A stretch of 64,000 nt of DNA from contig NZ_JWLL01000003.1 in the NCBI RefSeq assembly GCF_000814025.1, forward strand, positions 62,001 to 126,000. The letters are read 5' to 3'. The number at the start of each line of letters is the position of its first letter. Positions within the stretch are counted from its first letter, which is position 1. The notes under the pieces were generated by a model, which had not been told where the DNA came from, did not search any database, and saw nothing but the letters and a program-made list of their open reading frames with translations. Of this stretch, positions 1 to 64,000 are shown piece by piece. The position numbers and the translations under genes were made by a program. This DNA comes from Tateyamaria sp. ANG-S1 (lineage in GTDB: Bacteria > Pseudomonadota > Alphaproteobacteria > Rhodobacterales > Rhodobacteraceae).

Positions 1-60
1 CATCCTCCTGCGTTTTGGCGGATCATCCTGAAGGATTTCGCGACTGTCCATCCCGGTCAT
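1..60 (-). CDS. Possible 5' end of a divergent gene, cut by the window edge
   Basis: Reading leftward from an ATG at 60, the frame stays open to the window edge and encodes MTGMDSREILQDDPPKRRRM, with a second possible ATG at 51. No Shine-Dalgarno sequence precedes the ATG at 60; an AGGAGG lies directly in front of a third in-frame ATG at position 3. The fragment is divergent to the ArsR-type gene, and the palindrome at 81-100 lies between them, as would be expected for a target of that regulator. With only 20 codons visible the gene is not identifiable and may not be real. Confidence 0.25.
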   Translation of the reverse strand, partial: MTGMDSREILQDDPPKRRRM

Positions 61-80
61 TACAAATTCTATAGGTTACC

Positions 81-100
81 ATATTGTCACGTGACTATAT
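81..100. promoter_or_regulatory. Palindromic operator candidate
   Basis: The core GTCACGTGAC (86-95) is a perfect 10-bp palindrome. It is flanked by ATAT on both sides (81-84 and 97-100), so 18 of 20 positions are symmetric. It ends 20 bp before the ArsR-type start codon. ArsR-family dimers commonly bind such sites over their own promoters, so autoregulation is likely. That is inference from position and symmetry. Confidence 0.55.
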
Positions 101-119
101 AATCACATATAAGAATTCC

Positions 120-893
120 ATGGATGATCTGTTCAAAGCCTTGTCCGACCCCGCTCGCCGCACGCTGCTTGATGCTTTGCGCGACCGTGACGGTCAGACC
201 CTGCAGGACTTGCAGGGCCTGCTCGACATGACCCGGTTCGGGGTCATGAAGCATCTGGGTGTTCTGGAAGAGGCCGGGCTGATCACCACGAAAAAGGTGG
301 GGCGCTTCAAGCACCACTATCTCAACGCCCTGCCCCTGCAGGAAGCGATTGACCGTTGGATCGACCCCTACCGGGTCAAACCTGCGGCCCGAGCGGTACT
401 CGACCTCAAATATCAGCTTGAAGACGAAGGAGACCCCGAGATGTCAAAACCCGATTTCGTGATGGAGACATATATCAAGACCACGCAGGACCGTTTGTGG
501 GAGGTGCTGCTGGATGAAGATGCAGTGCGGCATTACCACTTCATCTGCAGCAAGGCGACGCGCAATGGTGATGCGATCACCATGCACTTTCCCGATGGCT
601 CGCCCATGCTGACCAACCGGCTGCTGTCATCGGATCCCAAAAGCCGGCAGGAATGGACATTCGAGCCGCATTGGGGCCCCACAACCGAGATCCCAGCCAG
701 CCGCGTGGTGTACTTGATACGTCCCGAGGGTGATTTTGTCCGTCTGACCGTCGAACACTATAAATTGGGCGAACCGGCCGTGCCGGGTGAAGGGGTGGCC
801 GATGGATGGGTGCGCTGGGCCGCGGGGCTAAAAACCTGGCTTGAGACGGGTGAAGACGCCCATATCGGCCCCATGGATCAGGTGGAGGCGTAA
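120..893 (+). CDS. ArsR-type HTH regulator fused to an SRPBCC domain
   Basis: The 257-residue protein has two parts. Residues 1-95 are an ArsR-like winged helix (FKALSDPARRTLLDAL, then a recognition region around DMTRFGVMKHLGVLEEAGLI). Residues 110-245 are an AHSA1/SRPBCC fold of the START/Bet v1 type, with a hydrophobic cavity that could bind a small ligand. Such fusions act as one-component transcription factors; the ligand here is unknown. The ATG at 120 is preferred over a TTG at 84, because the TTG lies inside the palindromic site at 81-100 and adds an unconserved extension. The MAPEG gene follows after 3 bp, so the two are probably cotranscribed. Confidence 0.85.
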   Translation: MDDLFKALSDPARRTLLDALRDRDGQTLQDLQGLLDMTRFGVMKHLGVLEEAGLITTKKVGRFKHHYLNALPLQEAIDRWIDPYRVKPAARAVLDLKYQLEDEGDPEMSKPDFVMETYIKTTQDRLWEVLLDEDAVRHYHFICSKATRNGDAITMHFPDGSPMLTNRLLSSDPKSRQEWTFEPHWGPTTEIPASRVVYLIRPEGDFVRLTVEHYKLGEPAVPGEGVADGWVRWAAGLKTWLETGEDAHIGPMDQVEA

Positions 894-896
894 GTC

Positions 897-1313
897 ATGG
901 CGACCGAACTTGGTGTTCTGGGGATACTCGCGCTGATGGCAGCGTCCCTGTGGATTCCGTACATCGTCGGCGTGAATACCGCTCCCGAAGGGTCGATCCC
1001 GGCTGATGCGCCTGACGGCTTTATCCTCTCGCCCGACCCGAATGTGCACCGCCCGTGGGTGCGGCGGGCATATCGGGCGCATCTGAACCTGCTGGAGCAA
1101 TCTGTGCCATTTGCCGTGCTGGTCCTGCTGGTCGATCGCGTGGACGGGTTCACGGCGCTTACGCTTTGGGCCAGCATCGCCTTTCTGCTGCTGCGGATCG
1201 CGCATGCGGTGGGCTACATCACCGGCACGGCGCGCTTTCCAGGCCGTCCGCTGATCTTTACCGGCGGCTGGGTATGTTGCCTTTTGATGGGCTGGGCGCT
1301 TTTTGCGGCCTGA
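897..1313 (+). CDS. MAPEG family membrane protein
   Basis: The 138-residue protein has about four hydrophobic segments (near residues 6-24, 68-84, 88-108 and 118-137). The loop RAYRAHLNLLEQSVPF is typical of the MAPEG family, whose members are trimeric membrane enzymes that include microsomal glutathione transferases; most bacterial members have no assigned substrate. It follows the ArsR-SRPBCC gene by 3 bp and is followed by a strong hairpin terminator, so the two genes form a closed unit. The regulator may sense a hydrophobic compound that the MAPEG protein helps to detoxify, but that is inference from the gene pair. Confidence 0.85.
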   Translation: MATELGVLGILALMAASLWIPYIVGVNTAPEGSIPADAPDGFILSPDPNVHRPWVRRAYRAHLNLLEQSVPFAVLVLLVDRVDGFTALTLWASIAFLLLRIAHAVGYITGTARFPGRPLIFTGGWVCCLLMGWALFAA

Positions 1314-1318
1314 TGCCG

Positions 1319-1346
1319 ATCCGCGCCCTTGACGGGCGCGGATTTG
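1319..1346 (+). terminator. Terminator hairpin after the MAPEG gene
   Basis: ATCCGCGCCC (1319-1328) and GGGCGCGGAT (1334-1343) form a perfect 10-bp stem with a 5-nt loop, followed by TTT. It starts 6 bp after the MAPEG stop codon. Confidence 0.7.
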
Positions 1347-1439
1347 CCGGTTTCGGTATGTGCATGAGCAACCGCATTACACACCGCTATTACTATGGCA
1401 CGCATTCCCTGCGTGCTTTTGGTGTGTCTGCATAACACC

Positions 1440-1463
1440 AAGGCCGCGTTCGAGCGGCCTTTC
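1440..1463 (+). terminator. Hairpin ahead of the GNAT gene
   Basis: AAGGCCGC (1440-1447) pairs perfectly with GCGGCCTT (1454-1461) around a 6-nt loop and is followed by a short T run. It is 43 bp upstream of the GNAT start codon. It may be a second terminator for the upstream unit or part of the GNAT leader. The stretch 1347-1439 between the hairpins holds no recognisable gene. Confidence 0.4.
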
Positions 1464-1505
1464 CCTGCCTTCCCGAACGCGGCGCGTTTGAGAAAGGAGG
1501 CAGAG

Positions 1506-1958
1506 ATGCCCATAGACATACGCAAGATGACCGAAGCCGATGTGCCGCAGGTCGTAACCATGATCAACGGCTTGGCCGCCTGCCATGACGATCAGCCGGA
1601 CATTGATGCGGAGCGTTTGGCGCGTGATGCGCTGGGACCGCACCCATGGGCGACAGTGCTGGTCGCAGATGGCGGGTCACAGTTGCTGGGATATGCGGCG
1701 CTGCTGCCCATGGCGCAGTTGCAGTTCGGCGTACGCGGCATGGATATGCACCACCTGTTTGTCAGTCGCGATGCGCGCGGCAATGGTGTCGGTGGGGCAC
1801 TGGTGCGTGCCTGTCAGAAGCAAGCGCGCGAGATGGAGTGTAGTTTTATGACCGTGGGCACGCACCCCGACAATCGCAAGGCCATGCGGTTCTATGAACG
1901 CGAGGGGTTCCTGCGCCGTAGCGGCCCTGGCCCACGTTTCAGCGTGCGTCTAGCATGA
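1506..1958 (+). CDS. GNAT family N-acetyltransferase
   Basis: The 150-residue protein is a single-domain acetyl-CoA-dependent acetyltransferase. The acetyl-CoA pyrophosphate-binding motif is VSRDARGNGVGGALVRACQ, around residues 86-104, and the late motif NRKAMRFYEREGF is also present. The substrate is unknown. An upstream in-frame start is possible, but the ATG at 1506 follows a near-perfect AAAGGAGG (1493-1500) with 5-nt spacing, which decides the start. A composite hairpin follows the stop codon. Confidence 0.85.
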   Translation: MPIDIRKMTEADVPQVVTMINGLAACHDDQPDIDAERLARDALGPHPWATVLVADGGSQLLGYAALLPMAQLQFGVRGMDMHHLFVSRDARGNGVGGALVRACQKQAREMECSFMTVGTHPDNRKAMRFYEREGFLRRSGPGPRFSVRLA

Positions 1959-1966
1959 CAATTGCC

Positions 1967-2015
1967 GCATGTCGAAAAGCTGAAAAGTGCAAGCCACTTG
2001 TCAGCGACATGCTTT
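1967..2015 (+). terminator. Composite hairpin after the GNAT gene
   Basis: GCATGTCG (1967-1974) pairs with CGACATGC (2005-2012), and TTT follows. An inner AAGTG/CACTT stem lies inside the loop. It begins 9 bp past the GNAT stop and just touches the 3' end of the opposing small gene. Confidence 0.5.
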
Positions 2016-2226
2016 ACCCGCCGACATAAGGCCCTTTCGCGGGGCGGTAGAACGTCTTTTGATTGTGAAGCCGCCCCAAGAGGTCGTGGATCTGACGCAC
2101 GTCGTCATTCGCCGCTTTGCAGGCGAGGTCATCATTGATGGCGGCACTTTCGGACGCGCGCAGCGCATCCTCGATCAGATCCAGGTCTTCTACGGAAAGT
2201 TCGAAGGTCTTGTTGTACTTGGGCAC
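2014..2226 (-). CDS. Small conserved-type hypothetical protein
   Basis: The 70-residue acidic, helix-rich protein (MPKYNKTFELSVEDLDLIEDALR at the N-terminus, given here only as a start marker) has no signal peptide or membrane segment and no recognised domain. It starts at GTG 2226, preceded by GAGAGGAA at good spacing. The coding-like composition and ribosome-binding site support a real gene. It converges with the GNAT gene and is divergent to the MFS gene. The function is unknown. Confidence 0.6.
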   Translation of the reverse strand: MPKYNKTFELSVEDLDLIEDALRASESAAINDDLACKAANDDVRQIHDLLGRLHNQKTFYRPAKGPYVGG

Positions 2227-2380
2227 TGCGCGTTCCTCTCGCGATCAGAAGTTTCCGATAGTGAACAACCACCGTAATCAAGGATTCGCCCGCGCGCGTC
2301 CAGTACAAAAGGTCGGTTTTGGCCTGATATTTGTCGTTTTGCCTGTATGCCTTTGTATGCGGCATTGAAGCTGCCTCAAT

Positions 2381-3562
2381 ATGCGCCATAACCGGGCAAT
2401 GACCCCGCCCCGTTTGCTGATCCCTATCCTGTCCGCCTGCAACTTCCTGATCGGGGTGGGTGCCTTTGTCATCGTGGGCGTGCTGGAGCCGCTGGGCGCG
2501 GATTTCGGGATCACGCCTGCATCGGCGGGCACGTTGATGACGGCATATGCCCTTGGCTATGCGGTGCTGTCGCCCGTACTGGTGGCACTGACCGGAGCGG
2601 TCGGACGACGGCGGGTTATGGCGTTCGGGCTGTCCCTTTTCCTGGCCGCGGCGCTGCTGTCTGCGCTGGCGCCCAACATGATTGTGCTGAGCATTGCGCG
2701 CATCATGGCCGCAGCAGGTGCGGGTATGTTCACACCCGTAGCAGCGGCCGTCGCGGCGGCGCTTTATCCGGTCGAGATGCGGGCGCGCGTGTTGGCGGCC
2801 GTGTTCTTTGGCCTGACACTGGCGCAAGTCGTCGGTGTGCCTGCGGGCAGCTGGATCGCCTACACCTTCGGCTGGCGCTGGGCCTTCTGGGTGGTCGTAG
2901 TACTTGCCCTGCCCGCGCTCGCGTTGATCTGGACCTTTGTGCCCAGGGGCTTGAGCTTTCAGCCAGTGTCGCTGCGTGACCTTGGCGGTGTGCTGCGCAA
3001 CGGGCGGATGATGCTGGCCGTTCTGTTCACAGGCACATTCCTCGGGGCCATCTACGTCCTTTACACTTACATCGCGCCGCTCTTGAGCGAGACGATGGGC
3101 TATGGCCGTGATGGCGTGACGCTTGTACTTGCGATCTTTGGCGTCGGCGCGGTGATCGGCAACATCGCGGGCGGCTTTCTGGCCGACCGGATCGGTTGGG
3201 CAAAGACGCTGACACTCCTGTGCATCTGCCAGATCGTGCTCATGCCCCTGTTTTCGCTGCTGCCTCAGTCAGACCTCGCCGTGATCCTGCTGGCGCTTGG
3301 ATGGGCCACGTCCGGTTGGGCGTTCATGGCAGGCCAGCAGATGCGTCTGATCGGCCTGTCGGGGCCGCAGGCGCCCGTGGTGCTGGCCCTGAATGCGGCG
3401 GCCATCTACGTGGGGGCCGCGGTCGGGTCGGCGCTTGGCGGTTGGGTCATCGACAGCTTTGGCATCATCTATGTGGGTCTCGCCGCTGGGATCGGATCCG
3501 CCCTTGCGCTTTTGCACCTCAGCTTGTCCATCAAACGCAGCCCGACGCCACAGACCGCTTGA
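2381..3562 (+). CDS. MFS transporter, drug:H+ antiporter type
   Basis: The 393-residue protein has about twelve hydrophobic segments, the usual size for a 12-TM major facilitator. The loop between TM2 and TM3 reads LTGAVGRRRVMAFG, the family's motif A region, and the protein resembles AraJ/DHA1 efflux permeases. The likely role is proton-driven export of a small molecule at the inner membrane; the substrate cannot be read from the sequence. An alternative start is ATG 2399. No ribosome-binding site clearly decides between them. The gene is monocistronic in appearance, ahead of thrS. Confidence 0.85.
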   Translation: MRHNRAMTPPRLLIPILSACNFLIGVGAFVIVGVLEPLGADFGITPASAGTLMTAYALGYAVLSPVLVALTGAVGRRRVMAFGLSLFLAAALLSALAPNMIVLSIARIMAAAGAGMFTPVAAAVAAALYPVEMRARVLAAVFFGLTLAQVVGVPAGSWIAYTFGWRWAFWVVVVLALPALALIWTFVPRGLSFQPVSLRDLGGVLRNGRMMLAVLFTGTFLGAIYVLYTYIAPLLSETMGYGRDGVTLVLAIFGVGAVIGNIAGGFLADRIGWAKTLTLLCICQIVLMPLFSLLPQSDLAVILLALGWATSGWAFMAGQQMRLIGLSGPQAPVVLALNAAAIYVGAAVGSALGGWVIDSFGIIYVGLAAGIGSALALLHLSLSIKRSPTPQTA

Positions 3563-3649
3563 CGGACGCCTCTGCGCCTGTCAAAGCGCCTGCACACATA
3601 CCCTAGCAACCGGGCGTTCCGTGGGCGCCAAACTGACGAGGATGCCGAT

Positions 3650-5593
3650 ATGGCCAAAGATCAGCAGCAGATTTCCCTTACTTTTCCCGACGGCAATGCA
3701 CGCGCCTACGACGCAGGCGTGACACCCGCTGCCGTGGCAGAGAGCATTTCCAAGAGCCTGTCCAAGAAAGCCATCAGCGCGACCGTGAACGGCCAGCACT
3801 GGGACTTGCAGTGGCCCATTGAGGGCGACGCAACGGTCGCCATCCACACCATGCAGGACGAGGCGCAGGCCAATGAGCTCGTGCGCCACGACCTCGCCCA
3901 CATCATGGCGCGCGCCGTGCAGGAGATCTGGCCCGATACCAAGGTGACCATCGGTCCCGTTATTGAGCATGGTTGGTACTACGATTTCGACCGGGAAGAG
4001 CCCTTCACCCCCGAAGATCTCGGTCTCATCGAAAAGAAGATGAAAGAAATCATCAACAAGCGTGACCCCGTGCGCACCGAGGTGTGGGACCGCGATGTGG
4101 CAATCCAGTTCTACAAGGACCGGAACGAGCCTTACAAGGTCGAGCTGATCGAGAGCATTCCAGGCGACGAACCGCTGCGTATGTACTGGCACGGCGACTG
4201 GCAGGACCTGTGTCGCGGGCCGCACCTGCAACACACCGGTCAGGTCCCCGGCGATGCGTTCAAGCTGATGAGCGTTGCCGGTGCCTACTGGCGCGGCGAT
4301 TCCGACCGGCAGATGTTGCAGCGCATCTATGGCGTCGCCTTCACCGGCAAGGAAAAGCTTAAAGCGCACCTGACCATGCTGGAAGAGGCCGCCAAGCGTG
4401 ACCACCGCAAACTGGGCCGCGAAATGGACCTGTTCCATTTCGAAGAGGTCGCACCAGGGTCGGTGTTCTGGCACCCCGCCGGCTGGCGCGTGTTCCAGAC
4501 CCTGATCGATTATATGCGCCGCCGTCAGGACGCGGTTGATTACATCGAGGTCAACACACCCGACATCATGGACCGGGCGTTGTGGGAAACCTCGGGCCAC
4601 TGGTTCAACTATATGGACAACATGTTCCTGGCCCAGACCCATGACGACCGGGACTATGCGCTCAAGCCGATGAACTGCCCGGGTCATATGATGATCTACA
4701 ATCATACCCTGCGCAGCTACCGGGAATTGCCCATCAAGATCTCGGAATTCGGCAAGGTACACCGGTACGAGCCGTCGGGTGCCCTGCACGGTCTTATGCG
4801 TGTCCGCAGCTTTACCCAGGACGATGCGCATATTTACTGCACCCCAGATCAGCTGTTCGAAGAATGTGCCAAGGTCAACAAACTGATCCTGTCCATCTAC
4901 AAGGATTTCGGCTTCGAAGACGTGCATGTCAAACTGTCGACCCGACCGGAAAACCGGATCGGCAGCGACGAGGTGTGGGACCTTTCCGAAGATGCACTGC
5001 GCACCACGCTGGAAGATGCGAACATGAACTACACCATCTTCGAAGGCGAAGGGGCGTTCTACGGGCCCAAGCTGGAATACGTTCTGCGCGACGCCATCGG
5101 GCGTGACTGGCAATGCGGCACCCTGCAGGTGGATTACAACCTGCCGGAACGCTTCGGTTCAACCTATGTCAGCGCCTCGGGCGAGAAACTGGCGCCGGTC
5201 ATGCTGCACCGCGCGCTCTTTGGCTCGCTTGAGCGGTTCACTGGCATCCTGATCGAGAACTGGGAAGGCAAGCTGCCCTTCTGGCTGGCCCCGCGCCAGG
5301 TCGTGGTCGCCTCGATCACGTCGGAGGCCGATGGATACGTGCAAGAGGTGGTCGACACCCTGCGCAAAGCAGGTGTGCAGGCCGAGGCGGACATGCGCAA
5401 CGAAAAGATCAACTACAAGGTGCGCGAACACTCGCTGTCGAAAGTGCCGGTCATCCTAGCCGTGGGCGCGCGTGAGGTTGAGGAGAAAACCGTATCCGTG
5501 CGCCGCCTGGGTCAAAAACAGACCAGCGTGCAGGCCTTGACAGATGTGACCGCACAGCTTGCGGCCGAGGCCACACCGCCGGATCTGCGGTAA
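3650..5593 (+). CDS. thrS: Threonine--tRNA ligase
   Basis: The 647-residue protein has normal bacterial ThrRS length and order. An N-terminal TGS domain (about residues 5-70) is followed by an editing domain with the HDLAHIMA motif, then the class II catalytic core with motif 2 ([22 protein letters not shown]) and motif 3 ([12 protein letters not shown]). The C-terminal anticodon-binding domain comes last. It charges tRNA-Thr with threonine in the cytosol. The start ATG 3650 follows GAGGA. A clear hairpin terminator lies 41 bp after the stop, separating thrS from the DUF2282 operon. Confidence 0.97.
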
Positions 5594-5633
5594 ACACCCG
5601 TTTTTGCAACAAAAGATGCAGCAGACTGCAACA

Positions 5634-5668
5634 ATGGGCCGGAATCCAAGGGGATTTCGGCCCATCTT
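5634..5668 (+). terminator. thrS terminator
   Basis: ATGGGCCGGAAT (5634-5645) pairs with ATTTCGGCCCAT (5654-5665) over 12 positions with one G-T pair and an 8-nt loop. CTTCT follows. Confidence 0.65.
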
Positions 5669-5786
5669 CTGACATCTGATAACGGGTCTGTGACACACCA
5701 CCTCGTGAGTGGTAAGTTTTGGGCAAGCCATCTTATGTATGGCTCACGAACGCACAGTAACCGATCTCCGAAAGGGACGTTTGAAG

Positions 5787-6095
5787 ATGTCAAAAACCAT
5801 GAAATCCGTTGCCATCGTTGGCGCTGTTGCCGCTGCCATGACCGCCCATTCCGCTACCTCTGCCGAAGCAGCTGGCAAAGAGAAGTGCTATGGCATTTCG
5901 CTAGCCGGTGAGAACGATTGCGCCGCAGGCCCCGGCACCACATGCGCGGGCACATCGACCGTGGACTACCAGGGTAACGCCTGGACACTGGTTGACGCTG
6001 GCACCTGCGCCGAGATCGAGCTGCCTGCCATGGCAGACGGCACCGCACGTCAGGGCTCGCTCGAAGAGCTGGACCGCGACCTGCCCTCCGCTTAA
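5787..6095 (+). CDS. bufA1: Bufferin-type precursor peptide, DUF2282 (BufA1-like)
   Basis: The 102-residue protein has an N-terminal signal peptide (residues 1-29, hydrophobic core about 7-20). The secreted part has four cysteines, at 34, 45, 53 and 74, including the family's EKCYG motif (residues 32-36). DUF2282 proteins encoded beside DUF692 enzymes are the bufferins, ribosomally made peptides. Their cysteines are modified to thiooxazoles by the DUF692/DUF2063 pair, and they help the cell tolerate copper in the periplasm. It is the first gene of a four-gene unit. The ATG at 5787 is chosen because the signal peptide starts there and AAGGGAC precedes it; an upstream extension to 5709 lacks support. 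Confidence 0.88.
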
Positions 6096-6174
6096 GGCGC
6101 GCGTCACACGCCTGCGCCGGACCTTGGCGGGTCCGGCGCCCCCTACCTGATCCCACTGCTTCAAAGGGTCCGAG

Positions 6175-7035
6175 ATGCTGGATGCGACACTGACACCGCC
6201 CCGCCTGCCCGCCGCCCCCGGCGTGGGATACAAAGCGCAGCATTTCGCCGACCTGCGCGACGCGCCCGGCTCGGTGAAGTGGCTGGAAATACACGCAGAA
6301 AATTACATGGGCGATGGCGGTCGCCCGCATGCCCAACTGCGCGCACTGCGCGAGGATTTCGCCATTTCGGTCCATGGCGTGGGTCTGTCGATCGGCGGTG
6401 ACGGCCGCCTTGATCCGGACCATCTGGGTCGGCTGAAACATTTGGTAAGCTGGTTGGAACCCTCCAGCTTCTCCGAACATCTGGCATGGTCGACGCACGG
6501 GGCCGAGTTTCTCGACGATCTGCTGCCCCTGCCCTACACAGATGCGACCCTGACCCGCGTGGCTGAGCACATTGACGAGGTGCAGGAGGTTCTGGGCCGC
6601 CGGATGCTGCTTGAGAACCCGTCAAGCTATCTGGCCTTTGCTGAAAGCACCTGGTCCGAAACAGACTTCTTGGCCGAACTGGTCCGCCGCACCGGCTGCG
6701 GTCTGCTGCTGGACGTGAACAATGTGTTCATCTCCGCCACCAATCTCGACTACACGCCGCAATCATATCTCGACGCTTATCCCCTTGCCGCTATTGGAGA
6801 AATCCACGTGGGTGGACATGACGAGGATGAAGACGATCATGGCGCGCCGCTGTTGATCGACAGCCATGGGCGCGAGGCCGCGGAGCCTGTCTGGGCTTTG
6901 CTTGATCACGCGCTTGCTGGGACAGGGCCCGCACCTGTGCTGGTCGAATGGGACAATGATGTACCCGACTGGCCCACCCTGCGGGCCGAGGCCGAGCGTG
7001 CCGCCAGTGCCTTGGCCTCTGTGCCCGCCGGGTGA
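6175..7035 (+). CDS. bufB1: DUF692 multinuclear non-haem iron enzyme (BufB1-like)
   Basis: The 286-residue TIM-barrel protein shows the metal-ligand motifs of the MNIO/DUF692 family in order: EIHAENYMG (38-46), SVHG with His67, SEH (100-102), LENPSSY with Glu147 and Asn148, DVNN (180-183), HVGGH (211-215), DSHG (229-232) and EWD (258-260). The enzyme uses a two- or three-iron centre and O2 to modify cysteines of the precursor peptide. It needs the DUF2063 partner encoded next. It starts at ATG 6175, 79 bp after the precursor gene; the intervening bases carry a GC-rich inverted repeat (GCGCCGGACC/GGTCCGGCGC-like, about 6111-6139) that could tune expression of precursor against enzyme. Confidence 0.93.
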
Positions 7036-7039
7036 CGCA

Positions 7040-7798
7040 ATGACCACCACGCAAGCCGAGTTTCGCGCCGCATTGCTTGACCCTGCGCGCGCCGTGCCGG
7101 ACGGGCTGACCGATCCGAAGGGCCAGCCGACCAGCCGCCGTTTTGCCGTCTATCGCAACAATGTCACCGTCGCACTGATCGACGCCTTGCGCACCGGGTT
7201 TCCGGTTTTGTGCAAGCTTTTGGGTGATCAGAACTTTGATCAGCTTGCCCGGCTCTTCGCCCGCGCGCACCCACCGACATCACCGCTGATGATGCACTAT
7301 GGTGAGGATTTACCTGCCTTCCTCGACAGCTTCGAACCGCTGGCGCATATTGCGTATCTGCCGGATGTCGCACGCCTCGAACTGGCCTTGCGCCGCGCGT
7401 ATCATGCAGCGGACAGAACGGCTCTTGATCCGGCACGGCTGGGCGCACTCGATCCAGATGTTCTGATGCAAACACGGTTGCACCTGTCGCCAACCGTGCA
7501 ATTGGTCCATTCCCGGTGGCCCATTCACGACATCTGGCGGTACAACACCCAAGCGGATGCGCCAAAGCCGCGTGGCATCGCTCAGCCGGTCCTCGTGACA
7601 CGAGCCGCGTTTGACCCAGAGCCCCATGCCCTCACACTCGCCCAAGCCGCTTGGCTGCAGGCGATTGCAGAGAACGCACCGCTGGAAAAAGCCGTGGATG
7701 CGGCGACCGCGCACGACGCCGAATTCGACCTTGGGCCGCTGTTGACCCTTCTGATCCAGCACAACGCCCTGACTGACATCTCCACTCCAAAGGACTGA
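7040..7798 (+). CDS. bufC1: DUF2063 partner protein of the DUF692 enzyme (BufC1-like)
   Basis: The 252-residue protein has the N-terminal DUF2063 domain (FRAALLDPARAVPDGL, then RRFAVYRNNVTVALIDALRTGFPV, about residues 8-60). This domain binds the precursor leader and presents the peptide to the iron enzyme. The remaining residues form the usual smaller C-terminal domain. The start ATG 7040 is 4 bp after the DUF692 stop, which indicates translational coupling. A longer upstream reading inside the DUF692 gene is out of keeping with the family start. Confidence 0.9.
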   Translation: MTTTQAEFRAALLDPARAVPDGLTDPKGQPTSRRFAVYRNNVTVALIDALRTGFPVLCKLLGDQNFDQLARLFARAHPPTSPLMMHYGEDLPAFLDSFEPLAHIAYLPDVARLELALRRAYHAADRTALDPARLGALDPDVLMQTRLHLSPTVQLVHSRWPIHDIWRYNTQADAPKPRGIAQPVLVTRAAFDPEPHALTLAQAAWLQAIAENAPLEKAVDAATAHDAEFDLGPLLTLLIQHNALTDISTPKD

Positions 7799-7801
7799 AC
7801 C

Positions 7802-8365
7802 ATGACTGCCCTATCCCGCCTGCATGACGCGATCTTTGGCCCGCTTGAACGCACGGACTGGCTGTTGCCAACCCTCGCCCGTTTCCTCTTTGCCGCTGTT
7901 TTGGCGGTTTATTTCTGGGTGTCGGGCATGACCAAGCTGGGCGACGGCATCTTTGGCATCTTCCAACCGTCGCTGGGGGCCTATGCCCAGATCTTTCCCA
8001 AGGTGATGGAAAATGTCGGCTACGACGTCACGCAACTGGGCTTTTATCATTGGGCGGTGGTGACGGCGGGCACTGTGGCAGAGTTTGTTCTGCCCCTTCT
8101 CATCATCATTGGCCTGCTGACGCGGCTCGCGTCGCTGGGCATGATCGGGTTTATCGTTGTGCAATCGCTGACCGACCTGAACGGCCACGGCAAATGGGAC
8201 GACGCGCTGGTGTTGGGGGCGTGGTTCGATGCCCCCTCAAACAGCCTGATCATGGACCAGCGCGCGCTGTGGGTGTTCCTGTTGCTGCTTCTGGTGATCA
8301 AAGGGGCCGGGCCGATCTCGTTCGATCGGGCCCTTGCCCCCAAACCTGCGCCGGCCGCCGCCTAA
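7802..8365 (+). CDS. DoxX family membrane protein (BufD-like)
   Basis: The 187-residue protein has four transmembrane segments (around residues 24-42, 80-103, 110-128 and 152-170) and the DoxX pattern LARFLFAAVLAVYFWVSGMTKLGDG. DoxX members are common last genes of bufferin operons; the exact role in them is not settled, and a link to membrane redox or thiol chemistry is possible. It starts 3 bp after the DUF2063 gene and ends the operon. Its stop codon overlaps that of the opposing ArsC-like gene by 4 bp. Confidence 0.88.
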   Translation: MTALSRLHDAIFGPLERTDWLLPTLARFLFAAVLAVYFWVSGMTKLGDGIFGIFQPSLGAYAQIFPKVMENVGYDVTQLGFYHWAVVTAGTVAEFVLPLLIIIGLLTRLASLGMIGFIVVQSLTDLNGHGKWDDALVLGAWFDAPSNSLIMDQRALWVFLLLLLVIKGAGPISFDRALAPKPAPAAA

Positions 8366-8679
8366 GCCACACCTAGGGCCGCTTGCACGTCCTTGGTCCA
8401 GCCAAGGTGCAAGCCGCCGTTGGCCGCAATCAGCGGTCGTTTCATCAGCGTTGGGTGCGCCGCCAGTAAGTCTTTCGGCGCGCCCTTGCGCTCTTCCTCA
8501 GACAGCCCGCGCCACGTCGTCGATCGTGTGTTGACCAGCGCATCCCCGAAGGCGGCAAGTGCTGCGTCCATCACATCGGCGGGTACACCATCGGCCCGTA
8601 CATCCACAAACTGCGCGTCTGACAAAGCCTTGATGGCCTTGCGGCAGGTGTCGCATGTTTTCAATCCGTATATTTCCAT
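8362..8679 (-). CDS. ArsC/Spx-like thioredoxin-fold protein (YffB type)
   Basis: The 105-residue single-domain protein begins MEIYGLKTCDTCRKA, with a CxxC motif (Cys9 and Cys12) at the end of the first beta strand. The short length, TWRGL and the late RPLI motif place it with the ArsC/Spx/YffB group, whose members reduce arsenate or act as thiol proteins. The YffB-like subgroup has no firm function, so arsenate reductase activity should not be assumed. It converges on the bufferin operon, overlapping the DoxX stop. Confidence 0.82.
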   Translation of the reverse strand: MEIYGLKTCDTCRKAIKALSDAQFVDVRADGVPADVMDAALAAFGDALVNTRSTTWRGLSEEERKGAPKDLLAAHPTLMKRPLIAANGGLHLGWTKDVQAALGVA

Positions 8680-8863
8680 ATCTCGACCTCACTTTTGCGT
8701 TGAATTAAGCGGCATCTCGCACGGATTGCGAGGCCCAACCTTGATTTTCCCGTCCTGAGGGCAATCTCTGAATGAGCGCGCAGTCGTTTTGACTGCGTCG
8801 CACAAGGCCCCTGCCCGAAGGACCGACGCGGGGGAGACTGCAAGGTAAAGGAGGCACGGGAAC

Positions 8864-9070
8864 ATGCCAACTGGCACCGTGAAGTGGTTCAACACCACGA
8901 AAGGCTACGGTTTTATCGCCCCCGATGAGGGCGGCAAGGACGTTTTTGTTCATATTTCAGCGGTAGAACGGTCGGGGCTGACCGGGCTGGCCGACAATCA
9001 AAAAGTGAGTTTCGAACTGCTTGAGGGCCGCGATGGGCGTCAGATGGCAGGCGAGTTGAAACTGCTCTAG
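8864..9070 (+). CDS. Cold-shock domain protein
   Basis: The 68-residue protein is a single cold-shock domain (OB fold) that binds single-stranded RNA and DNA. RNP1 KGYGFI is at residues 13-18 and RNP2 VFVHIS at 27-32. AAAGGAGG (8847-8854) precedes the ATG. About 180 bp separate it from the upstream divergent gene, enough for the long structured leader usual in csp genes, but no specific cold-box could be identified. A hairpin follows the stop. Confidence 0.95.
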   Translation: MPTGTVKWFNTTKGYGFIAPDEGGKDVFVHISAVERSGLTGLADNQKVSFELLEGRDGRQMAGELKLL

Positions 9071-9085
9071 CGCCCAGACGCGACA

Positions 9086-9117
9086 AAGCGGCGCATGAAT
9101 GCCATCCTGCGCCGCTT
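9086..9117 (+). terminator. csp terminator hairpin
   Basis: AAGCGGCGCA (9086-9095) pairs perfectly with TGCGCCGCTT (9108-9117) over 10 bp with a 12-nt loop. There is no T tract, but it starts 16 bp after the csp stop. It may also serve the opposing gene that ends at 9136. Confidence 0.5.
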
Positions 9118-9135
9118 GATCCCAGTGCGATCAGA

Positions 9136-9423
9136 TCAATCGTAGGTGCAGCCCTTGGTCCCGACAGGGCAGCTGCTTTGACGCACGTGGCGCACACGCT
9201 TTTTCACCGGGTGGGCCAGCGCCTGTTGGTACGTGATGTGCTGGTTGGGGCGACCGCAGCAAATGACACCGTCCATGGTGACGGGTTGCAGGCCTGCGGG
9301 GCAGTAATTGTGTTGGCTGTGGTAGGGGTAAATTTTTGGGCCGCTGTGGCTGTCGGCGAGTGCGGCGCCGGTACTTAGGAGTGCATAGACTGTTGCGGCT
9401 GTTATCACTTTTTTGAATGGCAT
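9136..9423 (-). CDS. Small secreted cysteine-containing protein, unknown function
   Basis: The 95-residue protein has a clear signal peptide (KKVITAATVYALLSTGAALA, cleavage near residue 23). The mature part is short and basic with six cysteines: CPAG, a vicinal pair in GVICCGRPN, and CPVGTKGC near the C-terminus. These suggest disulfides or metal contacts in the periplasm. GGGAAGAT precedes the ATG. No family was recognised. It stands alone, convergent with csp. Confidence 0.72.
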   Translation of the reverse strand: MPFKKVITAATVYALLSTGAALADSHSGPKIYPYHSQHNYCPAGLQPVTMDGVICCGRPNQHITYQQALAHPVKKRVRHVRQSSCPVGTKGCTYD

Positions 9424-9593
9424 ATCTTCCCTCGTTCTTTCAACACACCACGAAATCTATGGGCACGATGCCCCTGATGTGATCACAAGTCCAGAAATTT
9501 TGGGATATTTGCTCAGCGCACGCATGATTTACCTTCATTTTGCGGATTTGTCGCTAGGCTGGACACAGTTTGAGCAGCACAGGGGTGCCCCCG

Positions 9594-9833
9594 ATGACCG
9601 AACTGATGCGACTGTTGGCGCTGTATTACGCCTGTGAAGTGTCGGCCGAGACGACGTTTCCGTCGCCATCCGAATGGGCGCGGTGCATGGGGCATTACCA
9701 TGCGGTCAAGGCGCATTTTGCGGGTGATCTGACCGGACCGCAGGCGCAGATCGAAGGGTACCGGGCCTGGAAAATGTGGGAAGATGAGAACGGCGCGCTG
9801 GTTGCCCAATTGCGGGACCGCGCGACACGCTAG
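9594..9833 (+). CDS. Small hypothetical protein
   Basis: The 79-residue protein (MTELMRLLALYYACEVS at the N-terminus) is probably cytosolic and helical, with many aromatic residues (WARCMGHYHAVKAHF, YRAWKMWEDENG). The ATG at 9594, preceded by AGGGG, is preferred to a TTG at 9570. No domain was recognised. Its stop overlaps the stop of the opposing gene by 4 bp, the kind of tight packing seen for real genes in this window. Confidence 0.6.
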   Translation: MTELMRLLALYYACEVSAETTFPSPSEWARCMGHYHAVKAHFAGDLTGPQAQIEGYRAWKMWEDENGALVAQLRDRATR

Positions 9834-10108
9834 GTCGGATTTTCCGTTTCTTCCCAATGCTCTCCCATCGCGACGATGCATGAGGTGCCGCTGGCATAGC
9901 GCACCACCATGGCCCAATCGCCGCGCTGATCCGTCCACACCTCCATCATCTGATCGGGGCTGCGCATTCCGCTAGCCGTGCGGGCGGAATGGAACTGCTG
10001 TTCCAGCTTTTGCTGCATCTGTTTGGTGGGCGCGCAGAGGATTTCGGCGATAGGATTGGCCGAGATGGGCGTGGCCAGAAGGGTCATGAATGCAGCTGCT
10101 CTGATCAT
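9830..10108 (-). CDS. Small exported protein, unknown function
   Basis: The 92-residue protein starts with a short signal peptide (MIRAAAFMTLLATPISA, cleavage near residue 17). The mature part has two cysteines and a run of Trp/Gly/Asp residues (VWTDQRGDWAMVVRYASG) suggesting a small beta-rich periplasmic domain. No family was recognised. It is convergent with the previous small gene, and a gene-poor stretch begins upstream of it. Confidence 0.6.
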   Translation of the reverse strand: MIRAAAFMTLLATPISANPIAEILCAPTKQMQQKLEQQFHSARTASGMRSPDQMMEVWTDQRGDWAMVVRYASGTSCIVAMGEHWEETENPT

Positions 10109-10445
10109 GCGATCAACGTAACAGTTTTATGACGCACTGTGGATAAGTATTTCGTTCATTTTGGTTAAAACGGGCCCGAAGGGTGAACGGTGTCTAAACA
10201 CTGCGCGCTTTGTGTTTACCCGTCGGGAATGGGGTCGGCGGACGGATTGGTGCGGCGGGCTGTGGGGGCAAAGTGCACATTTTCGGGCGGAAACTGCGTG
10301 TTTTGAGGCGGCGGATTTCGGGGGAAATGGGCGTGTTTTTGGGAAACTGCACATTTTGGGGGTGAAAGTGCGTGTTTTCGGGTGTCTTGCGTGGATGGGG
10401 TCCGGGTGGTGGTTAATGCGGGCGATTTTTCTTGCGGTTTGAGGT

Positions 10446-10464
10446 GGTGGGGTGGAACCCCACC
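10446..10464. repeat. Short palindromic repeat, copy 1
   Basis: GGTGGGGT and ACCCCACC form a perfect 8-bp stem with a 3-nt loop, followed by CTACC. The flanking CCTAC/GTAGG and the stem-loop design are shared with the copies at 10520 and 10612. Confidence 0.55.
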
Positions 10465-10519
10465 CTACCGTTTTGGGGCGGGTGGTCCGGCTTGCGGGAG
10501 TGGTTTGATATGTGGGGAT

Positions 10520-10537
10520 GGCGGGGTGAACCCCGCC
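10520..10537. repeat. Short palindromic repeat, copy 2
   Basis: GGCGGGGT and ACCCCGCC form an 8-bp stem with a 2-nt loop, followed by CTAC. The orientation is the same as copy 1. Confidence 0.55.
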
Positions 10538-10611
10538 CTACGGATTGGAGGGGATGGTGCGGGCGGGGGCGAGGGTCGCTCTCTGCCCAGCCCGCTGGCA
10601 TGTCTTGGTAG

Positions 10612-10630
10612 GGCGGGATTTCATCCCGCC
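10612..10630. repeat. Short palindromic repeat, copy 3
   Basis: GGCGGGAT and ATCCCGCC form an 8-bp stem with a 3-nt loop, preceded by GTAG, so this copy is inverted relative to copies 1 and 2. The terminator-like hairpin at 53838-53861 has a similar sequence. Confidence 0.55.
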
Positions 10631-10648
10631 ATCCGACGTTTCGATAGG

Positions 10649-10672
10649 GCGCGGAGCCGTGGCAGCGCCGGG
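10649..10672. repeat. 24-bp direct repeat, copy 1
   Basis: This 24-bp segment beginning GCGCGGAGCCGTGG recurs at 10823-10846 with one mismatch (23 of 24). Confidence 0.55.
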
Positions 10673-10822
10673 TCAGCGGCTTTGCCGCGTCACCCGACAG
10701 TGTATTGCGCAGCAATGCACGAGAGGGCCGCGTGGGCTGATGGGCGGTTCGCGCAGCAACAAGCGATCCGTGAGATCGTTAAAAGCCATCTCAGGCGGAA
10801 CCCCGGAGCCGGTTTCAATTGA

Positions 10823-10846
10823 GCGCGGAGCCGTGGTAGCGCCGGG
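10823..10846. repeat. 24-bp direct repeat, copy 2
   Basis: This is the second copy of the segment at 10649-10672, with one C-to-T difference. The ends AGCGCCGGG/GCCGGGC are also echoed at 10933-10945. Confidence 0.55.
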
Positions 10847-10940
10847 CCGCGGGTTGGCGCAGCGACGAGGGTGCGGCGCGGTTTATGGTGATCGTTTGTC
10901 GAGTTTGGTCGGGCGGTGCGCTGGTGGTGATGTAGCGCCG

Positions 10941-10990
10941 GCCCGGGGGGCGGTCCGGCGCTGGCACGGCGGCCTTTGGCCTTGATTCCG
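10941..10990. repeat. 50-bp dispersed repeat, copy A
   Basis: This segment begins GCCCGGGGGGCGG and ends GGCCTTGATTCCG. It matches 29355-29404 in 44 of 50 positions without gaps and in the same orientation. It lies 43 bp from the 3' end of the low-GC SLATT-like gene. Confidence 0.65.
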
Positions 10991-11033
10991 TGCACGAAAG
11001 AAAGGGGACAGCTTCGTTTAGGGTAGTGGGCCA

Positions 11034-11669
11034 CTATTCTCGTGCTGTTTCTTCTCGCACGCCACAATAAAAGCTTTCTTTGATCAAGTCCGCCTCGGCA
11101 ATTTTATCACGCTTCGCTTTCTTCCAAGTCCACGAGCCCACAAGCGGCGGCGACTTCGTTATCATATTGTATGTTCGATTTAGAGAATGTACCGCTTCTG
11201 GATGAATGTTGTTTTTACTCCAATATCGCTCAATTTTCCGGCGCAAGTTCGAAAACTCATTTCCAGCCTGCTTGTGAAGTGCGGCGCGATTTCCGAACTG
11301 TAAAATATACTGCGCAGCCGATGAAAGAACAACAAGAAGACTGAGCGTCGATACAAGTAGTGGGCTATAATCAGACGACAGACCAAACAAGGACATAAAG
11401 CTGCCAACGTAGGCTCCATTGGAGCTAAAAAACAATACACTGATTGCAAAGGAAATATTGAAAATTGAGAGTGTTTTTTCTGAAGCCTCGCAATAGTTTG
11501 CCGCCGAGTAATGCGCAGCTGCAGCAATCAACAGCCTCTCATTCCACATGCAGAACAATTCTCTCGTGGTTTCTGGATCGCTTTGATAATCGTCGTAACC
11601 GTCCAAGTTGTTTACCTCACCATGCGTGCATACGTTTACGTATGGTAACCATTTTGAGACCGCCGTCAC
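11034..11669 (-). CDS. SLATT-domain-like two-TM membrane protein
   Basis: The protein has up to 211 residues. After an N-terminal helix (NERLLIAAAAHYSAANYCEAS, given in part) come two hydrophobic segments at about 66-84 and 104-123. A conserved-looking amphipathic stretch follows (ALHKQAGNEFSNLRRKIERY, 130-149). This order is that of SLATT proteins, predicted pore-forming effectors often found with nucleotide-signalling defence genes. No such partner is adjacent here. The start is uncertain: GTG 11669, or TTG 11606, which has GGTGAGG at 8-nt spacing. The gene is visibly AT-richer than its neighbours (two 60-bp lines counted at 40% and 45% GC), suggesting transfer. The SLATT call rests on pattern memory, not on a search. 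Confidence 0.6.
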   Translation of the reverse strand: MTAVSKWLPYVNVCTHGEVNNLDGYDDYQSDPETTRELFCMWNERLLIAAAAHYSAANYCEASEKTLSIFNISFAISVLFFSSNGAYVGSFMSLFGLSSDYSPLLVSTLSLLVVLSSAAQYILQFGNRAALHKQAGNEFSNLRRKIERYWSKNNIHPEAVHSLNRTYNMITKSPPLVGSWTWKKAKRDKIAEADLIKESFYCGVREETARE

Positions 11670-11751
11670 GTAAAAACAGATTTCTATCTAGGCCACTTCC
11701 GCCTTCAAGCTCCCGAAGCTCTTGGCGGCGCAACAAATACGTTCGAAGCCA

Positions 11752-12666
11752 CTAAGAAGCGCCTTTCAAAACCCCCATAAACTCCCGCCATTCCCCCTTG
11801 GACATGCCGGAGTTTTCCTGCGTCACCTCTTCCCCCTTCAACATCCGCTGGATGCACCCCAGCGCCGTAGCCGACAGTGTCGCACCACCCATCCGGTAAT
11901 CCTCGAACGCTTTATAGGCGGCGGGGACCCAATCCTTGACCATTTCGCAGATGGCATCGGCATAGACGCGGATTTCGTATTGGGCGTGGGCGTCCGCGCG
12001 CAGGCGGAGGAAGTGGAAGAGGTTGTGCAGGTCCACTTTCCAGTACCATTGGGTGTAGACATTGGCGGGCAGGTTCATGCGGGCGAGTTCACGGGCCAGC
12101 CCTGCCTGCCCGTCCTGGGAAATCATCTCTTCATAATGGTCGTAGCAGCGCATGGCGTCGTCGCGCAGGTAGTTGAGGACGCGCTGCGCCTCGTCGCCCG
12201 TCAGTGCTTCGCCCCTGCCCTGGTTGTTGACGACGGATTGGGCGGCGAGTGCGTCCTCGGCCGGGATGTAAAACTCGCGGTCGAGGATGGAGTAGCGGGC
12301 GGAGTACTCGTTTACGTTGGCCGTGCGGTGCCGGATCCATTGGCGGGCGACGAAGACGGGGAGTTTGACGTGCAGCTTGATCTCGCACATCTCGAACGGC
12401 GTCGAGTGCCAGTGGCGCATGAGGTAGCGGATCAGCCCCTCGTCATTTTGCACGGACTTGGTGCCCTTGCCGTAGCTGACCCGCGCGGCCTGGCAGATGG
12501 CGGCGTCGTCGCCCATGTAGTCGATGACGCGGACAAAGCCGTGGTCGAGGACCTCGTGCGCTTTATACAGATGCGCCTCCATGCCTTCGACGGTGGCGCG
12601 GAGCGTTTGGGTGGACTGGGCGCGCAGGGCGTCGATTTCGGACTGTTGTTCGGGGCTGAGCGGCAT
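11752..12666 (-). CDS. thyX: FAD-dependent thymidylate synthase
   Basis: The 304-residue protein contains the ThyX signature RHRx7S (Arg112-His113-Arg114 to Ser122, in [15 protein letters not shown]), which binds FAD and dUMP. It makes dTMP from dUMP using methylene-tetrahydrofolate and NADPH. Downstream motifs such as [22 protein letters not shown], quoted only to YTQWYWK here as landmark, fit the family. The length is normal for the longer alphaproteobacterial form. It starts at ATG 12664-12666 and ends 83 bp from the start of the SLATT-like gene, with no obvious terminator. Confidence 0.97.
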
Positions 12667-12731
12667 GGGGCGCGTCCTTTATCCACAGAATCTGTCGGGC
12701 CTACACCTTATCTTGGGGATCGCGCCATGAG

Positions 12732-12756
12732 AACCGCTAGATGAGGGCGGTTTTTT
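12732..12756 (+). terminator. Rho-independent terminator with no assigned upstream gene
   Basis: AACCGC (12732-12737) pairs with GCGGTT (12747-12752) and is followed by TTTT. This is the classical form on the plus strand, but the nearest upstream gene, thyX, is on the minus strand. It could end a small RNA starting near 12670-12690, or block transcription from the left into the lipoprotein gene. Confidence 0.5.
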
Positions 12757-12874
12757 GGCAACGGTTCACGGGCGGCGCGAATCGTTCCCCATACGAAAGC
12801 GTTGACTTTTGGGGGGTTAGAGCGGACTCTTGAGCCAAAATAAGCAGTTACAATAAAATCGAGCAGGCTTCGCT

Positions 12875-13957
12875 ATGAAAAGAATTGTCGTACCAGGGCT
12901 GTTGGCCCTGAGCCTTGTCGGGTGTGGCGATGGCAATCCGTTTACGGATGAGCAAGGTGACACCTCTCCCGATACTGGGACGGGCACGGATACCGGAACG
13001 GACACAGGCAACGGGTCGGACCCGGGCACTGGAATTGACAACCCGGCCCGTGACTTGCCGCCGGGCACCACATCGCCGACGGCCGACAGCGGGATTGTGC
13101 GGTCTGAACCGACCGAAGCCCAGGGTGGTCAGGTCGGGGACGGCTTTGCGACCGGCATCAGTTATGACCCTGCGACGGACCAGTTCTCTGTCGACAACCT
13201 CGCCTTTGATGGTGACAACGCCTATTCGCGCGGCACTGCGGTGTCGAGCCTTGGGCCCTATGCGGTGTATGAGGCCGACACGCAGTTTACCGACAGCCTG
13301 ACTGGCACGCCGATCAACCAGTTGCGGCACCGCGCTGTCTATGGCGTCAGCGCCTCGGGTGAGACGCAGTTCGCGATTGTGCGGACGGGGGCGTATATTC
13401 CGTACGGGTTTGGCGGTTTTGTGTATCAGCGGAATGCGACTGCGACCCATGACGGGTCCGTGACGCTGCCGACGACGGGACAGGCTGTCTACACCGGACA
13501 GGCCGCAGGTTTGCGTGATTTCAACGGGGCGGGTGGCATTCAGTACACCACCGCCGACATGGAAATGGCCATCGATTTCAACGACTTCAACAATGGCAGC
13601 GGTGTGCGCGGCACGATGTCCAATCGCCGGGTGTTCGACATCAACGGCAATGACATCACCAATGATATCGTCACCGGTATCAACACCGAGGCCTCTGCAA
13701 GCCTGACGAACATCCCCGCGGTGGTCTTTACCATTGGGCCGGGTGTTCTGGATGCGAACGGTGAGATTGTTGGCGAGGTGACCAGTAACTTCGTGAACAA
13801 CAACGGCCAGACCGTGAACTACGAAACCGGCAACTATTACGCCATCATTTCGGGTGACAACGCGGACGAGGTCGTAGGTGTGATTGTCGCGACGAGCAGT
13901 ATCGGTGGCAACGGCGCGACCGTCCGTGACACCAGCGGCTTCATTGTTCTGAGGTAA
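12875..13957 (+). CDS. Lipoprotein with TbpB-like beta-rich domain, probable Slam substrate
   Basis: The 360-residue protein has a lipoprotein signal with lipobox LVGC (Cys17). A low-complexity linker of Thr/Gly/Asp (about 26-55) follows. The remaining ~300 residues are rich in Gly, Thr, Asn and Tyr, with alternating beta-strand patterns. The segment GQAVYTGQAAGL, then YTTADMEMAIDFNDF and GTMSNRRVFD (about 205-255), resembles the C-terminal beta-barrel of transferrin-binding protein B and other Slam-exported lipoproteins. The Slam-like gene starts 4 bp later, so the two are one unit. The ligand is unknown. It is probably anchored in the outer membrane and displayed on the cell surface. A TAAAAT element at 12855-12860 could be a -10 box. 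Confidence 0.75.
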   Translation: MKRIVVPGLLALSLVGCGDGNPFTDEQGDTSPDTGTGTDTGTDTGNGSDPGTGIDNPARDLPPGTTSPTADSGIVRSEPTEAQGGQVGDGFATGISYDPATDQFSVDNLAFDGDNAYSRGTAVSSLGPYAVYEADTQFTDSLTGTPINQLRHRAVYGVSASGETQFAIVRTGAYIPYGFGGFVYQRNATATHDGSVTLPTTGQAVYTGQAAGLRDFNGAGGIQYTTADMEMAIDFNDFNNGSGVRGTMSNRRVFDINGNDITNDIVTGINTEASASLTNIPAVVFTIGPGVLDANGEIVGEVTSNFVNNNGQTVNYETGNYYAIISGDNADEVVGVIVATSSIGGNGATVRDTSGFIVLR

Positions 13958-13961
13958 GCAC

Positions 13962-15452
13962 ATGGCACAGGCCGCAAAAAAAGTGCGGCGTGTGCGGGAC
14001 AGGGTGGCGCGATTGGCTGCTGTTTGCGGGGTCGCGATGGGGGCAAATGTGCTTGTCGCACAGGGCCTTGCCGATCCCGCCACACATGATCCGGCACCGC
14101 AACAAGCCGACGACGCGGCATCACATGTGCTGTCGCCCCAGGCGCTGCGCGTGGCTGCGGCAGAGGCCTTGCGCGTGGGTCAAGCGCGCCAGGCGCTGCG
14201 CTTTTCCACAGCGCTGACCCAGCGGGACACATCCGATCACACCGCCTGGATGCTGAAAAGCCAGGCGTTGCGCGATGTGGGTGATTTTCGCGAGGCAATA
14301 CATGCTGCCCGTACGGCCTGGTCATTGTCAGAGAAGGACGAGGACCGCTTTGCCGCTGCCATGATCATGGCGCAAGCGTTGTCGTCGGATGGCAAGCGGA
14401 CGCGCGCGCAGCTGTGGCTGCGTCGGGCCGGGCAACATGCACCCACCGCAAACCATGAAGCGCTGGCCAAGGACCGGTTCCGCTATGTTCAAAGCCGGAA
14501 CCCGTGGCGCACCGACTTGTCATTTACCCTGGCCCCGACATCGAATGTGAACAATGGCAGTTCGAAAGAGACAACGCAGCCAGGCTATGCGTTGGCAGAA
14601 ATTATCGAAGTGCTATTGGGGGTCCCGGTAGAACAAGTAGCAACTGCGCTAGATGGCGACGCACAAGCCTTGTCCGGGCTGGAATACGGGGTCAATGGAA
14701 CAACGCGCTACCGGTTCAGGCAAACAGATCAAGTTGCGCAAGACGTGTTTTTTCGCGGCAGCTACCGCACCTATGTCCTGTCGGACAGTGCAAGAAGGCA
14801 GGCCCCGAACTCTTCTGGATCAGACTTTGCCGTCGGCAGCGCAGAAATCGGCTATGCTTTCACACATATTGCGTCGGACGGCAAGGCGCGCAACAGCCTC
14901 GCATTTTCCGTTGGCCAGTCCTGGTTTGGAGGCGAGGAAAACAGCAGCTTTGCCACCGCCAATGTCGGCCGCATAACGCGCCTGAACGAACGCACACACC
15001 TGCGTCTATCAGCCAATCTGAGAGAAGTGGTCGGACAGCAGACTGCGGACGAGACTAGGATCGGAGTTTCGGCTGGCGTGATCAGATCGCTATCAAACGG
15101 AGCACGCCTTGACCTGTCTATAGGTGTCGCGGAAACGACATCACCGGTAGAACCGGCCGAATTTGAAGAGTTCAGCCTTTCTGCAGGTTACAGTCCAGCG
15201 AAAAAAATCATGGGTACGAAGTTCAATTTTGGCGTAACAGCGCAGATGCGCGATTATGACGTGTCACCCTTTGACCGTGCGGGCCGCGAGGATCTGTCGA
15301 TTTTTGCGACAGCCACTGCCACATTCACGAATGTTGATTACTACGGCTTCAACCCGACCGTGACGTTGCGCGGACGGGCCACCGGCTCCAACATCAACCG
15401 CTACGACGTGAACCAGGTCACGCTGGGCGTTGGTATCAGTTCATCCTTCTGA
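13962..15452 (+). CDS. Slam-like outer-membrane lipoprotein translocon (TPR plus DUF560-type barrel)
   Basis: The 496-residue protein has a signal region at the N-terminus (hydrophobic 17-34). A TPR-like alpha-helical domain follows (about 60-170, with QARQALRFSTALTQRDTSDH and RDVGDFREAIHAARTAW as repeats). From about residue 185 to the end it is beta-strand rich and closes with a C-terminal Phe, as in outer-membrane barrels. The junction motif APTSNVNNGS (191-200) is the hallmark start of the Slam barrel. Slam proteins move lipoproteins across the outer membrane to the cell surface. The family was defined in Neisseria, so an alphaproteobacterial pair with its own lipoprotein is of interest. 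It starts 4 bp after the lipoprotein stop, preceded by GAGGTAAG. Confidence 0.8.
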   Translation: MAQAAKKVRRVRDRVARLAAVCGVAMGANVLVAQGLADPATHDPAPQQADDAASHVLSPQALRVAAAEALRVGQARQALRFSTALTQRDTSDHTAWMLKSQALRDVGDFREAIHAARTAWSLSEKDEDRFAAAMIMAQALSSDGKRTRAQLWLRRAGQHAPTANHEALAKDRFRYVQSRNPWRTDLSFTLAPTSNVNNGSSKETTQPGYALAEIIEVLLGVPVEQVATALDGDAQALSGLEYGVNGTTRYRFRQTDQVAQDVFFRGSYRTYVLSDSARRQAPNSSGSDFAVGSAEIGYAFTHIASDGKARNSLAFSVGQSWFGGEENSSFATANVGRITRLNERTHLRLSANLREVVGQQTADETRIGVSAGVIRSLSNGARLDLSIGVAETTSPVEPAEFEEFSLSAGYSPAKKIMGTKFNFGVTAQMRDYDVSPFDRAGREDLSIFATATATFTNVDYYGFNPTVTLRGRATGSNINRYDVNQVTLGVGISSSF

Positions 15453-15536
15453 ACGCCTGTTTGTGATTGCCATCCGTCTCGACAGCGCGGGTCGGCGTGC
15501 TAGGCTTGCGGTGACTGTGACAAAGGGAGCGCTGCG

Positions 15537-15965
15537 ATGGCACTGACATATCTGCACACAATGGTTCGGGTCAAAGACCTGGAGGCGTCGATGGCGTTTT
15601 ATAAGCTGCTGGGGCTGGAAGAGACTCGGCGCCATGACAGCGAAGGCGGGCGGTTTTCGCTGATCTTCATGGCGCCGCCGGATCAGCCCGAGTGTCCGGT
15701 TGAACTGACCTACAACTGGGATGGCGATGACGAATTGCCCAGCGACAGCCGGCATTTTGGTCACCTCGCCTACCGCGTCGACAATATTTACGAGATGTGT
15801 CAGCACCTTATGGACAATGGTGTGACCATCAACCGTCCGCCGCGCGACGGGCACATGGCCTTTGTCCGGTCGCCCGACAACGTCTCGATTGAGCTTTTGC
15901 AGGCGGGTGACGCCCTGCCCGCACAAGAGCCGTGGGCGAGCATGGAAAACACGGGCCATTGGTAA
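15537..15965 (+). CDS. gloA: Lactoylglutathione lyase (glyoxalase I)
   Basis: The 142-residue protein has the two-module VOC fold. Candidate metal ligands are His7 (YLHTMVRV), Glu in CPVELTYNW, His in HFGHLAYRV and Glu in NVSIELLQ. It converts the methylglyoxal-glutathione hemithioacetal to S-lactoylglutathione in the cytosol. AAAGGGAGCG precedes the ATG. The following DUF1194 gene overlaps its 3' end by 34 bp if that gene starts at GTG 15932. Confidence 0.93.
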   Translation: MALTYLHTMVRVKDLEASMAFYKLLGLEETRRHDSEGGRFSLIFMAPPDQPECPVELTYNWDGDDELPSDSRHFGHLAYRVDNIYEMCQHLMDNGVTINRPPRDGHMAFVRSPDNVSIELLQAGDALPAQEPWASMENTGHW

Positions 15966-16660
15966 GACCTGCGGTCTGTTTGGCCTTGTGCGTCGCGGCA
16001 TCCCCTGCCGCGGCGTGCAGGTTGGCGCTGCTGTTGGCGCTCGACGTGTCGTCTTCGGTCGATGCGACAGAAGACCAGTTGCAGCGCGGCGGTCTGGTGG
16101 CGGCGCTGACTGCGCCAGAGGTGCGGGCCGCGTTCTTTGCCACCGATGATCCGGTGGCCTTGGCCGTGTACGAGTGGTCGGGCCGGTATAATCAGGAAGT
16201 GGTGCTGGACTGGACGCTGATCGACGGCCCTGCGGCGTTGTTGGACGCGGCGGAGACTGTCGCCGCAAGCAAGCGGTCACATAACGAGTTTCCCACAGCG
16301 ATGGGCTATGCGTTGGGCTTTGGGGCCGAGATGCTGGGGCGCGCGCCGGAGTGTCTGTATCGCACCATCGACATGGCGGGCGACGGGCAGAACAACGAAG
16401 GGTTTGGGCCGCAACTGGCCTACCGCGAGTTTCCCTTTGATGAGGTGACGGTGAACGGGCTGGTGGTGAACGCGGCAGAGTTTACGTCCGAGACCATGCT
16501 GATCGAGTTTTATGAGCGCGAGGTGTTGCGCGGACCCGGTGCGTTTCTGGAGGTGGCGCAGGGGTTTGAGGACTATGAGCGCGCCATGCGCCGGAAGCTG
16601 GAGCGTGAGTTGACGCCGCCCATCATTGGCAGCCTCGACACCGGACAGCGCGGCGGATGA
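15932..16660 (+). CDS. DUF1194 exported protein with VWA/MIDAS motif, copy 1
   Basis: The 242-residue protein has a signal peptide (VRPAVCLALCVAASPAAA) and a von Willebrand A-like domain opening with LALDVSSSVD, the DxSxS metal-binding MIDAS motif. TIDMAGDGQNN supplies a further conserved Asp. DUF1194 proteins are periplasmic and of unknown role, and are common in Rhodobacteraceae. The start is either GTG 15932 or TTG 15959; the latter puts the signal peptide at the very N-terminus. It ends in an ATGA overlap with a paralogue, so both are translated together. Confidence 0.82.
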   Translation: MGEHGKHGPLVRPAVCLALCVAASPAAACRLALLLALDVSSSVDATEDQLQRGGLVAALTAPEVRAAFFATDDPVALAVYEWSGRYNQEVVLDWTLIDGPAALLDAAETVAASKRSHNEFPTAMGYALGFGAEMLGRAPECLYRTIDMAGDGQNNEGFGPQLAYREFPFDEVTVNGLVVNAAEFTSETMLIEFYEREVLRGPGAFLEVAQGFEDYERAMRRKLERELTPPIIGSLDTGQRGG

Positions 16661-17427
16661 GGACGGCGGCGCTGATCATGGCCTGTTGTGCGGGGATGAT
16701 CGGTGCCAGCGCGCAGGGGGCCTGTCGGCAGGCGCTGGCGCTGGGGTTGGATGTGTCGGGGTCGGTTGATGCGCTGGAGTACCAGTTGCAGATGGACGGG
16801 CTGGCCGAGGCGCTGGACAGCGGTCGGGTACGGCAGGCCCTGTTGCAGATGCCATCGGCGCCGGTGCACCTGCTGGTGTACGAGTGGAGCGGGCCCGAAG
16901 ACCCGGCCGTGATCCTGCCCTGGACGGCCATTGACAGCGCACCGGCCCTGGACGCCGTGATCGGACATTTGCGCGCGACCGAGCGGCGGCAGGCCAGTCC
17001 TGGGACCGCGCTGGGTCTGGCCATGCGCGAGGGTGTGGCGCATCTGATGGAGCGGACGGACTGCTGGAAGCTGACGCTGGACATCTCCGGCGACGGGAAG
17101 TCGAACCTTGGGATCAGGCCCGCGGATGTAAAGCCGGAGGTGGAGGCCACGGGCATCACCATCAATGCGCTGGTCATTGGTGCCGATGCGCCCAGCTTTG
17201 GTGATGCGCGGCAGGCGGAGATTTCGGAACTGTCCGCCTATTTCCAGAACAATGTCATCGTCGGCTCTGACAGCTTTGTGGAGACCGCGCTGGGGTTCGA
17301 GGACTATGCCGCCGCCATGGCTCGCAAGCTGGAGCGCGAGTTGGAAACGCTTATTCTGGGCAAGGGCCCCCTGCCCCAGTTTCCCGATGCGCCCCCTGCC
17401 GCTGATGCGGCGCAATCATTGGAGTAG
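16657..17427 (+). CDS. DUF1194 exported protein with VWA/MIDAS motif, copy 2
   Basis: The 256-residue protein is a paralogue of the preceding one. It has a signal peptide (MRTAALIMACCAGMIGASAQG), the MIDAS motif LGLDVSGSVD, the YEWSGPED segment and TLDISGDGKSN. The start codon overlaps the previous stop (ATGA). The C-terminus is longer, with a Pro/Ala-rich tail. Tandem duplication with independent divergence is the simplest explanation. It converges on the MarR gene with only 3 bp between the stops. Confidence 0.82.
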   Translation: MRTAALIMACCAGMIGASAQGACRQALALGLDVSGSVDALEYQLQMDGLAEALDSGRVRQALLQMPSAPVHLLVYEWSGPEDPAVILPWTAIDSAPALDAVIGHLRATERRQASPGTALGLAMREGVAHLMERTDCWKLTLDISGDGKSNLGIRPADVKPEVEATGITINALVIGADAPSFGDARQAEISELSAYFQNNVIVGSDSFVETALGFEDYAAAMARKLERELETLILGKGPLPQFPDAPPAADAAQSLE

Positions 17428-17430
17428 CCG

Positions 17431-17952
17431 TCAGTAGATATAGCGGATCTGGTCGGTCCAGTACCGTTCCATCCGCTTGAGCGATGCGGTGATGTCGATG
17501 ATCCCTTCGGGGCCGAGCACACCCTTGGATTGCAGCCCTTCGGCGTGACGCAGGAACAGTTCGTTCACCACGTCGCGGATCTTGCGCCCCTTGTCGGTCA
17601 GCTTGACACGGACCGAGCGGCGGTCAATCTCGCACCGTTGGTGGTGCATGTAGCCCATTTCGACCAGCTTCTTGAGGTTGTAGCTGACATTGGAGCCCTG
17701 GTAGTAGCCGCGGCTTTTCAGCTCGCCTGCCGTCACCTCGTTGTCGCCGATGTTGAACAGCAAGAGCGCCTGCACCGCGTTGATTTCCAGCACGCCGACA
17801 CGCTCAAACTCGTCCTTGATGACGTCGAGCAGCAGTCTGTGCAACCGCTCCACCAGCGACAGCGCCTCAAGATACCCGACCATGAAGCCCGCGTTTGCTG
17901 CGTTTCGTTCGGCCACCCCGGGGACCTGGCCAATGGGGTCCTGAATGCTCAT
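17431..17952 (-). CDS. MarR-family regulator, LdtR-like
   Basis: The 173-residue winged-helix protein has a dimerisation helix pair (LEALSLVERLHRLLLDVIKDEFERVG, quoted in part), the helix-turn-helix TAGELKSRGYYQGSNVSYNLKKLVEMG and the beta wing HQRCEIDRRSVRVKLTDKG. The arrangement FNIGDNEVTAGEL and GSNVSYN is close to alphaproteobacterial LdtR, a MarR-type regulator linked to L,D-transpeptidase and osmotic response in Liberibacter. That specific role is inference. A perfect palindrome lies 15 bp upstream of the start and probably mediates autoregulation. Confidence 0.83.
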   Translation of the reverse strand: MSIQDPIGQVPGVAERNAANAGFMVGYLEALSLVERLHRLLLDVIKDEFERVGVLEINAVQALLLFNIGDNEVTAGELKSRGYYQGSNVSYNLKKLVEMGYMHHQRCEIDRRSVRVKLTDKGRKIRDVVNELFLRHAEGLQSKGVLGPEGIIDITASLKRMERYWTDQIRYIY

Positions 17953-17966
17953 CCGTCTTCTCCGAC

Positions 17967-17984
17967 CTGATCTGCTCAGATCAG
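17967..17984. promoter_or_regulatory. Palindromic operator of the LdtR-like gene
   Basis: CTGATCTG (17967-17974) and CAGATCAG (17977-17984) form a perfect inverted repeat with a 2-bp centre, positioned 15-32 bp upstream of the minus-strand start at 17952. The size and location suit a MarR dimer. Confidence 0.6.
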
Positions 17985-18030
17985 AAGATGCGGATGATTC
18001 GGAAATATTCAGTTAAATGCTGCAGAGCCC

Positions 18031-18297
18031 TTATTTTTCGGGCTGAAACGTGCGTGAGACGTCTTCGATCAGGGCGGCGATATGGTCCGGCGCGGCCTCT
18101 TGCCCCGTCACCCAGCGATAGAGATCCTGATCGTTTTCGTTCAGCATCGCGTCATAGGTATCAAGCTCGGCATCCGTCATGTCCGCCAGATGACGGCCCG
18201 CATAGGTCGACAGGATCAGGTCCATTTCCTTGATCCCGCGGCGCATGGAGCGCATGTGCAGCCGCTTGAGCCGGTGTTCGCGCAGTTCCTCAGACAT
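18031..18297 (-). CDS. sdhE: FAD assembly factor SdhE
   Basis: The 88-residue protein has the SdhE motif RRGIKEMDLILSTYAG (residues 19-34), which contacts the flavoprotein. The family (also called YgfY/CptB) helps attach FAD covalently to succinate dehydrogenase subunit A in the cytosol. The length is typical. The start overlaps the end of the upstream XRE gene by 8 bp, so they are cotranscribed. No sdh genes lie in the window. Confidence 0.9.
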   Translation of the reverse strand: MSEELREHRLKRLHMRSMRRGIKEMDLILSTYAGRHLADMTDAELDTYDAMLNENDQDLYRWVTGQEAAPDHIAALIEDVSRTFQPEK

Positions 18298-18688
18298 CGG
18301 AGGGTGCCTGCATCGCGGCGCGGAGTTTCTTTTCCAGACGGCCCAGTTGCTCGGCCCGCGCCAGCATGTCGGAGCGCATGTCGCGCACTTCGGTCAGCAG
18401 GTCGCGCATGTCCGCGGTCAGCGGCTCTTCTTCGACCGGTGCATCCAGCCCTTCGCCTTCGCCGTTGATCAGCCACATCATCGACACGTTCAGCAGCCCG
18501 GCCATCATCGACAGGCGGTTGGCACGCGGCTCGCTCAGGTCATCTTCCCACGAGCGCAGGGTCGCCAGACGCACACCCAGCCGCTTGGCCAATTGCTTTT
18601 GCGTCATGCCCGCCTGTTCGCGGGCGCCTGCCACACGGTCGCCAAAGGTTGCCGCCTCGGCGCTATACCAGCCCTGTAGATCGTCCAT
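18290..18688 (-). CDS. XRE-family DNA-binding protein with coiled-coil tail
   Basis: The 132-residue protein has an N-terminal Cro/C1 helix-turn-helix (GDRVAGAREQAGMTQKQLAK to LRSWEDDLSEPRANRLSMM, about 16-62). The C-terminal half is charged, with heptad-like Leu/Met spacing (DMRDLLTEVRDMRSDMLARAEQLGRLEKK, quoted for pattern), suggesting oligomerisation. Target genes are unknown. GAAGGAGAAGACC precedes the ATG. It is divergent from the aminotransferase, with about 90 bp between the starts. Confidence 0.8.
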   Translation of the reverse strand: MDDLQGWYSAEAATFGDRVAGAREQAGMTQKQLAKRLGVRLATLRSWEDDLSEPRANRLSMMAGLLNVSMMWLINGEGEGLDAPVEEEPLTADMRDLLTEVRDMRSDMLARAEQLGRLEKKLRAAMQAPSDV

Positions 18689-18764
18689 GTGGTCTTCTCC
18701 TTCGTGGTCCTGGCGCTTGATTGCGCGGGGGCTGCCGCCTATGAGGGGCTGGATACCGCGCTAG

Positions 18765-19982
<1,218 letters not shown>

Positions 19983-19995
19983 CGAGGGTTGGTAT

Positions 19996-20397
19996 ATGGG
20001 CGCGGAGCTTCCTGACTATTATTTCCGTGTGCGCGAAAATGGGGCGGCCGTGTTTCGGGTCGATACCGAAAACCGGCAGCGCCGGATCGAGATGGACCAG
20101 ATCGCGGTCATCAATATCCGCAATGGAGAGATCAAGCCGCATGGCGACAGAACCCTGTCGCCGGAGGATTTGGCGCGGATCGAGGCGTGGATGGAAGAGC
20201 GCGCTGACGTGCTGGCCCATCGTGACATCGACGACATTCACCGGGCGGTGGATTACCTGAACCTGACGACGCAATGGGCGCAAAGCCGGGCGACGGATGA
20301 TCAGTTGGAGAATGTGACCGATGCGCTGCTGCTGGCCATGCACGACCTACGGTCGGTGCTGGTGCGCAAGAAGGCTGACCGGTTGATCAAGGGCTGA
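19996..20397 (+). CDS. Hypothetical protein downstream of the aminotransferase
   Basis: The 133-residue soluble protein is predicted to have an N-terminal beta part (YYFRVRENGAAVFRVDTENR) and a helical C-terminal half rich in Asp and Arg. There is no signal peptide or recognised domain. The ATG at 19996, with GAGGGTTGG in front, is preferred over a start at 19966 that would overlap the upstream gene. It is followed by a clear hairpin terminator, so it ends the aminotransferase transcript. Confidence 0.65.
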   Translation: MGAELPDYYFRVRENGAAVFRVDTENRQRRIEMDQIAVINIRNGEIKPHGDRTLSPEDLARIEAWMEERADVLAHRDIDDIHRAVDYLNLTTQWAQSRATDDQLENVTDALLLAMHDLRSVLVRKKADRLIKG

Positions 20398-20410
20398 CGG
20401 GACGGCGGGC

Positions 20411-20433
20411 GGGGCGTCTTTCCGCCCCTCTTT
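20411..20433 (+). terminator. Overlapping bidirectional terminator
   Basis: GGGGCG (20411-20416) and CGCCCC (20423-20428) form a stem followed by TCTTT on the plus strand. On the minus strand CCGCCCC (20422-20428) can alternatively pair with GGGGCGG (20436-20442), which overlaps the end of the MATE gene. Confidence 0.55.
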
Positions 20434-21820
20434 ACGGGGCGGGAACAGCGCCCGATCCGACCGGGCCGCGCAATCTGGGCACGGACACGGTCCAGAAGCG
20501 GATCATCAGCGCAACACCTGCACAGGCGAGACCAAAGACAAGGCCGAGCCAGACGCCGACCCCTTCCCAGCCCAGGACAAAGCCCAGAACATAGGACGCG
20601 GGCATACCGACCAGCCAGTAGGAGACGGCGGCCAGCACCATGGGCACCTTCGTGTCTTGCACGCCGCGCAGCAGCCCCAGCGCAATCACCTGCGCCCCAT
20701 CCACGAGTTGGAAGAGGGCCGCGAGGGCCAAGAGCACGATCCCGATCTCAAGGATCTGGTCGCGGGCAGGTTCGTCCCGTTCCATGAACAGCGAAATCAG
20801 CGGCTCGGGCAGCGCGATGAACAGGATGATCGTCGCAAGTGCCATGGCGAGGCTCATCACAATCACCGTGCGCGCGCCGCGCAGCATGTGATCGAGGTCG
20901 CCGCGCCCATAGGCGTTGCCTGCCCGGATTGTGGCGACATTGCTGAGCCCCAGGTGCACCATGAAGGTGATCGACGCCAATTGCAGCGCGATGTTGTGCG
21001 CCGCCAGCGGGATCGTGCCCAGCCAGCCCATCATGAAGGCCGAGGCCGCAAAGAGGCCCACTTCGCTGAGGTTGGTCAGCCCGATGGGCCAGCCGAGGCG
21101 GAAGACCCGCCCCAACATCTCCCAATCGGGGCGCCAGAAGCGTTTAAACAGCTGGTGTTGTGGCAGCGCGATCAGGGCGTAGCCGACGATCCCCGCCAGC
21201 ATCACGAACTGGGTCAGAAGGGACGCCACCGCCGCCCCCGCGATGCCCCATGTCGGCGCCCCCCAGTTGCCGAAGATGAAAGCGTAGTTCGCAAATGCAT
21301 TTGCAACAGCTGCGGCAAGCGTGATCCAGAGCACGATCTGTGTCCGCTCCAGTGCCGCGAGATAGCTTTTGATCGTCATCACCAAGAGCGCTGGCACGAT
21401 GCCCCAGCCTGCGATGGAAAGATACTCCGCCCCCAGCTTTGCCACCTGATCCGTCTGCCCCAGCGCAAGCAGCACCCGTTCGGCCATCAGCATCACCGGC
21501 AAAGCGCACACCGCAAAGCCAAGGCTCAGCCAAATCCCCATGCGCGTGGCGCGCCGCAGGTTGGTTTCGTCTCCTTCAGCGTGGAAGGAGGCGACCATGG
21601 GCATGACCGCCCAGGCAAAGCCGGAGCCCATTAGGAACATCACGAAGAACAGGCTGCCTGCGACGCCGAGGGCTGCAAGCTCTTCCACCCCGTACCAGCC
21701 CAGCATGACCGTATCCGTGACGCCGATGGCCACCTGCCCCAGATGCCCGCCGATAAGCGGCAGACCGAGGACAAGGACCGCACGTGCGTGGGCCAGATAT
21801 GACATCTGTGTTGTGGACAT
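20432..21820 (-). CDS. MATE-family multidrug/sodium antiporter
   Basis: The 462-residue membrane protein has about twelve hydrophobic segments in two similar halves. MATE features are present: LPLIGGHLGQVAIGVTDTVMLGWYGV at the N-terminus and GWPIGLTNLSEVGLFAASAFMMGWLG at the start of the second half (both quoted in part only to locate). NorM-like members export cationic compounds using Na+ or H+. It stands alone between a convergent hypothetical gene and the NicO gene. Confidence 0.93.
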   Translation of the reverse strand: MSTTQMSYLAHARAVLVLGLPLIGGHLGQVAIGVTDTVMLGWYGVEELAALGVAGSLFFVMFLMGSGFAWAVMPMVASFHAEGDETNLRRATRMGIWLSLGFAVCALPVMLMAERVLLALGQTDQVAKLGAEYLSIAGWGIVPALLVMTIKSYLAALERTQIVLWITLAAAVANAFANYAFIFGNWGAPTWGIAGAAVASLLTQFVMLAGIVGYALIALPQHQLFKRFWRPDWEMLGRVFRLGWPIGLTNLSEVGLFAASAFMMGWLGTIPLAAHNIALQLASITFMVHLGLSNVATIRAGNAYGRGDLDHMLRGARTVIVMSLAMALATIILFIALPEPLISLFMERDEPARDQILEIGIVLLALAALFQLVDGAQVIALGLLRGVQDTKVPMVLAAVSYWLVGMPASYVLGFVLGWEGVGVWLGLVFGLACAGVALMIRFWTVSVPRLRGPVGSGAVPAP

Positions 21821-21884
21821 ACTTCACCCTTACGCCTGCTTTTTGGGCAAGGGAAGACCTCGCGTGATGCGTGCGACGGGATGT

Positions 21885-22787
21885 TTAAAGCAGCGGCAGC
21901 ACAAGGGCTGTGGCGATGAGGGCAATCAGGGCACCGGCGGCGGCCTCGATCAGTGCCATGGCGCGCACGGCCCCTGTGCCGGACCAGCCTGCAAGGACAG
22001 ATTGCCGGGCCCCGACAGCGGCCAGCGCCACCAGCACCGTCACGCTGGCTGTGCCCAGTCCCATGACGATGGCCCCCGCGATGCCTGCCCATGGGATGCC
22101 CAGCCCAAAGCACAGGATCAGCAGGAACACAGCCCCGGTGCAGGGCCGGATCGCGATGGACCCGATGATGGCCGCTGCATCCCGCAGGGAGGTGACGGCT
22201 GCCGCCTGTGCAGGTGTTGGCGCGTGGGCGTGGCCGCAGCTGCTGCAATGCCCGTGGTCGTCGATGTGGTGATGATGATGATGTGTGTTCGCCTTGGCCC
22301 CCCGGGTGCGGCGCAGGCCGCGCACCATTAGCCATAGCCCAACAAGGGCGATGGCGATGTAGCTTGCGGGGGCGAGGACCTTGTCCGCGGTGTCCGTCAT
22401 CTCGGTCCGCCCCCAGCCGAGGACAAAGGCGCCCAGCGACACCAGCAGGATGGCCGTTGCCGCTTGCGCCAGAGAGGACAGGACCGCCAGCAAAGACAGA
22501 CGCCGCGCGGTGACCCGTTCCGCAGCGCCGTAGCCGCCGATCACCAGCTTGCCGTGGCCGGGGCCTGCGGCATGAAAGAACCCGTAGGCCCCGCAGAGGC
22601 CCATGAGCGCGAGCCACGCGCCCGGCTCGCCCGCGCGCACGGCCCGCAGGCCACCGGCGAGGGCGTTCTGCGTGTCACGCTGCTGGGCCGCAGCCCATTG
22701 GCCAATATCGGACACGCCCCCAAAGCCAAAGAGCCAGAGCAGCGTGCCGCCGATCACGAGGCAGGCGGAAATCCTCAGCCAGAGCAT
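21885..22787 (-). CDS. NicO/RcnA-type nickel-cobalt exporter
   Basis: The 300-residue inner-membrane protein has six or more transmembrane segments. [16 protein letters not shown] (about 72-87) and [16 protein letters not shown] are the HxxxGxGHGK and RPCTG motifs of the NicO family. Between them lies a cytoplasmic histidine-rich loop with six consecutive His followed by [13 protein letters not shown], a likely metal buffer. It exports Ni2+/Co2+ or a related ion. The start overlaps the end of the DUF1007 gene by 13 bp, and this pair is a recurrent association. Confidence 0.9.
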
Positions 22788-23410
22788 GAGAGCGTGACCG
22801 TGTCAGCAAAGGCTTCGCCGACTTCGGGAAAGGTGTCTTCGACCTCGGCCGCGGGGGTGGCGTAGAGCAACTCTTCGACCAGCGTATAGGCAGCATCGAG
22901 GTCCGCACGCTGGATTGCCGCGTTGCACGGGCCATCGACGGCCACAGGAGCGATCAGATCGTAGGCGGTGTAAAAGGTCGGGTCATAGGCCTTGAGCACA
23001 AGGCCCTCTGCCCTGCCCTCGGCGGGCCGAAAATGCACTGTGGTGATCCGCCCGGCATCGACCGAGACGCCCCGGCCCTGCGGTTTGCCAAGCGTGACCG
23101 GCGTGCCGTTGCGCAGCGCATAGCTGTCGCCCTCGAACCCAGGTATCCATTGCAGATCAAAGCCATCCAGCCGCTTCAATTCGCTGGGTGTCAGCTGACC
23201 GTCACCATCCTGGTCCAGGCCGTAATCCGTCAGCAAAAGCAGGGAATAGAAGTCGTCATAGGTCCACTGCACCTCGACCCCCTCAAAAGTGCCGTCATCG
23301 CCGACCATCACCCGCAGCTTGGTGTCGATAAACACATGCGGGTGCGCCGACGGCAGGGTCGCGGGCCAGGCAAAAACTGCGGCAAGAGCTAAGGAGCGGA
23401 CAAAACGCAT
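22775..23410 (-). CDS. DUF1007 periplasmic protein, partner of the NicO exporter
   Basis: The 211-residue protein has a signal peptide ([21 protein letters not shown]) followed by AHPHVFID, the family's His-containing N-terminus that may bind metal. An EF-hand-like loop [12 protein letters not shown] lies in the middle (about 65-76). The ATG at 23410 is preferred to a longer reading from 23503, because the signal peptide starts here. It overlaps the NicO gene start, so the two are coupled. The family has no proven activity; a periplasmic metal-binding role with the exporter is inferred. Confidence 0.85.
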
Positions 23411-23598
23411 GGGACCAGATTTAGGCACAGACCGGTGCGGCCTCAACCCCGTTTCGGCATTTGGGCAAAGCCGCGCTTCTGCCAGAACTGTCAAATTCAT
23501 CACAAGACATTGCTTGCACTGGAAAATGGCTCTGTCACTGTGGCACTGTAGCGAGTGACTATGTTACCATAGGTTGAATCTTGTTAAAGGGCATTTGG

Positions 23599-24888
23599 AT
23601 GACCGTTCCTCGCACCCCGGGTCTGGCAATTGCCGCCACGTTGGCGGCCGCTGGCGCCTGGGCCAACCCCATTGATCAGATCCGGCCTGACGCCCCCGAA
23701 CTGGCCCCTTATGGTCCGCTGCCGGTCGGCGTGCAAACATTGGAGGTCACGGTCCCCGAAAGCATTGATATCCTCAATGTCGAGGAAGGTGTCATTCCCA
23801 GATATGACCGCCCCCTGACGCTTGAGGTCTGGTACCCGGCGGCGGAGGGCACCGAGCCCGGCGAGGCCTACACAGCGATGATGCGCGACGGCGTGACCGA
23901 AGTGACCCTTACCGGCAGGGCCGCCCGTGACGCGGACCCGGCGACCGGCACGCGCTATCCGCTGATCATCATCAGCCACGGCTATCCCGGCAACCGCTAC
24001 CTGATGAGCCATTTGGGCGAAAACCTGGCCTCGAAAGGTTATGTCACGGTTTCGATCGACCATACCGACAGCACCTATTCGGATCAGGCGGCCTTTGGCT
24101 CGACACTGTATAACCGGCCCTTGGACCAGGCCTTTACCCTCGACCATATGGCTGCGTTGGAGGGCCCCTTGGGCGATATCATTGATGCCGAGAACACCGG
24201 TGTCATCGGATATTCCATGGGCGGCTATGGGGCGCTGATCTTTGGCGGTGCCGGGGTCACCAAAGCCTCGACCGAGTTCAGCTGGGGTGCCCCGGGCGGG
24301 TTGCTTGAAGTGCATCTTGAACAGTCGGAGACCCACGAGGCGCTGCTGGACAGCCGGGTCAAGGCTATCATTGCGGTGGGTCCGTGGGGCAACAATGCAG
24401 GGTTCTGGGACGCAAGCGGTGTCGCCGATCTGCGGGTGCCCACGCTGTTCATGGCGGGCAGTGACGATGATGTGTCCGTTTACGATGCGATGCGCGCCTT
24501 TTTCACCGGCGCGGCTGGCACGGACCGGCATTTGCTGACCTTTGACTATGCCAACCACAATGCTGCCGCCCCAATGCCTGCGCCCAAGGAAAGCTGGCAG
24601 CCGGTTGAGGGCCTCGAATTCGTGCCGTTTGAACACTATGCGGATGCGGTGTGGGACACGACGCGCATGAACAACATCGCCCAGCATTTCGCGACCGCCT
24701 TTATGGGACTGCATTTGAAAAGCGACACCGAGAAGGCGGAGTATCTTGAGCTGGTGCCCAATGCCGCCGACGGGATCGTTGCCGTGGACAATGCGGGCGA
24801 GCCGACCGAAGACCACACCTATTGGAAGGGCTTTGCCCCCCGCACAGCAAAGGGCCTGCGGTTCGAGACGCTTCCCAAGGGCCAGTGA
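23599..24888 (+). CDS. Exported alpha/beta hydrolase (PAF-acetylhydrolase/chlorophyllase-like)
   Basis: The 429-residue protein has a signal peptide (TPGLAIAATLAAAGAWA). The fold core includes the oxyanion segment IIISHGYPGNR and the nucleophile elbow GYSMGGYG, where Ser is the catalytic residue. The acid may be in MAGSDDDVSVYD and the His in FDYANHN. The resemblance is to dienelactone/PAF-acetylhydrolase-type esterases of the periplasm; the substrate is unknown. The ATG at 23599 with AAAGGG upstream is preferred to TTG 23581. The next hydrolase gene starts on its stop codon (TGATG). Confidence 0.82.
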   Translation: MTVPRTPGLAIAATLAAAGAWANPIDQIRPDAPELAPYGPLPVGVQTLEVTVPESIDILNVEEGVIPRYDRPLTLEVWYPAAEGTEPGEAYTAMMRDGVTEVTLTGRAARDADPATGTRYPLIIISHGYPGNRYLMSHLGENLASKGYVTVSIDHTDSTYSDQAAFGSTLYNRPLDQAFTLDHMAALEGPLGDIIDAENTGVIGYSMGGYGALIFGGAGVTKASTEFSWGAPGGLLEVHLEQSETHEALLDSRVKAIIAVGPWGNNAGFWDASGVADLRVPTLFMAGSDDDVSVYDAMRAFFTGAAGTDRHLLTFDYANHNAAAPMPAPKESWQPVEGLEFVPFEHYADAVWDTTRMNNIAQHFATAFMGLHLKSDTEKAEYLELVPNAADGIVAVDNAGEPTEDHTYWKGFAPRTAKGLRFETLPKGQ

Positions 24889-25751
24889 TGCAGGTGGCGA
24901 CCCGCACACTTGGCGGGCATGAGTTTAAAGTCCGCAGTTGGGGTGATCCGGCGCTGCCGATGATCCTGATGTTGCATGGGTTTCCCGAATATGGGGGCGC
25001 CTGGGACGAGGTCGCGACCCGGTTGTCGGATCGCTACCACTGCGTGGCACCCGACCAGCGCGGATATGGCGCGAGCTATGCCCCGGATGACGTGGGTGCC
25101 TATGCCACGTCGAAACTGGTGGGTGACATGGCGGCCCTGATTGGCGATCGGGGTCCGGTCATCGTCATGGGCCATGATTGGGGCGCGTCCGTCGCCTATG
25201 GTCTGGCCATGTTCCGCCCCGATCTGGTGTCGCGCCTGATCATCGCCAATGGTGTGCATCCCGTGCCGTTTCAGCGGGCCATGGCCGCGGGCGGTGCGCA
25301 ATCCGAGGCGTCGCAATACATCAATTTTCTGCGCAGCCCGGGGTCGGAAGATGCCTTGGCCGCCGATGATTTTGACAAGCTGTTGAAGCTGTTTTCCGCC
25401 AAGATGGACATGTCCTGGCTGCATGGGGACCGGTTGGAGGCTTATAAGGCCGTTTGGCGGCAGTCGGAGCTGAAGGGGATGATCCACTGGTACCGCGCCT
25501 CGCCCCTGATCGTGGCGGACCCGGGTGTGCCCGTGGAGATGCCCGACCTGCCGCTGGAGCGGTTGCAGGTGCGTTGTCCGCATCTGCTGATCTGGGCGGA
25601 TGGCGACACGGCGCTGCTGCCGGTATCGACCGAGGGATTGGAGGCGTTTGCCCCCGAGCTGACGCGCGCGCATGTGGCGGACGCAGATCACTGGCTGTTG
25701 CATCAGCAACCGGACGAGGTTGCGCGGATCATACGGGACTGGCTGGACTAG
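24888..25751 (+). CDS. Alpha/beta hydrolase, epoxide hydrolase/haloalkane dehalogenase type
   Basis: The 287-residue cytosolic protein has MLHGFPEYGGAW, the HGxP oxyanion motif, and the nucleophile elbow GHDWGAS with Asp instead of Ser, as in epoxide hydrolases and haloalkane or fluoroacetate dehalogenases. A cap domain (about 135-210) and the catalytic His in ADADHWLLHQQP follow. The Asp nucleophile is clear; the choice between epoxide and halide substrate is not. It starts at ATG 24888, overlapping the previous stop by one base. The two hydrolases are therefore one unit, possibly acting in successive steps. Confidence 0.85.
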   Translation: MQVATRTLGGHEFKVRSWGDPALPMILMLHGFPEYGGAWDEVATRLSDRYHCVAPDQRGYGASYAPDDVGAYATSKLVGDMAALIGDRGPVIVMGHDWGASVAYGLAMFRPDLVSRLIIANGVHPVPFQRAMAAGGAQSEASQYINFLRSPGSEDALAADDFDKLLKLFSAKMDMSWLHGDRLEAYKAVWRQSELKGMIHWYRASPLIVADPGVPVEMPDLPLERLQVRCPHLLIWADGDTALLPVSTEGLEAFAPELTRAHVADADHWLLHQQPDEVARIIRDWLD

Positions 25752-25822
25752 CCAACAGACTTCACAGACGCATCCGTTCGCGTCATAGTCGTGCGCATAT
25801 TTCGCAGCGACGGACCATTTCA

Positions 25823-26497
25823 GTGACCCATAGATACGATATTGCACGCGCGGCCCAGATGGTCGAAGCCTCCTACCTTTTGTTCAAGCGCCGCCCGCCC
25901 CGTACGTCGCTGGATACGAGTGTGAAGGACACGCTGGACAAGAACCACGTACAGGCTGTCTTTCTAAAGCAGAACATTCTGCTGATCCCCGGGTCGAACT
26001 CGGTCGCCGATTATATGAAGTTCAACCTTCGTGTTCTGAATTTTGGCGGCAAGAAGTACCGTTTGAACGACGAGTTGACCGAAAAGTGGGGTGCCCATGA
26101 TGTAATCTGGCATCAGGGGTTCATGCGCCATGCCAAGGTGATTGCCGACTGGATGCAGAAGAACCGCTATCGTCCCAAATACATCATTGGCCACTCGCTG
26201 GGGGCGGCGGCGACACAGATCCTGGTGCGCACCCATGACGTTCCGGGCATCGCCTTTGCCGCGCCGCGCGTGACGCGGGGGATCGTGCAACCGGCGCCCG
26301 CCTCGAAATGCCTGTGCCTGAACCGCAATGACGACCGGGTGTGCGACCTGCCCTCAAGCTTTCAGCATCTAGGCGAGGTGCATGCCGGTGAAGGCGAGCG
26401 CAAGTTCCTGCGTTTTGATCATCAGATGGACAGGTATCAGGAGATGGTGACTGCGCAACAGGCAGCGGGCGTGCTTGGCACCCACTGGCCTGCCTGA
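25823..26497 (+). CDS. Lipase-like (class 3 type) alpha/beta hydrolase
   Basis: The 224-residue protein has no signal peptide. YIIGHSLGAAATQ supplies the GHSLG nucleophile elbow, and QNILLIPGSNSVADY plus VIWHQGFMRHAKVIADWM precede it as in fungal-type lipases. The catalytic Asp may be in LNRNDDRVCDLP and the His near LRFDHQMDRY. The start is taken as GTG 25823; an upstream reading would run through the preceding intergenic bases and has no ribosome-binding site. Substrate unknown. Confidence 0.72.
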   Translation: MTHRYDIARAAQMVEASYLLFKRRPPRTSLDTSVKDTLDKNHVQAVFLKQNILLIPGSNSVADYMKFNLRVLNFGGKKYRLNDELTEKWGAHDVIWHQGFMRHAKVIADWMQKNRYRPKYIIGHSLGAAATQILVRTHDVPGIAFAAPRVTRGIVQPAPASKCLCLNRNDDRVCDLPSSFQHLGEVHAGEGERKFLRFDHQMDRYQEMVTAQQAAGVLGTHWPA

Positions 26498-26560
26498 TCA
26501 CTCTTTCCCCGTCTGATCCGCTCTGGCATAGTGGCCGCCAATCAACAAAGAGCAGCTGCC

Positions 26561-28516
26561 ATGACCGACCTTCTGAGCGGGACACCCAAGTCTTCCGACT
26601 ATGACGCATCCTCGATCCAGGTGTTGGAGGACATGGAGCACGTGCGCCTGCGCCCCGGCATGTATATCGGGGGCAAGGACGACCGCGCGCTGCACCATAT
26701 GGTGGCGGAGATCATCGACAACTCGATGGATGAGGCCGTAGCCGGGCATGCCACGTGGATCGAGGTGGAACTGCACGAGAACGGGCATGTGTCGGTGCGC
26801 GACAATGGGCGTGGCATCCCCACCGATCCGCACCCAAAGGACCCTTCGAAATCGGCGCTTGAGATCATCTTCTGCACGCTGAACGCGGGCGGCAAGTTTT
26901 CCGGCGACAGCTATGAGACATCGGGTGGTTTGCACGGGGTTGGTTCGTCCGTCGTGAACGCCCTATCCGACCATCTGCGGGTCGAGGTGGCGCGGAACCG
27001 CGAGCTTTACGCGATGGAGTTCGCCCGGGGTGTGCCGCAGAGCAAGCTTGAGAAGGTCGGCGCGGCGCCCAACCGGCGCGGCACGGCGGTGACCTTCCAT
27101 CCGGATGCGGAGATCTTTGGGTCGCTCAAGCTGAAGCCCGCCCGCCTGTTCAAGATGGCGCGGTCGAAGGCCTATCTGTTCTCGGGCGTGGAAATCCGCT
27201 GGAAATCCGGCATCGACGATGGGGAGACGCCGCGCGAGGCGACGTTCCACTTTCCCGGCGGTCTGTCCGACTACCTGACTGAAGCCTTGGGCGGGGCGAC
27301 CACCTATTCGCAAGCCCCCTTTGCCGGGTCGGTGTCGTTCGAGAAGTTCCAGGTGCCGGGCAAAGTCGAATGGGCGATCAACTGGACGCCGTCGCGCGAC
27401 GGGTTCATCCAGAGCTACTGTAACACAGTGCCCACGCCCGAGGGTGGTACGCACGAGGCCGGATTCTGGGCCGCGATCCTGAAGGGGATCAAGGCCTATG
27501 GCGAGTTGGTCAACAACAAGAAGGCCAGCACCATCACCCGCGAAGACCTGACCACCGGGGCCGGTGCGCTGGTGTCCTGCTTTATCCGCGAGCCTGAATT
27601 CGTGGGCCAGACCAAGGACCGGCTGGCCACGGTCGAGGCGCAGCGGATGGTCGAGAACTCGGTCCGCGACCATTTTGACAACTGGCTGGCCGCCGACACC
27701 AAATCTGCCGGGGCCATCCTTGATTTTCTGGTCCTGCGCGCTGAGGAACGGCTGCGCAGGAGGGCCGAGAAAGAAACACAACGCAAATCCGCCACTAAGA
27801 AACTACGGCTTCCCGGCAAATTGGTGGACTGCTCTTCTTCAACACGGGACGGCACGGAGTTATTCATTGTTGAAGGAGATTCTGCGGGCGGGTCGGCCAA
27901 GATGGCACGGGATCGCAAGACGCAGGCGCTGTTGCCGCTGCGCGGCAAGATCCTGAACGTGTTGGGCGCGGCGTCGTCCAAACTGGGCTCGAATGCCGAA
28001 ATTTCTGATCTGACTCAGGCGCTTGGCGTGGGTCTTGGGGCGAAGTTCAACCTGGATGATCTGCGCTATGACAAGGTCATCATCATGACCGACGCGGATG
28101 TGGACGGCGCACATATCGCGGCACTTTTGATGACTTTTTTCTACACCCAGATGCGCCCCATGATCGATGCGGGGCACCTGTATCTCGCCTGCCCGCCCCT
28201 GTTCCGGCTGACGCAGGGCGCGCGCCGTGTCTATTGCCTTGATGAGATTGAGAAGAACGACCTGATGGAGCGCGGTTTGGGCGGCAAGGGCAAGATCGAC
28301 GTCTCCCGCTTCAAGGGTCTGGGCGAGATGGACGCGAAGGACCTGAAGGACACCACCATGAACCCCGAGACACGCAAACTGATCCGCGTGTCGATTGACG
28401 AGGATGAACCGGGCGAGACCGGCGATCTGGTCGAGCGTTTGATGGGCAAGAAACCGGAGATGCGGTTTCAGTACATCCAGGAGAACGCGCGGTTTGTGGA
28501 GGAGTTGGATGTTTAG
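26561..28516 (+). CDS. parE: DNA topoisomerase IV subunit B
   Basis: The 651-residue GHKL ATPase has all expected motifs: VRLRPGMYIGG, NSMDEAVAGHA, DNGRGIPTD and GLHGVGSSVVNALS in the ATPase domain; EGDSAGGSAKMARDRK and the TOPRIM residues TDADVDGAH in the C-terminal half. With ParC it decatenates daughter chromosomes. The length and the lack of a GyrB-type insertion favour ParE over GyrB. The ATG at 26561 is chosen because the residues before it are not conserved. Its stop overlaps the stop of the low-GC opposing gene by 4 bp. Confidence 0.95.
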   Translation: MTDLLSGTPKSSDYDASSIQVLEDMEHVRLRPGMYIGGKDDRALHHMVAEIIDNSMDEAVAGHATWIEVELHENGHVSVRDNGRGIPTDPHPKDPSKSALEIIFCTLNAGGKFSGDSYETSGGLHGVGSSVVNALSDHLRVEVARNRELYAMEFARGVPQSKLEKVGAAPNRRGTAVTFHPDAEIFGSLKLKPARLFKMARSKAYLFSGVEIRWKSGIDDGETPREATFHFPGGLSDYLTEALGGATTYSQAPFAGSVSFEKFQVPGKVEWAINWTPSRDGFIQSYCNTVPTPEGGTHEAGFWAAILKGIKAYGELVNNKKASTITREDLTTGAGALVSCFIREPEFVGQTKDRLATVEAQRMVENSVRDHFDNWLAADTKSAGAILDFLVLRAEERLRRRAEKETQRKSATKKLRLPGKLVDCSSSTRDGTELFIVEGDSAGGSAKMARDRKTQALLPLRGKILNVLGAASSKLGSNAEISDLTQALGVGLGAKFNLDDLRYDKVIIMTDADVDGAHIAALLMTFFYTQMRPMIDAGHLYLACPPLFRLTQGARRVYCLDEIEKNDLMERGLGGKGKIDVSRFKGLGEMDAKDLKDTTMNPETRKLIRVSIDEDEPGETGDLVERLMGKKPEMRFQYIQENARFVEELDV

Positions 28517-29208
28517 TCGACGTCCAAGGGCGGGTTATCCCTGTGTAGCCAACTGGGAAAACGTGTCCGATCCTGACTGCGTAACTCATCTAAAGCTCTG
28601 TAGTTTCGCTCTTCTAAGTACCTCTTTTTGTCGGACTTTAGATTCCGCCGCTCCCTTTGACCCAAGTAAAGTACCTCTAACATCCGCCGTTCGTCATTCA
28701 ACGGCGGTATAGGATGTGTAATCAAAGTCGTGTCTAAATGCGTCGTTGATACATGCTTTAGCGTTTGAGCTATGGCGCCGAACGCAGCCTCTACTTTTGC
28801 TCGGCTGGCTTTCTCAAGTTTCGCATGGCCATCGCGATAGTCAAAATCCGAGTGAGCGATACGCTTGTTCGACCAATTTCTCGCAAAAGCAGCCAATTCG
28901 ATGGACGTCTTCACTAAGCTTGCCAAAACTTGGTCATCAGGAAAACAAAACTTGCGAAGCCCTTGAACGGATACAGACTTAGTCCTTCGTCTTTCGTTGT
29001 TTGGGGGTTCATTCAGTTTCCGAATATTTAATAGCGTCCGCTCGAATAAAACTCGCTCGAGGGTATTTGCAGTTGGGCCAGAAACCTCGTTCAAGAGGTC
29101 TACAGTTTCCTCATTTGTTCCAAAAAGAGACCGATACAATCGCCATTCGACACGTGCCGAGAATAGGTCCTGCTTTACCAACTCCAAGTATTTTTCAGGA
29201 TTCATCAT
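28513..29208 (-). CDS. Low-GC orphan gene, HEPN/AbiU2-like
   Basis: The 231-residue, all-helical, charged protein has no signal or membrane segment. The segment FARNWSNKRIAHSDFDY (108-124) matches the W-x-N-K-x-I-A-H-x-D block found in AbiU2-like HEPN proteins, several of which are linked to phage abortive infection. The Arg usual in the Rx4-6H motif is Ser113 here, with Arg110 nearby, so catalysis is uncertain. The start is ATG 29208 (or 29205) behind CTAGG; a longer reading into GC-rich flank is not credible. One counted 60-bp line has 43% GC, well below neighbours. The call is by motif memory only. Confidence 0.5.
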   Translation of the reverse strand: MMNPEKYLELVKQDLFSARVEWRLYRSLFGTNEETVDLLNEVSGPTANTLERVLFERTLLNIRKLNEPPNNERRRTKSVSVQGLRKFCFPDDQVLASLVKTSIELAAFARNWSNKRIAHSDFDYRDGHAKLEKASRAKVEAAFGAIAQTLKHVSTTHLDTTLITHPIPPLNDERRMLEVLYLGQRERRNLKSDKKRYLEERNYRALDELRSQDRTRFPSWLHRDNPPLDVD

Positions 29209-29354
29209 CCTAGATTGTTTACACACATTAGCCATTCGAGAAAGCCCCGTCGACGGGCCGCGGTGCGACGATCCGGCCTCTCCGCAGCAGCGCTTTATGG
29301 TTGCAAGGTACATCTTCGATCCGAGCGACGCGCAGACATCAACCATATCGCCGT

Positions 29355-29404
29355 GCCCGGGGGGCGGCCCGGCGATCGGGCGGCGGCCTATGGCCTTGAT
29401 TCCG
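29355..29404. repeat. 50-bp dispersed repeat, copy B
   Basis: This segment matches 10941-10990 in 44 of 50 positions, same orientation, no gaps. It lies 147 bp upstream of the start of the low-GC HEPN-like gene. Confidence 0.65.
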
Positions 29405-29446
29405 CCCTCTGGTGCGCAGTTCTAATGAGGACAGAGGAGACACCGC

Positions 29447-29509
29447 ATGGCTCTTCGTGTTGTGCAAACAAAAACGACGGAGGCTTTCGCCTCCGCCGGT
29501 ACTCGCTAA
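29447..29509 (+). CDS. Possible 20-aa small ORF
   Basis: The frame encodes MALRVVQTKTTEAFASAGTR and is preceded by GAGGAGA at 6-nt spacing, a good ribosome-binding site. No transmembrane or leader-peptide residue bias is seen. The hairpin at 29478-29495 lies within it. It could be a real small protein or a chance frame. Confidence 0.3.
   Translation: MALRVVQTKTTEAFASAGTR
29478..29495 (-). terminator. Minus-strand terminator-like hairpin
   Basis: CGGAGGC and GCCTCCG form a perfect 7-bp stem with a tetraloop (GAAA on the minus strand). On the minus strand it is followed by TCGTTTTTGTTT, a good T tract. It lies about 210 bp downstream of the 26-aa minus-strand gene and may end its transcript or an RNA from this gap. 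Confidence 0.55.
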
Positions 29510-29703
29510 GCCAACCTGGCCAACGTGGCCGGTGTTGCCTCTGTATGCTCCCTCAATGGTTAACGAGCGTTTACCAAAGCGGGGCATCTTCGGGGCATGT
29601 CAAAGGCGGCGGGGGACATACTCGTTAAGGGGGGACAAACGAAAAGGGCCCTCCGCCGCGCTGATCACCCCCGGGACGTCCAGACAACCGGGGGCGAACC
29701 CCA

Positions 29704-29784
29704 TCAGATCGTGACGCCGACAATGGCCCACAGGCTCATCAGGCTGGCGAAGCCGAACAGGGTCGGCACAATGACTTTTGCCAT
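29704..29784 (-). CDS. 26-aa single-TM small protein
   Basis: The frame encodes a 26-residue peptide, MAKVIVPTLFGFASLMSLW then AIVGVTI, that is almost entirely one hydrophobic helix. GGAAAGGAGA lies 7 nt before the ATG, one of the best ribosome-binding sites in the window. Such single-TM small proteins usually associate with larger membrane complexes; no partner is evident. The next gene upstream is divergent, so it is probably monocistronic. Confidence 0.6.
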   Translation of the reverse strand: MAKVIVPTLFGFASLMSLWAIVGVTI

Positions 29785-30005
29785 CTCATCTTCTCCTTTC
29801 CAGGCAGGCCGGGAACCCGTGAGTGGTGGCCTGCGGTGCGGTCCGCGGAAGGTGTTTCCGCGATGATGGTTAAGACGTGGGGACGCCCCGTTGACACAAA
29901 CACCCCCGTATCCATCACCTCTGATCACGGAGATGCGACGGTGTCGTGCGCTGTGTTGCGGTTTCCTGTCTTGATCCCCGGCCCGATCTGGCCCCTACTG
30001 CAGCC

Positions 30006-30686
30006 ATGATCCTGCGTGCTCTTCTGATCCTGACCTTGCTGGCCGGTTGCGGTCGTCCATTGACAGAGGCCGAGCGCGCCTTTGCCAGCGCGATCCATGG
30101 CGATCAGTTGAGCCACGACCGTGTGCGGCTGGTGGATGGTGCACCGACCCGCGCTGTCACCTTCAAGCGCAAGGCGCGGCCCCGCACGACCTGCCGGGAG
30201 AAGATCCTGCCGCCGCCCACGACCGATATTGTCACCGCCAAGCCTGCGGCAGTGGCACTGTGGCAGACCGTGCTGTTCGACAAGGACTGGTATCTGGACG
30301 ATTACGTTCCGGACTATCCGGGTGAGATCAACCTGATCGCCGCCATGCTGCTGGCCCATGAGCTGACCCATATCTGGCAGTGGCAGAACCGGGAGGTGAC
30401 GGGGTATTCGCCGCTGCGTGCGGCCCGTGAGCATCGGATCAGTGATGATCCGTACCTGTTTGACGTATCGGAGAACCGCCGGTTTCTGGATTTCGGGTTC
30501 GAACAGCAGGGCTCTATCGTCGAGGAGTTCGTGTGCTGCCGTGCCCTTGATCCGCAAGGCGAGCGGACGCATCGCCTGCACGCCCTGATTTCGCAGTCGA
30601 TGCCCGTGGCCCCCCTGCCCCAGTCCCGTCAGAGCGATGTGCTGCTGCCCTGGGACGGGGTGCAGGTGAACGGCATCTGCAGCTGA
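30006..30686 (+). CDS. Lipoprotein with HExxH zinc-peptidase-like motif
   Basis: The 226-residue protein has a lipobox LLAGC (Cys15). The motif LLAHELTHIWQWQNRE places HELTH at residues 118-122, in the form seen in DUF4157-like and other minimal zinc metallopeptidases. A downstream acidic patch (GSIVEEFVCC) could give the third ligand. It is probably attached to the inner or outer membrane facing the periplasm. Activity is unproven, since many proteins with this motif are inactive scaffolds. ATG 30006 is chosen because the lipoprotein signal begins there. Confidence 0.72.
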   Translation: MILRALLILTLLAGCGRPLTEAERAFASAIHGDQLSHDRVRLVDGAPTRAVTFKRKARPRTTCREKILPPPTTDIVTAKPAAVALWQTVLFDKDWYLDDYVPDYPGEINLIAAMLLAHELTHIWQWQNREVTGYSPLRAAREHRISDDPYLFDVSENRRFLDFGFEQQGSIVEEFVCCRALDPQGERTHRLHALISQSMPVAPLPQSRQSDVLLPWDGVQVNGICS

Positions 30687-30710
30687 CCATCACCACCCCG
30701 GAGGAATTCC

Positions 30711-31145
30711 ATGGCCCAATACGCCCTGATCATGCTGCTGGCAGGGATCGGCATCCCGATCCTTGCGGCTTTGAACGCCGCCCTTGGCACGCGCGTGGGC
30801 AGCCCTGCCGCAGCCGCCACGGTGCTGTTCATCATCGCCTTTGTTACGGCGGCAACCGTCTTTGTACTGACCGGGGCCCAGGGGTTGTCGAAGGTTGCGG
30901 CGGCACCGAAGCATCTGCTTTTGGCGGGTGTGCTGATTGCGTTTTACGTGCTCAGCATCACCTATATCGCGCCGCATTTCGGGGTGGGCAATGCGGTGTT
31001 CTTCGTGCTGCTGGGGCAGTTGATCTCGGCCGCGGCGATTGACCATTTCGGCCTGTTTGGCGCACAGGCCACGGCGCTGAGTGCGACACGGATGGGTGGG
31101 ATCGCGTTGATGGCTGCGGGGGTGTGGCTGACGCAGTTGGCCTAG
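30711..31145 (+). CDS. DMT-superfamily small membrane protein (DUF606/YdcZ type)
   Basis: The 144-residue protein has five hydrophobic segments, about half the length of a 10-TM EamA exporter. Residues such as GIGIPILAALNAALGTRVGSP, quoted for its N-terminal pattern, match the DUF606 branch that works as a dimer. Substrate unknown. CGGAGGAATTCC precedes the ATG. Its stop overlaps the stop of the opposing dehydrogenase gene by 4 bp. Confidence 0.8.
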   Translation: MAQYALIMLLAGIGIPILAALNAALGTRVGSPAAAATVLFIIAFVTAATVFVLTGAQGLSKVAAAPKHLLLAGVLIAFYVLSITYIAPHFGVGNAVFFVLLGQLISAAAIDHFGLFGAQATALSATRMGGIALMAAGVWLTQLA

Positions 31146-32128
31146 TCTTCGATACCTGCGAGCGCTTGTGCTTGCGCCCAGGCGGCGGGATCGACGTTCA
31201 CTGGGTCTGCGGGGTTGCGCATCTGGCCTGGCATACGGCCTGCGGGGTCTTCGCCGAGGTAGGTTTTGAACTGATCCAGCCGGTCCATGAAAGCGCCGGA
31301 TGCGCTGGGGTCGATTAGGATGTAGTACTGCCCAAGGTCATGCGGCGGCCCCTCGGGCGCCTTGAGCGGTTTGACATTTCGGCTGAGAACGCCGCCGGTC
31401 AGGCCCGCCGTCAGCAGTTCAGCCATGAGGCCAAAACCCCAGCCTTTGGGCCCGCCGGTGGAGACCAGCGATCCGGCAAGCGCGGCTTCGGGGTCTGTCG
31501 TCGGGTTGCCGTCGGCATCGACCGCCCAGCCTTCGGGGATTACCTCGCCCGCAGCCTTGGCCATGGTGATCTTGCCCAGTGCAACGGTCGTGGTGGATTG
31601 GTCGAACTGCATCGCCAGCCTGCCTTCGCCGTCGGGGACGGAAAAGGCGATGGGGTTGGTGCCGATCATCCGGGTCTTGCCACCGGGCGGCGCCACAATG
31701 GGCGAGGCGTTGGTCATGCCCAAGCCGATGATGCCCGCCCGCGCGATCTGTTCTGTGAAGTAGCCAAGCGCCGTACAGGTATGCGCGTGACCCACAGCGA
31801 GGCTGGCGATGCCGTATTGCCGTGCGGCGTCAAGGGCGGGAGCAAGCCCGTAGGCGAAAGCGGGCTGCGCAAAGCCCATGAGCGCATCCACATAGACTGT
31901 CGCCGGGCGGGGTGCTGACACGACAGGGATGACGTCGCCCTTCACCCGGCCCGTCTGAAGCTGCTGGCAGTAGCTTTCGAGGTAGTAGAGACCGCAGATC
32001 CGATTTCCCAGTGCTTCGGCCTGTGCGACGGCGCGCGCAACCTCGGCCGCAGGGAAGGCTCCTGCCCCGTGCGCCATCAAGGCCGCCTGCACGGTGCGCT
32101 CAATCTCGGCCTGTGTGATTGCCGTCAT
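31142..32128 (-). CDS. Ldh2/malate-type NAD(P)-dependent dehydrogenase
   Basis: The 328-residue protein belongs to the Ldh2 family (malate/L-lactate/ureidoglycolate/2,3-diketogulonate dehydrogenases), which has its own fold unlike Rossmann lactate dehydrogenases. Landmarks are GIASLAVGHAHTCTALGYF with the catalytic His, IGLGMTNASPIVAPPGG, and TNPIAFSVP. It reduces 2-oxo acids or oxidises 2-hydroxy acids; the exact substrate cannot be set. ATG 32128 is chosen over an extension to 32182. Confidence 0.85.
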   Translation of the reverse strand: MTAITQAEIERTVQAALMAHGAGAFPAAEVARAVAQAEALGNRICGLYYLESYCQQLQTGRVKGDVIPVVSAPRPATVYVDALMGFAQPAFAYGLAPALDAARQYGIASLAVGHAHTCTALGYFTEQIARAGIIGLGMTNASPIVAPPGGKTRMIGTNPIAFSVPDGEGRLAMQFDQSTTTVALGKITMAKAAGEVIPEGWAVDADGNPTTDPEAALAGSLVSTGGPKGWGFGLMAELLTAGLTGGVLSRNVKPLKAPEGPPHDLGQYYILIDPSASGAFMDRLDQFKTYLGEDPAGRMPGQMRNPADPVNVDPAAWAQAQALAGIED

Positions 32129-32191
32129 CGTCGTTCTGTCCCCCGCAGCCAATACCGCGAGGTCAAGACAGACCAAACCCAATCGCAGGCG

Positions 32192-32890
32192 TCAAGCGGG
32201 CGCTGATGTTTCGGAGGCCAGAAGACCCGCATCCAAACGAACCGTGCGGTCCATGCGTTGGGCGAGATCGAGGTTGTGCGTGGCGATCAGCGCCGACAAC
32301 CCGGTGTCGCGCACAAGCCCCATCAGCGCGTCAAAGACCTGGTCAGATGTGGCCGGGTCGAGGTTGCCAGTGGGCTCGTCCGCGAGGAGCAACGCCGGGC
32401 CGTTGGCCAGCGCGCGACAGAAGGCGACGCGCTGTTGTTCGCCCCCGGACAGTTCGGCGGGCCGGTGGGTTGCGCGGTGGCCGACGCCGACCTTTTCCAG
32501 CAGATCCAGCGCGCGCGCGTCCGCGTCGGTGCGCGACGTGCCCGCGGCCAGTTGCGGCAGCGCGATGTTTTCGAGGGCCGAGAACTCGGGCAGCAGGTGG
32601 TGGAATTGGTAGATGAACCCGACCTCGGCCCGACGCGCAAGCGTGCGGCGCCTGTCGGATTGGCCGGTGAGGTTCTGACCGTGCAGCGTGACCGTGCCCG
32701 CGTCTGGCGTGTCGAGCAGCCCAGCGATGTGCAGGAGCGTGGACTTGCCCGCGCCGGAGGGGGCGACGAGGGCCACGACTTCGCCCCGCCGGACCTGAAG
32801 GTCAACGCCGCGCAGCACGTCCACCTGCCCTGGCAACCCTTTGTTGTAGGATTTGGTGATCCCCGACAGGGACAGGACCGCATCACTCAT
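32192..32890 (-). CDS. lolD: Lipoprotein-releasing system ATP-binding protein
   Basis: The 232-residue ABC ATPase has Walker [11 protein letters not shown]-loop in [12 protein letters not shown], signature LSGGEQQR, Walker B ALLLADEP and H-loop IATHN. The [13 protein letters not shown] segment is typical of LolD. With LolC/E it extracts outer-membrane lipoproteins from the inner membrane using ATP. The start overlaps the end of the permease gene by 8 bp, showing coupling. Confidence 0.93.
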
Positions 32891-34169
32891 AGCGCAGCGC
32901 CTCCACCGGGTTCATGCGGGCGGCGCGGCGCGCGGGAAAGATCGTAACGATGAAGGACAGGCCGAGCGACAGAGCAACGGCGCTGAGCACATCGCGCAGG
33001 TGCAGTTCGGCTGGTAGTGCGTAGATGCCGCGAATGGACGGATCCCACACGCCGCCGCCCATGATCTGGTTCACGAGCGCAAAGAGCGGGTCGATGTAGA
33101 TCGCGAAGAGACAGCCGAGGATCACGCCCATGGCCGTTCCGATAATCCCGGTGAACGATCCACAGATGAAGAAGACTCGCAGGACCGACCCTTCGGTCAG
33201 GCCCATGGTACGCAGGATGCCGATGTCGCGCCCCTTGTTCTTGACCAGCATGATCAGGCCCGAGACGATGTTCATCGCCGCGACCAGCACAAGGATCGAC
33301 AGGATGATGAACATGATATTGTCCTCGACCTCGAGCGCGCGGAGAAAGCCGCCAGAGGCGTCTTTCCATGTCCAGACCTGCCCGCGTTCGCCCGCGTTTT
33401 GCAACAGGCCCGGCAAGTACTGGTCGATGGATTCCGGATCGTCGACCATGACCTCGATTTCGTCGACTACCCCTTCGCGATTGAAGAAGCTCTGCGCTTC
33501 GGCGAGCGGCAGGTAGACGCGGACCCGGTCGATGTCATAGCGGCCTGCGGAGAAGATGTATGTCACCTCGTACGCATTGATGCGCGGGCTGGTGCCAAGG
33601 GCGGTGCGCACGCCGTTGGGAGATATGAGCTTGATCCGGTCACCCACCTGTGCGCCCAGTTCCTGGGCCACGCCCGAGCCAATGGCGACGCCCTGTTCGA
33701 AGCGTGCGATGTCGCCCTGTGACGTTTCCGGGTCCGCGATGCGGGGCAGTCCGGCGAGGTTTTCGGCGCTCATGCCAAAGACCTGCACGCCCGCATTGCG
33801 GCTGCGCAGGTTGGCCATGACCTGACCGCGCACCAGCGGCGCGGTGCGGACGACACCCGGCACCTCGGCCAAAGATGCGGCAAGGGCGTCGTAGTCGGAA
33901 ATGGTGCGGTTGATGCGCCCCGTCTCGGTCACTTCGCCGATGTTGTAGACAGTCACGTGGGCGTTGGCGCCCAGGATCGTGTCAACGAATTCCGCCCGGA
34001 AACCCGAGCGCACGGCCAGCGTGGCGATAAGAGCAAAGACAGCCAGTGTGATACCGATCAGACTGATCCAGGTCATGGTGCTGACCCCACCTTCGGCCCG
34101 GCGGGCGCGCAGATAGCGCCATGCGATCATCCACTCAAACGGGGCAAAGGGGGCTGTCTGTTTGGCCAT
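32883..34169 (-). CDS. lolC: Lipoprotein-releasing system permease LolC/LolE
   Basis: The 428-residue protein has the MacB/LolC architecture: one TM near residues 30-50, a large periplasmic domain (about 55-270), and three TMs at 280-410 with the FtsX-like motif [25 protein letters not shown] (quoted in part). GGAGCCG precedes the ATG. Only one permease gene is present, so the transporter may be a homodimer (LolF type), as in many alphaproteobacteria. It would serve lipoproteins encoded in this window, including the Slam substrate. Confidence 0.93.
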
Positions 34170-34220
34170 TTACGGCTCCTGCTCGGGCTTGGTGAGATGT
34201 GGCCGGGTCAGGGGCCAAGG

Positions 34221-34727
34221 TCAAGTCCCGCGCGCGGTCTGTCGCCAACCGGTAAGGGGCCAGAGCAGGAGTTTTAGCAGCAGCGACAGGGCCGTAGCAC
34301 CTGCGAGAAAGCCTGCACCCGCAAAGATCACCCCCGCCAGCGTCAGCGGAATGGCGGGTTTGAAGGCGCTGAGTGCGGCACTTGCCACCTCTGTATCCGT
34401 CGAGTGGGCTGCGTGATAGGCGCGCATGAAAGGACCGGCTGTTGCAAGTGTGTCAAGATCGGCGCGCAATCGCGTGTACCGGTCGAAGGTGCGCGTCATG
34501 TCGGTGCGCCTGCGGTCCAGAAAGTCGGTGCCCTGCATCTGGGCCAATGCCGCATCGCGGGTCAGGCCCGCCGCCTGCGCCGATGCGTCGAAATCGGCGA
34601 CCACCTCGCCCAGCGCATCGACTGCACCGCCGAGGCGCTGTTGGTACTGCTGGGAGAACTCGGGGAATTGCGACGCCATGGCACCGCCCAAAAGACCGCC
34701 CGCCAGCACGATGGCGCGCAGGATCAC
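34221..34727 (-). CDS. DUF2937 family protein
   Basis: The 168-residue protein begins with a hydrophobic stretch (LRAIVLAGGLLGGAMASQFPEFSQQYQQRLGGAVDAL, quoted in part) typical of DUF2937, has a central helical region, and ends with a TM segment (IPLTLAGVIFAGAGFLAGATALSLLLKLL). It is probably inner-membrane-bound; the function is unknown. Its start overlaps the upstream hydrolase stop by 4 bp (ATGA). Confidence 0.78.
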   Translation of the reverse strand: MILRAIVLAGGLLGGAMASQFPEFSQQYQQRLGGAVDALGEVVADFDASAQAAGLTRDAALAQMQGTDFLDRRRTDMTRTFDRYTRLRADLDTLATAGPFMRAYHAAHSTDTEVASAALSAFKPAIPLTLAGVIFAGAGFLAGATALSLLLKLLLWPLTGWRQTARGT

Positions 34728-35725
34728 GGCCGGTTCCCAAAGACTGCAGCGCCGAGTGCCGCATCCAGATCACCCATCGCTTGTGGGTCAACGCACGTGT
34801 CGTACATCGCGATCGCGCTCACCTTGCCTTCCCACATCACGGCAAAGCTGCCCGTTTGCAACCGATTGGGAAAACAGAGCGCGCCGAAGTGCCAGAAGTT
34901 GTAGCTGTCGCGGAAGGGGCGAAACACCACGCCCACGCCGTAGTACGCGCCGCCGCCCAGGGCCACGTGCGGTAGGGCAAAGGGATCGGAGGCGATCCGG
35001 CTGCCCGCCCGGAAATGCGTCTGCATGAACTGCAGATAGCCATCCACGTCAGACGCCAGGCCCCCCCAGGGCTGGAACACCCCGCTTTCGGGGCCGGGCT
35101 GAATGCTGGATGGCAGGTCCAGCCGCTCGGCGCAGGCCTCAAAGAATGGTTGGCCAGCAATGACTTCGATCACCAGGCCCAGGATCGCGTAGTTTTCGTT
35201 GTTGTAGGCGTATTGGCCGCGCTGGCCGCTTGGCTCTCCCTTGGCGTTGACGAGGTCGAGCACTTGGCGGCTGAAATGGCCGCTGTCACCAGCTGTCAGG
35301 CCCAGCCAGCCCAGCATCGCGATTTGGGTGGTATCTGGCGCGATGCCCGACGTGTGCGTGACCAGTTCGCCCAAAGTGACATCGGGCGCGGGCTCAACGA
35401 AGTTGTGCAGCGGGTTCGACCAGTCGGCAAGGCCGTCGTCCACGAGGTGCATCATGCAGACGGCGGTGATGGATTTGGACACGCTCGCTAGGTCTGCGAC
35501 CGTTGATGTCGTATCAGCGCGCGCGATGTGGCGATGGGTTTGCCAAGCACCGCTCGTATCAAAGACGCTTGCACCGATCAGGCCACTGGTGTTGTTGGCC
35601 TTCAACCACTCGACAAAAGCGCTTTCCAAAGCCCGATGCACCGCGGACGGGTCTTCGCCCGCGTGCGGTATCGTGGGCGCGGACACAACCGCCGCGCATA
35701 GAACCGTTCTGAAAAACGCCTGCAT
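34724..35725 (-). CDS. Serine hydrolase of the beta-lactamase/class C type
   Basis: The 333-residue protein has a signal peptide (MQAFFRTVLCAAVVSAPTIPHAG). The SxxK nucleophile motif is SVSK in LASVSKSITAVCMMH, and YNN is in YAYNNENYAILG, as in class C beta-lactamases and related esterases. Most such proteins in environmental bacteria are peptidases or esterases, so antibiotic resistance is not implied. ATG 35725 is preferred over TTG 35734. It ends with an ATGA overlap onto DUF2937. Confidence 0.82.
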   Translation of the reverse strand: MQAFFRTVLCAAVVSAPTIPHAGEDPSAVHRALESAFVEWLKANNTSGLIGASVFDTSGAWQTHRHIARADTTSTVADLASVSKSITAVCMMHLVDDGLADWSNPLHNFVEPAPDVTLGELVTHTSGIAPDTTQIAMLGWLGLTAGDSGHFSRQVLDLVNAKGEPSGQRGQYAYNNENYAILGLVIEVIAGQPFFEACAERLDLPSSIQPGPESGVFQPWGGLASDVDGYLQFMQTHFRAGSRIASDPFALPHVALGGGAYYGVGVVFRPFRDSYNFWHFGALCFPNRLQTGSFAVMWEGKVSAIAMYDTCVDPQAMGDLDAALGAAVFGNRP

Positions 35726-35738
35726 TGCCGTCAAGTTA

Positions 35739-37076
35739 TCACAACTCCGCGTAGATCTCCGCCACTTTTTGCACCGCTGCCTCGGGCGGCAGTTCCTCGC
35801 TTTCGCCCGTGCGGCGTGAGGTCAGTTCGACCACCCCGTTCTTGAGCCCGCGCGGCCCGACCGTGATACGCCAGGGCAGACCGATCAGGTCCATTGTGGC
35901 GAACTTGCCCCCTGCCCGTTCGTTGCGGTCGTCATATAGAGGCTCAAGCCCGAGCGCCGTAAGGCTGGAATAGAGCGCGTCACAGGCCGCGTCCGCTTCT
36001 TCGTCGCCCTGTTTCAGGTTCACGATCCCGCAGTGATAGGGCGTGACGCCTTCGGGCCAGATGATGCCCTTGTCGTCATGGCTCGCCTCGATGATCGCAC
36101 CCATCAGGCGGCTGACGCCGATACCGTGGCTGCCCATATGGACCGGCACCTGCTTGCCATCGGGGCCTTGGACGACCGCGTTCATGGCCTCGGAATACTT
36201 GGTCCCGAAATAGAAGATCTGGCCAACCTCGATGCCGCGTGCGACACGGCGACGGTCTTCGGGGATGTCGTTGAACAGCGCCTCGTCGTGGGTTTCGTCC
36301 GTGCGGGCGTATTTGGAGGTGAACTCCTCAAGCACGGCCTGACATTGTTCCACGCTGTCATAGTCGATGTCGCGGTCGCCAAAGGTCAGGTCCGTGACAG
36401 CACTGTCATAGAACACCTCGCTTTCGCCCGTTTCGGCCAGCACAAGGAATTCGTGGGTGTAGTCGCCGCCGATGGGTCCACCATCTGCGCGCATCGGAAT
36501 GGCCTGAAGCCCCATGCGCTCGTACGTGCGCAGATAGCTGACGAGATGCCGGTTATATGCGTGCAGCGCGTCCTCTTTCGTCAGGTCAAAATTGTAGCCA
36601 TCCTTCATAAAGAACTCGCGGCCACGCATCACGCCAAAGCGCGGGCGGATTTCGTCCCGGAATTTCCACTGGATATGGTAGAGCGTCAGGGGCAGGTCCT
36701 TGTAGCTGCCCACATGTGCACGGAAGATGTCGGTGATCAGCTCTTCGTTCGTAGGACCGAACAGCATGTCGCGGTCATGCCGGTCCTTGATGCGCAGCAT
36801 TTCCTGACCGTAATCGTCATAGCGCCCGCTCTCACGCCACAGGTCGGCTGATTGCAGAGTGGGCATCAGCATCGGGATGTGACCGGCGCGCACCTGTTCT
36901 TCGTGCACAATGTTTTCGAGCTTGCGCAGCACCTTGAAGCCCAAAGGCAGCCAGGAATAAATCCCAGCACTCGATTGCTTGATCATGCCTGCGCGCAGCA
37001 TCAAACGGTGGCTGACGATCTGCGCCTCGCTGGGGTTTTCCTTCAGCACGGGCAGAAAATAACGGCTCAAACGCAT
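35739..37076 (-). CDS. proS: Proline--tRNA ligase, short alphaproteobacterial form
   Basis: The 445-residue class II synthetase has motif 2 ([23 protein letters not shown], quoted in part), [10 protein letters not shown], and motif 3 around [14 protein letters not shown]. It lacks the ~180-residue editing insertion found in E. coli ProRS, as usual for alphaproteobacteria. It charges tRNA-Pro. The gene ends 13 bp before the serine hydrolase start. Upstream is an intergenic region of about 230 bp with one GC-rich stem. Confidence 0.95.
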
Positions 37077-37160
37077 CTACGCGCTCCCTCACAACATTTC
37101 GCCCTGATTAGGACAAAGCCCAAACGCCCGCAACGTCCCCTTCCCTGTTTTAGAAAAATC

Positions 37161-37195
37161 CCGGGGGAGGCCGCAGGCCGGGGGCAGAGCCCCCC
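37161..37195. repeat. GC-rich palindromic intergenic element
   Basis: Two adjacent inverted segments occur: AGGCC-GCA-GGCC and GGGGG-CAGAG-CCCCC. It lies between the divergent proS and permease genes and precedes ATAAAAATG. Such elements recur in Rhodobacteraceae intergenic regions; the remaining bases of 37077-37307 show no gene. Confidence 0.4.
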
Positions 37196-37307
37196 ATAAA
37201 AATGTCGTGCGCGTCAGCGCGCCTTTGGATCAAGCGTGACACCAAGGCCCTTGAAGCCACGGGCAAAACCCCGCATCTCTAAGCGCAACGCAAAACGTGG
37301 AATGCTC

Positions 37308-38414
37308 ATGGCCCTGCCCGTCCGCAAACAATTCAAGTATTGGGGGATCGCGGCAGCGGTCTTCTTTTTTCTGCTCTACGCCCTTGGCGACCAGCTTTTG
37401 CCGTTTTTTCTGGGCGCGGCCATCGCATACTTTCTTGATCCGGTCGCGGATTGGCTGGAGGCGCACGGATGCAGCCGCGGGCTGGCCACCGGCATCATCA
37501 CGATCAGCGCCATCATCATATTTGTCATCGTGGCCCTGCTGGTCATACCGACGCTGGTTGAACAGGCCGTTCAACTCTTCAACGCCGCGCCACAGCTTGC
37601 GCGCGATCTGAGCACGTTCCTGACCGAACGCTTTCCCAGCCTGCTTGATGAAGGCTCCACCGTACGCCAGACGATCAACTCGCTGGGCCAGACGATCTCG
37701 GAACGGGGCGGGCAGCTGCTTGAAACCGCGCTGACATCGGCGGCCAGCCTGATCAACATCGTTGTGCTGTTTGTCATCGTGCCGGTGGTTGGTGTCTATC
37801 TGCTGCTGGACTGGGACCGCATGATCGCCCGCGTCGATGAATTGCTGCCGCGCGACCACGCGCCGGTGATCCGGCGCCTTGCGGCAGATGTGGACACGAC
37901 CCTTGCCGGGTTCATTCGGGGCATGGGCACCGTTTGCCTGATCCTCGGCACCTACTACGCCATCGCCCTGATGCTGATCGGTTTGCAGTTCGGTCTGGTC
38001 GTCGGCTTTGTGGCCGGTCTTTTGACTTTCATTCCTTATGTCGGGGCCATTGTGGGCGGGCTGCTGGCGGTTGGGCTGGCGCTCTTTCAGTTCTGGGGCG
38101 AGTGGTGGTGGATCGTGGCCGTCGCGGTCGTGTTCCAGATCGGACAGATCGCCGAGGGCAACTTCCTGACCCCGAAGCTGGTGGGCAACAGCGTGGGGCT
38201 GCACCCCGTTTGGCTGATCCTCGCCCTGTCGGTCTTCGGCGCGCTCTTCGGGTTTGTGGGCATGTTGGTGGCCGTGCCGATGGCCGCAGCGCTCGGCGTG
38301 CTGGTGCGCTTTGTCATCGAACAGTATCAAAGCAGCCGTCTTTACACCGGTGTCACCGGGCAGGCACAGGCAGAGACACCCGCGCCAACGGCCACGCCAG
38401 AGGCCGAGGACTGA
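37308..38414 (+). CDS. AI-2E family permease
   Basis: The 368-residue membrane protein has seven or eight hydrophobic segments and the AI-2E/YdiK/PerM pattern: ALGDQLLPFFLGAAIAYFLDPV near the N-terminus (quoted in part) and FIPYVGAIVGGLLAVGLAL, EGNFLTPKLVG and LHPVWLILALSVFGALFGFVGMLVAVP in the second half. Family members transport varied solutes, and autoinducer-2 export should not be assumed. ATG 37308 has GTGGA at 7-nt spacing and is preferred to ATG 37302. hdaA follows after 2 bp. Confidence 0.88.
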   Translation: MALPVRKQFKYWGIAAAVFFFLLYALGDQLLPFFLGAAIAYFLDPVADWLEAHGCSRGLATGIITISAIIIFVIVALLVIPTLVEQAVQLFNAAPQLARDLSTFLTERFPSLLDEGSTVRQTINSLGQTISERGGQLLETALTSAASLINIVVLFVIVPVVGVYLLLDWDRMIARVDELLPRDHAPVIRRLAADVDTTLAGFIRGMGTVCLILGTYYAIALMLIGLQFGLVVGFVAGLLTFIPYVGAIVGGLLAVGLALFQFWGEWWWIVAVAVVFQIGQIAEGNFLTPKLVGNSVGLHPVWLILALSVFGALFGFVGMLVAVPMAAALGVLVRFVIEQYQSSRLYTGVTGQAQAETPAPTATPEAED

Positions 38415-38416
38415 TC

Positions 38417-39088
38417 ATGGCCCAGCAGCTTGGCTTTGACCTTCCGGTGCGCGTGGCACTGGGGCGGGATGATTTCCTTGTCGCGCCGTCCAATGCCGTT
38501 GCCCTGTCGATGGTGGATGCCTGGCGGGCCTGGCCCTCGGGCAAGTTGGCGCTGACAGGTCCCGCAGGGTCCGGCAAGACACATCTGGCCCATGTCTGGG
38601 CCGCCGAAAGTGGCGCACGGATCATTGCGGCCCACGACCTTGAGACGACGGCGCCGGACACCTTGTTCAACGGGCCTTTGGCCGTCGAGGACGTGGACCG
38701 CATTGCGCAAAACATGGCGTGCCAGACCGCCCTGTTTCACATCCACAACGCCCTGCAGGCGGCGGGCCACCCGCTTTTGATCACGGGTGAACAGGCACCA
38801 AACCTGTGGCGTCTGAGCCTGCCGGATTTGCAAAGCCGGGTAGATGCGGCAGGCCATGCGGCGCTGGATGCGCCCGATGACAGCCTGCTGGCTGCGGTTC
38901 TTGCGAAACTCTTTGCCGACCGGCAGCTGACCCCGCGCCCGGATGTCATCCCCTACCTCGTCACCCATATGGAACGCAGCTTTGCTGCCGCCCGCTCGGC
39001 CGTGGCTGCCATAGACGCGCGCAGTCTTGCCCAGAAAAAGCCCATTACAAGGGCGCTTGCAGCGGCATGTCTGGACAATCCCCGGTGA
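38417..39088 (+). CDS. hdaA: DnaA regulatory inactivator HdaA
   Basis: The 223-residue AAA+ protein begins with [10 protein letters not shown], where QLGFDLP is a sliding-clamp-binding motif. Walker A is GPAGSGKTH, followed by a DnaA-like AAA+ core and [16 protein letters not shown]. Hda-type proteins, bound to the beta clamp, stimulate ATP hydrolysis by DnaA after replication starts, preventing re-initiation. The gene is 2 bp after the permease, an order common in Rhodobacteraceae. A longer upstream reading inside the permease is rejected. Confidence 0.9.
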
Positions 39089-39140
39089 TCCGGCGGATAA
39101 GTGTCACTCAACCTTTACACTCCGCTCAGATAAGCCGCGC

Positions 39141-41309
39141 ATGACCAATGCTGACTTTCTCGGCTCGGATTTTCCCGAGCCCACGCCCCTTCCCGATCTG
39201 GACACCAGCGGTCCAGGTCGTTTTTTCAACCGCGAACTGAGTTGGCTCGGGTTCAACTGGCGGGTGCTGGAAGAGGCCGAGAACCCGCGTGTGCCGCTGC
39301 TGGAACGGCTGCGGTTCCTGTCGATCAGCGCGGGCAACCTTGACGAGTTTTACACGGTCCGCGTGGCGGGTCTGCGCGAACTGGCCATCGCTGGCAACAC
39401 GACCCCGGCCGCAGACGGGCTGACGCCAGCCGAACAACTGGTCCTGATCGACGAGAACGCACGCCAACTGATCCAGCGCCAGACCGAGGTCCTGTCAACG
39501 TTGAAGGCCGAGATGGAGGCCGAGGGGATTTCCGTCCTGACCGCCACCGACCTGACCGAAGAAGACAAGGCGCATCTGGCCGATGTCTTTCTGAACCGCG
39601 TCTTTGCCGTCCTGTCCCCGCTGGCGATTGATCCTGCCCATCCCTTTCCCTTCATCCCGAACACCGGCTTCGCGCTGGCATTGCAGCTGGAACGGTCCAA
39701 GGACAAACGGTCCCTTCAGGCCCTGCTGCCGATCCCTGCGCAGATCGATCGTTTCATCGCCCTGCCCGGCCCCGGCCACCGCTTTCTGCCGCTGGAGGAA
39801 CTGCTGGTCCTTCACATCCCCAGCCTGTTTCCGGGCTACAAGCTGAAGTCCCATTTCGGGTTTCGGGTCTTGCGCGACAGCGATCTCGAGGTTGAGGAAG
39901 AGGCCGAAGACCTCGTGCGCGAGTTCGAGGTCGCCCTGAAGCGCCGCCGCCGGGGGGAGGTTGTGCGCCTGACCCATTCCGCGGGCGCGCCCAAGGCGCT
40001 CAAGGCCGTGATCATGGAAGAACTGGGCGTCAGCGATGCCGAAGTGATCGAGATGGACGGCATGTTGGGCATGGCGGATCTGGGTGAGTTGGTTTTTGAC
40101 GCCCGCCCCGACCTGCTCTGGCCCTCCTTCACGCCGCGTGTACCCGAGCGGGTTACTGATTTTGACGGCGACATGCTGGCGGCCATCCGGCAGAAGGACA
40201 TGCTGCTGCACCACCCCTACGAGACATTCGACATGGTCGTGCGCTTTTTGCAGCAAGCCGCGCGCGATCCAAACGTGGTGGCCATCAAGCAGACGCTCTA
40301 CCGCACGTCCAAGAACTCGCCCATCGTCGAGGCGCTGTGCGAAGCGGCCGAGGATGGCAAGTCCGTCACCGCCCTTGTCGAACTCAAGGCCCGCTTTGAC
40401 GAAGCCGCCAACATCCGCCAGTCGCGACGGCTGGAACGAGCCGGTGCGCATGTCGTCTATGGCTTCATGGATTTAAAAACCCACGCCAAGATCAGCACCG
40501 TGGTGCGGCGTGAGGGCAAGGAACTGGTCACCTACACCCACTACGGCACCGGCAACTATCACCCCATTACGGCGCGCATCTACACCGACCTTTCGCTGTT
40601 CACATGCGATGCCAAGCTGGGGCGGGATGCGACCAAGGTCTTTAACTACCTGTCGGGCTATGCCCCGCCCGAGGGGCTCGACAACCTCGCCATTTCGCCG
40701 ACCACGCTGAAACCCCGCCTGCTTGAGATGATCGCGGCGGAAGCAGACTACGCGCGCGCGGGCAAGCCTGCGGAAATATGGGCCAAGATGAACTCGCTGA
40801 TCGACAGCGAGGTAATCGACGCACTCTATGCCGCCAGCCAGGCGGGGGTGAAAATCAGTCTGATCATCCGCGGCATCTGCGGGCTAAGGCCCGGCATCAA
40901 GGGGCTATCGGACAACATCCGGGTCAAGTCCATCGTGGGCCGCTTTCTGGAACACAGCCGCATCGTCTGTTTCGGCAACGGCCACGGACTGCCCTCGAAA
41001 AAGGCACGGGTGTTCATATCTTCTGCCGACTGGATGGGGCGCAATCTGAACCGGCGCGTAGAAACGCTGGTCGAGATCGAAAACAACACGGTCAAGGCAC
41101 AGATCGTAAGCCAGGTGATGGCCGCAAACCTCGCTGACGTCGCGCAAAGCTGGGTGATGGCGCCCGAAGGATCGTTTTCCCGGCCTGATCTGGCCGAAGG
41201 TACGTTTGCCTTCAACTGCCACCGCTTCTTCATGGAAAACCCGTCCCTTTCGGGTCGCGGGTCGGCGGGTGCCGCGGATGTACCAAAACTGACCCATACA
41301 GAAGACTAG
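39141..41309 (+). CDS. ppk1: Polyphosphate kinase 1
   Basis: The 722-residue protein shows all four PPK1 domains. [19 protein letters not shown] is at the N-terminus and FPFIPNTGF in the head domain. The catalytic C1 and C2 domains include [17 protein letters not shown], and the autophosphorylated His is in HYGTGNYHP. It reversibly polymerises ATP gamma-phosphate into polyphosphate at the membrane. The ATG at 39141 is selected since the N-terminal family motif starts nearby and the upstream reading overlaps hdaA. The exopolyphosphatase follows. Confidence 0.96.
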
Positions 41310-41322
41310 GCGCGACAGATGG

Positions 41323-41375
41323 GTCGGCGGGTGGGCGCCTTTCGGCGCTCGCCGAAACAGAGCCACCCGACCGAC
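41323..41375 (+). terminator. Large hairpin between ppk1 and ppx
   Basis: GTCGGCGGGTGG (41323-41334) pairs with CCACCCGACCGAC (41363-41375) with one bulge; inside it GCGCC-TTTC-GGCGC forms another stem. It starts 14 bp after the ppk1 stop and could end or attenuate ppk1 transcription before ppx. Confidence 0.55.
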
Positions 41376-41440
41376 GCCGTCATTGACCCACACCTCCGGC
41401 TGGTTCATCAAAGGGTAAACGTGCGTATTTCGGGGGCCTT

Positions 41441-42991
41441 ATGAACGTATCGGTTTCGCCACAGACCGGCGACGGCAGCCTTTTCGGCAAGCCCTTGTTC
41501 GACGATCCGTCGGCCCGCGCCCTGTCGCGTGTGGGGGTGGTGGATGTCGGATCGAACTCGGTCCGGTTGGTGGTCTTTGACGGGGCTGCACGCTCGCCCG
41601 CCTATTTCTACAACGAAAAGATCATGTGCGCCCTTGGCGCAGGTCTTTCGGACACTGGGCACCTCAATCCCGAAGGGCGTGTACGCGCGCTTGACGCGCT
41701 GACCCGCTTTCAGCGGCTGGCCGAAGGCATGGGCCTGTCGGATCTGTCGGTGGTTGCGACCGCTGCGGTCCGGGACGCAAGCGACGGGTTGGCGTTCCGT
41801 TCGGACGTGTTGCGCAAAACGGGGCTCAACGTCCGGGTCATCGACGGCCGGGAAGAGGCACGGCTGTCAGCGCAGGGCGTGCTGCTGGGCTGGCCGGGAT
41901 CCTACGGTCTGGTTTGCGACATCGGCGGGTCGTCCATGGAATTGGCCGAAATTTCCGACGGCGAGGTCGGGCGGCGCGTGACCTCGGACCTTGGGCCGCT
42001 AAAGCTGCAAACCGTCAAGGGCGGCAAGAAAGGGCGGCGCGCGCATATCAAGGCGGTTATGGAGCGGTTGCAGTCGGAAATGGGCGCACAACGCGACCGT
42101 CTGTTCCTCGTTGGCGGGTCCTGGCGCGCCATTGCGCGCGTCGACATGCACCGCCGCGGCTACCCCCTGCACGTGCTGCACGAATACCGGATGACGCCGC
42201 AGGCTGTCCAACGCACTGCAAAATTCATCCGTGAGCATGAAGATCACGAAGCGCTGCGCGGCGCCTGTGGCATCTCCTCTGCGCGCATGGCGCTGGTCCC
42301 GCTGGCCGCCGAAGTCCTGTGGCGCCTAGTCAAGACCTTCAAGCCGAAGGACATCGCCGTCTCAAGCTACGGCATCCGCGAGGGCATGCTTTATGAACAG
42401 ATGCCGCAACGCCTGCGTGATCGCGATCCGCTGATCGAAGCCTGCCGCTTTGCCGAGGCCAAGGACGCGCGCATGCCCGGGTTTGGCAAGCTGCTCTATC
42501 AATTCATCGAGCCGATCTTCAAATCCGCGCCGGAGCAGCGCAAACGACTGATCAAGGCCGCGTGCCTGCTGCATGACGTCAGTTGGCGCGCGCATCCCGA
42601 TTACCGGGCCGAGGTCTGTTTTGACAATGCGACCCGCGCCAATCTGGGCGGGTTGAAACACTCTGAACGTATCTTCCTCGGGCTGGCGTTGCTGCACCGT
42701 TATACGAACAAGCGCGAGGGCACGCATTTCGAGGGACTTTACGACCTGATCGACGACAAGACCAAGCGCGACGCCGAAATCCTGGGAAAGGCGATGCGCT
42801 TCGGGGCCATGTTGTGGATGGAGAAGGATGCAGAACGTGGCGAGTTCCGCTGGTTTCCCAAGAAACGCGAGTTGGAATTGCACCTGTCGCCTGACGCCAT
42901 GCCGCTCTTTGGTGAGGTGGCCGAAGCGCGCCTGAACTCCCTCGCCAGCTCACTGGGCGCGCAAGTTACGGTGAAAAAACGGCGGCGCTAG
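41441..42991 (+). CDS. ppx: Exopolyphosphatase, Ppx/GppA family
   Basis: The 516-residue protein has the actin-like ATPase fold motifs VVDVGSNSVRLVVFDG (phosphate 1), ATAAVRDASDG, DIGGSSMELAEI (phosphate 2) and a C-terminal HD-like helical region (ACLLHDVSWRAHPDYRAE). It removes terminal phosphates from polyphosphate; GppA-like pppGpp hydrolysis is also possible in the family. Together with ppk1 it sets the polyphosphate level. Its stop overlaps that of the opposing gene by 4 bp. Confidence 0.93.
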   Translation: MNVSVSPQTGDGSLFGKPLFDDPSARALSRVGVVDVGSNSVRLVVFDGAARSPAYFYNEKIMCALGAGLSDTGHLNPEGRVRALDALTRFQRLAEGMGLSDLSVVATAAVRDASDGLAFRSDVLRKTGLNVRVIDGREEARLSAQGVLLGWPGSYGLVCDIGGSSMELAEISDGEVGRRVTSDLGPLKLQTVKGGKKGRRAHIKAVMERLQSEMGAQRDRLFLVGGSWRAIARVDMHRRGYPLHVLHEYRMTPQAVQRTAKFIREHEDHEALRGACGISSARMALVPLAAEVLWRLVKTFKPKDIAVSSYGIREGMLYEQMPQRLRDRDPLIEACRFAEAKDARMPGFGKLLYQFIEPIFKSAPEQRKRLIKAACLLHDVSWRAHPDYRAEVCFDNATRANLGGLKHSERIFLGLALLHRYTNKREGTHFEGLYDLIDDKTKRDAEILGKAMRFGAMLWMEKDAERGEFRWFPKKRELELHLSPDAMPLFGEVAEARLNSLASSLGAQVTVKKRRR

Positions 42992-43362
42992 ATGTCGATC
43001 TCGTTGCCTGCATCGGGTGTCTGTTCAAGCTCTTGCGGTGTCTTGCGGCGGATGATGATGTCGCCGTTTTCCAGTTTCTCGGGCGGGTGATACACGCTCC
43101 AGTCCTCGACCTCATCCAGAAGGTTGCGCAAGGCCGGTCCCATCTGTGACGCGAAATCGCGCATGGCGGGTCCAAATTCCTCGGCCATGCCCTGCAAATT
43201 GTCCATCGCGGGCTCCATCTCGCGCATCAGCCCTTCCATGAGCATTTGCGCCCCGCGTTCCATCAGGGACAGCCCGCGTTCATCCTCGGCCTCTTGCGCG
43301 GTGGCGGACCCGGCAAGGATCGCGATGCAAGCTGCGGCAACAATCGGTTTCATGCCAACCAT
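42988..43362 (-). CDS. Exported Met/Glu-rich hypothetical protein
   Basis: The 124-residue protein has a signal peptide (MKPIVAAACIAILAGSATA). The mature part is acidic and Met-rich (LMERGAQMLMEGLMREMEPAMDNLQGMAEEFGPAMRDF, quoted in part), probably helical. It ends with a short basic strand IIIRRKTPQE. No domain recognised. It starts 7 bp after the nuclease stop, as the last gene of a minus-strand unit (DjlA-like, EEP, this one). Confidence 0.7.
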   Translation of the reverse strand: MVGMKPIVAAACIAILAGSATAQEAEDERGLSLMERGAQMLMEGLMREMEPAMDNLQGMAEEFGPAMRDFASQMGPALRNLLDEVEDWSVYHPPEKLENGDIIIRRKTPQELEQTPDAGNEIDI

Positions 43363-43369
43363 ATGGGGA

Positions 43370-44371
43370 TCATAGCACGATATCCAAGCTCACCGGAAAA
43401 TGATCCGATGCGGTGACCAAAGCGTCGCGCAGCGCAGGGTCGGACCAGCACTGCGGATCATCAAGCGGGTGCCAGATGCGCCAGGTCGGGGACCGCGCCG
43501 CCAGATCAGGCGAGATCATGATGTAGTCCAAGAGCGCCTGCAAAAACCGCTGTTCCGGCCCGATCCAGAAGCGCGCCGTGGTCGGGGTTGCACCCAGACG
43601 CCGCTGCAACGCCTGTCGCGCGTGCGGATCGAAAAGGGCCGTCTCCCCCGCACCCATGATGATCTCGACCGACGATCGGCCAAAGAGATGTTCGTATTCA
43701 TCAAGCCCCGGACCGTCATTGAGATCGCCCAGCAGGACAAGCGGCGTCGCCTCGGCCAGCACAGCGTCGATCCGCGTCCTGAGCCAAATGGCCTGCGCCA
43801 ACTGCTTGCGCCGGTTCGCGATAGATATGCGCATGACCTCGTCCCGGTCGCGGGCACCGTGCGGGGCCTTGGACTTGAGATGTGCCCCGATCATCCTGAG
43901 CAGCGTGCCACCAGCCGTTTCGACCAGCAGTTCCAGGGGTGGTTTGGAAAACACCACCGCATCTTCCGTGGCGTCGATATCCAGATCGATGCGGAAGCTG
44001 CCATCAAATCCCGGAGCCTCAGGATGGCTTTGCGGCGCGTGAGTCACGGTCAGCACATCCGGGTCGAAGAGCAGAGCGATTTCCTGCTGCGTGTCATTCG
44101 AGAACCCGATGATCGCCTGTCGTGCGCGCAAGTCGGCAAAACGGGCAAAGGTTTCCAGCGCGCGTATCGTATCGCGGCTGCGACTGTTATCAGGTGCCTC
44201 GATCACCATAATGGCGTCGGCATCCATGGCCCGAAAGACCACGCGCAGCGCCTCTATCTGCGCGGCGCGCGTGACGTCCTGACGGGACGACCAGTTGTCA
44301 TCGTTGAGCAGTGCCCCGTCGTCATCAAACAGGCTGTTCATCCATTCGACGTTGTAGGTGGCCAGGCGCAT
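43370..44371 (-). CDS. Endonuclease/exonuclease/phosphatase-family protein
   Basis: The 333-residue protein has the EEP fold: LATYNVEWMNSLF at the N-terminus, MVIEAPDN, IGAHLKSKAPHG, VLLGDLNDGPG and SDHFPVSLDI at the C-terminus. These supply the metal-binding Asn/Glu and the catalytic Asp and His. There is no signal peptide, so it is a cytosolic DNase-, RNase- or phosphatase-type enzyme; substrate unknown. Its start is at 44371, overlapping the upstream stop by one base (TGATG), and the long GC-rich N-terminal extension is rejected. Confidence 0.85.
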   Translation of the reverse strand: MRLATYNVEWMNSLFDDDGALLNDDNWSSRQDVTRAAQIEALRVVFRAMDADAIMVIEAPDNSRSRDTIRALETFARFADLRARQAIIGFSNDTQQEIALLFDPDVLTVTHAPQSHPEAPGFDGSFRIDLDIDATEDAVVFSKPPLELLVETAGGTLLRMIGAHLKSKAPHGARDRDEVMRISIANRRKQLAQAIWLRTRIDAVLAEATPLVLLGDLNDGPGLDEYEHLFGRSSVEIIMGAGETALFDPHARQALQRRLGATPTTARFWIGPEQRFLQALLDYIMISPDLAARSPTWRIWHPLDDPQCWSDPALRDALVTASDHFPVSLDIVL

Positions 44372-45051
44372 CAGCTTCGGGTGCTCAGCACTTCTTCCCA
44401 GGCGCGGTTGATGTCGATCATCCGCTTCTCCGCCAGGCGCACCGCCTCTTCCGGAACCCCGCGCGCCATCATCGCGTCCGGATGGTTCTCGCGCACCAGC
44501 TTGCGCCACGCCATGCGGATGTCATTCAGGTCCAAGGCTGGATCAACCCCCAGAACCGAGTACGGATCGGGCGTCGCATCCGGGACAAAACGTGCCCGCA
44601 GCGCGCGGAAATCCAAGTCTGAGATGTCAAAGATATGCGCCACTTCCTCAAGAAACGCATCCTCGTTCGGGTGATAGAAACCGTCCGCCATGGCGATGTG
44701 AAACAGCCCTTCGATGAGATCGGTCAGTGTCTCGGGTTGACTCGCAAACATGGCATGGATGCGCGTGGCGTAGTCCTCGAAACCGGCCACATCCTGACGT
44801 GCGAGGTTAAATACCTTGGCCGCACCCGCCTCGTCCTTGGCGGCGATGTGAAAGACTTCGCGAAAGGCCGTCACCTCATCCCGGGTCACCTGCCCGTCGG
44901 CCTTGGCCATCTTGGCCCCCAGTGCGATGACCGCGATGGCGAAGGCCACGCTGCGTTCCGGCGGGGCGCGCAACTTGTCAAAAACGTCTGTCAGGCTTTC
45001 GCCTGCGGTCAGCGCAGCAAGCGCGTCGGATATTCGGGCCCAAAGTGACAT
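44371..45051 (-). CDS. djlA: DjlA-like co-chaperone with TerB and J domains
   Basis: The 226-residue protein has a TerB-like helical domain (about 25-145, with AKADGQVTRDEVTAFREVF and a second acidic repeat MADGFYHPNEDAFLEEV) and a C-terminal J domain (about 160-226) whose HPD motif lies in VRENHPDAMMARG. The J domain activates DnaK. Unlike E. coli DjlA, no N-terminal TM segment is evident. It heads a three-gene minus-strand unit. Confidence 0.88.
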   Translation of the reverse strand: MSLWARISDALAALTAGESLTDVFDKLRAPPERSVAFAIAVIALGAKMAKADGQVTRDEVTAFREVFHIAAKDEAGAAKVFNLARQDVAGFEDYATRIHAMFASQPETLTDLIEGLFHIAMADGFYHPNEDAFLEEVAHIFDISDLDFRALRARFVPDATPDPYSVLGVDPALDLNDIRMAWRKLVRENHPDAMMARGVPEEAVRLAEKRMIDINRAWEEVLSTRS

Positions 45052-45060
45052 GGCGGTAAC

Positions 45061-45564
45061 CTATACCGTATCTTCTGGCGTGGCGTCAGCGCTTGCCGTC
45101 GCACCCAGCCGCTTTTGCATCAGCACCAGATCAAGCCACATGCCGTCCTTGCGGCCAACCTCGGGCATATGCGCGACCTTGGCAAAGCCCATGGCTGCAT
45201 GAAAGGCAATCGCCGCATCATTCGTGCCGCTGATCGCAGCGACCATGACATGATGACCGTCTGCCTGCGCGCGCGCCTCCAAAGCCGTCAAAAGCGTTTT
45301 GCCATGGCCATGTCCGCGCGCGCTTTCAGCCAACAAAATGGTGTGTTCGACCGTTGCAGCATAGCCCGGCCCACTGCGGAACGGGCCGTAGGTTGCAAAT
45401 CCACCCTCGTTTGGTAGAACTAAAACGGGCCATGCAGAGATCATTTCTTCGATAAAGAGCAACCGCTTAGGCGTCGTTGTGAATGTAATTTGCGTGTGCG
45501 CAATCACGTCGTTCCAGATGTCGGCGATCCACGGGGCGTCGCGCGGTGTCGCGTTCCGGATCAT
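45061..45564 (-). CDS. GNAT acetyltransferase, phosphinothricin-acetyltransferase-like
   Basis: The 167-residue protein has the PAT/Bar-type pattern: IADIWNDVIAHTQITFTTTP near the N-terminus (quoted in part), VEHTILLAESARGHGHGKTLL as the acetyl-CoA-binding loop, and GTNDAAIAFHAAMGFAKVAHMPEVGRKDG (in part). Substrates in the group include phosphinothricin, methionine sulfoximine and amino-acid analogues; none is proven here. The start overlaps the VOC gene stop by 4 bp. Confidence 0.82.
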   Translation of the reverse strand: MIRNATPRDAPWIADIWNDVIAHTQITFTTTPKRLLFIEEMISAWPVLVLPNEGGFATYGPFRSGPGYAATVEHTILLAESARGHGHGKTLLTALEARAQADGHHVMVAAISGTNDAAIAFHAAMGFAKVAHMPEVGRKDGMWLDLVLMQKRLGATASADATPEDTV

Positions 45565-46169
45565 AGGCTACGCGGCCCGTGCGGTGTGTCGAACTCCGCA
45601 TGCATACCGACCTCTCCGACCTCAAAGGCGACGCGATCATCTGACAGGTGCGGCGCAAGAACTGCGGCCAGCGTATCTCCGTCCGGGTGCGACAGGGTGA
45701 ACCGCTGCAGGCGGATACCAGTTGGTTCAAGGCGCCCGGCCGGATGTACGCCGATTGGCCACTCAATCAACGCGGGCCAGAGGTTTTCGAACGGCGTTGT
45801 ACCGTCATCCGATACCGCCATCCGCCAGGCCAAATCACCGCGGCGGACGGCCACCGGTGCGCCGGAACCATTCGGCATTTCTGCCAATTCACTGTCCATG
45901 TCCGTCACGGAGCAGGCCCAGTTTGACAGCCGTGCAACGCCTGTGAAACGGTCCAGGTCGTACCAGCGTGGCCGTTTGGGCGCGGGCACGGCAGGGTTCG
46001 GAGCAATGGCTTCAAGATAGAGCCCATCTTCCAGTCCCAGAAGCGCGTTATGCGTCTGAAAAACGGCATGTTCGCCACCGGACTGCATTTGCACACCCAG
46101 CGCATTCTCAACGCAAGCGCGGGCAGAGGCGAGTGTGCGCCCCCCCACAACGAGATGATCAAATAGCAT
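45561..46169 (-). CDS. VOC-superfamily protein (glyoxalase-like domain 3 type)
   Basis: The 202-residue protein begins MLFDHLVVGGRTLASA, then GVQMQSGGEHAVFQTHNALL and YLEAIAPNP, which is the pattern of the glyoxalase-3-like VOC group. Candidate ligands are His5, His35 and Glu in YLEAIAP. Substrate unknown. The ATG at 46169 follows an adjacent ATG at 46172; either may be used. It forms a pair with the acetyltransferase gene. Confidence 0.75.
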   Translation of the reverse strand: MLFDHLVVGGRTLASARACVENALGVQMQSGGEHAVFQTHNALLGLEDGLYLEAIAPNPAVPAPKRPRWYDLDRFTGVARLSNWACSVTDMDSELAEMPNGSGAPVAVRRGDLAWRMAVSDDGTTPFENLWPALIEWPIGVHPAGRLEPTGIRLQRFTLSHPDGDTLAAVLAPHLSDDRVAFEVGEVGMHAEFDTPHGPRSL

Positions 46170-46180
46170 CAATGTTCCAA

Positions 46181-46246
46181 CAACTTGCGGTTCAACAGCG
46201 TGCTACCACGCCGGTGCGTAGTATTGCAGCGCATGACCGCAAGTTG
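46181..46246. other. Long inverted repeat between VOC gene and mutase
   Basis: CAACTTGCGGT (46181-46191) and ACCGCAAGTTG (46236-46246) are perfect 11-bp inverted arms, separated by 44 bp that can fold further (GCGTG/CACGC, near 46198-46211). It could be a structured RNA element, a leader of the VOC transcript, or a regulator site. Confidence 0.4.
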
Positions 46247-46297
46247 AAGGGCCAAGACCACAAAACTGCAGCTCACAGTTCCCTAGTCCCGGTGGAG

Positions 46298-46322
46298 AGG
46301 GCCGCGCAACGTGTACGGCCCT
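46298..46322 (-). terminator. Terminator of the methylmalonyl-CoA mutase gene
   Basis: AGGGCCG (46298-46304) and CGGCCCT (46316-46322) form a 7-bp stem with an 11-nt loop, starting 7 bp after the mutase stop on the minus strand. Confidence 0.5.
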
Positions 46323-46328
46323 TAAGCT

Positions 46329-48458
46329 TTAGGCGGCGCGTAGAATCGTCAGGATTTCCTGCGCTGCGTCCGGGATGTTTGTGCCCGGCCCGAAGATCGC
46401 CTTGACCCCCGCATCATATAGGAACTGGTAGTCCTGCTGCGGAATGACGCCGCCGCAGATTACGATGATATCCTCGGCGTCCGCTTCCTTCAGCGCTTGA
46501 ACCAGTTGGGGCGCCAGCGTCTTGTGACCAGCAGCCTGCGATGAGATGCCGATCACGTGCACATCGTTATCGATGGCGTCCTGCGCTGCCTCTGCTGGGG
46601 TCTGAAACAGCGGGCCTACATCGACGTCAAAGCCAATGTCGGCAAAAGCGGTCGCGATCACCTTGGCCCCCCGGTCGTGCCCGTCCTGGCCCATCTTGAC
46701 CACAAGCATGCGCGGGCGACGGCCTTCGGCCTCGGCGAAATCCTCGACCGATTTCTGGATCGCGGCGAAGCCTTCATCGCCCTCATATGCCGCGCCATAT
46801 ACACCGGCGAGCGTTTTCACTTCTGCCCGGTGGCGACCGAACTCTTTTTCCATGGCCATGCTGATCTCTCCCACCGTTGCACGTGCCCGCGCCGCGTTCA
46901 CCGCGGCCTCCAACAGGTTACCTTCTGACGCGGCCACCGCGCTGAGCGCATCAAGCGCGGCTTGGCACGCGGCTTCATCGCGATCCTCGCGGATGCTCTT
47001 CAGCCGCGCGACCTGTGCGTCGCGCACAGCCGCGTTGTCGATGTCGAGGATGTCGATCTCGTCCTCTTTCTCGAGCCGGAACTTGTTGACACCGACGATC
47101 ACCTCGTCGCCCTTGTCGATCATGGCCTGACGGCGTGCCGCGGCCTCCTCGATCCGCAGTTTGGGCATGCCGGAGCCGACGGCCTTTGTCATGCCGCCCA
47201 TCTCCTCAACCTCTTCGATCAGCTTCCAGGCTTCCTCGGCCAGATCGTGGGTCAGCTTTTCGACGTAGTAGGAGCCCGCGAGCGGATCGACCACGTTGGT
47301 CACGCCCGTCTCGTTCTGCAAAATGAGCTGCGTGTTGCGCGCGATACGGCTTGAGAATTGCGTGGGCAGCGCGATGGCTTCATCGAAGCTGTTGGTGTGC
47401 AGCGATTGCGTGCCGCCGAGCACGGCGCTCATCGCTTCGAAGGCGGTGCGGACGATGTTGTTGTAGGGGTCCTGTTCCTGAAGGCTGACACCGCTGGTCT
47501 GGCAATGGGTGCGCAGCATCATGGATTTGGGGTTCTTCGGTTCAAATTCCGACATGATGCGGTGCCAGAGCAGGCGCGCCGCCCGCAGCTTGGCCGCTTC
47601 CATGAAGAAGTTCATGCCGATGGCAAAGAAGAAGGACAGCCGCCCGGCAAACTTGTCCACGTCCATGCCGCGCGCGATGGCGGCACGGACGTATTCGCGC
47701 CCGTCAGCAAGCGTGAACGCCAACTCTTGCACAAGGTTCGCGCCCGCTTCCTGCATGTGGTAGCCGCTGATCGAGATGCTGTTGAACTTCGGCATCTCAT
47801 TCGAGGTGTATTCGATGATGTCCGCGATGATCCGCATCGAAGGTTCGGGCGGATATATGTAGGTATTGCGGACCATGAACTCCTTCAGAATGTCGTTCTG
47901 AATGGTGCCAGACAGCAATGCGCGGTCCACGCCCTGCTCTTCCCCGGCAACGATGAAGTTGGCGAGGATGGGGATCACAGCCCCGTTCATGGTCATCGAC
48001 ACCGACACCTTGTCGAGCGGGATGCCGTCGAACAGGATTTTCATGTCCTCGACGCTGTCGATGGCCACGCCAGCCTTGCCCACATCGCCTACAACCCGCT
48101 CGTGATCGCTGTCATAGCCGCGGTGGGTGGCAAGGTCGAAGGCGACCGACACACCCTGCTGCCCCGACGCAAGCGCGCGGCGGTAGAAAGCGTTGGATTC
48201 CTCGGCGGTCGAAAAGCCCGCATATTGCCGGATCGTCCAGGGACGGCCCGCATACATCGTGGCCTTCACACCGCGGGTGAAAGGCGCCTCACCGGCAATT
48301 GTGCCGAGGTGGTCGACGCCTTCCAGATCGTCAGCGGTGTAGATCGGCGCGACGTCGATCCCTTCCAACGTGTTCCAGGTCAGATCCTCGACCGGGCGGC
48401 CCCGCAGCTCACCCTCCGCGAGGGTCTGCCAATCGTCTTTCTTGTTGGTCATATCCAT
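46329..48458 (-). CDS. mcm: Methylmalonyl-CoA mutase, single-chain
   Basis: The 709-residue protein combines the TIM-barrel substrate domain ([20 protein letters not shown], residues ~90-110, in part) with a C-terminal B12 domain containing the DxHxxG motif in [13 protein letters not shown]. It converts methylmalonyl-CoA to succinyl-CoA with adenosylcobalamin. With PccAB it completes propionyl-CoA assimilation. It starts inside the sulfotransferase-like gene (50-bp overlap), an unusually long overlap. An alternative start is ATG 48452. No mutase chaperone (MeaB) is in the window. Confidence 0.96.
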
Positions 48459-49350
48459 GTCCTCTTGTCAGCGGACCATGCGGCAGGGTTTGCCCCGCTC
48501 CTCTCTGGCCCAAATCCTCTGTCAGTGTTGCAAGTCCATCGGCACCGGCGGTCAGCCAGTGAATGTCGTCCAGATACGCCTCGCGCATGGCGGCGCTCGC
48601 GGCGGGATCAAAAGGCGCCCAGCTTCCGGAGGTCCCGGGGATCATGCCCGGGTCCTCGCCACGGTCCGCAAGGATGTCGCGCAACTGGGTCACATCCGGG
48701 GACCGGTTCAGCCAGGTTTCCGCCCCTGCACGGGGGCCGTGCAGGCCGGTCATTGCCCGGAACATCGCATCCGGTCGCCCGGCGGTGCGCTCGAACGGCA
48801 CAACGACAAGACGCGCAGACGGCACGGCACAGGCAACATCCGTCACGACATCCCGCCATGTCCGCGCGCCAAACGCGATGCGCACATATTGATCGGGCTC
48901 AAGCATCGCATGGCCGCGCGCCACGCAATACGCGGCAGCCGAAGTCCAGTAGTGGTTCAACGACCGGATCGACAACACGACCGTGTCTATGCGTCCATCA
49001 AAGCCAGCAGCATAACGCGCCATCCGCTCTCCGACGTCGTGATAGAGCGAGAGGCGGCGCATGTTCCGGCGCATCGTGCCAATCATGTTTTCATCCGAGA
49101 TGATCAGCGATTTCGTGCCGTTCTGCTCAGCCTTGTTCAGATGCAACAGGACGCGCCCTCGGGCCCTGCGCGCCATTTGCGGCGTCGACGTCGGCGACGG
49201 CAGAACACCCGAAAACAATCCCTTGCGCGTTCGCAACGGTCCCCAGAAACCCAGACGCCGGGCGCGCATAAAGTCCGCGTTTTGCCGAATATAGGCCTGA
49301 AAGGACGTCGTTGCCGTCCGATGCGCCCCGATATGCAGAGTAACTTTCAT
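48409..49350 (-). CDS. Sulfotransferase-like P-loop protein
   Basis: The 313-residue protein begins [20 protein letters not shown], where [13 protein letters not shown] resembles the 5'-phosphosulfate-binding loop of sulfotransferase-family proteins. [10 protein letters not shown] and [15 protein letters not shown] fit the later motifs, where the 3'-phosphate-binding Ser/Arg normally sit. It may modify a polysaccharide or lipid; not proven. AAGGAT precedes the ATG at 49350. Its 3' end overlaps the mutase start by 50 bp, so the two are in one transcript even though no functional link is known. Confidence 0.7.
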
Positions 49351-49516
49351 GCCGCCGCGATCCTTTGCCATGCGCGTCAAACGCCCCTTATCGGGCAGAC
49401 GCAGATGGGTCAGCGATCGCACAGCAAGCCTTGCTGAGCGATTAAAGCTAAAATTGACGCGAGCAGGCGTCGCAATCGCAAAAAAAGCCGCTACATAGAA
49501 GCGAGCAGGAGGGCAG

Positions 49517-49966
49517 ATGAAACAACTATTACCTATTGTTCTGGTTGGACTTTTCGGCGGTTCCGTTGTCGCTGCGGCAAGTGATGACGCGCCTGAGCCT
49601 TCCATCTTCGTCACCGGCAATATCCCGGATTTAAGCGAATTTGTCTGGGAAAAGCGGCCCATCATCGTGTTTGCCGACAGCCCGAACGATCCGAACTTCG
49701 GGCAACAGATGGATTTTCTGGAAGACCGCGCCGGTGAATTGGCCGACCGGGATGTCATCGTCCTGACTGACACCGACCCGTCCGTGGACAGCGATTTGCG
49801 CCTGAAGTTCCGCCCGCGCGGCTTCATGCTGGTGCTTGTGGGCAAGGACGGCACGGTCAAATTGCGCAAACCGTTTCCATGGGACGTGCGCGAAATCACA
49901 CGCTCCATCGACAAGATGCCGATCCGGCAACGCGAAATTCGTGAACGGCGCGGAAGCGGCAGTTGA
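49517..49966 (+). CDS. DUF4174 exported protein
   Basis: The 149-residue protein has a signal peptide (MKQLLPIVLVGLFGGSVVAAA). The remainder matches DUF4174: FVWEKRPIIVFADSPNDPNFGQQMDFL, RDVIVLTDTDP, FMLVLVGKDGTVKLRKPFPWDVREI (each quoted in part), a thioredoxin-like arrangement without a CxxC. It is probably periplasmic; the function is unknown. GCAGGAGGGCAG precedes the ATG. It is divergent from the sulfotransferase-like gene. Confidence 0.82.
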   Translation: MKQLLPIVLVGLFGGSVVAAASDDAPEPSIFVTGNIPDLSEFVWEKRPIIVFADSPNDPNFGQQMDFLEDRAGELADRDVIVLTDTDPSVDSDLRLKFRPRGFMLVLVGKDGTVKLRKPFPWDVREITRSIDKMPIRQREIRERRGSGS

Positions 49967-50095
49967 ACGCCCGCGTCACCGCACGTTAACGATTGCGGGC
50001 TAGCTGTGCCCTCGCGCTTGTGCAAAACAGACGCACATCCTATATTGCAGATGCAGCCAAATGGCGGCTGCGCCGCAGCTGGAAAGGAGAGGGAT

Positions 50096-50161
50096 ATGTC
50101 GGATACACCCAAACGTACCACTCCCATCACTGGTCGGAACGGGCCGAGCCCGGGCTACTGA
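50096..50161 (+). CDS. 21-aa small ORF with strong ribosome-binding site
   Basis: The frame encodes MSDTPKRTTPITGRNGPSPG then Y, a polar Pro/Thr-rich peptide. GGAAAGGAGAGGG lies directly upstream, one of the best ribosome-binding sites in the window. It overlaps the 3' end of the opposing gene by 35 bp. No signal or TM is visible. It could be a small protein or a regulatory upstream peptide, though nothing follows on its strand. Confidence 0.45.
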   Translation: MSDTPKRTTPITGRNGPSPGY

Positions 50162-50714
50162 CAGCCGGGTCCGCCCCCAGTTGCTTCAGCGCCTCAACGG
50201 CATAAGTCCGTGCGCGCTGCTTCATCTGCAGATACTGAAAATACGCAATCTCGCGCCGTTTACGGCTCGCTTCATCAGTGCCGTCGATAAACGGCTTCAG
50301 GCGTGAATCGGCGATCTGCACTTCGATTGCGTTGAGCTGAGAGTAATACTTCACAACCGGGTCGATCACAGATTTCGGCAGGATGTGGATGTTGTCCAGC
50401 ACCGACTGAAAGACCATGTCGTTATATTCGGTCGGCAGGAACGGCACATAGCCATCAGCGATGCGCGGCTGCATCGCCTCCCACGCCGCATTCAGGTCCT
50501 CCCCTTCCAGCACCTCGAGATAGTGTTTGATCTCGGCCGCCAGCGCGCGCTGCACATCCTCGCACTGTTCAAGCCGCAGCCGGGCGGCGTCACGGCGGTT
50601 TTGCGCGCCGTTGACGATCCACCCCACAGCCACAAAGAGCCCCGCAATGACAGCCTGCCAGATGCGGGGATCAACGGCGGCGAACCCGTCAAGGATATGA
50701 CGGGTCGCACTCAC
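50127..50714 (-). CDS. Membrane-anchored hypothetical protein coupled to pccA
   Basis: The 195-residue protein has one N-terminal TM segment (WQAVIAGLFVAVGWIVNGA, 19-37) followed by a helical cytoplasmic domain (RLRLEQCEDVQRALAAEIKHYLEVLEGEDL and IAYFQYLQMKQRARTYAVEAL, in part). No family recognised. Its start overlaps the pccA stop by 4 bp (ATGA), so its translation is coupled to that of the propionyl-CoA carboxylase subunit. Whether it serves propionate metabolism is unknown. Confidence 0.72.
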   Translation of the reverse strand: MSATRHILDGFAAVDPRIWQAVIAGLFVAVGWIVNGAQNRRDAARLRLEQCEDVQRALAAEIKHYLEVLEGEDLNAAWEAMQPRIADGYVPFLPTEYNDMVFQSVLDNIHILPKSVIDPVVKYYSQLNAIEVQIADSRLKPFIDGTDEASRKRREIAYFQYLQMKQRARTYAVEALKQLGADPAVSSPGSARSDQ

Positions 50715-52732
50715 TCGAATTCCATGATCACGTCATCGACCGCCAGGCTGTCGCCTGCACCTGCGTTGATCTTGGACACGATGCCCTTCCGCTCGGCGCG
50801 CAGGATGTTTTCCATCTTCATCGCCTCGATGGTGCACAGCGCCTGCCCCTCCTGCACCTCGTCGCCTTCGGCCACATCGATCTTCACGACCAGACCGGGC
50901 ATTGGGCATAGCAGCATCTTGGAGGTATCAGGCGGCAGCTTTTCGGGCATCAGGCGCGCCAGTTCTGCCTGACGGGGAGACCGCACATGGACCTTGAGGT
51001 CAGCGCCACGGGTGCGGATGCGGAACCCGCCCGACACCTTGCCAACTTTCAGCACGAGCGGCGCACCATCGACAGTCATTTCTGCCAACTGGTCGCCCGG
51101 CGTCCAGTTGCCCGACACGCGCAGGGCGGAACCACCGTCGAACGTGACCGTGGCGCCATCCGGGTCCGCGTCAATCACCACGTCGTAGGACTGGCCCTGC
51201 AGCGCGACATTCCAATCGGTACCGACCTTGCGCTCGTGGTTGTCCATCCGGCCCGACACGCGGGCGCGGCGGATTTCGGCCACGCGGTGCATGGCGGCAC
51301 AAGCAGCGGCCACGCGGCGCAGATCATCTTCTTTCAGGTCCACACCTTCGAAACCTTCGGGATATTCCTCGGCAATGAACGCCGTGGTCATATCGCCGGA
51401 AATGAATTTCGGATGGTCCATCACGGCACTCAGGAACGGCAGGTTGTGGCCAATTCCCTCGACCTCAAAACTGTCGAGCGCCACGCGCATCGCCTCAATC
51501 GCCGTGGCGCGGTCCGGCCCCCATGTGCAGAGCTTGGCGATCATCGGGTCGTAATACATGCTGATCTCGCCGCCTTCGTAAACGCCGGTATCATTGCGGA
51601 TCACGATGTTTTCGGGCGTCACGCCGGGGCTGTAGCTTTCGGTCTCGGCCGGTGGACGATAGCGGGTCAGACGGCCAATCGACGGCAGGAAGCCGCGATA
51701 CGGGTCCTCGGCATAAAGCCGGTTTTCGATGGCCCAGCCGTTCAGCTTCACGTCGTCCTGGGTGATCGACAGTTTTTCGCCCGCAGCGACACGGATCATC
51801 TGTTCCACCAGATCGACACCGGTGATCAGTTCGGTCACGGGGTGCTCCACCTGCAGACGGGTGTTCATTTCGAGGAAATAGAAGTTCTTGTCCCCGTCCA
51901 CGATGAATTCGACGGTGCCCGCGCTGGCATAGCCCACAGCCTTGCTCAGGGCGACGGCCTGCTCCCCCATGGCTTTGCGGGTCGCTTCATCCAGGAAGGG
52001 CGACGGCGCTTCCTCGACCACTTTCTGGTTGCGGCGCTGGATCGAGCATTCGCGCTCGCCCAGATAGATGCCGTTGCCGTGGCTGTCGCACAGCACCTGG
52101 ATTTCGATGTGGCGCGGTTGGGTGACGAACTTTTCAATGAAAATCCGGTCATCACCAAAACTGTTGGCGGCCTCGTTCTTGGACGACTGGAAGCCCTCGC
52201 GCGCTTCTTCATCGTTCCAGGCGATCCGCATCCCTTTACCGCCGCCGCCAGCGGAGGCTTTCAACATCACTGGGTACCCAATCTCGGTCGAAATTTTGAC
52301 GGCCTCGTCGGCATCTTCGATCAGGCCCATGTAGCCTGGCACCGTGCTGACGCCCGCGTCCTGCGCGATCTTCTTCGAGGTGATCTTGTCACCCATCGAC
52401 TCGATGGCACCCTTGGGCGGCCCAACAAAGGCGACGCCCGCCTCTTCCAGCGCCTCGGCAAACTTGGCATTTTCCGACAGGAAGCCGTAACCGGGGTGCA
52501 CAGCCTGCGCGCCCGACTGCTTGATGGCGTCCATCACCTTGTCGATGACAATGTAGGACTGGTTTGCGGGCGGCGGCCCGATATGGATCGCCTCGTCCGC
52601 CATCTGAACATGCAACGCCTTGGCATCTGCGTCCGAGTAAATGGCAACCGTGGGAATGCCCATCTTGCGCGCCGTCTTGATGACGCGGCAGGCGATCTCA
52701 CCCCGGTTGGCGATCAGGATCTTGTTGAACAT
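50711..52732 (-). CDS. pccA: Propionyl-CoA carboxylase, biotin-containing alpha subunit
   Basis: The 673-residue protein has the biotin carboxylase domain (residues 1-450: FNKILIANRGEIACRVIKTA, KASAGGGGKGMRIAW ATP-grasp loop, RDCSIQRRNQK-like ECSIQRRNQKVVEEAP), a linking domain, and a C-terminal biotin carrier domain with EAMKMEN, where the Lys is biotinylated. It carboxylates biotin with bicarbonate and ATP, for transfer to propionyl-CoA by PccB. The gene lies 106 bp downstream of a small lipoprotein gene with a terminator between, so it has its own promoter. Confidence 0.96.
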   Translation of the reverse strand: MFNKILIANRGEIACRVIKTARKMGIPTVAIYSDADAKALHVQMADEAIHIGPPPANQSYIVIDKVMDAIKQSGAQAVHPGYGFLSENAKFAEALEEAGVAFVGPPKGAIESMGDKITSKKIAQDAGVSTVPGYMGLIEDADEAVKISTEIGYPVMLKASAGGGGKGMRIAWNDEEAREGFQSSKNEAANSFGDDRIFIEKFVTQPRHIEIQVLCDSHGNGIYLGERECSIQRRNQKVVEEAPSPFLDEATRKAMGEQAVALSKAVGYASAGTVEFIVDGDKNFYFLEMNTRLQVEHPVTELITGVDLVEQMIRVAAGEKLSITQDDVKLNGWAIENRLYAEDPYRGFLPSIGRLTRYRPPAETESYSPGVTPENIVIRNDTGVYEGGEISMYYDPMIAKLCTWGPDRATAIEAMRVALDSFEVEGIGHNLPFLSAVMDHPKFISGDMTTAFIAEEYPEGFEGVDLKEDDLRRVAAACAAMHRVAEIRRARVSGRMDNHERKVGTDWNVALQGQSYDVVIDADPDGATVTFDGGSALRVSGNWTPGDQLAEMTVDGAPLVLKVGKVSGGFRIRTRGADLKVHVRSPRQAELARLMPEKLPPDTSKMLLCPMPGLVVKIDVAEGDEVQEGQALCTIEAMKMENILRAERKGIVSKINAGAGDSLAVDDVIMEFE

Positions 52733-52762
52733 AGGGCCTCACTTCTCTGGGTCTTGAAACGC

Positions 52763-52796
52763 AAAACACCGCCTTGCCCGGGGGCAAGACGGCGTT
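52763..52796 (-). terminator. Terminator of the small lipoprotein gene
   Basis: On the minus strand a stem built on CTTGCCC and GGGCAAG with flanking CGCCG/CGGTG is followed by TGTTTTG. It lies between the lipoprotein stop (52838) and the pccA start (52732). Confidence 0.6.
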
Positions 52797-52837
52797 CCGC
52801 GTGTGACTGAAAAACTCGCGCTACGCGCGTCAGGATA

Positions 52838-53041
52838 TTAGCATTTGCTTGGGTTTGCTTCGCAATAAAGCACGTTCGCTCCGGCACCGACAGCGGCACC
52901 CGCGACGGCGTTGCCGCCAAGAACGGCACTTCCGACGCCGCCAGCAGCGCCCCCGAACACAGCCTGCTCACCCACTGTGTCACCACACGCGGCCAGACCG
53001 AGCGCGGCCGCTGTGGCAAGAATTGCGAATTTGATACGCAT
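52838..53041 (-). CDS. Small glycine-rich lipoprotein
   Basis: The 67-residue precursor has a signal with lipobox LAAC (Cys19 in ALGLAACGDT). The mature part is short and Gly/Ala-rich (FGGAAGGVGSAVLGGNAVAGAAVG, quoted in part), resembling a glycine-zipper membrane segment, and ends in YCEANPSKC with two Cys. AAGGAAGATCAAC precedes the ATG at 53041. It is a stand-alone gene with its own terminator. The function is unknown. Confidence 0.72.
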   Translation of the reverse strand: MRIKFAILATAAALGLAACGDTVGEQAVFGGAAGGVGSAVLGGNAVAGAAVGAGANVLYCEANPSKC

Positions 53042-53453
53042 GTTGATCTTCCTTTGTTTGACGCATTTGTCGTGTGACAAACGCCAAGGTCGATCAATCG
53101 TTCCAACCCAACTGCCCGCAGATACGCATCGGACCGCCGAAACGCATGTTTGCATGCATCCAATTGCTGCCGACCGAACGCCAGCCGGCGGATATTGGCC
53201 AACACCAGGCCGAATGAAACGAAAAAAAAGGTGGGCAGCATAATATCTTGCGACACCTGCTGCCCACCAGGGGAAGGGGTACGGAAATGGTACACAGCGC
53301 CGCAGATAACCTGGGGAAGCGACGCTGCATGAACACGGTCGCACGCTTTGTCAGGACGCACAAAGGGCAAGTGTGTGTCACGGCGAGAATGAGCCAGGTT
53401 TCGCCAAATACGGGAATCGAGCGGCGAGAAACCGCCTATGCGTGCCAAAGACA
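53042..53453. other. Intergenic stretch without a confident gene
   Basis: About 410 bp between the small lipoprotein gene and the 118-residue gene show no frame with a ribosome-binding site and normal coding composition. One minus-strand frame starting near 53241 (MLPTFFFVSFGLVLANIRR) looks protein-like for about 60 residues, but runs on through the lipoprotein gene in another frame, and has no ribosome-binding site. It could be a degraded gene. Confidence 0.4.
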
Positions 53454-53810
53454 TCACGCTAACCCCTCTTGAAATGAGTCGGGAAAGGATGCACGCGCCA
53501 CGGCCTCATCGATCTGCAAAAGTGCTTCATAATCAGCGGGATCAAAGGGATCGGTCGCTGGAATCACCTCGCGCCCGAACAGCCAGGACAAGCGCCCGGC
53601 ATCCAAATTGCCACGTTCAAAAGGGTCTGTGCCGAAATGGGTCCACAACGCTGCCATAAATGCCGCGTCCGCGCGCCGGTCTGCGGGCTTGCGATCGGCA
53701 AAGCGTTCACGCCGCTGAAGCGGTGTCACCCCTTTGGGGTTCGGGCGCCGGATTGTGAACTGGAAGTCTGTGCCGGTCAGCCGACCGGGGAATCCGCGAT
53801 GTTTCAGCAT
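53454..53810 (-). CDS. Hypothetical protein in the pcc region
   Basis: The 118-residue basic, soluble protein has no signal or recognised domain. Its N-terminal third (MLKHRGFPGRLTGTDFQFTI, then RRPNPKGVTPLQRRERFADR) is basic and may bind nucleic acid; the C-terminal part is acidic (DPFDPADYEALLQIDEA). It lies downstream of a small lipoprotein gene that ends in a strong hairpin, so transcription may be independent. The function is unknown. Confidence 0.6.
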   Translation of the reverse strand: MLKHRGFPGRLTGTDFQFTIRRPNPKGVTPLQRRERFADRKPADRRADAAFMAALWTHFGTDPFERGNLDAGRLSWLFGREVIPATDPFDPADYEALLQIDEAVARASFPDSFQEGLA

Positions 53811-53837
53811 GCGCTGCCCCCCGCGGCGAGGGGTGTC

Positions 53838-53861
53838 AGGGCGGGCTGAACCGCCCGCCCT
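53838..53861 (-). terminator. Terminator of the 47-aa lipoprotein gene
   Basis: AGGGCGGGC (53838-53846) pairs perfectly with GCCCGCCCT (53853-53861) over 9 bp with a 6-nt loop. It starts 7 bp past the lipoprotein stop on the minus strand. The sequence resembles the short palindromes at 10520 and 10612. Confidence 0.6.
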
Positions 53862-53867
53862 GTAGAA

Positions 53868-54011
53868 TTACTTGAACTTGCCCGTGTGGACCGGCTCTGT
53901 GCTGATGGGCTCAGGCTCAACAACGACAAACTCTTCGTTGTTGTTGCGGGCGCATGCTGCGACCAGAACCATGAGGCTAACCATGCCCAACACTTTGATG
54001 CTCTTCGACAT
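53868..54011 (-). CDS. 47-aa lipoprotein
   Basis: This gene encodes a 47-residue precursor: MSKSIKVLGMVSLMVLVAAC, followed by ARNNNEEFVVVEPEPISTEP and VHTGKFK. The lipobox is LVAAC (Cys20), and the mature peptide is 28 residues, acidic and Pro/Glu-rich. GGAGAGAC at 5-nt spacing before the ATG at 54011 is strong evidence. Small lipoproteins of this type are often entericidin-like or of unknown role. Confidence 0.75.
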   Translation of the reverse strand: MSKSIKVLGMVSLMVLVAACARNNNEEFVVVEPEPISTEPVHTGKFK

Positions 54012-54070
54012 CTGTCTCTCCTGTATTCAACTTCCAGACGCACGAAATTGCACGCCCGATGCGAGGTAGG

Positions 54071-54087
54071 GGGGTCTTGGGGACCCC
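54071..54087 (-). terminator. Possible terminator after the DUF6497 gene
   Basis: GGGGTC (54071-54076) pairs with GACCCC (54082-54087) around a 5-nt loop, about 100 bp after the DUF6497 stop on the minus strand. No T tract is seen. Confidence 0.3.
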
Positions 54088-54189
54088 TTGGCCTGCGTAT
54101 ACGTGATTTTCGGGCTGAAAGATACGGGGGCCGACAGGCTTGCGCGTGTTGTGGCCTCAAAGACGCATATGCGGTTTTTTGCCGAAGCA

Positions 54190-54678
54190 TCACAATTCCT
54201 CCCACACACAGCCGTCCGGGCTTGGTCTGAAGGCTTCGAAAAACTGCGTGGCCTCGGGATCGGCAGCGCCAAAAGCCACCGGGCGATCCATCAGCGAAAT
54301 GACAACAACGTCAGCGCTGAACCCAAAGCTTGCGATGTAGGACAACGCAAAATCGTCGCACAGCGCCTGAAAGTCACCCTCGGCATCGGCGTATGTCACA
54401 GCGGCTGCATCCCGCGCGATGTCAGGTGCCAGAAACCGAAACCGCATCCACAGTTCCGCACCGACCTCGTCCACAAGAACTTCGGACAATGTCACCGGCT
54501 GGCCCGAAGGCACATCCAACGCAAAGACCGGAGACGCGCAGAACAACAGAGCCGAAACGCAACCCCGGACCCATCTCCGTTTCCGGGTCCGGGCTCCTCC
54601 CTCCGGGGTTGCGGTGCGTGCGGTGATAACCCGTCGCACTATTCCATTCGGCACAGTATGTTGCCTGTTACCCTTCAT
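54190..54678 (-). CDS. DUF6497 exported protein
   Basis: The protein has 162 residues from ATG 54678, which overlaps the upstream stop (ATGA). A signal-like segment (RGCVSALLFCASPVFA, about 38-53) lies unusually far from this start. The mature part matches DUF6497: VPSGQPVTLSEVLVDEVGAE, ELWMRFRFLAPDI and VVISLMDRPVAFGAADPEATQFFEAF (in part). An alternative ATG just before the signal segment is behind GGAGGGAGGAG but is out of frame by one base (ATGGGTCC), so a frameshift at the start region is possible. The function is unknown; it is last in the pccB-led chain. Confidence 0.7.
   Translation of the reverse strand: MKGNRQHTVPNGIVRRVITARTATPEGGARTRKRRWVRGCVSALLFCASPVFALDVPSGQPVTLSEVLVDEVGAELWMRFRFLAPDIARDAAAVTYADAEGDFQALCDDFALSYIASFGFSADVVVISLMDRPVAFGAADPEATQFFEAFRPSPDGCVWEEL
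54559..54612. promoter_or_regulatory. Inverted repeat enclosing an RBS and ATG inside the DUF6497 gene
   Basis: GCAACCCCGGA (54602-54612 on the minus strand) and TCCGGGGTTGC (54559-54569, minus strand) are perfect 11-bp arms with 32 bp between. The loop holds the GGAGGGAGGAG and the out-of-frame ATG. In RNA this could hide or present that start. Confidence 0.45.
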
Positions 54679-55070
54679 CGTGCATCTTCTTCTTGCATTG
54701 TAAAGGTCGCAGGCGAGGTGATTTCGATCAATTCCGGGACGTCAGAGTGACGAATTTCTCTGTGCACAATCCTAGTAGGTTGTAGAACGGGGCACCCTGC
54801 ACTCAAAACGTGTTCGCCCTGCCCTTCATATTCAAAGGTTACCGAGCTTTTGGTGACATCGGCCATCTGGCAATTCAGATCACGCGAATGCCTCGCACCG
54901 AGGCCTCCGATGCCGGGAACAGCGCGGATCACATCGGTGCCATAGGTACTATTCATCGTCTTGGAATTGCCAAGCTGAGGATGTTCGAAAAAGGGACACA
55001 GGCCTCTGCCTTGGACTACACCAATATCCGCGCGCGAGATGGCAAAGACCTGTTTTGTCCACAATTTCAT
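54675..55070 (-). CDS. Hypothetical protein coupled to the pccB chain
   Basis: The 131-residue soluble protein starts [17 protein letters not shown] (ATG 55070), in ATGA overlap with the upstream gene. It has Cys in LCPFFEHPQ, LNCQMADV and AGCPVLQP and a beta-rich second half (SSVTFEYEGQGEHV). The start at 55070 is chosen by the overlap; a longer reading would run back into the upstream gene. No domain recognised. It ends in an ATGA overlap with DUF6497, so three genes in a row are coupled. Confidence 0.65.
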   Translation of the reverse strand: MKLWTKQVFAISRADIGVVQGRGLCPFFEHPQLGNSKTMNSTYGTDVIRAVPGIGGLGARHSRDLNCQMADVTKSSVTFEYEGQGEHVLSAGCPVLQPTRIVHREIRHSDVPELIEITSPATFTMQEEDAR

Positions 55071-55411
55071 GGCCGCCATCCCGCATGGCGCACCCAACGC
55101 ACCCGGTTGGAGGCGTCGTTCAAAACCGCATCTGCGCGTGCAACAACGGCCGCAGGCACCGGCCCCGCCGCGCGCCCACCCGCAGTAACCAGCCAGCCCT
55201 CCGCGGCACGCTCCAGTCGCACGACCGGGGAAAAGCCACGCAAATTCTGCAATGCGCGCCACAGATCCTGACGGATCTGATGGGCCAGTCGAATAGCCTT
55301 CCCGCAGGGCAAAACAGTGCAGACCGCAAAATCAAACCGCGGCGGCAGATGCCGACACAGGGTGAACCCTGTGTTGTCGCGCAGGATATGCCAGTGGCGA
55401 TGCGACATCAC
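55067..55411 (-). CDS. Hypothetical protein directly behind pccB
   Basis: The 114-residue basic protein ([21 protein letters not shown] at the start, quoted in part) has several His, Arg and Trp and no signal or known fold. The start codon overlaps the pccB stop by 4 bp (ATGA), which strongly implies coupled synthesis with the carboxylase beta subunit. Nothing in the sequence gives a function; a maturation or stability factor is a guess. Confidence 0.65.
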
Positions 55412-56940
55412 AGCGGGATGTTATCGTGCTTTTTCCACGGCATAGGAGTCTTCTTGTTGCGCAGTGACGCAAAGGCACGGCTGACCCGTTTGCGGGTCGA
55501 ACGGGGTTGGATCACCTCGTCGATGAACCCGCGCTCGGCCGCCACAAACGGGTTGGCAAAGCGGTCCTCGTAGTCCTTCGTGTGCTGCGCCGTCTTTTCG
55601 GCATCACCCAGATCGGCGCGGTGGATGATCTCGGTCGCACCCTTGGCACCCATCACCGCAATCTCGGACGTGGGCCAGGCATAGTTGAAATCAGCCGCCA
55701 GATGCTTGGATGCCATCACAACGTAAGCGCCGCCATAGGCTTTGCGGGTAATCACGGTGACCTTGGGCACCGTTGCCTCGCCATAGGCGTACAGCAGCTT
55801 CGCGCCATGTTTGATCACGCCGCCATATTCCTGCGTGGTGCCAGGCAGGAAGCCGGGCACATCAACGACGGTCAGGATCGGAATGTCGAAGCAGTCGCAG
55901 AAACGGACAAAGCGTGCCGCCTTGCGCGCGCTATCGATGTCCAGAACACCCGCCAGCACCATGGGTTGGTTCGCGACGACACCCACGGTGCGCCCTTCCA
56001 GCCGGATGAACCCGGTGATGATGTTCTTGGCGAACTCTTCCTGCAGCTCGTAAAAATCGCCCTCATCGGCGAGCTTCACGATCAACTCTTTCATGTCATA
56101 GGGCACGTTCGGGTTGTCGGGCACCAGCGTATCAAGGCTGGTCTCGATCCGGTCGGGCTCGTCAAAGAACGGGCGAACGGGTGGCTTTTCGCGGTTGTTG
56201 AGGGGCAGGAAGTCCACAAGGCGGCGCACCTCGGCCAGCGCCTCGACATCGTTGTCAAAGGCCGCATCGGCCACCGACGACTTCTTGGTGTGGGTGGACG
56301 CGCCGCCCAACTCCTCAGCCGTCACCTGTTCGTTGGTCACGGTCTTCACAACATCCGGGCCCGTCACGAACATGTACGAGCTGTCTTTGACCATGAAGAT
56401 GAAGTCGGTCATGGCGGGCGAATACACCGCACCACCGGCACACGGCCCCATGATGACAGATATCTGCGGCACCACGCCCGACGCCATGATGTTGCGCTGG
56501 AATACCTCGCCATAACCGGCAAGGCTGTCGACGCCCTCCTGAATACGCGCACCACCGGAATCGTTGATGCCGATCACCGGCGCACCGTTCTCGACCGCCT
56601 TGTCCATGATCTTGCAGATCTTGGCGGCATGCGTGGCCGACACGGACCCGCCCAGCACGGTGAAGTCCTGAGAGAACACATAGACCTGCCGCCCGTTGAT
56701 CGTGCCCCAGCCGGTCACGACACCGTCGCCGGCGGGTTTCTGTTTCTCCATCCCGAAGTCGGTGCAGCGGTGTGTGACGAACATGTCGAACTCTTCGAAC
56801 GACCCTTCGTCCAGAAGCAGGTCAATACGCTCGCGTGCGGTCAGCTTGCCGCGCCCGTGCTGCGCGTCGATCCGCTTTTGCCCGCCGCCCAGACGCGCAT
56901 CCGCGCGCCGCGATTCCAATTCGGTCAGAATATCTTTCAT
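55408..56940 (-). CDS. pccB: Propionyl-CoA carboxylase beta subunit
   Basis: The 510-residue carboxyltransferase has both crotonase-like halves. [19 protein letters not shown] and [29 protein letters not shown] (in part) are in the N half. [11 protein letters not shown] and [21 protein letters not shown] (in part) give the oxyanion glycines. [24 protein letters not shown] is in the C half. It transfers CO2 from biotin on PccA to propionyl-CoA. Its promoter region carries TGCAAA boxes for PccR, and three small unknown genes follow in coupled order. Confidence 0.96.
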
Positions 56941-56976
56941 GCTGTCCCCGCTGGTGGTTTGACTGGCTTATACAAG

Positions 56977-57059
56977 TGCAAATAGGCCAAGATGAAGGGT
57001 CAATCCGAATATTTGCAAACCCTATTCAGCATTCATGATGCAAATTGCAAACCCGCAAA
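56977..57059. promoter_or_regulatory. PccR-type operator cluster between pccB and the MFS gene
   Basis: A perfect TTTGCAAA lies at 57012-57019. Further TGCAAA boxes are at 56977-56982, 57039-57044 and 57046-57051, and GCAAA at 57055-57059. PccR of Rhodobacter sphaeroides is reported to recognise paired TTTGCAAA boxes near pcc genes. The position between divergent starts (56940 and 57121) would allow control of both genes. The exact pairing here is inferred. Confidence 0.75.
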
Positions 57060-57120
57060 GCACACCTATTGGTGCGCCACTGCACTGGACAGTGTAGTAG
57101 ACCAAGCATACCTCTGCGCC

Positions 57121-58338
57121 ATGCAAGCGCCGCCCAAGGTCCGCTTTCTGGACCGCACGACCCCGCCACATATCATCACACTGATCCTCCTGGCCGGAGT
57201 GTCGGCCATGGTGATGAACATGTTCCTGCCCAGCTTGCCGAACATGACCGAGTATTTCGATACCGAATACCGGCTGATGCAGCTGTCGGTGGCACTGTAC
57301 CTGGCCGTCTCGGCCATCATGCAAACCATCATCGGCCCGATCTCCGACAATCTCGGGCGGCGCAAGGTGCTGATGTGGGGGATTGGCCTTTTCATGCTGG
57401 CCACACTCGGCTGCATCTACGCACCCAACGCCGAAGTCTTTCTGTTCTTCCGCATGTGTCAGGCGGTGATCGCCGTCGCCATGGTGCTGAGCCGCGCCAT
57501 CATTCGCGACCTCTACGATCAGGATCACTCGGCCTCCATGATCGGCTACGTGACAATGGGCATGGCGGTCGTCCCAATGATCTCGCCCTTCTTCGGCGGC
57601 TTGCTGGACGAAGGGCTCGGATGGAAGTCCGTCTTCTGGTTCTTCTTCATCACCGGCGCCCTGCTCCTGTGGCTTGTCCACAAGGATGTCGGCGAAACAG
57701 CCCAGCCATCGTCCAAGTCCCTGATCGGCCAGTTCAAGGAATACCCCGAATTGCTCCGCTCACCCCGCTTTTGGGGCTACTCGCTGGCGGCAGCCTTCTG
57801 TTCCGGCTCATTCTTCGCCTATCTCGGCGGCGCGCCCTTCGTGGGCACCGAAGTGTTCGGCATGACGCCCGCCGTCCTCGGCTTCTTTTTTGGCGCCCCA
57901 GCCGTCGGCTACTTCATCGGCAACGGCCTGAGCGGGCGGTTCGCAACCCGCTTCGGGGTCAACCGGCTGGTGCTCTGGGGCTCCATCGCGAATGCTTTCG
58001 GCACCTTCATCTCCCTCGCCATCTTCGTTGTCGGCATGGGCACGCCCCTGTCCTTCTTCGGCATGATGACCTTTGTGGGCCTCGGCAACGGCCTCGTGAT
58101 ACCCAACGCCACCGCAGGGATGCTGTCGGTGCGCCCGCATCTGGCGGGCACAGCCTCCGGCCTCGGCGGCGCGATCATGATCGGCGGTGGAGCAGCCCTT
58201 TCGGCGCTCGCAGGTTTCCTGCTGACCCCAGAAACCGGGGCCTACCCGCTTCTCTATATCATGTGCATCACAGGCATCTGCGCGTTGCTGGCCATCGGCG
58301 CGGTCTACCGGCGCGAACGCAGGCTCGCAGTCGCGTAA
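57121..58338 (+). CDS. MFS transporter, Bcr/CflA type
   Basis: The 405-residue protein has about twelve TM segments and motif A in GPISDNLGRRKVLMWG between TM2 and TM3. ILLAGVSAMVMNMFLPSLPNM and RAIIRDLYDQDHSASMIGYV (in part) fit the Bcr/CflA drug-exporter branch. Its substrate is unknown. ATG 57121 is chosen because an upstream reading would cross the operator boxes. It lies between pccB and pccR, with TGCAAA boxes before it and before pccR, so a link to short-chain acids or their CoA-derived stress is possible. Confidence 0.85.
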   Translation: MQAPPKVRFLDRTTPPHIITLILLAGVSAMVMNMFLPSLPNMTEYFDTEYRLMQLSVALYLAVSAIMQTIIGPISDNLGRRKVLMWGIGLFMLATLGCIYAPNAEVFLFFRMCQAVIAVAMVLSRAIIRDLYDQDHSASMIGYVTMGMAVVPMISPFFGGLLDEGLGWKSVFWFFFITGALLLWLVHKDVGETAQPSSKSLIGQFKEYPELLRSPRFWGYSLAAAFCSGSFFAYLGGAPFVGTEVFGMTPAVLGFFFGAPAVGYFIGNGLSGRFATRFGVNRLVLWGSIANAFGTFISLAIFVVGMGTPLSFFGMMTFVGLGNGLVIPNATAGMLSVRPHLAGTASGLGGAIMIGGGAALSALAGFLLTPETGAYPLLYIMCITGICALLAIGAVYRRERRLAVA

Positions 58339-58354
58339 CGCTTGCGCTCACAGC

Positions 58355-58392
58355 TTTGCAAACCTAGTGTCGCCGCACTGCAAACCTGCAAA
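58355..58392. promoter_or_regulatory. PccR-type operator cluster before pccR
   Basis: TTTGCAAA lies at 58355-58362, with TGCAAA at 58379-58384 and 58387-58392, ending 12 bp before the pccR start codon. The pattern of one perfect box followed by a close pair mirrors the pccB/MFS gap, suggesting autoregulation. Confidence 0.7.
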
Positions 58393-58404
58393 GACAACAC
58401 CGCC

Positions 58405-59805
58405 ATGGCCACCCCAAAACTCTATGCCGGAGCCAAGCTGCGCGAGGTGCGCACCCGCGTCGGCCTGACCCAGAAAGACTTCGCCGCCAAGCTCGGTGTT
58501 TCCCTGCCCTATCTAAACCAAATGGAAAATAATAACCGTCCGGTCAGCACGACGGTGGTGTTGTCACTGGCGCAGGAATTCGGGCTGGACGTGACCGAAC
58601 TCAGCTCCGGCGACGGCGAACGGATCGTCTCCGACATGCGCGAGGCCCTGTCCGACCCGGTCTTTTCCAGCGACATGCCCCCGATGGCAGACCTGCGGCT
58701 CGCCGCCTCGAACGCCCCGGCCCTCGCACACGCCTTTCTCGAACTGCACCGCGCCTACCGACAGACCCACGAACGGCTCGCCTCTCTGGACGAAGCGTTG
58801 GGGCGCGAGGACGCCCGCGCACGCCCCAGCCCTTGGGAGGAAGTGCGCGATTTCTTCCACTACTGCGACAACTACATTGACGCCGTGGACCGCGCCGCCG
58901 AACACTTTGCAAATGCCGAAGGACACCACCGCAACATCCGTGTCGCCGCTGTGTCCTCCCTCGCCAATGGTGGTGTCGAGGTCAGTTTCGAAGACACCGA
59001 CACGCTGCGCCGCTACGACCCCGAGACCCAAACCCTCGTCTTGTCCCATCGCGCCAGCCAGGAAAGCCAGACCTTCCAACTGCTGCTACAGGTGGCCCTG
59101 CTGCGACAGAACAAACTGCTCGAAGCGACCCTCGACTTCGCCCGCTTTCAGACGGAAGAGGCGCGCGCGATCGCCAAGATCGGCCTCGCCAACTATTTCG
59201 CTGGGGCCGCGCTCATGCCCTACGGCCAGTTCCTGCAAGCAGCGCAGGACACCCGCCACGACCTCGAACAACTCGCCACCCGCTTCGGCGCGTCCATCGA
59301 ACAGGTCTGCCACCGGCTCTCCACGCTCCAACGACCGGGGGCCAAGGGCATCCCGTTCTTCTTCGTCCGGGTCGATCAGGCAGGCACGATCACCAAACGC
59401 CACTCCGCCACACGCCTGCAATTCGCCCGCTTCGGCGGGGCCTGCCCGCTCTGGAATGTGCACCGTGCGTTCGAACAACCGGGCCAGTTCCTGCGCCAGC
59501 TTGCCGAAACGCCCGACGGCGTGCGCTATGTCAGCCTTGCCCGCGATGTGACCAAATCCGGCGGCCGCTTCGGCGCGCCCGTCCGGCGCTATGCGATTGC
59601 TCTGGGGTGCGAGGTGACCCATGCAGGCCAGCTCGTCTATGCCGACGGCCTCGACATCACGCGGGCGGAGGCGTTTGAGCCCATAGGCATCTCCTGCCGG
59701 ATCTGCGAGCGCAAGATGTGCCATCAGCGCTCCGTCCCGCCGCTGGAACGCAAGCTGTCGGTCGATCCCGACACACGGGATGTGCTGCCCTATGCGGTGA
59801 ACTAG
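58405..59805 (+). CDS. pccR: Short-chain acyl-CoA-responsive regulator PccR (ScfR family)
   Basis: The 466-residue protein has an XRE-type helix-turn-helix (TQKDFAAKLGVSLPYLNQMENNNRPVS, about 22-49, in part). A large central ImmA/IrrE-like region (FQLLLQVALLRQNKLLEATL to YFAGAALMPYGQFLQAA) lacks a clear HExxH, so it is probably not a protease. The C-terminal DUF2083 part has Cys in ISCRICERKMCHQ. ScfR members sense acyl-CoA and control pcc genes. ATG 58405 is used because the upstream reading passes through the operator. pccB is separated from it by the MFS gene. Confidence 0.9.
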   Translation: MATPKLYAGAKLREVRTRVGLTQKDFAAKLGVSLPYLNQMENNNRPVSTTVVLSLAQEFGLDVTELSSGDGERIVSDMREALSDPVFSSDMPPMADLRLAASNAPALAHAFLELHRAYRQTHERLASLDEALGREDARARPSPWEEVRDFFHYCDNYIDAVDRAAEHFANAEGHHRNIRVAAVSSLANGGVEVSFEDTDTLRRYDPETQTLVLSHRASQESQTFQLLLQVALLRQNKLLEATLDFARFQTEEARAIAKIGLANYFAGAALMPYGQFLQAAQDTRHDLEQLATRFGASIEQVCHRLSTLQRPGAKGIPFFFVRVDQAGTITKRHSATRLQFARFGGACPLWNVHRAFEQPGQFLRQLAETPDGVRYVSLARDVTKSGGRFGAPVRRYAIALGCEVTHAGQLVYADGLDITRAEAFEPIGISCRICERKMCHQRSVPPLERKLSVDPDTRDVLPYAVN

Positions 59806-59823
59806 GCGGACCAGGATCCGCCT
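59804..59823. terminator. Bidirectional terminator between pccR and the thermonuclease gene
   Basis: AGGCGGA (59804-59810) and TCCGCCT (59817-59823) form a 7-bp stem with a 6-nt loop, overlapping the pccR stop and 13 bp from the opposing stop at 59836. Confidence 0.5.
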
Positions 59824-59835
59824 TACGCTTGCGCC

Positions 59836-60486
59836 TCAGCGCCGCGCGGGACGCCATCCGGCCCGCAGCGCCTCGGCCTCTGAACAAAACCACCGCTCGC
59901 CCCGCGCCTCGTTGATGCCGGTCCGGTCATAGAATTCCTGCCCCGGCACGTGAAAGATCTGCCCGTTACCGGAGATATTGCCCTTGATCCGACAGGCCGG
60001 ATCAGGCGGCAGGCGCCCCTGCCCCCGCGCCTCACGAAACGCCGCAGGCGACTGCACCCGGTAGCCATGCAATCCGCGCCCCGCGACATAGGCCACCTTT
60101 TCATCCAGATCATAGTCCATCCCGTAACGCCGATAGGCAAAGGCCCATCCGGCGCTCACGATCTCAGCCCCCATGTCCGCCTCACCAACGCGGCACTTGG
60201 CGACAGTCCGACCGTGCCGGTCCGTATCCAGTGCCTCGCACCGGGCCGTTTGCCCGCCGAACCGCGCCTCCACCTGCGCGGTCGCCCACATCCCGCAGGC
60301 AAATGGTTGGCCTGCCGCCGTCTCACAGGTCTGATCCAGTTCAGGCGCATCAATGGCGTGCAACCGTACGCGAACGTCGCCCACATCCACCGTGTCCGCA
60401 TCAATCACACGCACAACACCGATGAAATCTGCGAACCCGAAAGAGGGCAACAGGGACAGAACAAGCACCGAACAAAGTCTTAACAT
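59836..60486 (-). CDS. Exported thermonuclease-family protein with C-terminal Cys domain
   Basis: The 216-residue protein has a signal peptide (MLRLCSVLVLSLLPSFGFA) and an SNase (OB-fold) domain (about 20-130): VRVIDADTVDVGDVRVRLHAIDAPELDQ, with the Asp/Arg active-site pattern, and DRHGRTVAKC. A C-terminal segment (about 163-210: CRIKGNISGNGQIFHVPGQEFYD to GERWFCSEAEALRAGW, in part) is a small Cys-containing domain often found after bacterial SNases. It is a secreted or periplasmic nuclease candidate. It converges on pccR. Confidence 0.85.
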   Translation of the reverse strand: MLRLCSVLVLSLLPSFGFADFIGVVRVIDADTVDVGDVRVRLHAIDAPELDQTCETAAGQPFACGMWATAQVEARFGGQTARCEALDTDRHGRTVAKCRVGEADMGAEIVSAGWAFAYRRYGMDYDLDEKVAYVAGRGLHGYRVQSPAAFREARGQGRLPPDPACRIKGNISGNGQIFHVPGQEFYDRTGINEARGERWFCSEAEALRAGWRPARR

Positions 60487-60540
60487 TCCGTTAATATGAC
60501 AACGGACCTGACCGAGTTCAAACGGTGGCGGTGACTATTC

Positions 60541-62187
60541 TTAACGCTGCGCGGTCTCCCACTCAGGATGCACCCACGGCACGTCATTGCTGCGCGGCAG
60601 GCTGCGGCCCAGGATGTGGTCGGCCATCTTCTCGCCCGTCATGATGGACGGCCCGTTGAGGTTGCCATTGGTGATGCGCGGAAAGACGGAACTGTCCACG
60701 ACGCGCAAGGCATCCACCCCGATCACACGCCCCTCCGGGTCGACAACGGACATCGGATCATCGGCCCGCCCCATCCGGCAGGTGCCGCACGGGTGGTACG
60801 CACTCTCGGCATGCTCGCGGATCACCTCATCCAGCTCTTCATCGCTCTGATGGGCCGCACCCGGCTGGATCTCATGCTTGACGAAGGGCGCGAACGCCTC
60901 TTGCGCAAAGATCTCGCGCGTCAGGCGAATGCAGGCCCGGAAGTCCTTCCAATCCTGATCGGTGCTCATGTAGTTGAACCGGATCACAGGATCGTCCACA
61001 GGATCCGCCGACCGCAAGGTCACCGCCCCCCGCGACGGCGACCGCATCGGCCCCACATGCGCCTGAAACCCGTGCCCTTCGGCCGCCGCCTGCCCGTCAT
61101 AGCGCACCGCCATCGGCAGGAAGTGATACTGAATATCAGGATAGGGAACCCCAACCCGACTACGAATGAAAGCCGCACTTTCAAATTGGTTTGACGCGCC
61201 CAAGCCAGTGCCCGTGAACAGCCACTGCGCCCCGATCATCGCCTTCGAGGCCAGGTTCCAATGCTTATACAACGTGATCGGCTGGCTGGAGGCATACTGG
61301 ATATACATCTCCAGATGGTCCTGCAGGTTCGCCCCCACACCGGGGCGGTCAGCCACCACATCAACCCCATGCTCCGCCAGATGCGCCCCTGGCCCGATCC
61401 CCGACAACATAAGGATCTTCGGCGAGTTGATGGACGAGGCTGCAAGGATCACCTCCACCCGCGCCTTCACCACCTGCCCACCGGCCAGAACCACGCCAGT
61501 CGCGCGCCCGTCCGCCATCTCGATCCGCTCCACCAGCCCGCGCACCAGGTCGCAATTGGGTCGCTTCAGCGCAGGCCTCAGATAAGCATTCGCCGCTGAC
61601 CAGCGCCGCCCGTTATGCACGGTCTGCTCCATGGGGCCAAAGCCTTCCTGCTTCTGCCCGTTATAGTCGTCCGTGACCTCATAGCCCGCCTGCTGCCCCG
61701 CATCGACAAAGGCCTGGAACAGTGGGTTCCGGCGCGGCCCGCGCGTGACATGCAACGGCCCATCCTTGCCACGCCAAGCCGGATCGCCGCCATGGCCATT
61801 GCCATCCCATGCCTCCATCCGCTTGAAGTACGGCAGCACGTCGGCATAGGCCCAGCCATCGGCGCCACTCTCGGCCCAATGGTCATAGTCCAGCGCGTGC
61901 CCTCGGACATAGACCATCCCGTTGATCGACGATGACCCCCCCACGACCTTGCCGCGCGGACAGACCAGCCGACGCCCACCCAAATGCGGCTCCGGCTCGG
62001 ACATGAAACCCCAATCATAGCGTTTCATGTTCATCGGGTACGACAAGGCCGCAGGCATCTGAATGAACGGCCCCGCATCGGTGCCACCATGCTCGATCAC
62101 CAGCACCGACTTGCCCGCCTCGGCCAAACGATAGGCCACGGCGCACCCCGCCGACCCGGCCCCCACAATCACGTAATCCGCTTCCAT
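60541..62187 (-). CDS. betA: Choline dehydrogenase
   Basis: The 548-residue GMC oxidoreductase has the FAD Rossmann motif [18 protein letters not shown] at the N-terminus, the GMC signature [28 protein letters not shown] (in part), GILLS-type second signature [19 protein letters not shown], and the catalytic His in HPCGTCRMG. It oxidises choline to betaine aldehyde at the membrane, the first step to glycine betaine. It lies about 250 bp downstream of betB, with a hairpin between them near betB. Confidence 0.94.
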
Positions 62188-62377
62188 CTCTCACCTTCCG
62201 TGATTCTCCGAAGGGTCAAGGATGCGCAGCACCGCGCGCAGGCGCGGCTCGTCCTTGAGGCTTCGGGGAATCGCATCTCATCCTTGAAAGGGTGTCTTGA
62301 GGCGGACAAAGCGCCCTCAAGCACCTCTCAGCACACATCCTTCACATCGCAACTCGCGCAACATCCGCCCCCTGCCC

Positions 62378-62428
62378 GCCCTTTTTCGGAGTGCGGGGTG
62401 GGTGGGCGGGCGCGCTCCGAAAAAGGGC
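62378..62428 (-). terminator. betB terminator-like inverted repeat
   Basis: GCCCTTTTTCGGAG (62378-62391) and CTCCGAAAAAGGGC (62415-62428) are perfect 14-bp arms around a 23-nt G-rich loop. It lies 12 bp past the betB stop on the minus strand. The T run lies inside the stem, so it may serve as a terminator, a processing site or both. The rest of 62188-62439 shows no gene. Confidence 0.5.
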
Positions 62429-62439
62429 GTCCCGACCCA

Positions 62440-63891
62440 TCAAAACGGCGCCTCCACATCGCCCATGCGCACATAGACCGACTTCACCTGGCTGTAGTGC
62501 TCAATGGCCGCCTTCGAATTCTCGCGCCCCACGCCCGAGGCCTTGACCCCGCCAAAGGGCGCCTCGACCGGCGCGTCATTGTAGCTGTTGATGAAACAGG
62601 TTCCCGCCTCGAACCCGGCAGCAACACGGTGCGCACGGGTCAGATCGCGTGTGAACACCCCGGCAGCCAACCCGAACTCCGTGTCATTGGCGCGCGCCAT
62701 GACGTCGGCCTCATCCTCGAAATCCAAAACCGCCATGACAGGACCGAAAATCTCTTCCCGCGCGATGGTCATGTCGTCCGTCACGTCGGCGAAAACGGTC
62801 GGCTCCAAAAAGAACCCGTCCCGCTCCACCCGCTTGCCACCAGTCACCAGCCGCGCGCCCTCGTCCTGCCCCTTGGCGATGTAGCCCTGCACAATCTCCG
62901 TCTGCCGCGCGCTGACCATGGGGCCAAAGCTCGTCTCGGGATCCTGCGGATCACCGATCACCGCTTTGCCCAGCCGCTCGGTCAGACGCGCCAGAAACGC
63001 CTCCTTGATGCCCGACTGCACAAACACCCGCGTCCCGTTGGAACAGACCTGGCCGGAGGAGTAGAAGTTGCCCATGATTGCGCCCGACACCGCATTCTCA
63101 AGATCGGCATCGTCAAAGATGATGAGCGGCGACTTGCCCCCAAGCTCCATGGTCACATGCTTCATCTCGGCCGCAGCGGCGGCATAGACCTTGCGCCCCG
63201 TGGGCACCGAGCCAGTCAGCGACACCTTGTCAACGCGGGGCTCGGACACCAAAGCCGCCCCCACATCGCCCAAGCCCTGCACGACGTTGTAAACACCCGC
63301 GGGCGCGCCCGCCTCGTGCAGAATCTCCGCCACTTTCAAGGCACAAAGCGGCGTCGTCTCGGACGGCTTGAACACCATCGTGTTGCCGCAGGCGAGCGCA
63401 GGTGCCCCCTTCCAGCAGGCAATCTGCGTGGGATAGTTCCACGCCCCGATCCCCACGCACACGCCCAAAGGTTCGCGGCGGGTGTAAACCCAGTCCTCAC
63501 CCAGCGGGATATGCTCGCCCGTCAGGCTTGCGGCCAGACCACCGAAATACTCCAGCGCATCGGCCCCGCTTGTGGCGTCAGCCACGCTCGTCTCCTGATA
63601 GGGCTTGCCGGTGTCATAGGTCTCCAGCACCGACAGCTCGTGATTGCGCGCGCGCAGGATGTCGGCGGCACGGCGCAAGATGCGGCCCCGCTCCGTCCCG
63701 GTCATCGCGGCCCACTCGGCCTGTGCCGCGCGCGCGGATGTCAGCGCCTGATCAATGATCGCGGGCGTCGCGGAATGGACGCGGCCAATGACTTCTCCCG
63801 TCGCCGGATAAATCACGTCAATGGGCGTGCCCGCGGTGTCTTCCACATAAGCGCCACCAATGAAGTGGCTCGCTGTCGGTTGGGTCTGCAT
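62440..63891 (-). CDS. betB: Betaine aldehyde dehydrogenase
   Basis: The 483-residue NAD(P)-dependent aldehyde dehydrogenase has the catalytic Glu in [12 protein letters not shown] and the catalytic Cys in [29 protein letters not shown] is also present. It oxidises betaine aldehyde to glycine betaine, an osmoprotectant and carbon source. GAGGAATTGA precedes the ATG. The order betB then betA on the minus strand suggests further bet genes beyond the window's right edge. Confidence 0.94.
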
Positions 63892-63914
63892 TCAATTCCT
63901 CATGGTGTTGTACG

Positions 63915-63939
63915 GGGCGACGGGCCACACCCGTCGCCC
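63915..63939 (-). terminator. Terminator of the gene upstream of betB
   Basis: GGGCGACGGG (63915-63924) and CCCGTCGCCC (63930-63939) form a perfect 10-bp stem with a 5-nt loop. It follows the partial minus-strand gene by about 9 bp and precedes betB. Confidence 0.55.
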
Positions 63940-63948
63940 GCGCGATGT

Positions 63949-64000
63949 CTATTCTGCGGGGGCGGCGTGCATGCTGCGCAAATCACCCAGCGTCTCGCGG
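63949..64000 (-). CDS. C-terminus of a gene cut by the window edge
   Basis: A minus-strand frame enters the window and reads RETLGDLRSMHAAPAE before a TAG at 63949-63951. The GC-rich coding-like codon use and the hairpin right after the stop suggest a real gene. In related genomes a bet or choline-transport gene would be expected here; 16 residues are too few to decide. Confidence 0.45.
   Translation of the reverse strand, partial: RETLGDLRSMHAAPAE

Follow-up and report, generated by a model that had tools for sequence, protein, structure and literature searches.

A Buf1-type bufferin operon of Tateyamaria with a conserved tandem-dyad promoter element in place of the SigF/NrsF switch

Introduction

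The best-described relative of the locus studied here is a gene group of Caulobacter that encodes a DUF2282 protein (CCNA_03363), a DUF692 protein (CCNA_03364), a hypothetical protein (CCNA_03365) and a DoxX protein (CCNA_03366). According to excerpts of PMC8224329, these genes are copper-induced and controlled by SigF, NrsF is the anti-sigma factor of SigF, and a sigF mutant is copper-sensitive. The core of a bufferin cluster comprises a precursor, an MNIO enzyme, a DUF2063 partner and a DoxX protein (PMC12452194, in part). In Buf1 bufferins the two central cysteines are modified and the first and last are joined in a disulphide, as a figure legend of that source states, and its Table 1 gives the thiooxazole chemistry of bufferin relatives. 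Captophorins such as fontiphorin bind copper, and their 5-thiooxazoles are installed by an MNIO enzyme with its partner (PMC13097082, in part).

The window analyzed here is a stretch of 64,000 nucleotides from Tateyamaria sp. ANG-S1 (contig NZ_JWLL01000003.1, positions 62,001 to 126,000). All features given below lie on its forward strand.

A Buf1-type operon

The window encodes a complete bufferin-type operon at 5787-8365, as a first-pass annotation had proposed, and profile matches for the precursor, a BufB-type maturase, a DUF2063 protein and a DoxX protein place it with the Buf1 type. The first gene, bufA (5787-6095), encodes a DUF2282 (Buf1) bufferin precursor of 102 aa (PF10048, E = 2.3e-24, 85.6 bits) that carries the four cysteines, at residues 34, 45, 53 and 74, and the EKCYG motif noted earlier. 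By inspection of the sequence, residues 1-29 consist of lysines followed by a hydrophobic, alanine-rich stretch. A probable ribosome-binding site, AGGGA, can be read at 5773-5777.

After a gap of 79 bp, read from the sequence, follows bufB (6175-7035), encoding an MNIO family bufferin maturase of 286 aa. Its reading as a DUF692 multinuclear iron enzyme is confirmed by 360.1 bits on NF050167 (MNIO_BufB, cut-off 310) and by PF05114 (3.8e-100). Residues identical with the aligned structure 3bww include H67, H102, E147, N148, D180, N183, H211, H231 and E258, which we take to be the metal ligands. The closest named relatives are those of Tateyamaria omphalii strains, with 96 and 92% identity. MbnB of the methanobactin pathway is an MNIO homolog with solved structures, but BufB of the window scores 50.9 bits on the MbnB model, far under its cut-off of 325.

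bufC (7040-7798) encodes the DUF2063 partner protein of 252 aa (PF09836, 2.6e-27). The DUF2063 domain spans residues 4-95; outside it, no Pfam domain was found, and a sequence search returned no solved relative. The last gene (7802-8365) encodes a DoxX family membrane protein of 187 aa (PF07681, 3.3e-08). The short spacing reported after the enzyme is present, with 4 bp between bufB and bufC and 3 bp between bufC and the DoxX gene. In profile searches bufC stays below the HvfC cut-off (NF050145, 63.6 vs 142 bits) and the DoxX protein below that of HvfX (NF050144, 25.5 vs 80 bits).

The operon is common in the host family. Among 248 sampled genomes of Rhodobacteraceae, 178 have a BufB match in profile searches, 177 of them above the cut-off. 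Of 211 loci of relatives, 210 encode a four-cysteine precursor with spacing 11, 8 and 21 no more than 900 nt upstream of the enzyme gene, and this identical spacing argues that the operon is no chance assembly. The first cysteine lies in EKCYG in 129 of these 210 loci and in EKCFG in 71.

CCNA_03362-03366, presumably the bufferin operon named gig, is the Caulobacter counterpart. Since CCNA_03363-03366 matches the gene set of the window, we regard the operon as one of a known kind. The gene order DUF2282, DUF692/MNIO, third protein and DoxX is the same in both (PMC8224329, in part). Compared with Buf1 (DUF2282) bufferins in general, the window operon shares the core, and we found no difference in it. 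Its chemistry most likely follows that of the Buf1 bufferins already known. The MNIO enzyme and partner are also alike in the captophorins; the fontiphorin precursor has EGKCG repeats, whereas that of the window is a DUF2282 protein with four fixed cysteines.

Absence of the Caulobacter switch and of a conserved local regulator

The first-pass annotation had placed control elsewhere in the genome on the grounds that no ECF sigma or anti-sigma gene is adjacent, and there is indeed none among the nine flanking proteins scanned. The Caulobacter switch of NrsF and a close SigF is, beyond being non-local, missing genome-wide. A profile search that was positive for the Caulobacter control found no NrsF in the whole genome of the strain (0/1), and SigF of a relative matches only three ECF-like proteins there, with at most 33% identity.

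A consistently conserved local regulator gene was sought among the clustered neighbors of the 211 loci and rejected, as none occurs. These neighbors, named by eye, include thrS, an ArsC-like protein, a small membrane protein, a ThyX-like protein and others; a MarR-like gene, likewise named by eye, is found in only 11/211 loci. A regulator of the CopR type was also rejected, as TIGR01387 has 38 matches in the genome and none over the cut-off. The nearest of these adjoins an apparent histidine kinase and a ferredoxin-reductase-like protein, with no copper gene seen by eye.

Upstream of the operon and outside it lies thrS (3650-5593), encoding threonyl-tRNA synthetase (Pfam TGS, tRNA_SAD, tRNA-synt_2b and HGTP_anticodon). 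Of 81 family loci with the element, 68 show thrS upstream of the buf genes; some of the available flanks do not reach that far. It is followed by a hairpin at 5634-5665 (14-bp stem, -25.4 kcal/mol, z -4.96), a probable terminator that was not listed by a terminator scan because it has no long T run. This hairpin probably separates thrS from the buf promoter.

thrS itself looks mosaic in sliding identity to relatives. Against T. omphalii (L032), identity is 0.81-0.93 over about 3600-4400, 0.59-0.69 over 4400-5200 and about 0.78 thereafter; the value for the more distant L073 holds at about 0.8 over 4000-5200. Further upstream, 4.9 kb from the operon, window positions 84-893 encode a fusion protein with HTH_20 and AHSA1 domains.

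A tandem-dyad element in the buf promoter

A conserved tandem-dyad element at 5670-5710, overlooked in the first-pass annotation, occupies the place of the missing regulator. A motif search of the DNA ahead of bufA in relatives yielded a 30-bp element in which two AC-N6-GT dyads are spaced 15 bp apart, with a T.AC half-site before them. Its consensus is ACN6GTGN3CACN6GTGANT, and it lies ahead of a sigma-70-like -10. In the window the element, a putative activator site, stands at 5681-5710 and scores 29.2, against a maximum of 11.2 among 130 reversed controls. The outer half-site TGAC is at 5670-5673, positioned from the sequence, and corresponds to T.AC at offsets -11 to -8, with column frequencies of 0.79, 0.72 and 0.84 over 125 non-redundant loci.

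For the motif matrix, 90 loci from L001-L111 served as the training set, which overlaps part of the 131 family loci counted below. Ruegeria pomeroyi (L084) is among the relatives that have the element. Among held-out loci outside the training set, 67/99 carry the element, compared with 0/99 reversed and 0/99 coding controls. It is present in 76/79 usable loci from genome contigs and missing in 3/79. In one of these three, from Primorskyibacter flagellatus (L106), thrS and bufA are instead separated by NrsF.

Downstream of the dyads is a putative -10 box, TATGTA, at 5734-5739, which lacks the final T and is separated by 17 bp from a poor -35 at 5711-5716. TANNNT occurs at one of two neighboring -10 offsets in 71/125 non-redundant loci, against an expectation of about 1.3 per offset; there is little conservation at the -35 position across the loci of relatives. 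A consensus scan found no sigma-70 promoter. The weak -35 and the dyad just upstream of it suggest an activator-dependent promoter.

The element precedes bufA in 156 of 157 element-bearing loci, with the first cysteine codon a median of 208 nt downstream. In the sole exception, L194 (genome G063), a hairpin with a T run separates bufB from bufA; the element precedes bufB, and bufA has its own copy with two mismatches. The element thus follows the buf genes.

Specificity of the element

The strong link with buf operons is also seen on the genome scale. A degenerate exact pattern occurs 89 times, in 83 of the 248 host-family genomes, compared with once for the reversed control. Buf operons account for 77/89 (nine assignments confirmed in locus DNA, four confirmed separately and 64 made by coordinates relative to BufB matches), and 12/89 lie elsewhere. 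Outside the host family, the exact element occurs in 6/285 genomes against two control matches, which is near chance.

The 12 sites elsewhere could mean that a global regulator binds the element as well as many weaker sites and has in the buf promoter only the best conserved of its targets. The geometry of the element, which resembles what we take to be the copper-box TNAC-N6-GTNA, is compatible with this, as are 11 near full-length hits of the response-regulator model TIGR01387 in the strain's genome, none of them over the cut-off. We consider this reading less likely than not. The 12 sites show no shared target gene: the ORFs around ten of them, viewed by eye, have no common gene, and there are no buf genes at the remaining two, so that further shared targets were rejected. 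Moreover, the window holds the single exact match in the strain's own genome in a search for full elements, which would miss single dyads.

The near confinement of the element to buf promoters would also fit autoregulation, in which the operon's promoter is bound by one of its own products, for example the DUF2063 protein. Pfam calls DUF2063 a putative DNA-binding domain, and autoregulation would account for the lack of a separate regulator alongside the operon, as no regulator gene is consistently present in buf neighborhoods. However, the loci with NrsF have a DUF2063 protein but lack the element, and DUF2063 proteins act as enzyme partners in precursor modification (PMC12452194, in part). 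Autoregulation is therefore highly improbable in our view, and we favor a separate activator bound at the dyads.

Element and SigF/NrsF across family loci

Most loci of the family carry either the element or an adjacent NrsF. We used 131 loci (31 plus 100 in listed order, two of them from genome G233) from the 178 genomes with a BufB match; dropping L208 for its short upstream sequence left 130, of which L002-L031 have a flank of 1.5 kb only. The element without an adjacent NrsF occurs in 80 loci, an adjacent NrsF without the element in 21, both in one and neither in 28; none of the 130 reversed upstream sequences exceeds the element threshold. The one locus with both, L027, has a marginal element score of 16.8. 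By profile search, NrsF is over the cut-off in 35/248 host-family genomes. Its genome-wide presence agrees with adjacency except in L196, whose genome bears the element and has NrsF on a different contig, and in three element-less loci with a non-adjacent NrsF.

The loci with neither state are not uniform. Under a relaxed pattern, 7/28 hold variants of the element, compared with 0/30 reversed sequences. L267 (genome G100), one more of these loci, has two tandem precursor ORFs before bufB, and its element is placed further upstream of the doubled bufA.

On a BufB tree three changes suffice to explain the element and NrsF states, and there are not enough independent pairs for a sign test, so that a Fisher p of 7e-10 overstates the evidence. 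In this tree the sequence of L217 fills only 18% of the columns, and L015 sits on a very long branch. Most of the contrast goes back to a single old split. L190 (genome G192) and L261 (genome G010) keep thrS upstream, have SigF and NrsF between thrS and bufA together with a SigF box, and lack the element. Both are nested among element-bearing loci in the tree, on weakly supported branches, which fits a later regain or a retention.

The pattern GTAAC-N16/17-CG from Caulobacter work, which we take to be the SigF-type box, is present upstream in 20/22 loci with NrsF and in 7/108 others. The window is among these seven, with GTAACC-N16-CGTT at 5757-5781, upstream of bufA. A SigF-type ECF sigma factor encoded elsewhere might then still drive the operon from this promoter. 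Such an arrangement has a parallel in genome G175 (L187), where a SigF-type box is present and NrsF lies elsewhere in the genome, and GTAACC is kept in four of five Tateyamaria-type loci, including L034, which has no scoring element. Yet CGTT is kept in only two of the five (the window and L033); the -10 is changed in L032 and L034, and the box is absent in L035. The strain also has no NrsF, and its best SigF-like protein is 33% identical. Above all, the box overlaps the ribosome-binding site, and a transcript from it would begin at about the start codon and omit AGGGA. We thus judge a SigF promoter at this box unlikely and retain the dyad-bound activator as the preferred reading. L034, from an uncultured Tateyamaria congener, has the operon genes, and its DNA upstream of bufA looks shortened.

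Discussion

The locus in the window is probably a Buf1-type bufferin (captophorin) operon whose promoter is run by an activator at tandem dyads under metal stress. Under such stress a putative DNA-binding activator would bind the dyads at 5670-5710 and switch on the promoter at about 5711-5740. BufB and BufC may then oxidize the two central cysteines of the precursor, Cys45 and Cys53, to 5-thiooxazoles, as in characterized relatives, and Cys34 and Cys74 would form a disulphide. The peptide would be exported by Sec and, if it acts as its relatives do, buffer copper in the periplasm, with the DoxX protein assisting the peptide system. We infer activation rather than repression from the layout of the promoter, and the element's near restriction to buf promoters points to a dedicated regulator.

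The Caulobacter operon is under SigF and NrsF, whereas the window's genome is without NrsF and its promoter has a different element. This promoter variant of a known operon, a lineage-wide alternative to SigF/NrsF control, is apparently undescribed. Nothing that we found in the literature searched, whose coverage excludes the founding bufferin paper, dealt with the control of bufferins in roseobacters. A term search of the R. pomeroyi iron/DFB paper gave no mention of these genes, and the word "promoter" has no occurrence in the main text of PMC12452194.

For the Roseobacter-type branch as a whole, the chances seem about even that the buf genes are under a dedicated, undescribed metal-responsive activator rather than SigF/NrsF, with a site almost only at buf promoters. 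Bufferins are a widespread family of copper-handling peptides, and in the literature searched their control is described only via SigF/NrsF. Many members of the host family without NrsF share the strong conserved element, which could provide a 40-bp bait for a second route of bufferin control.
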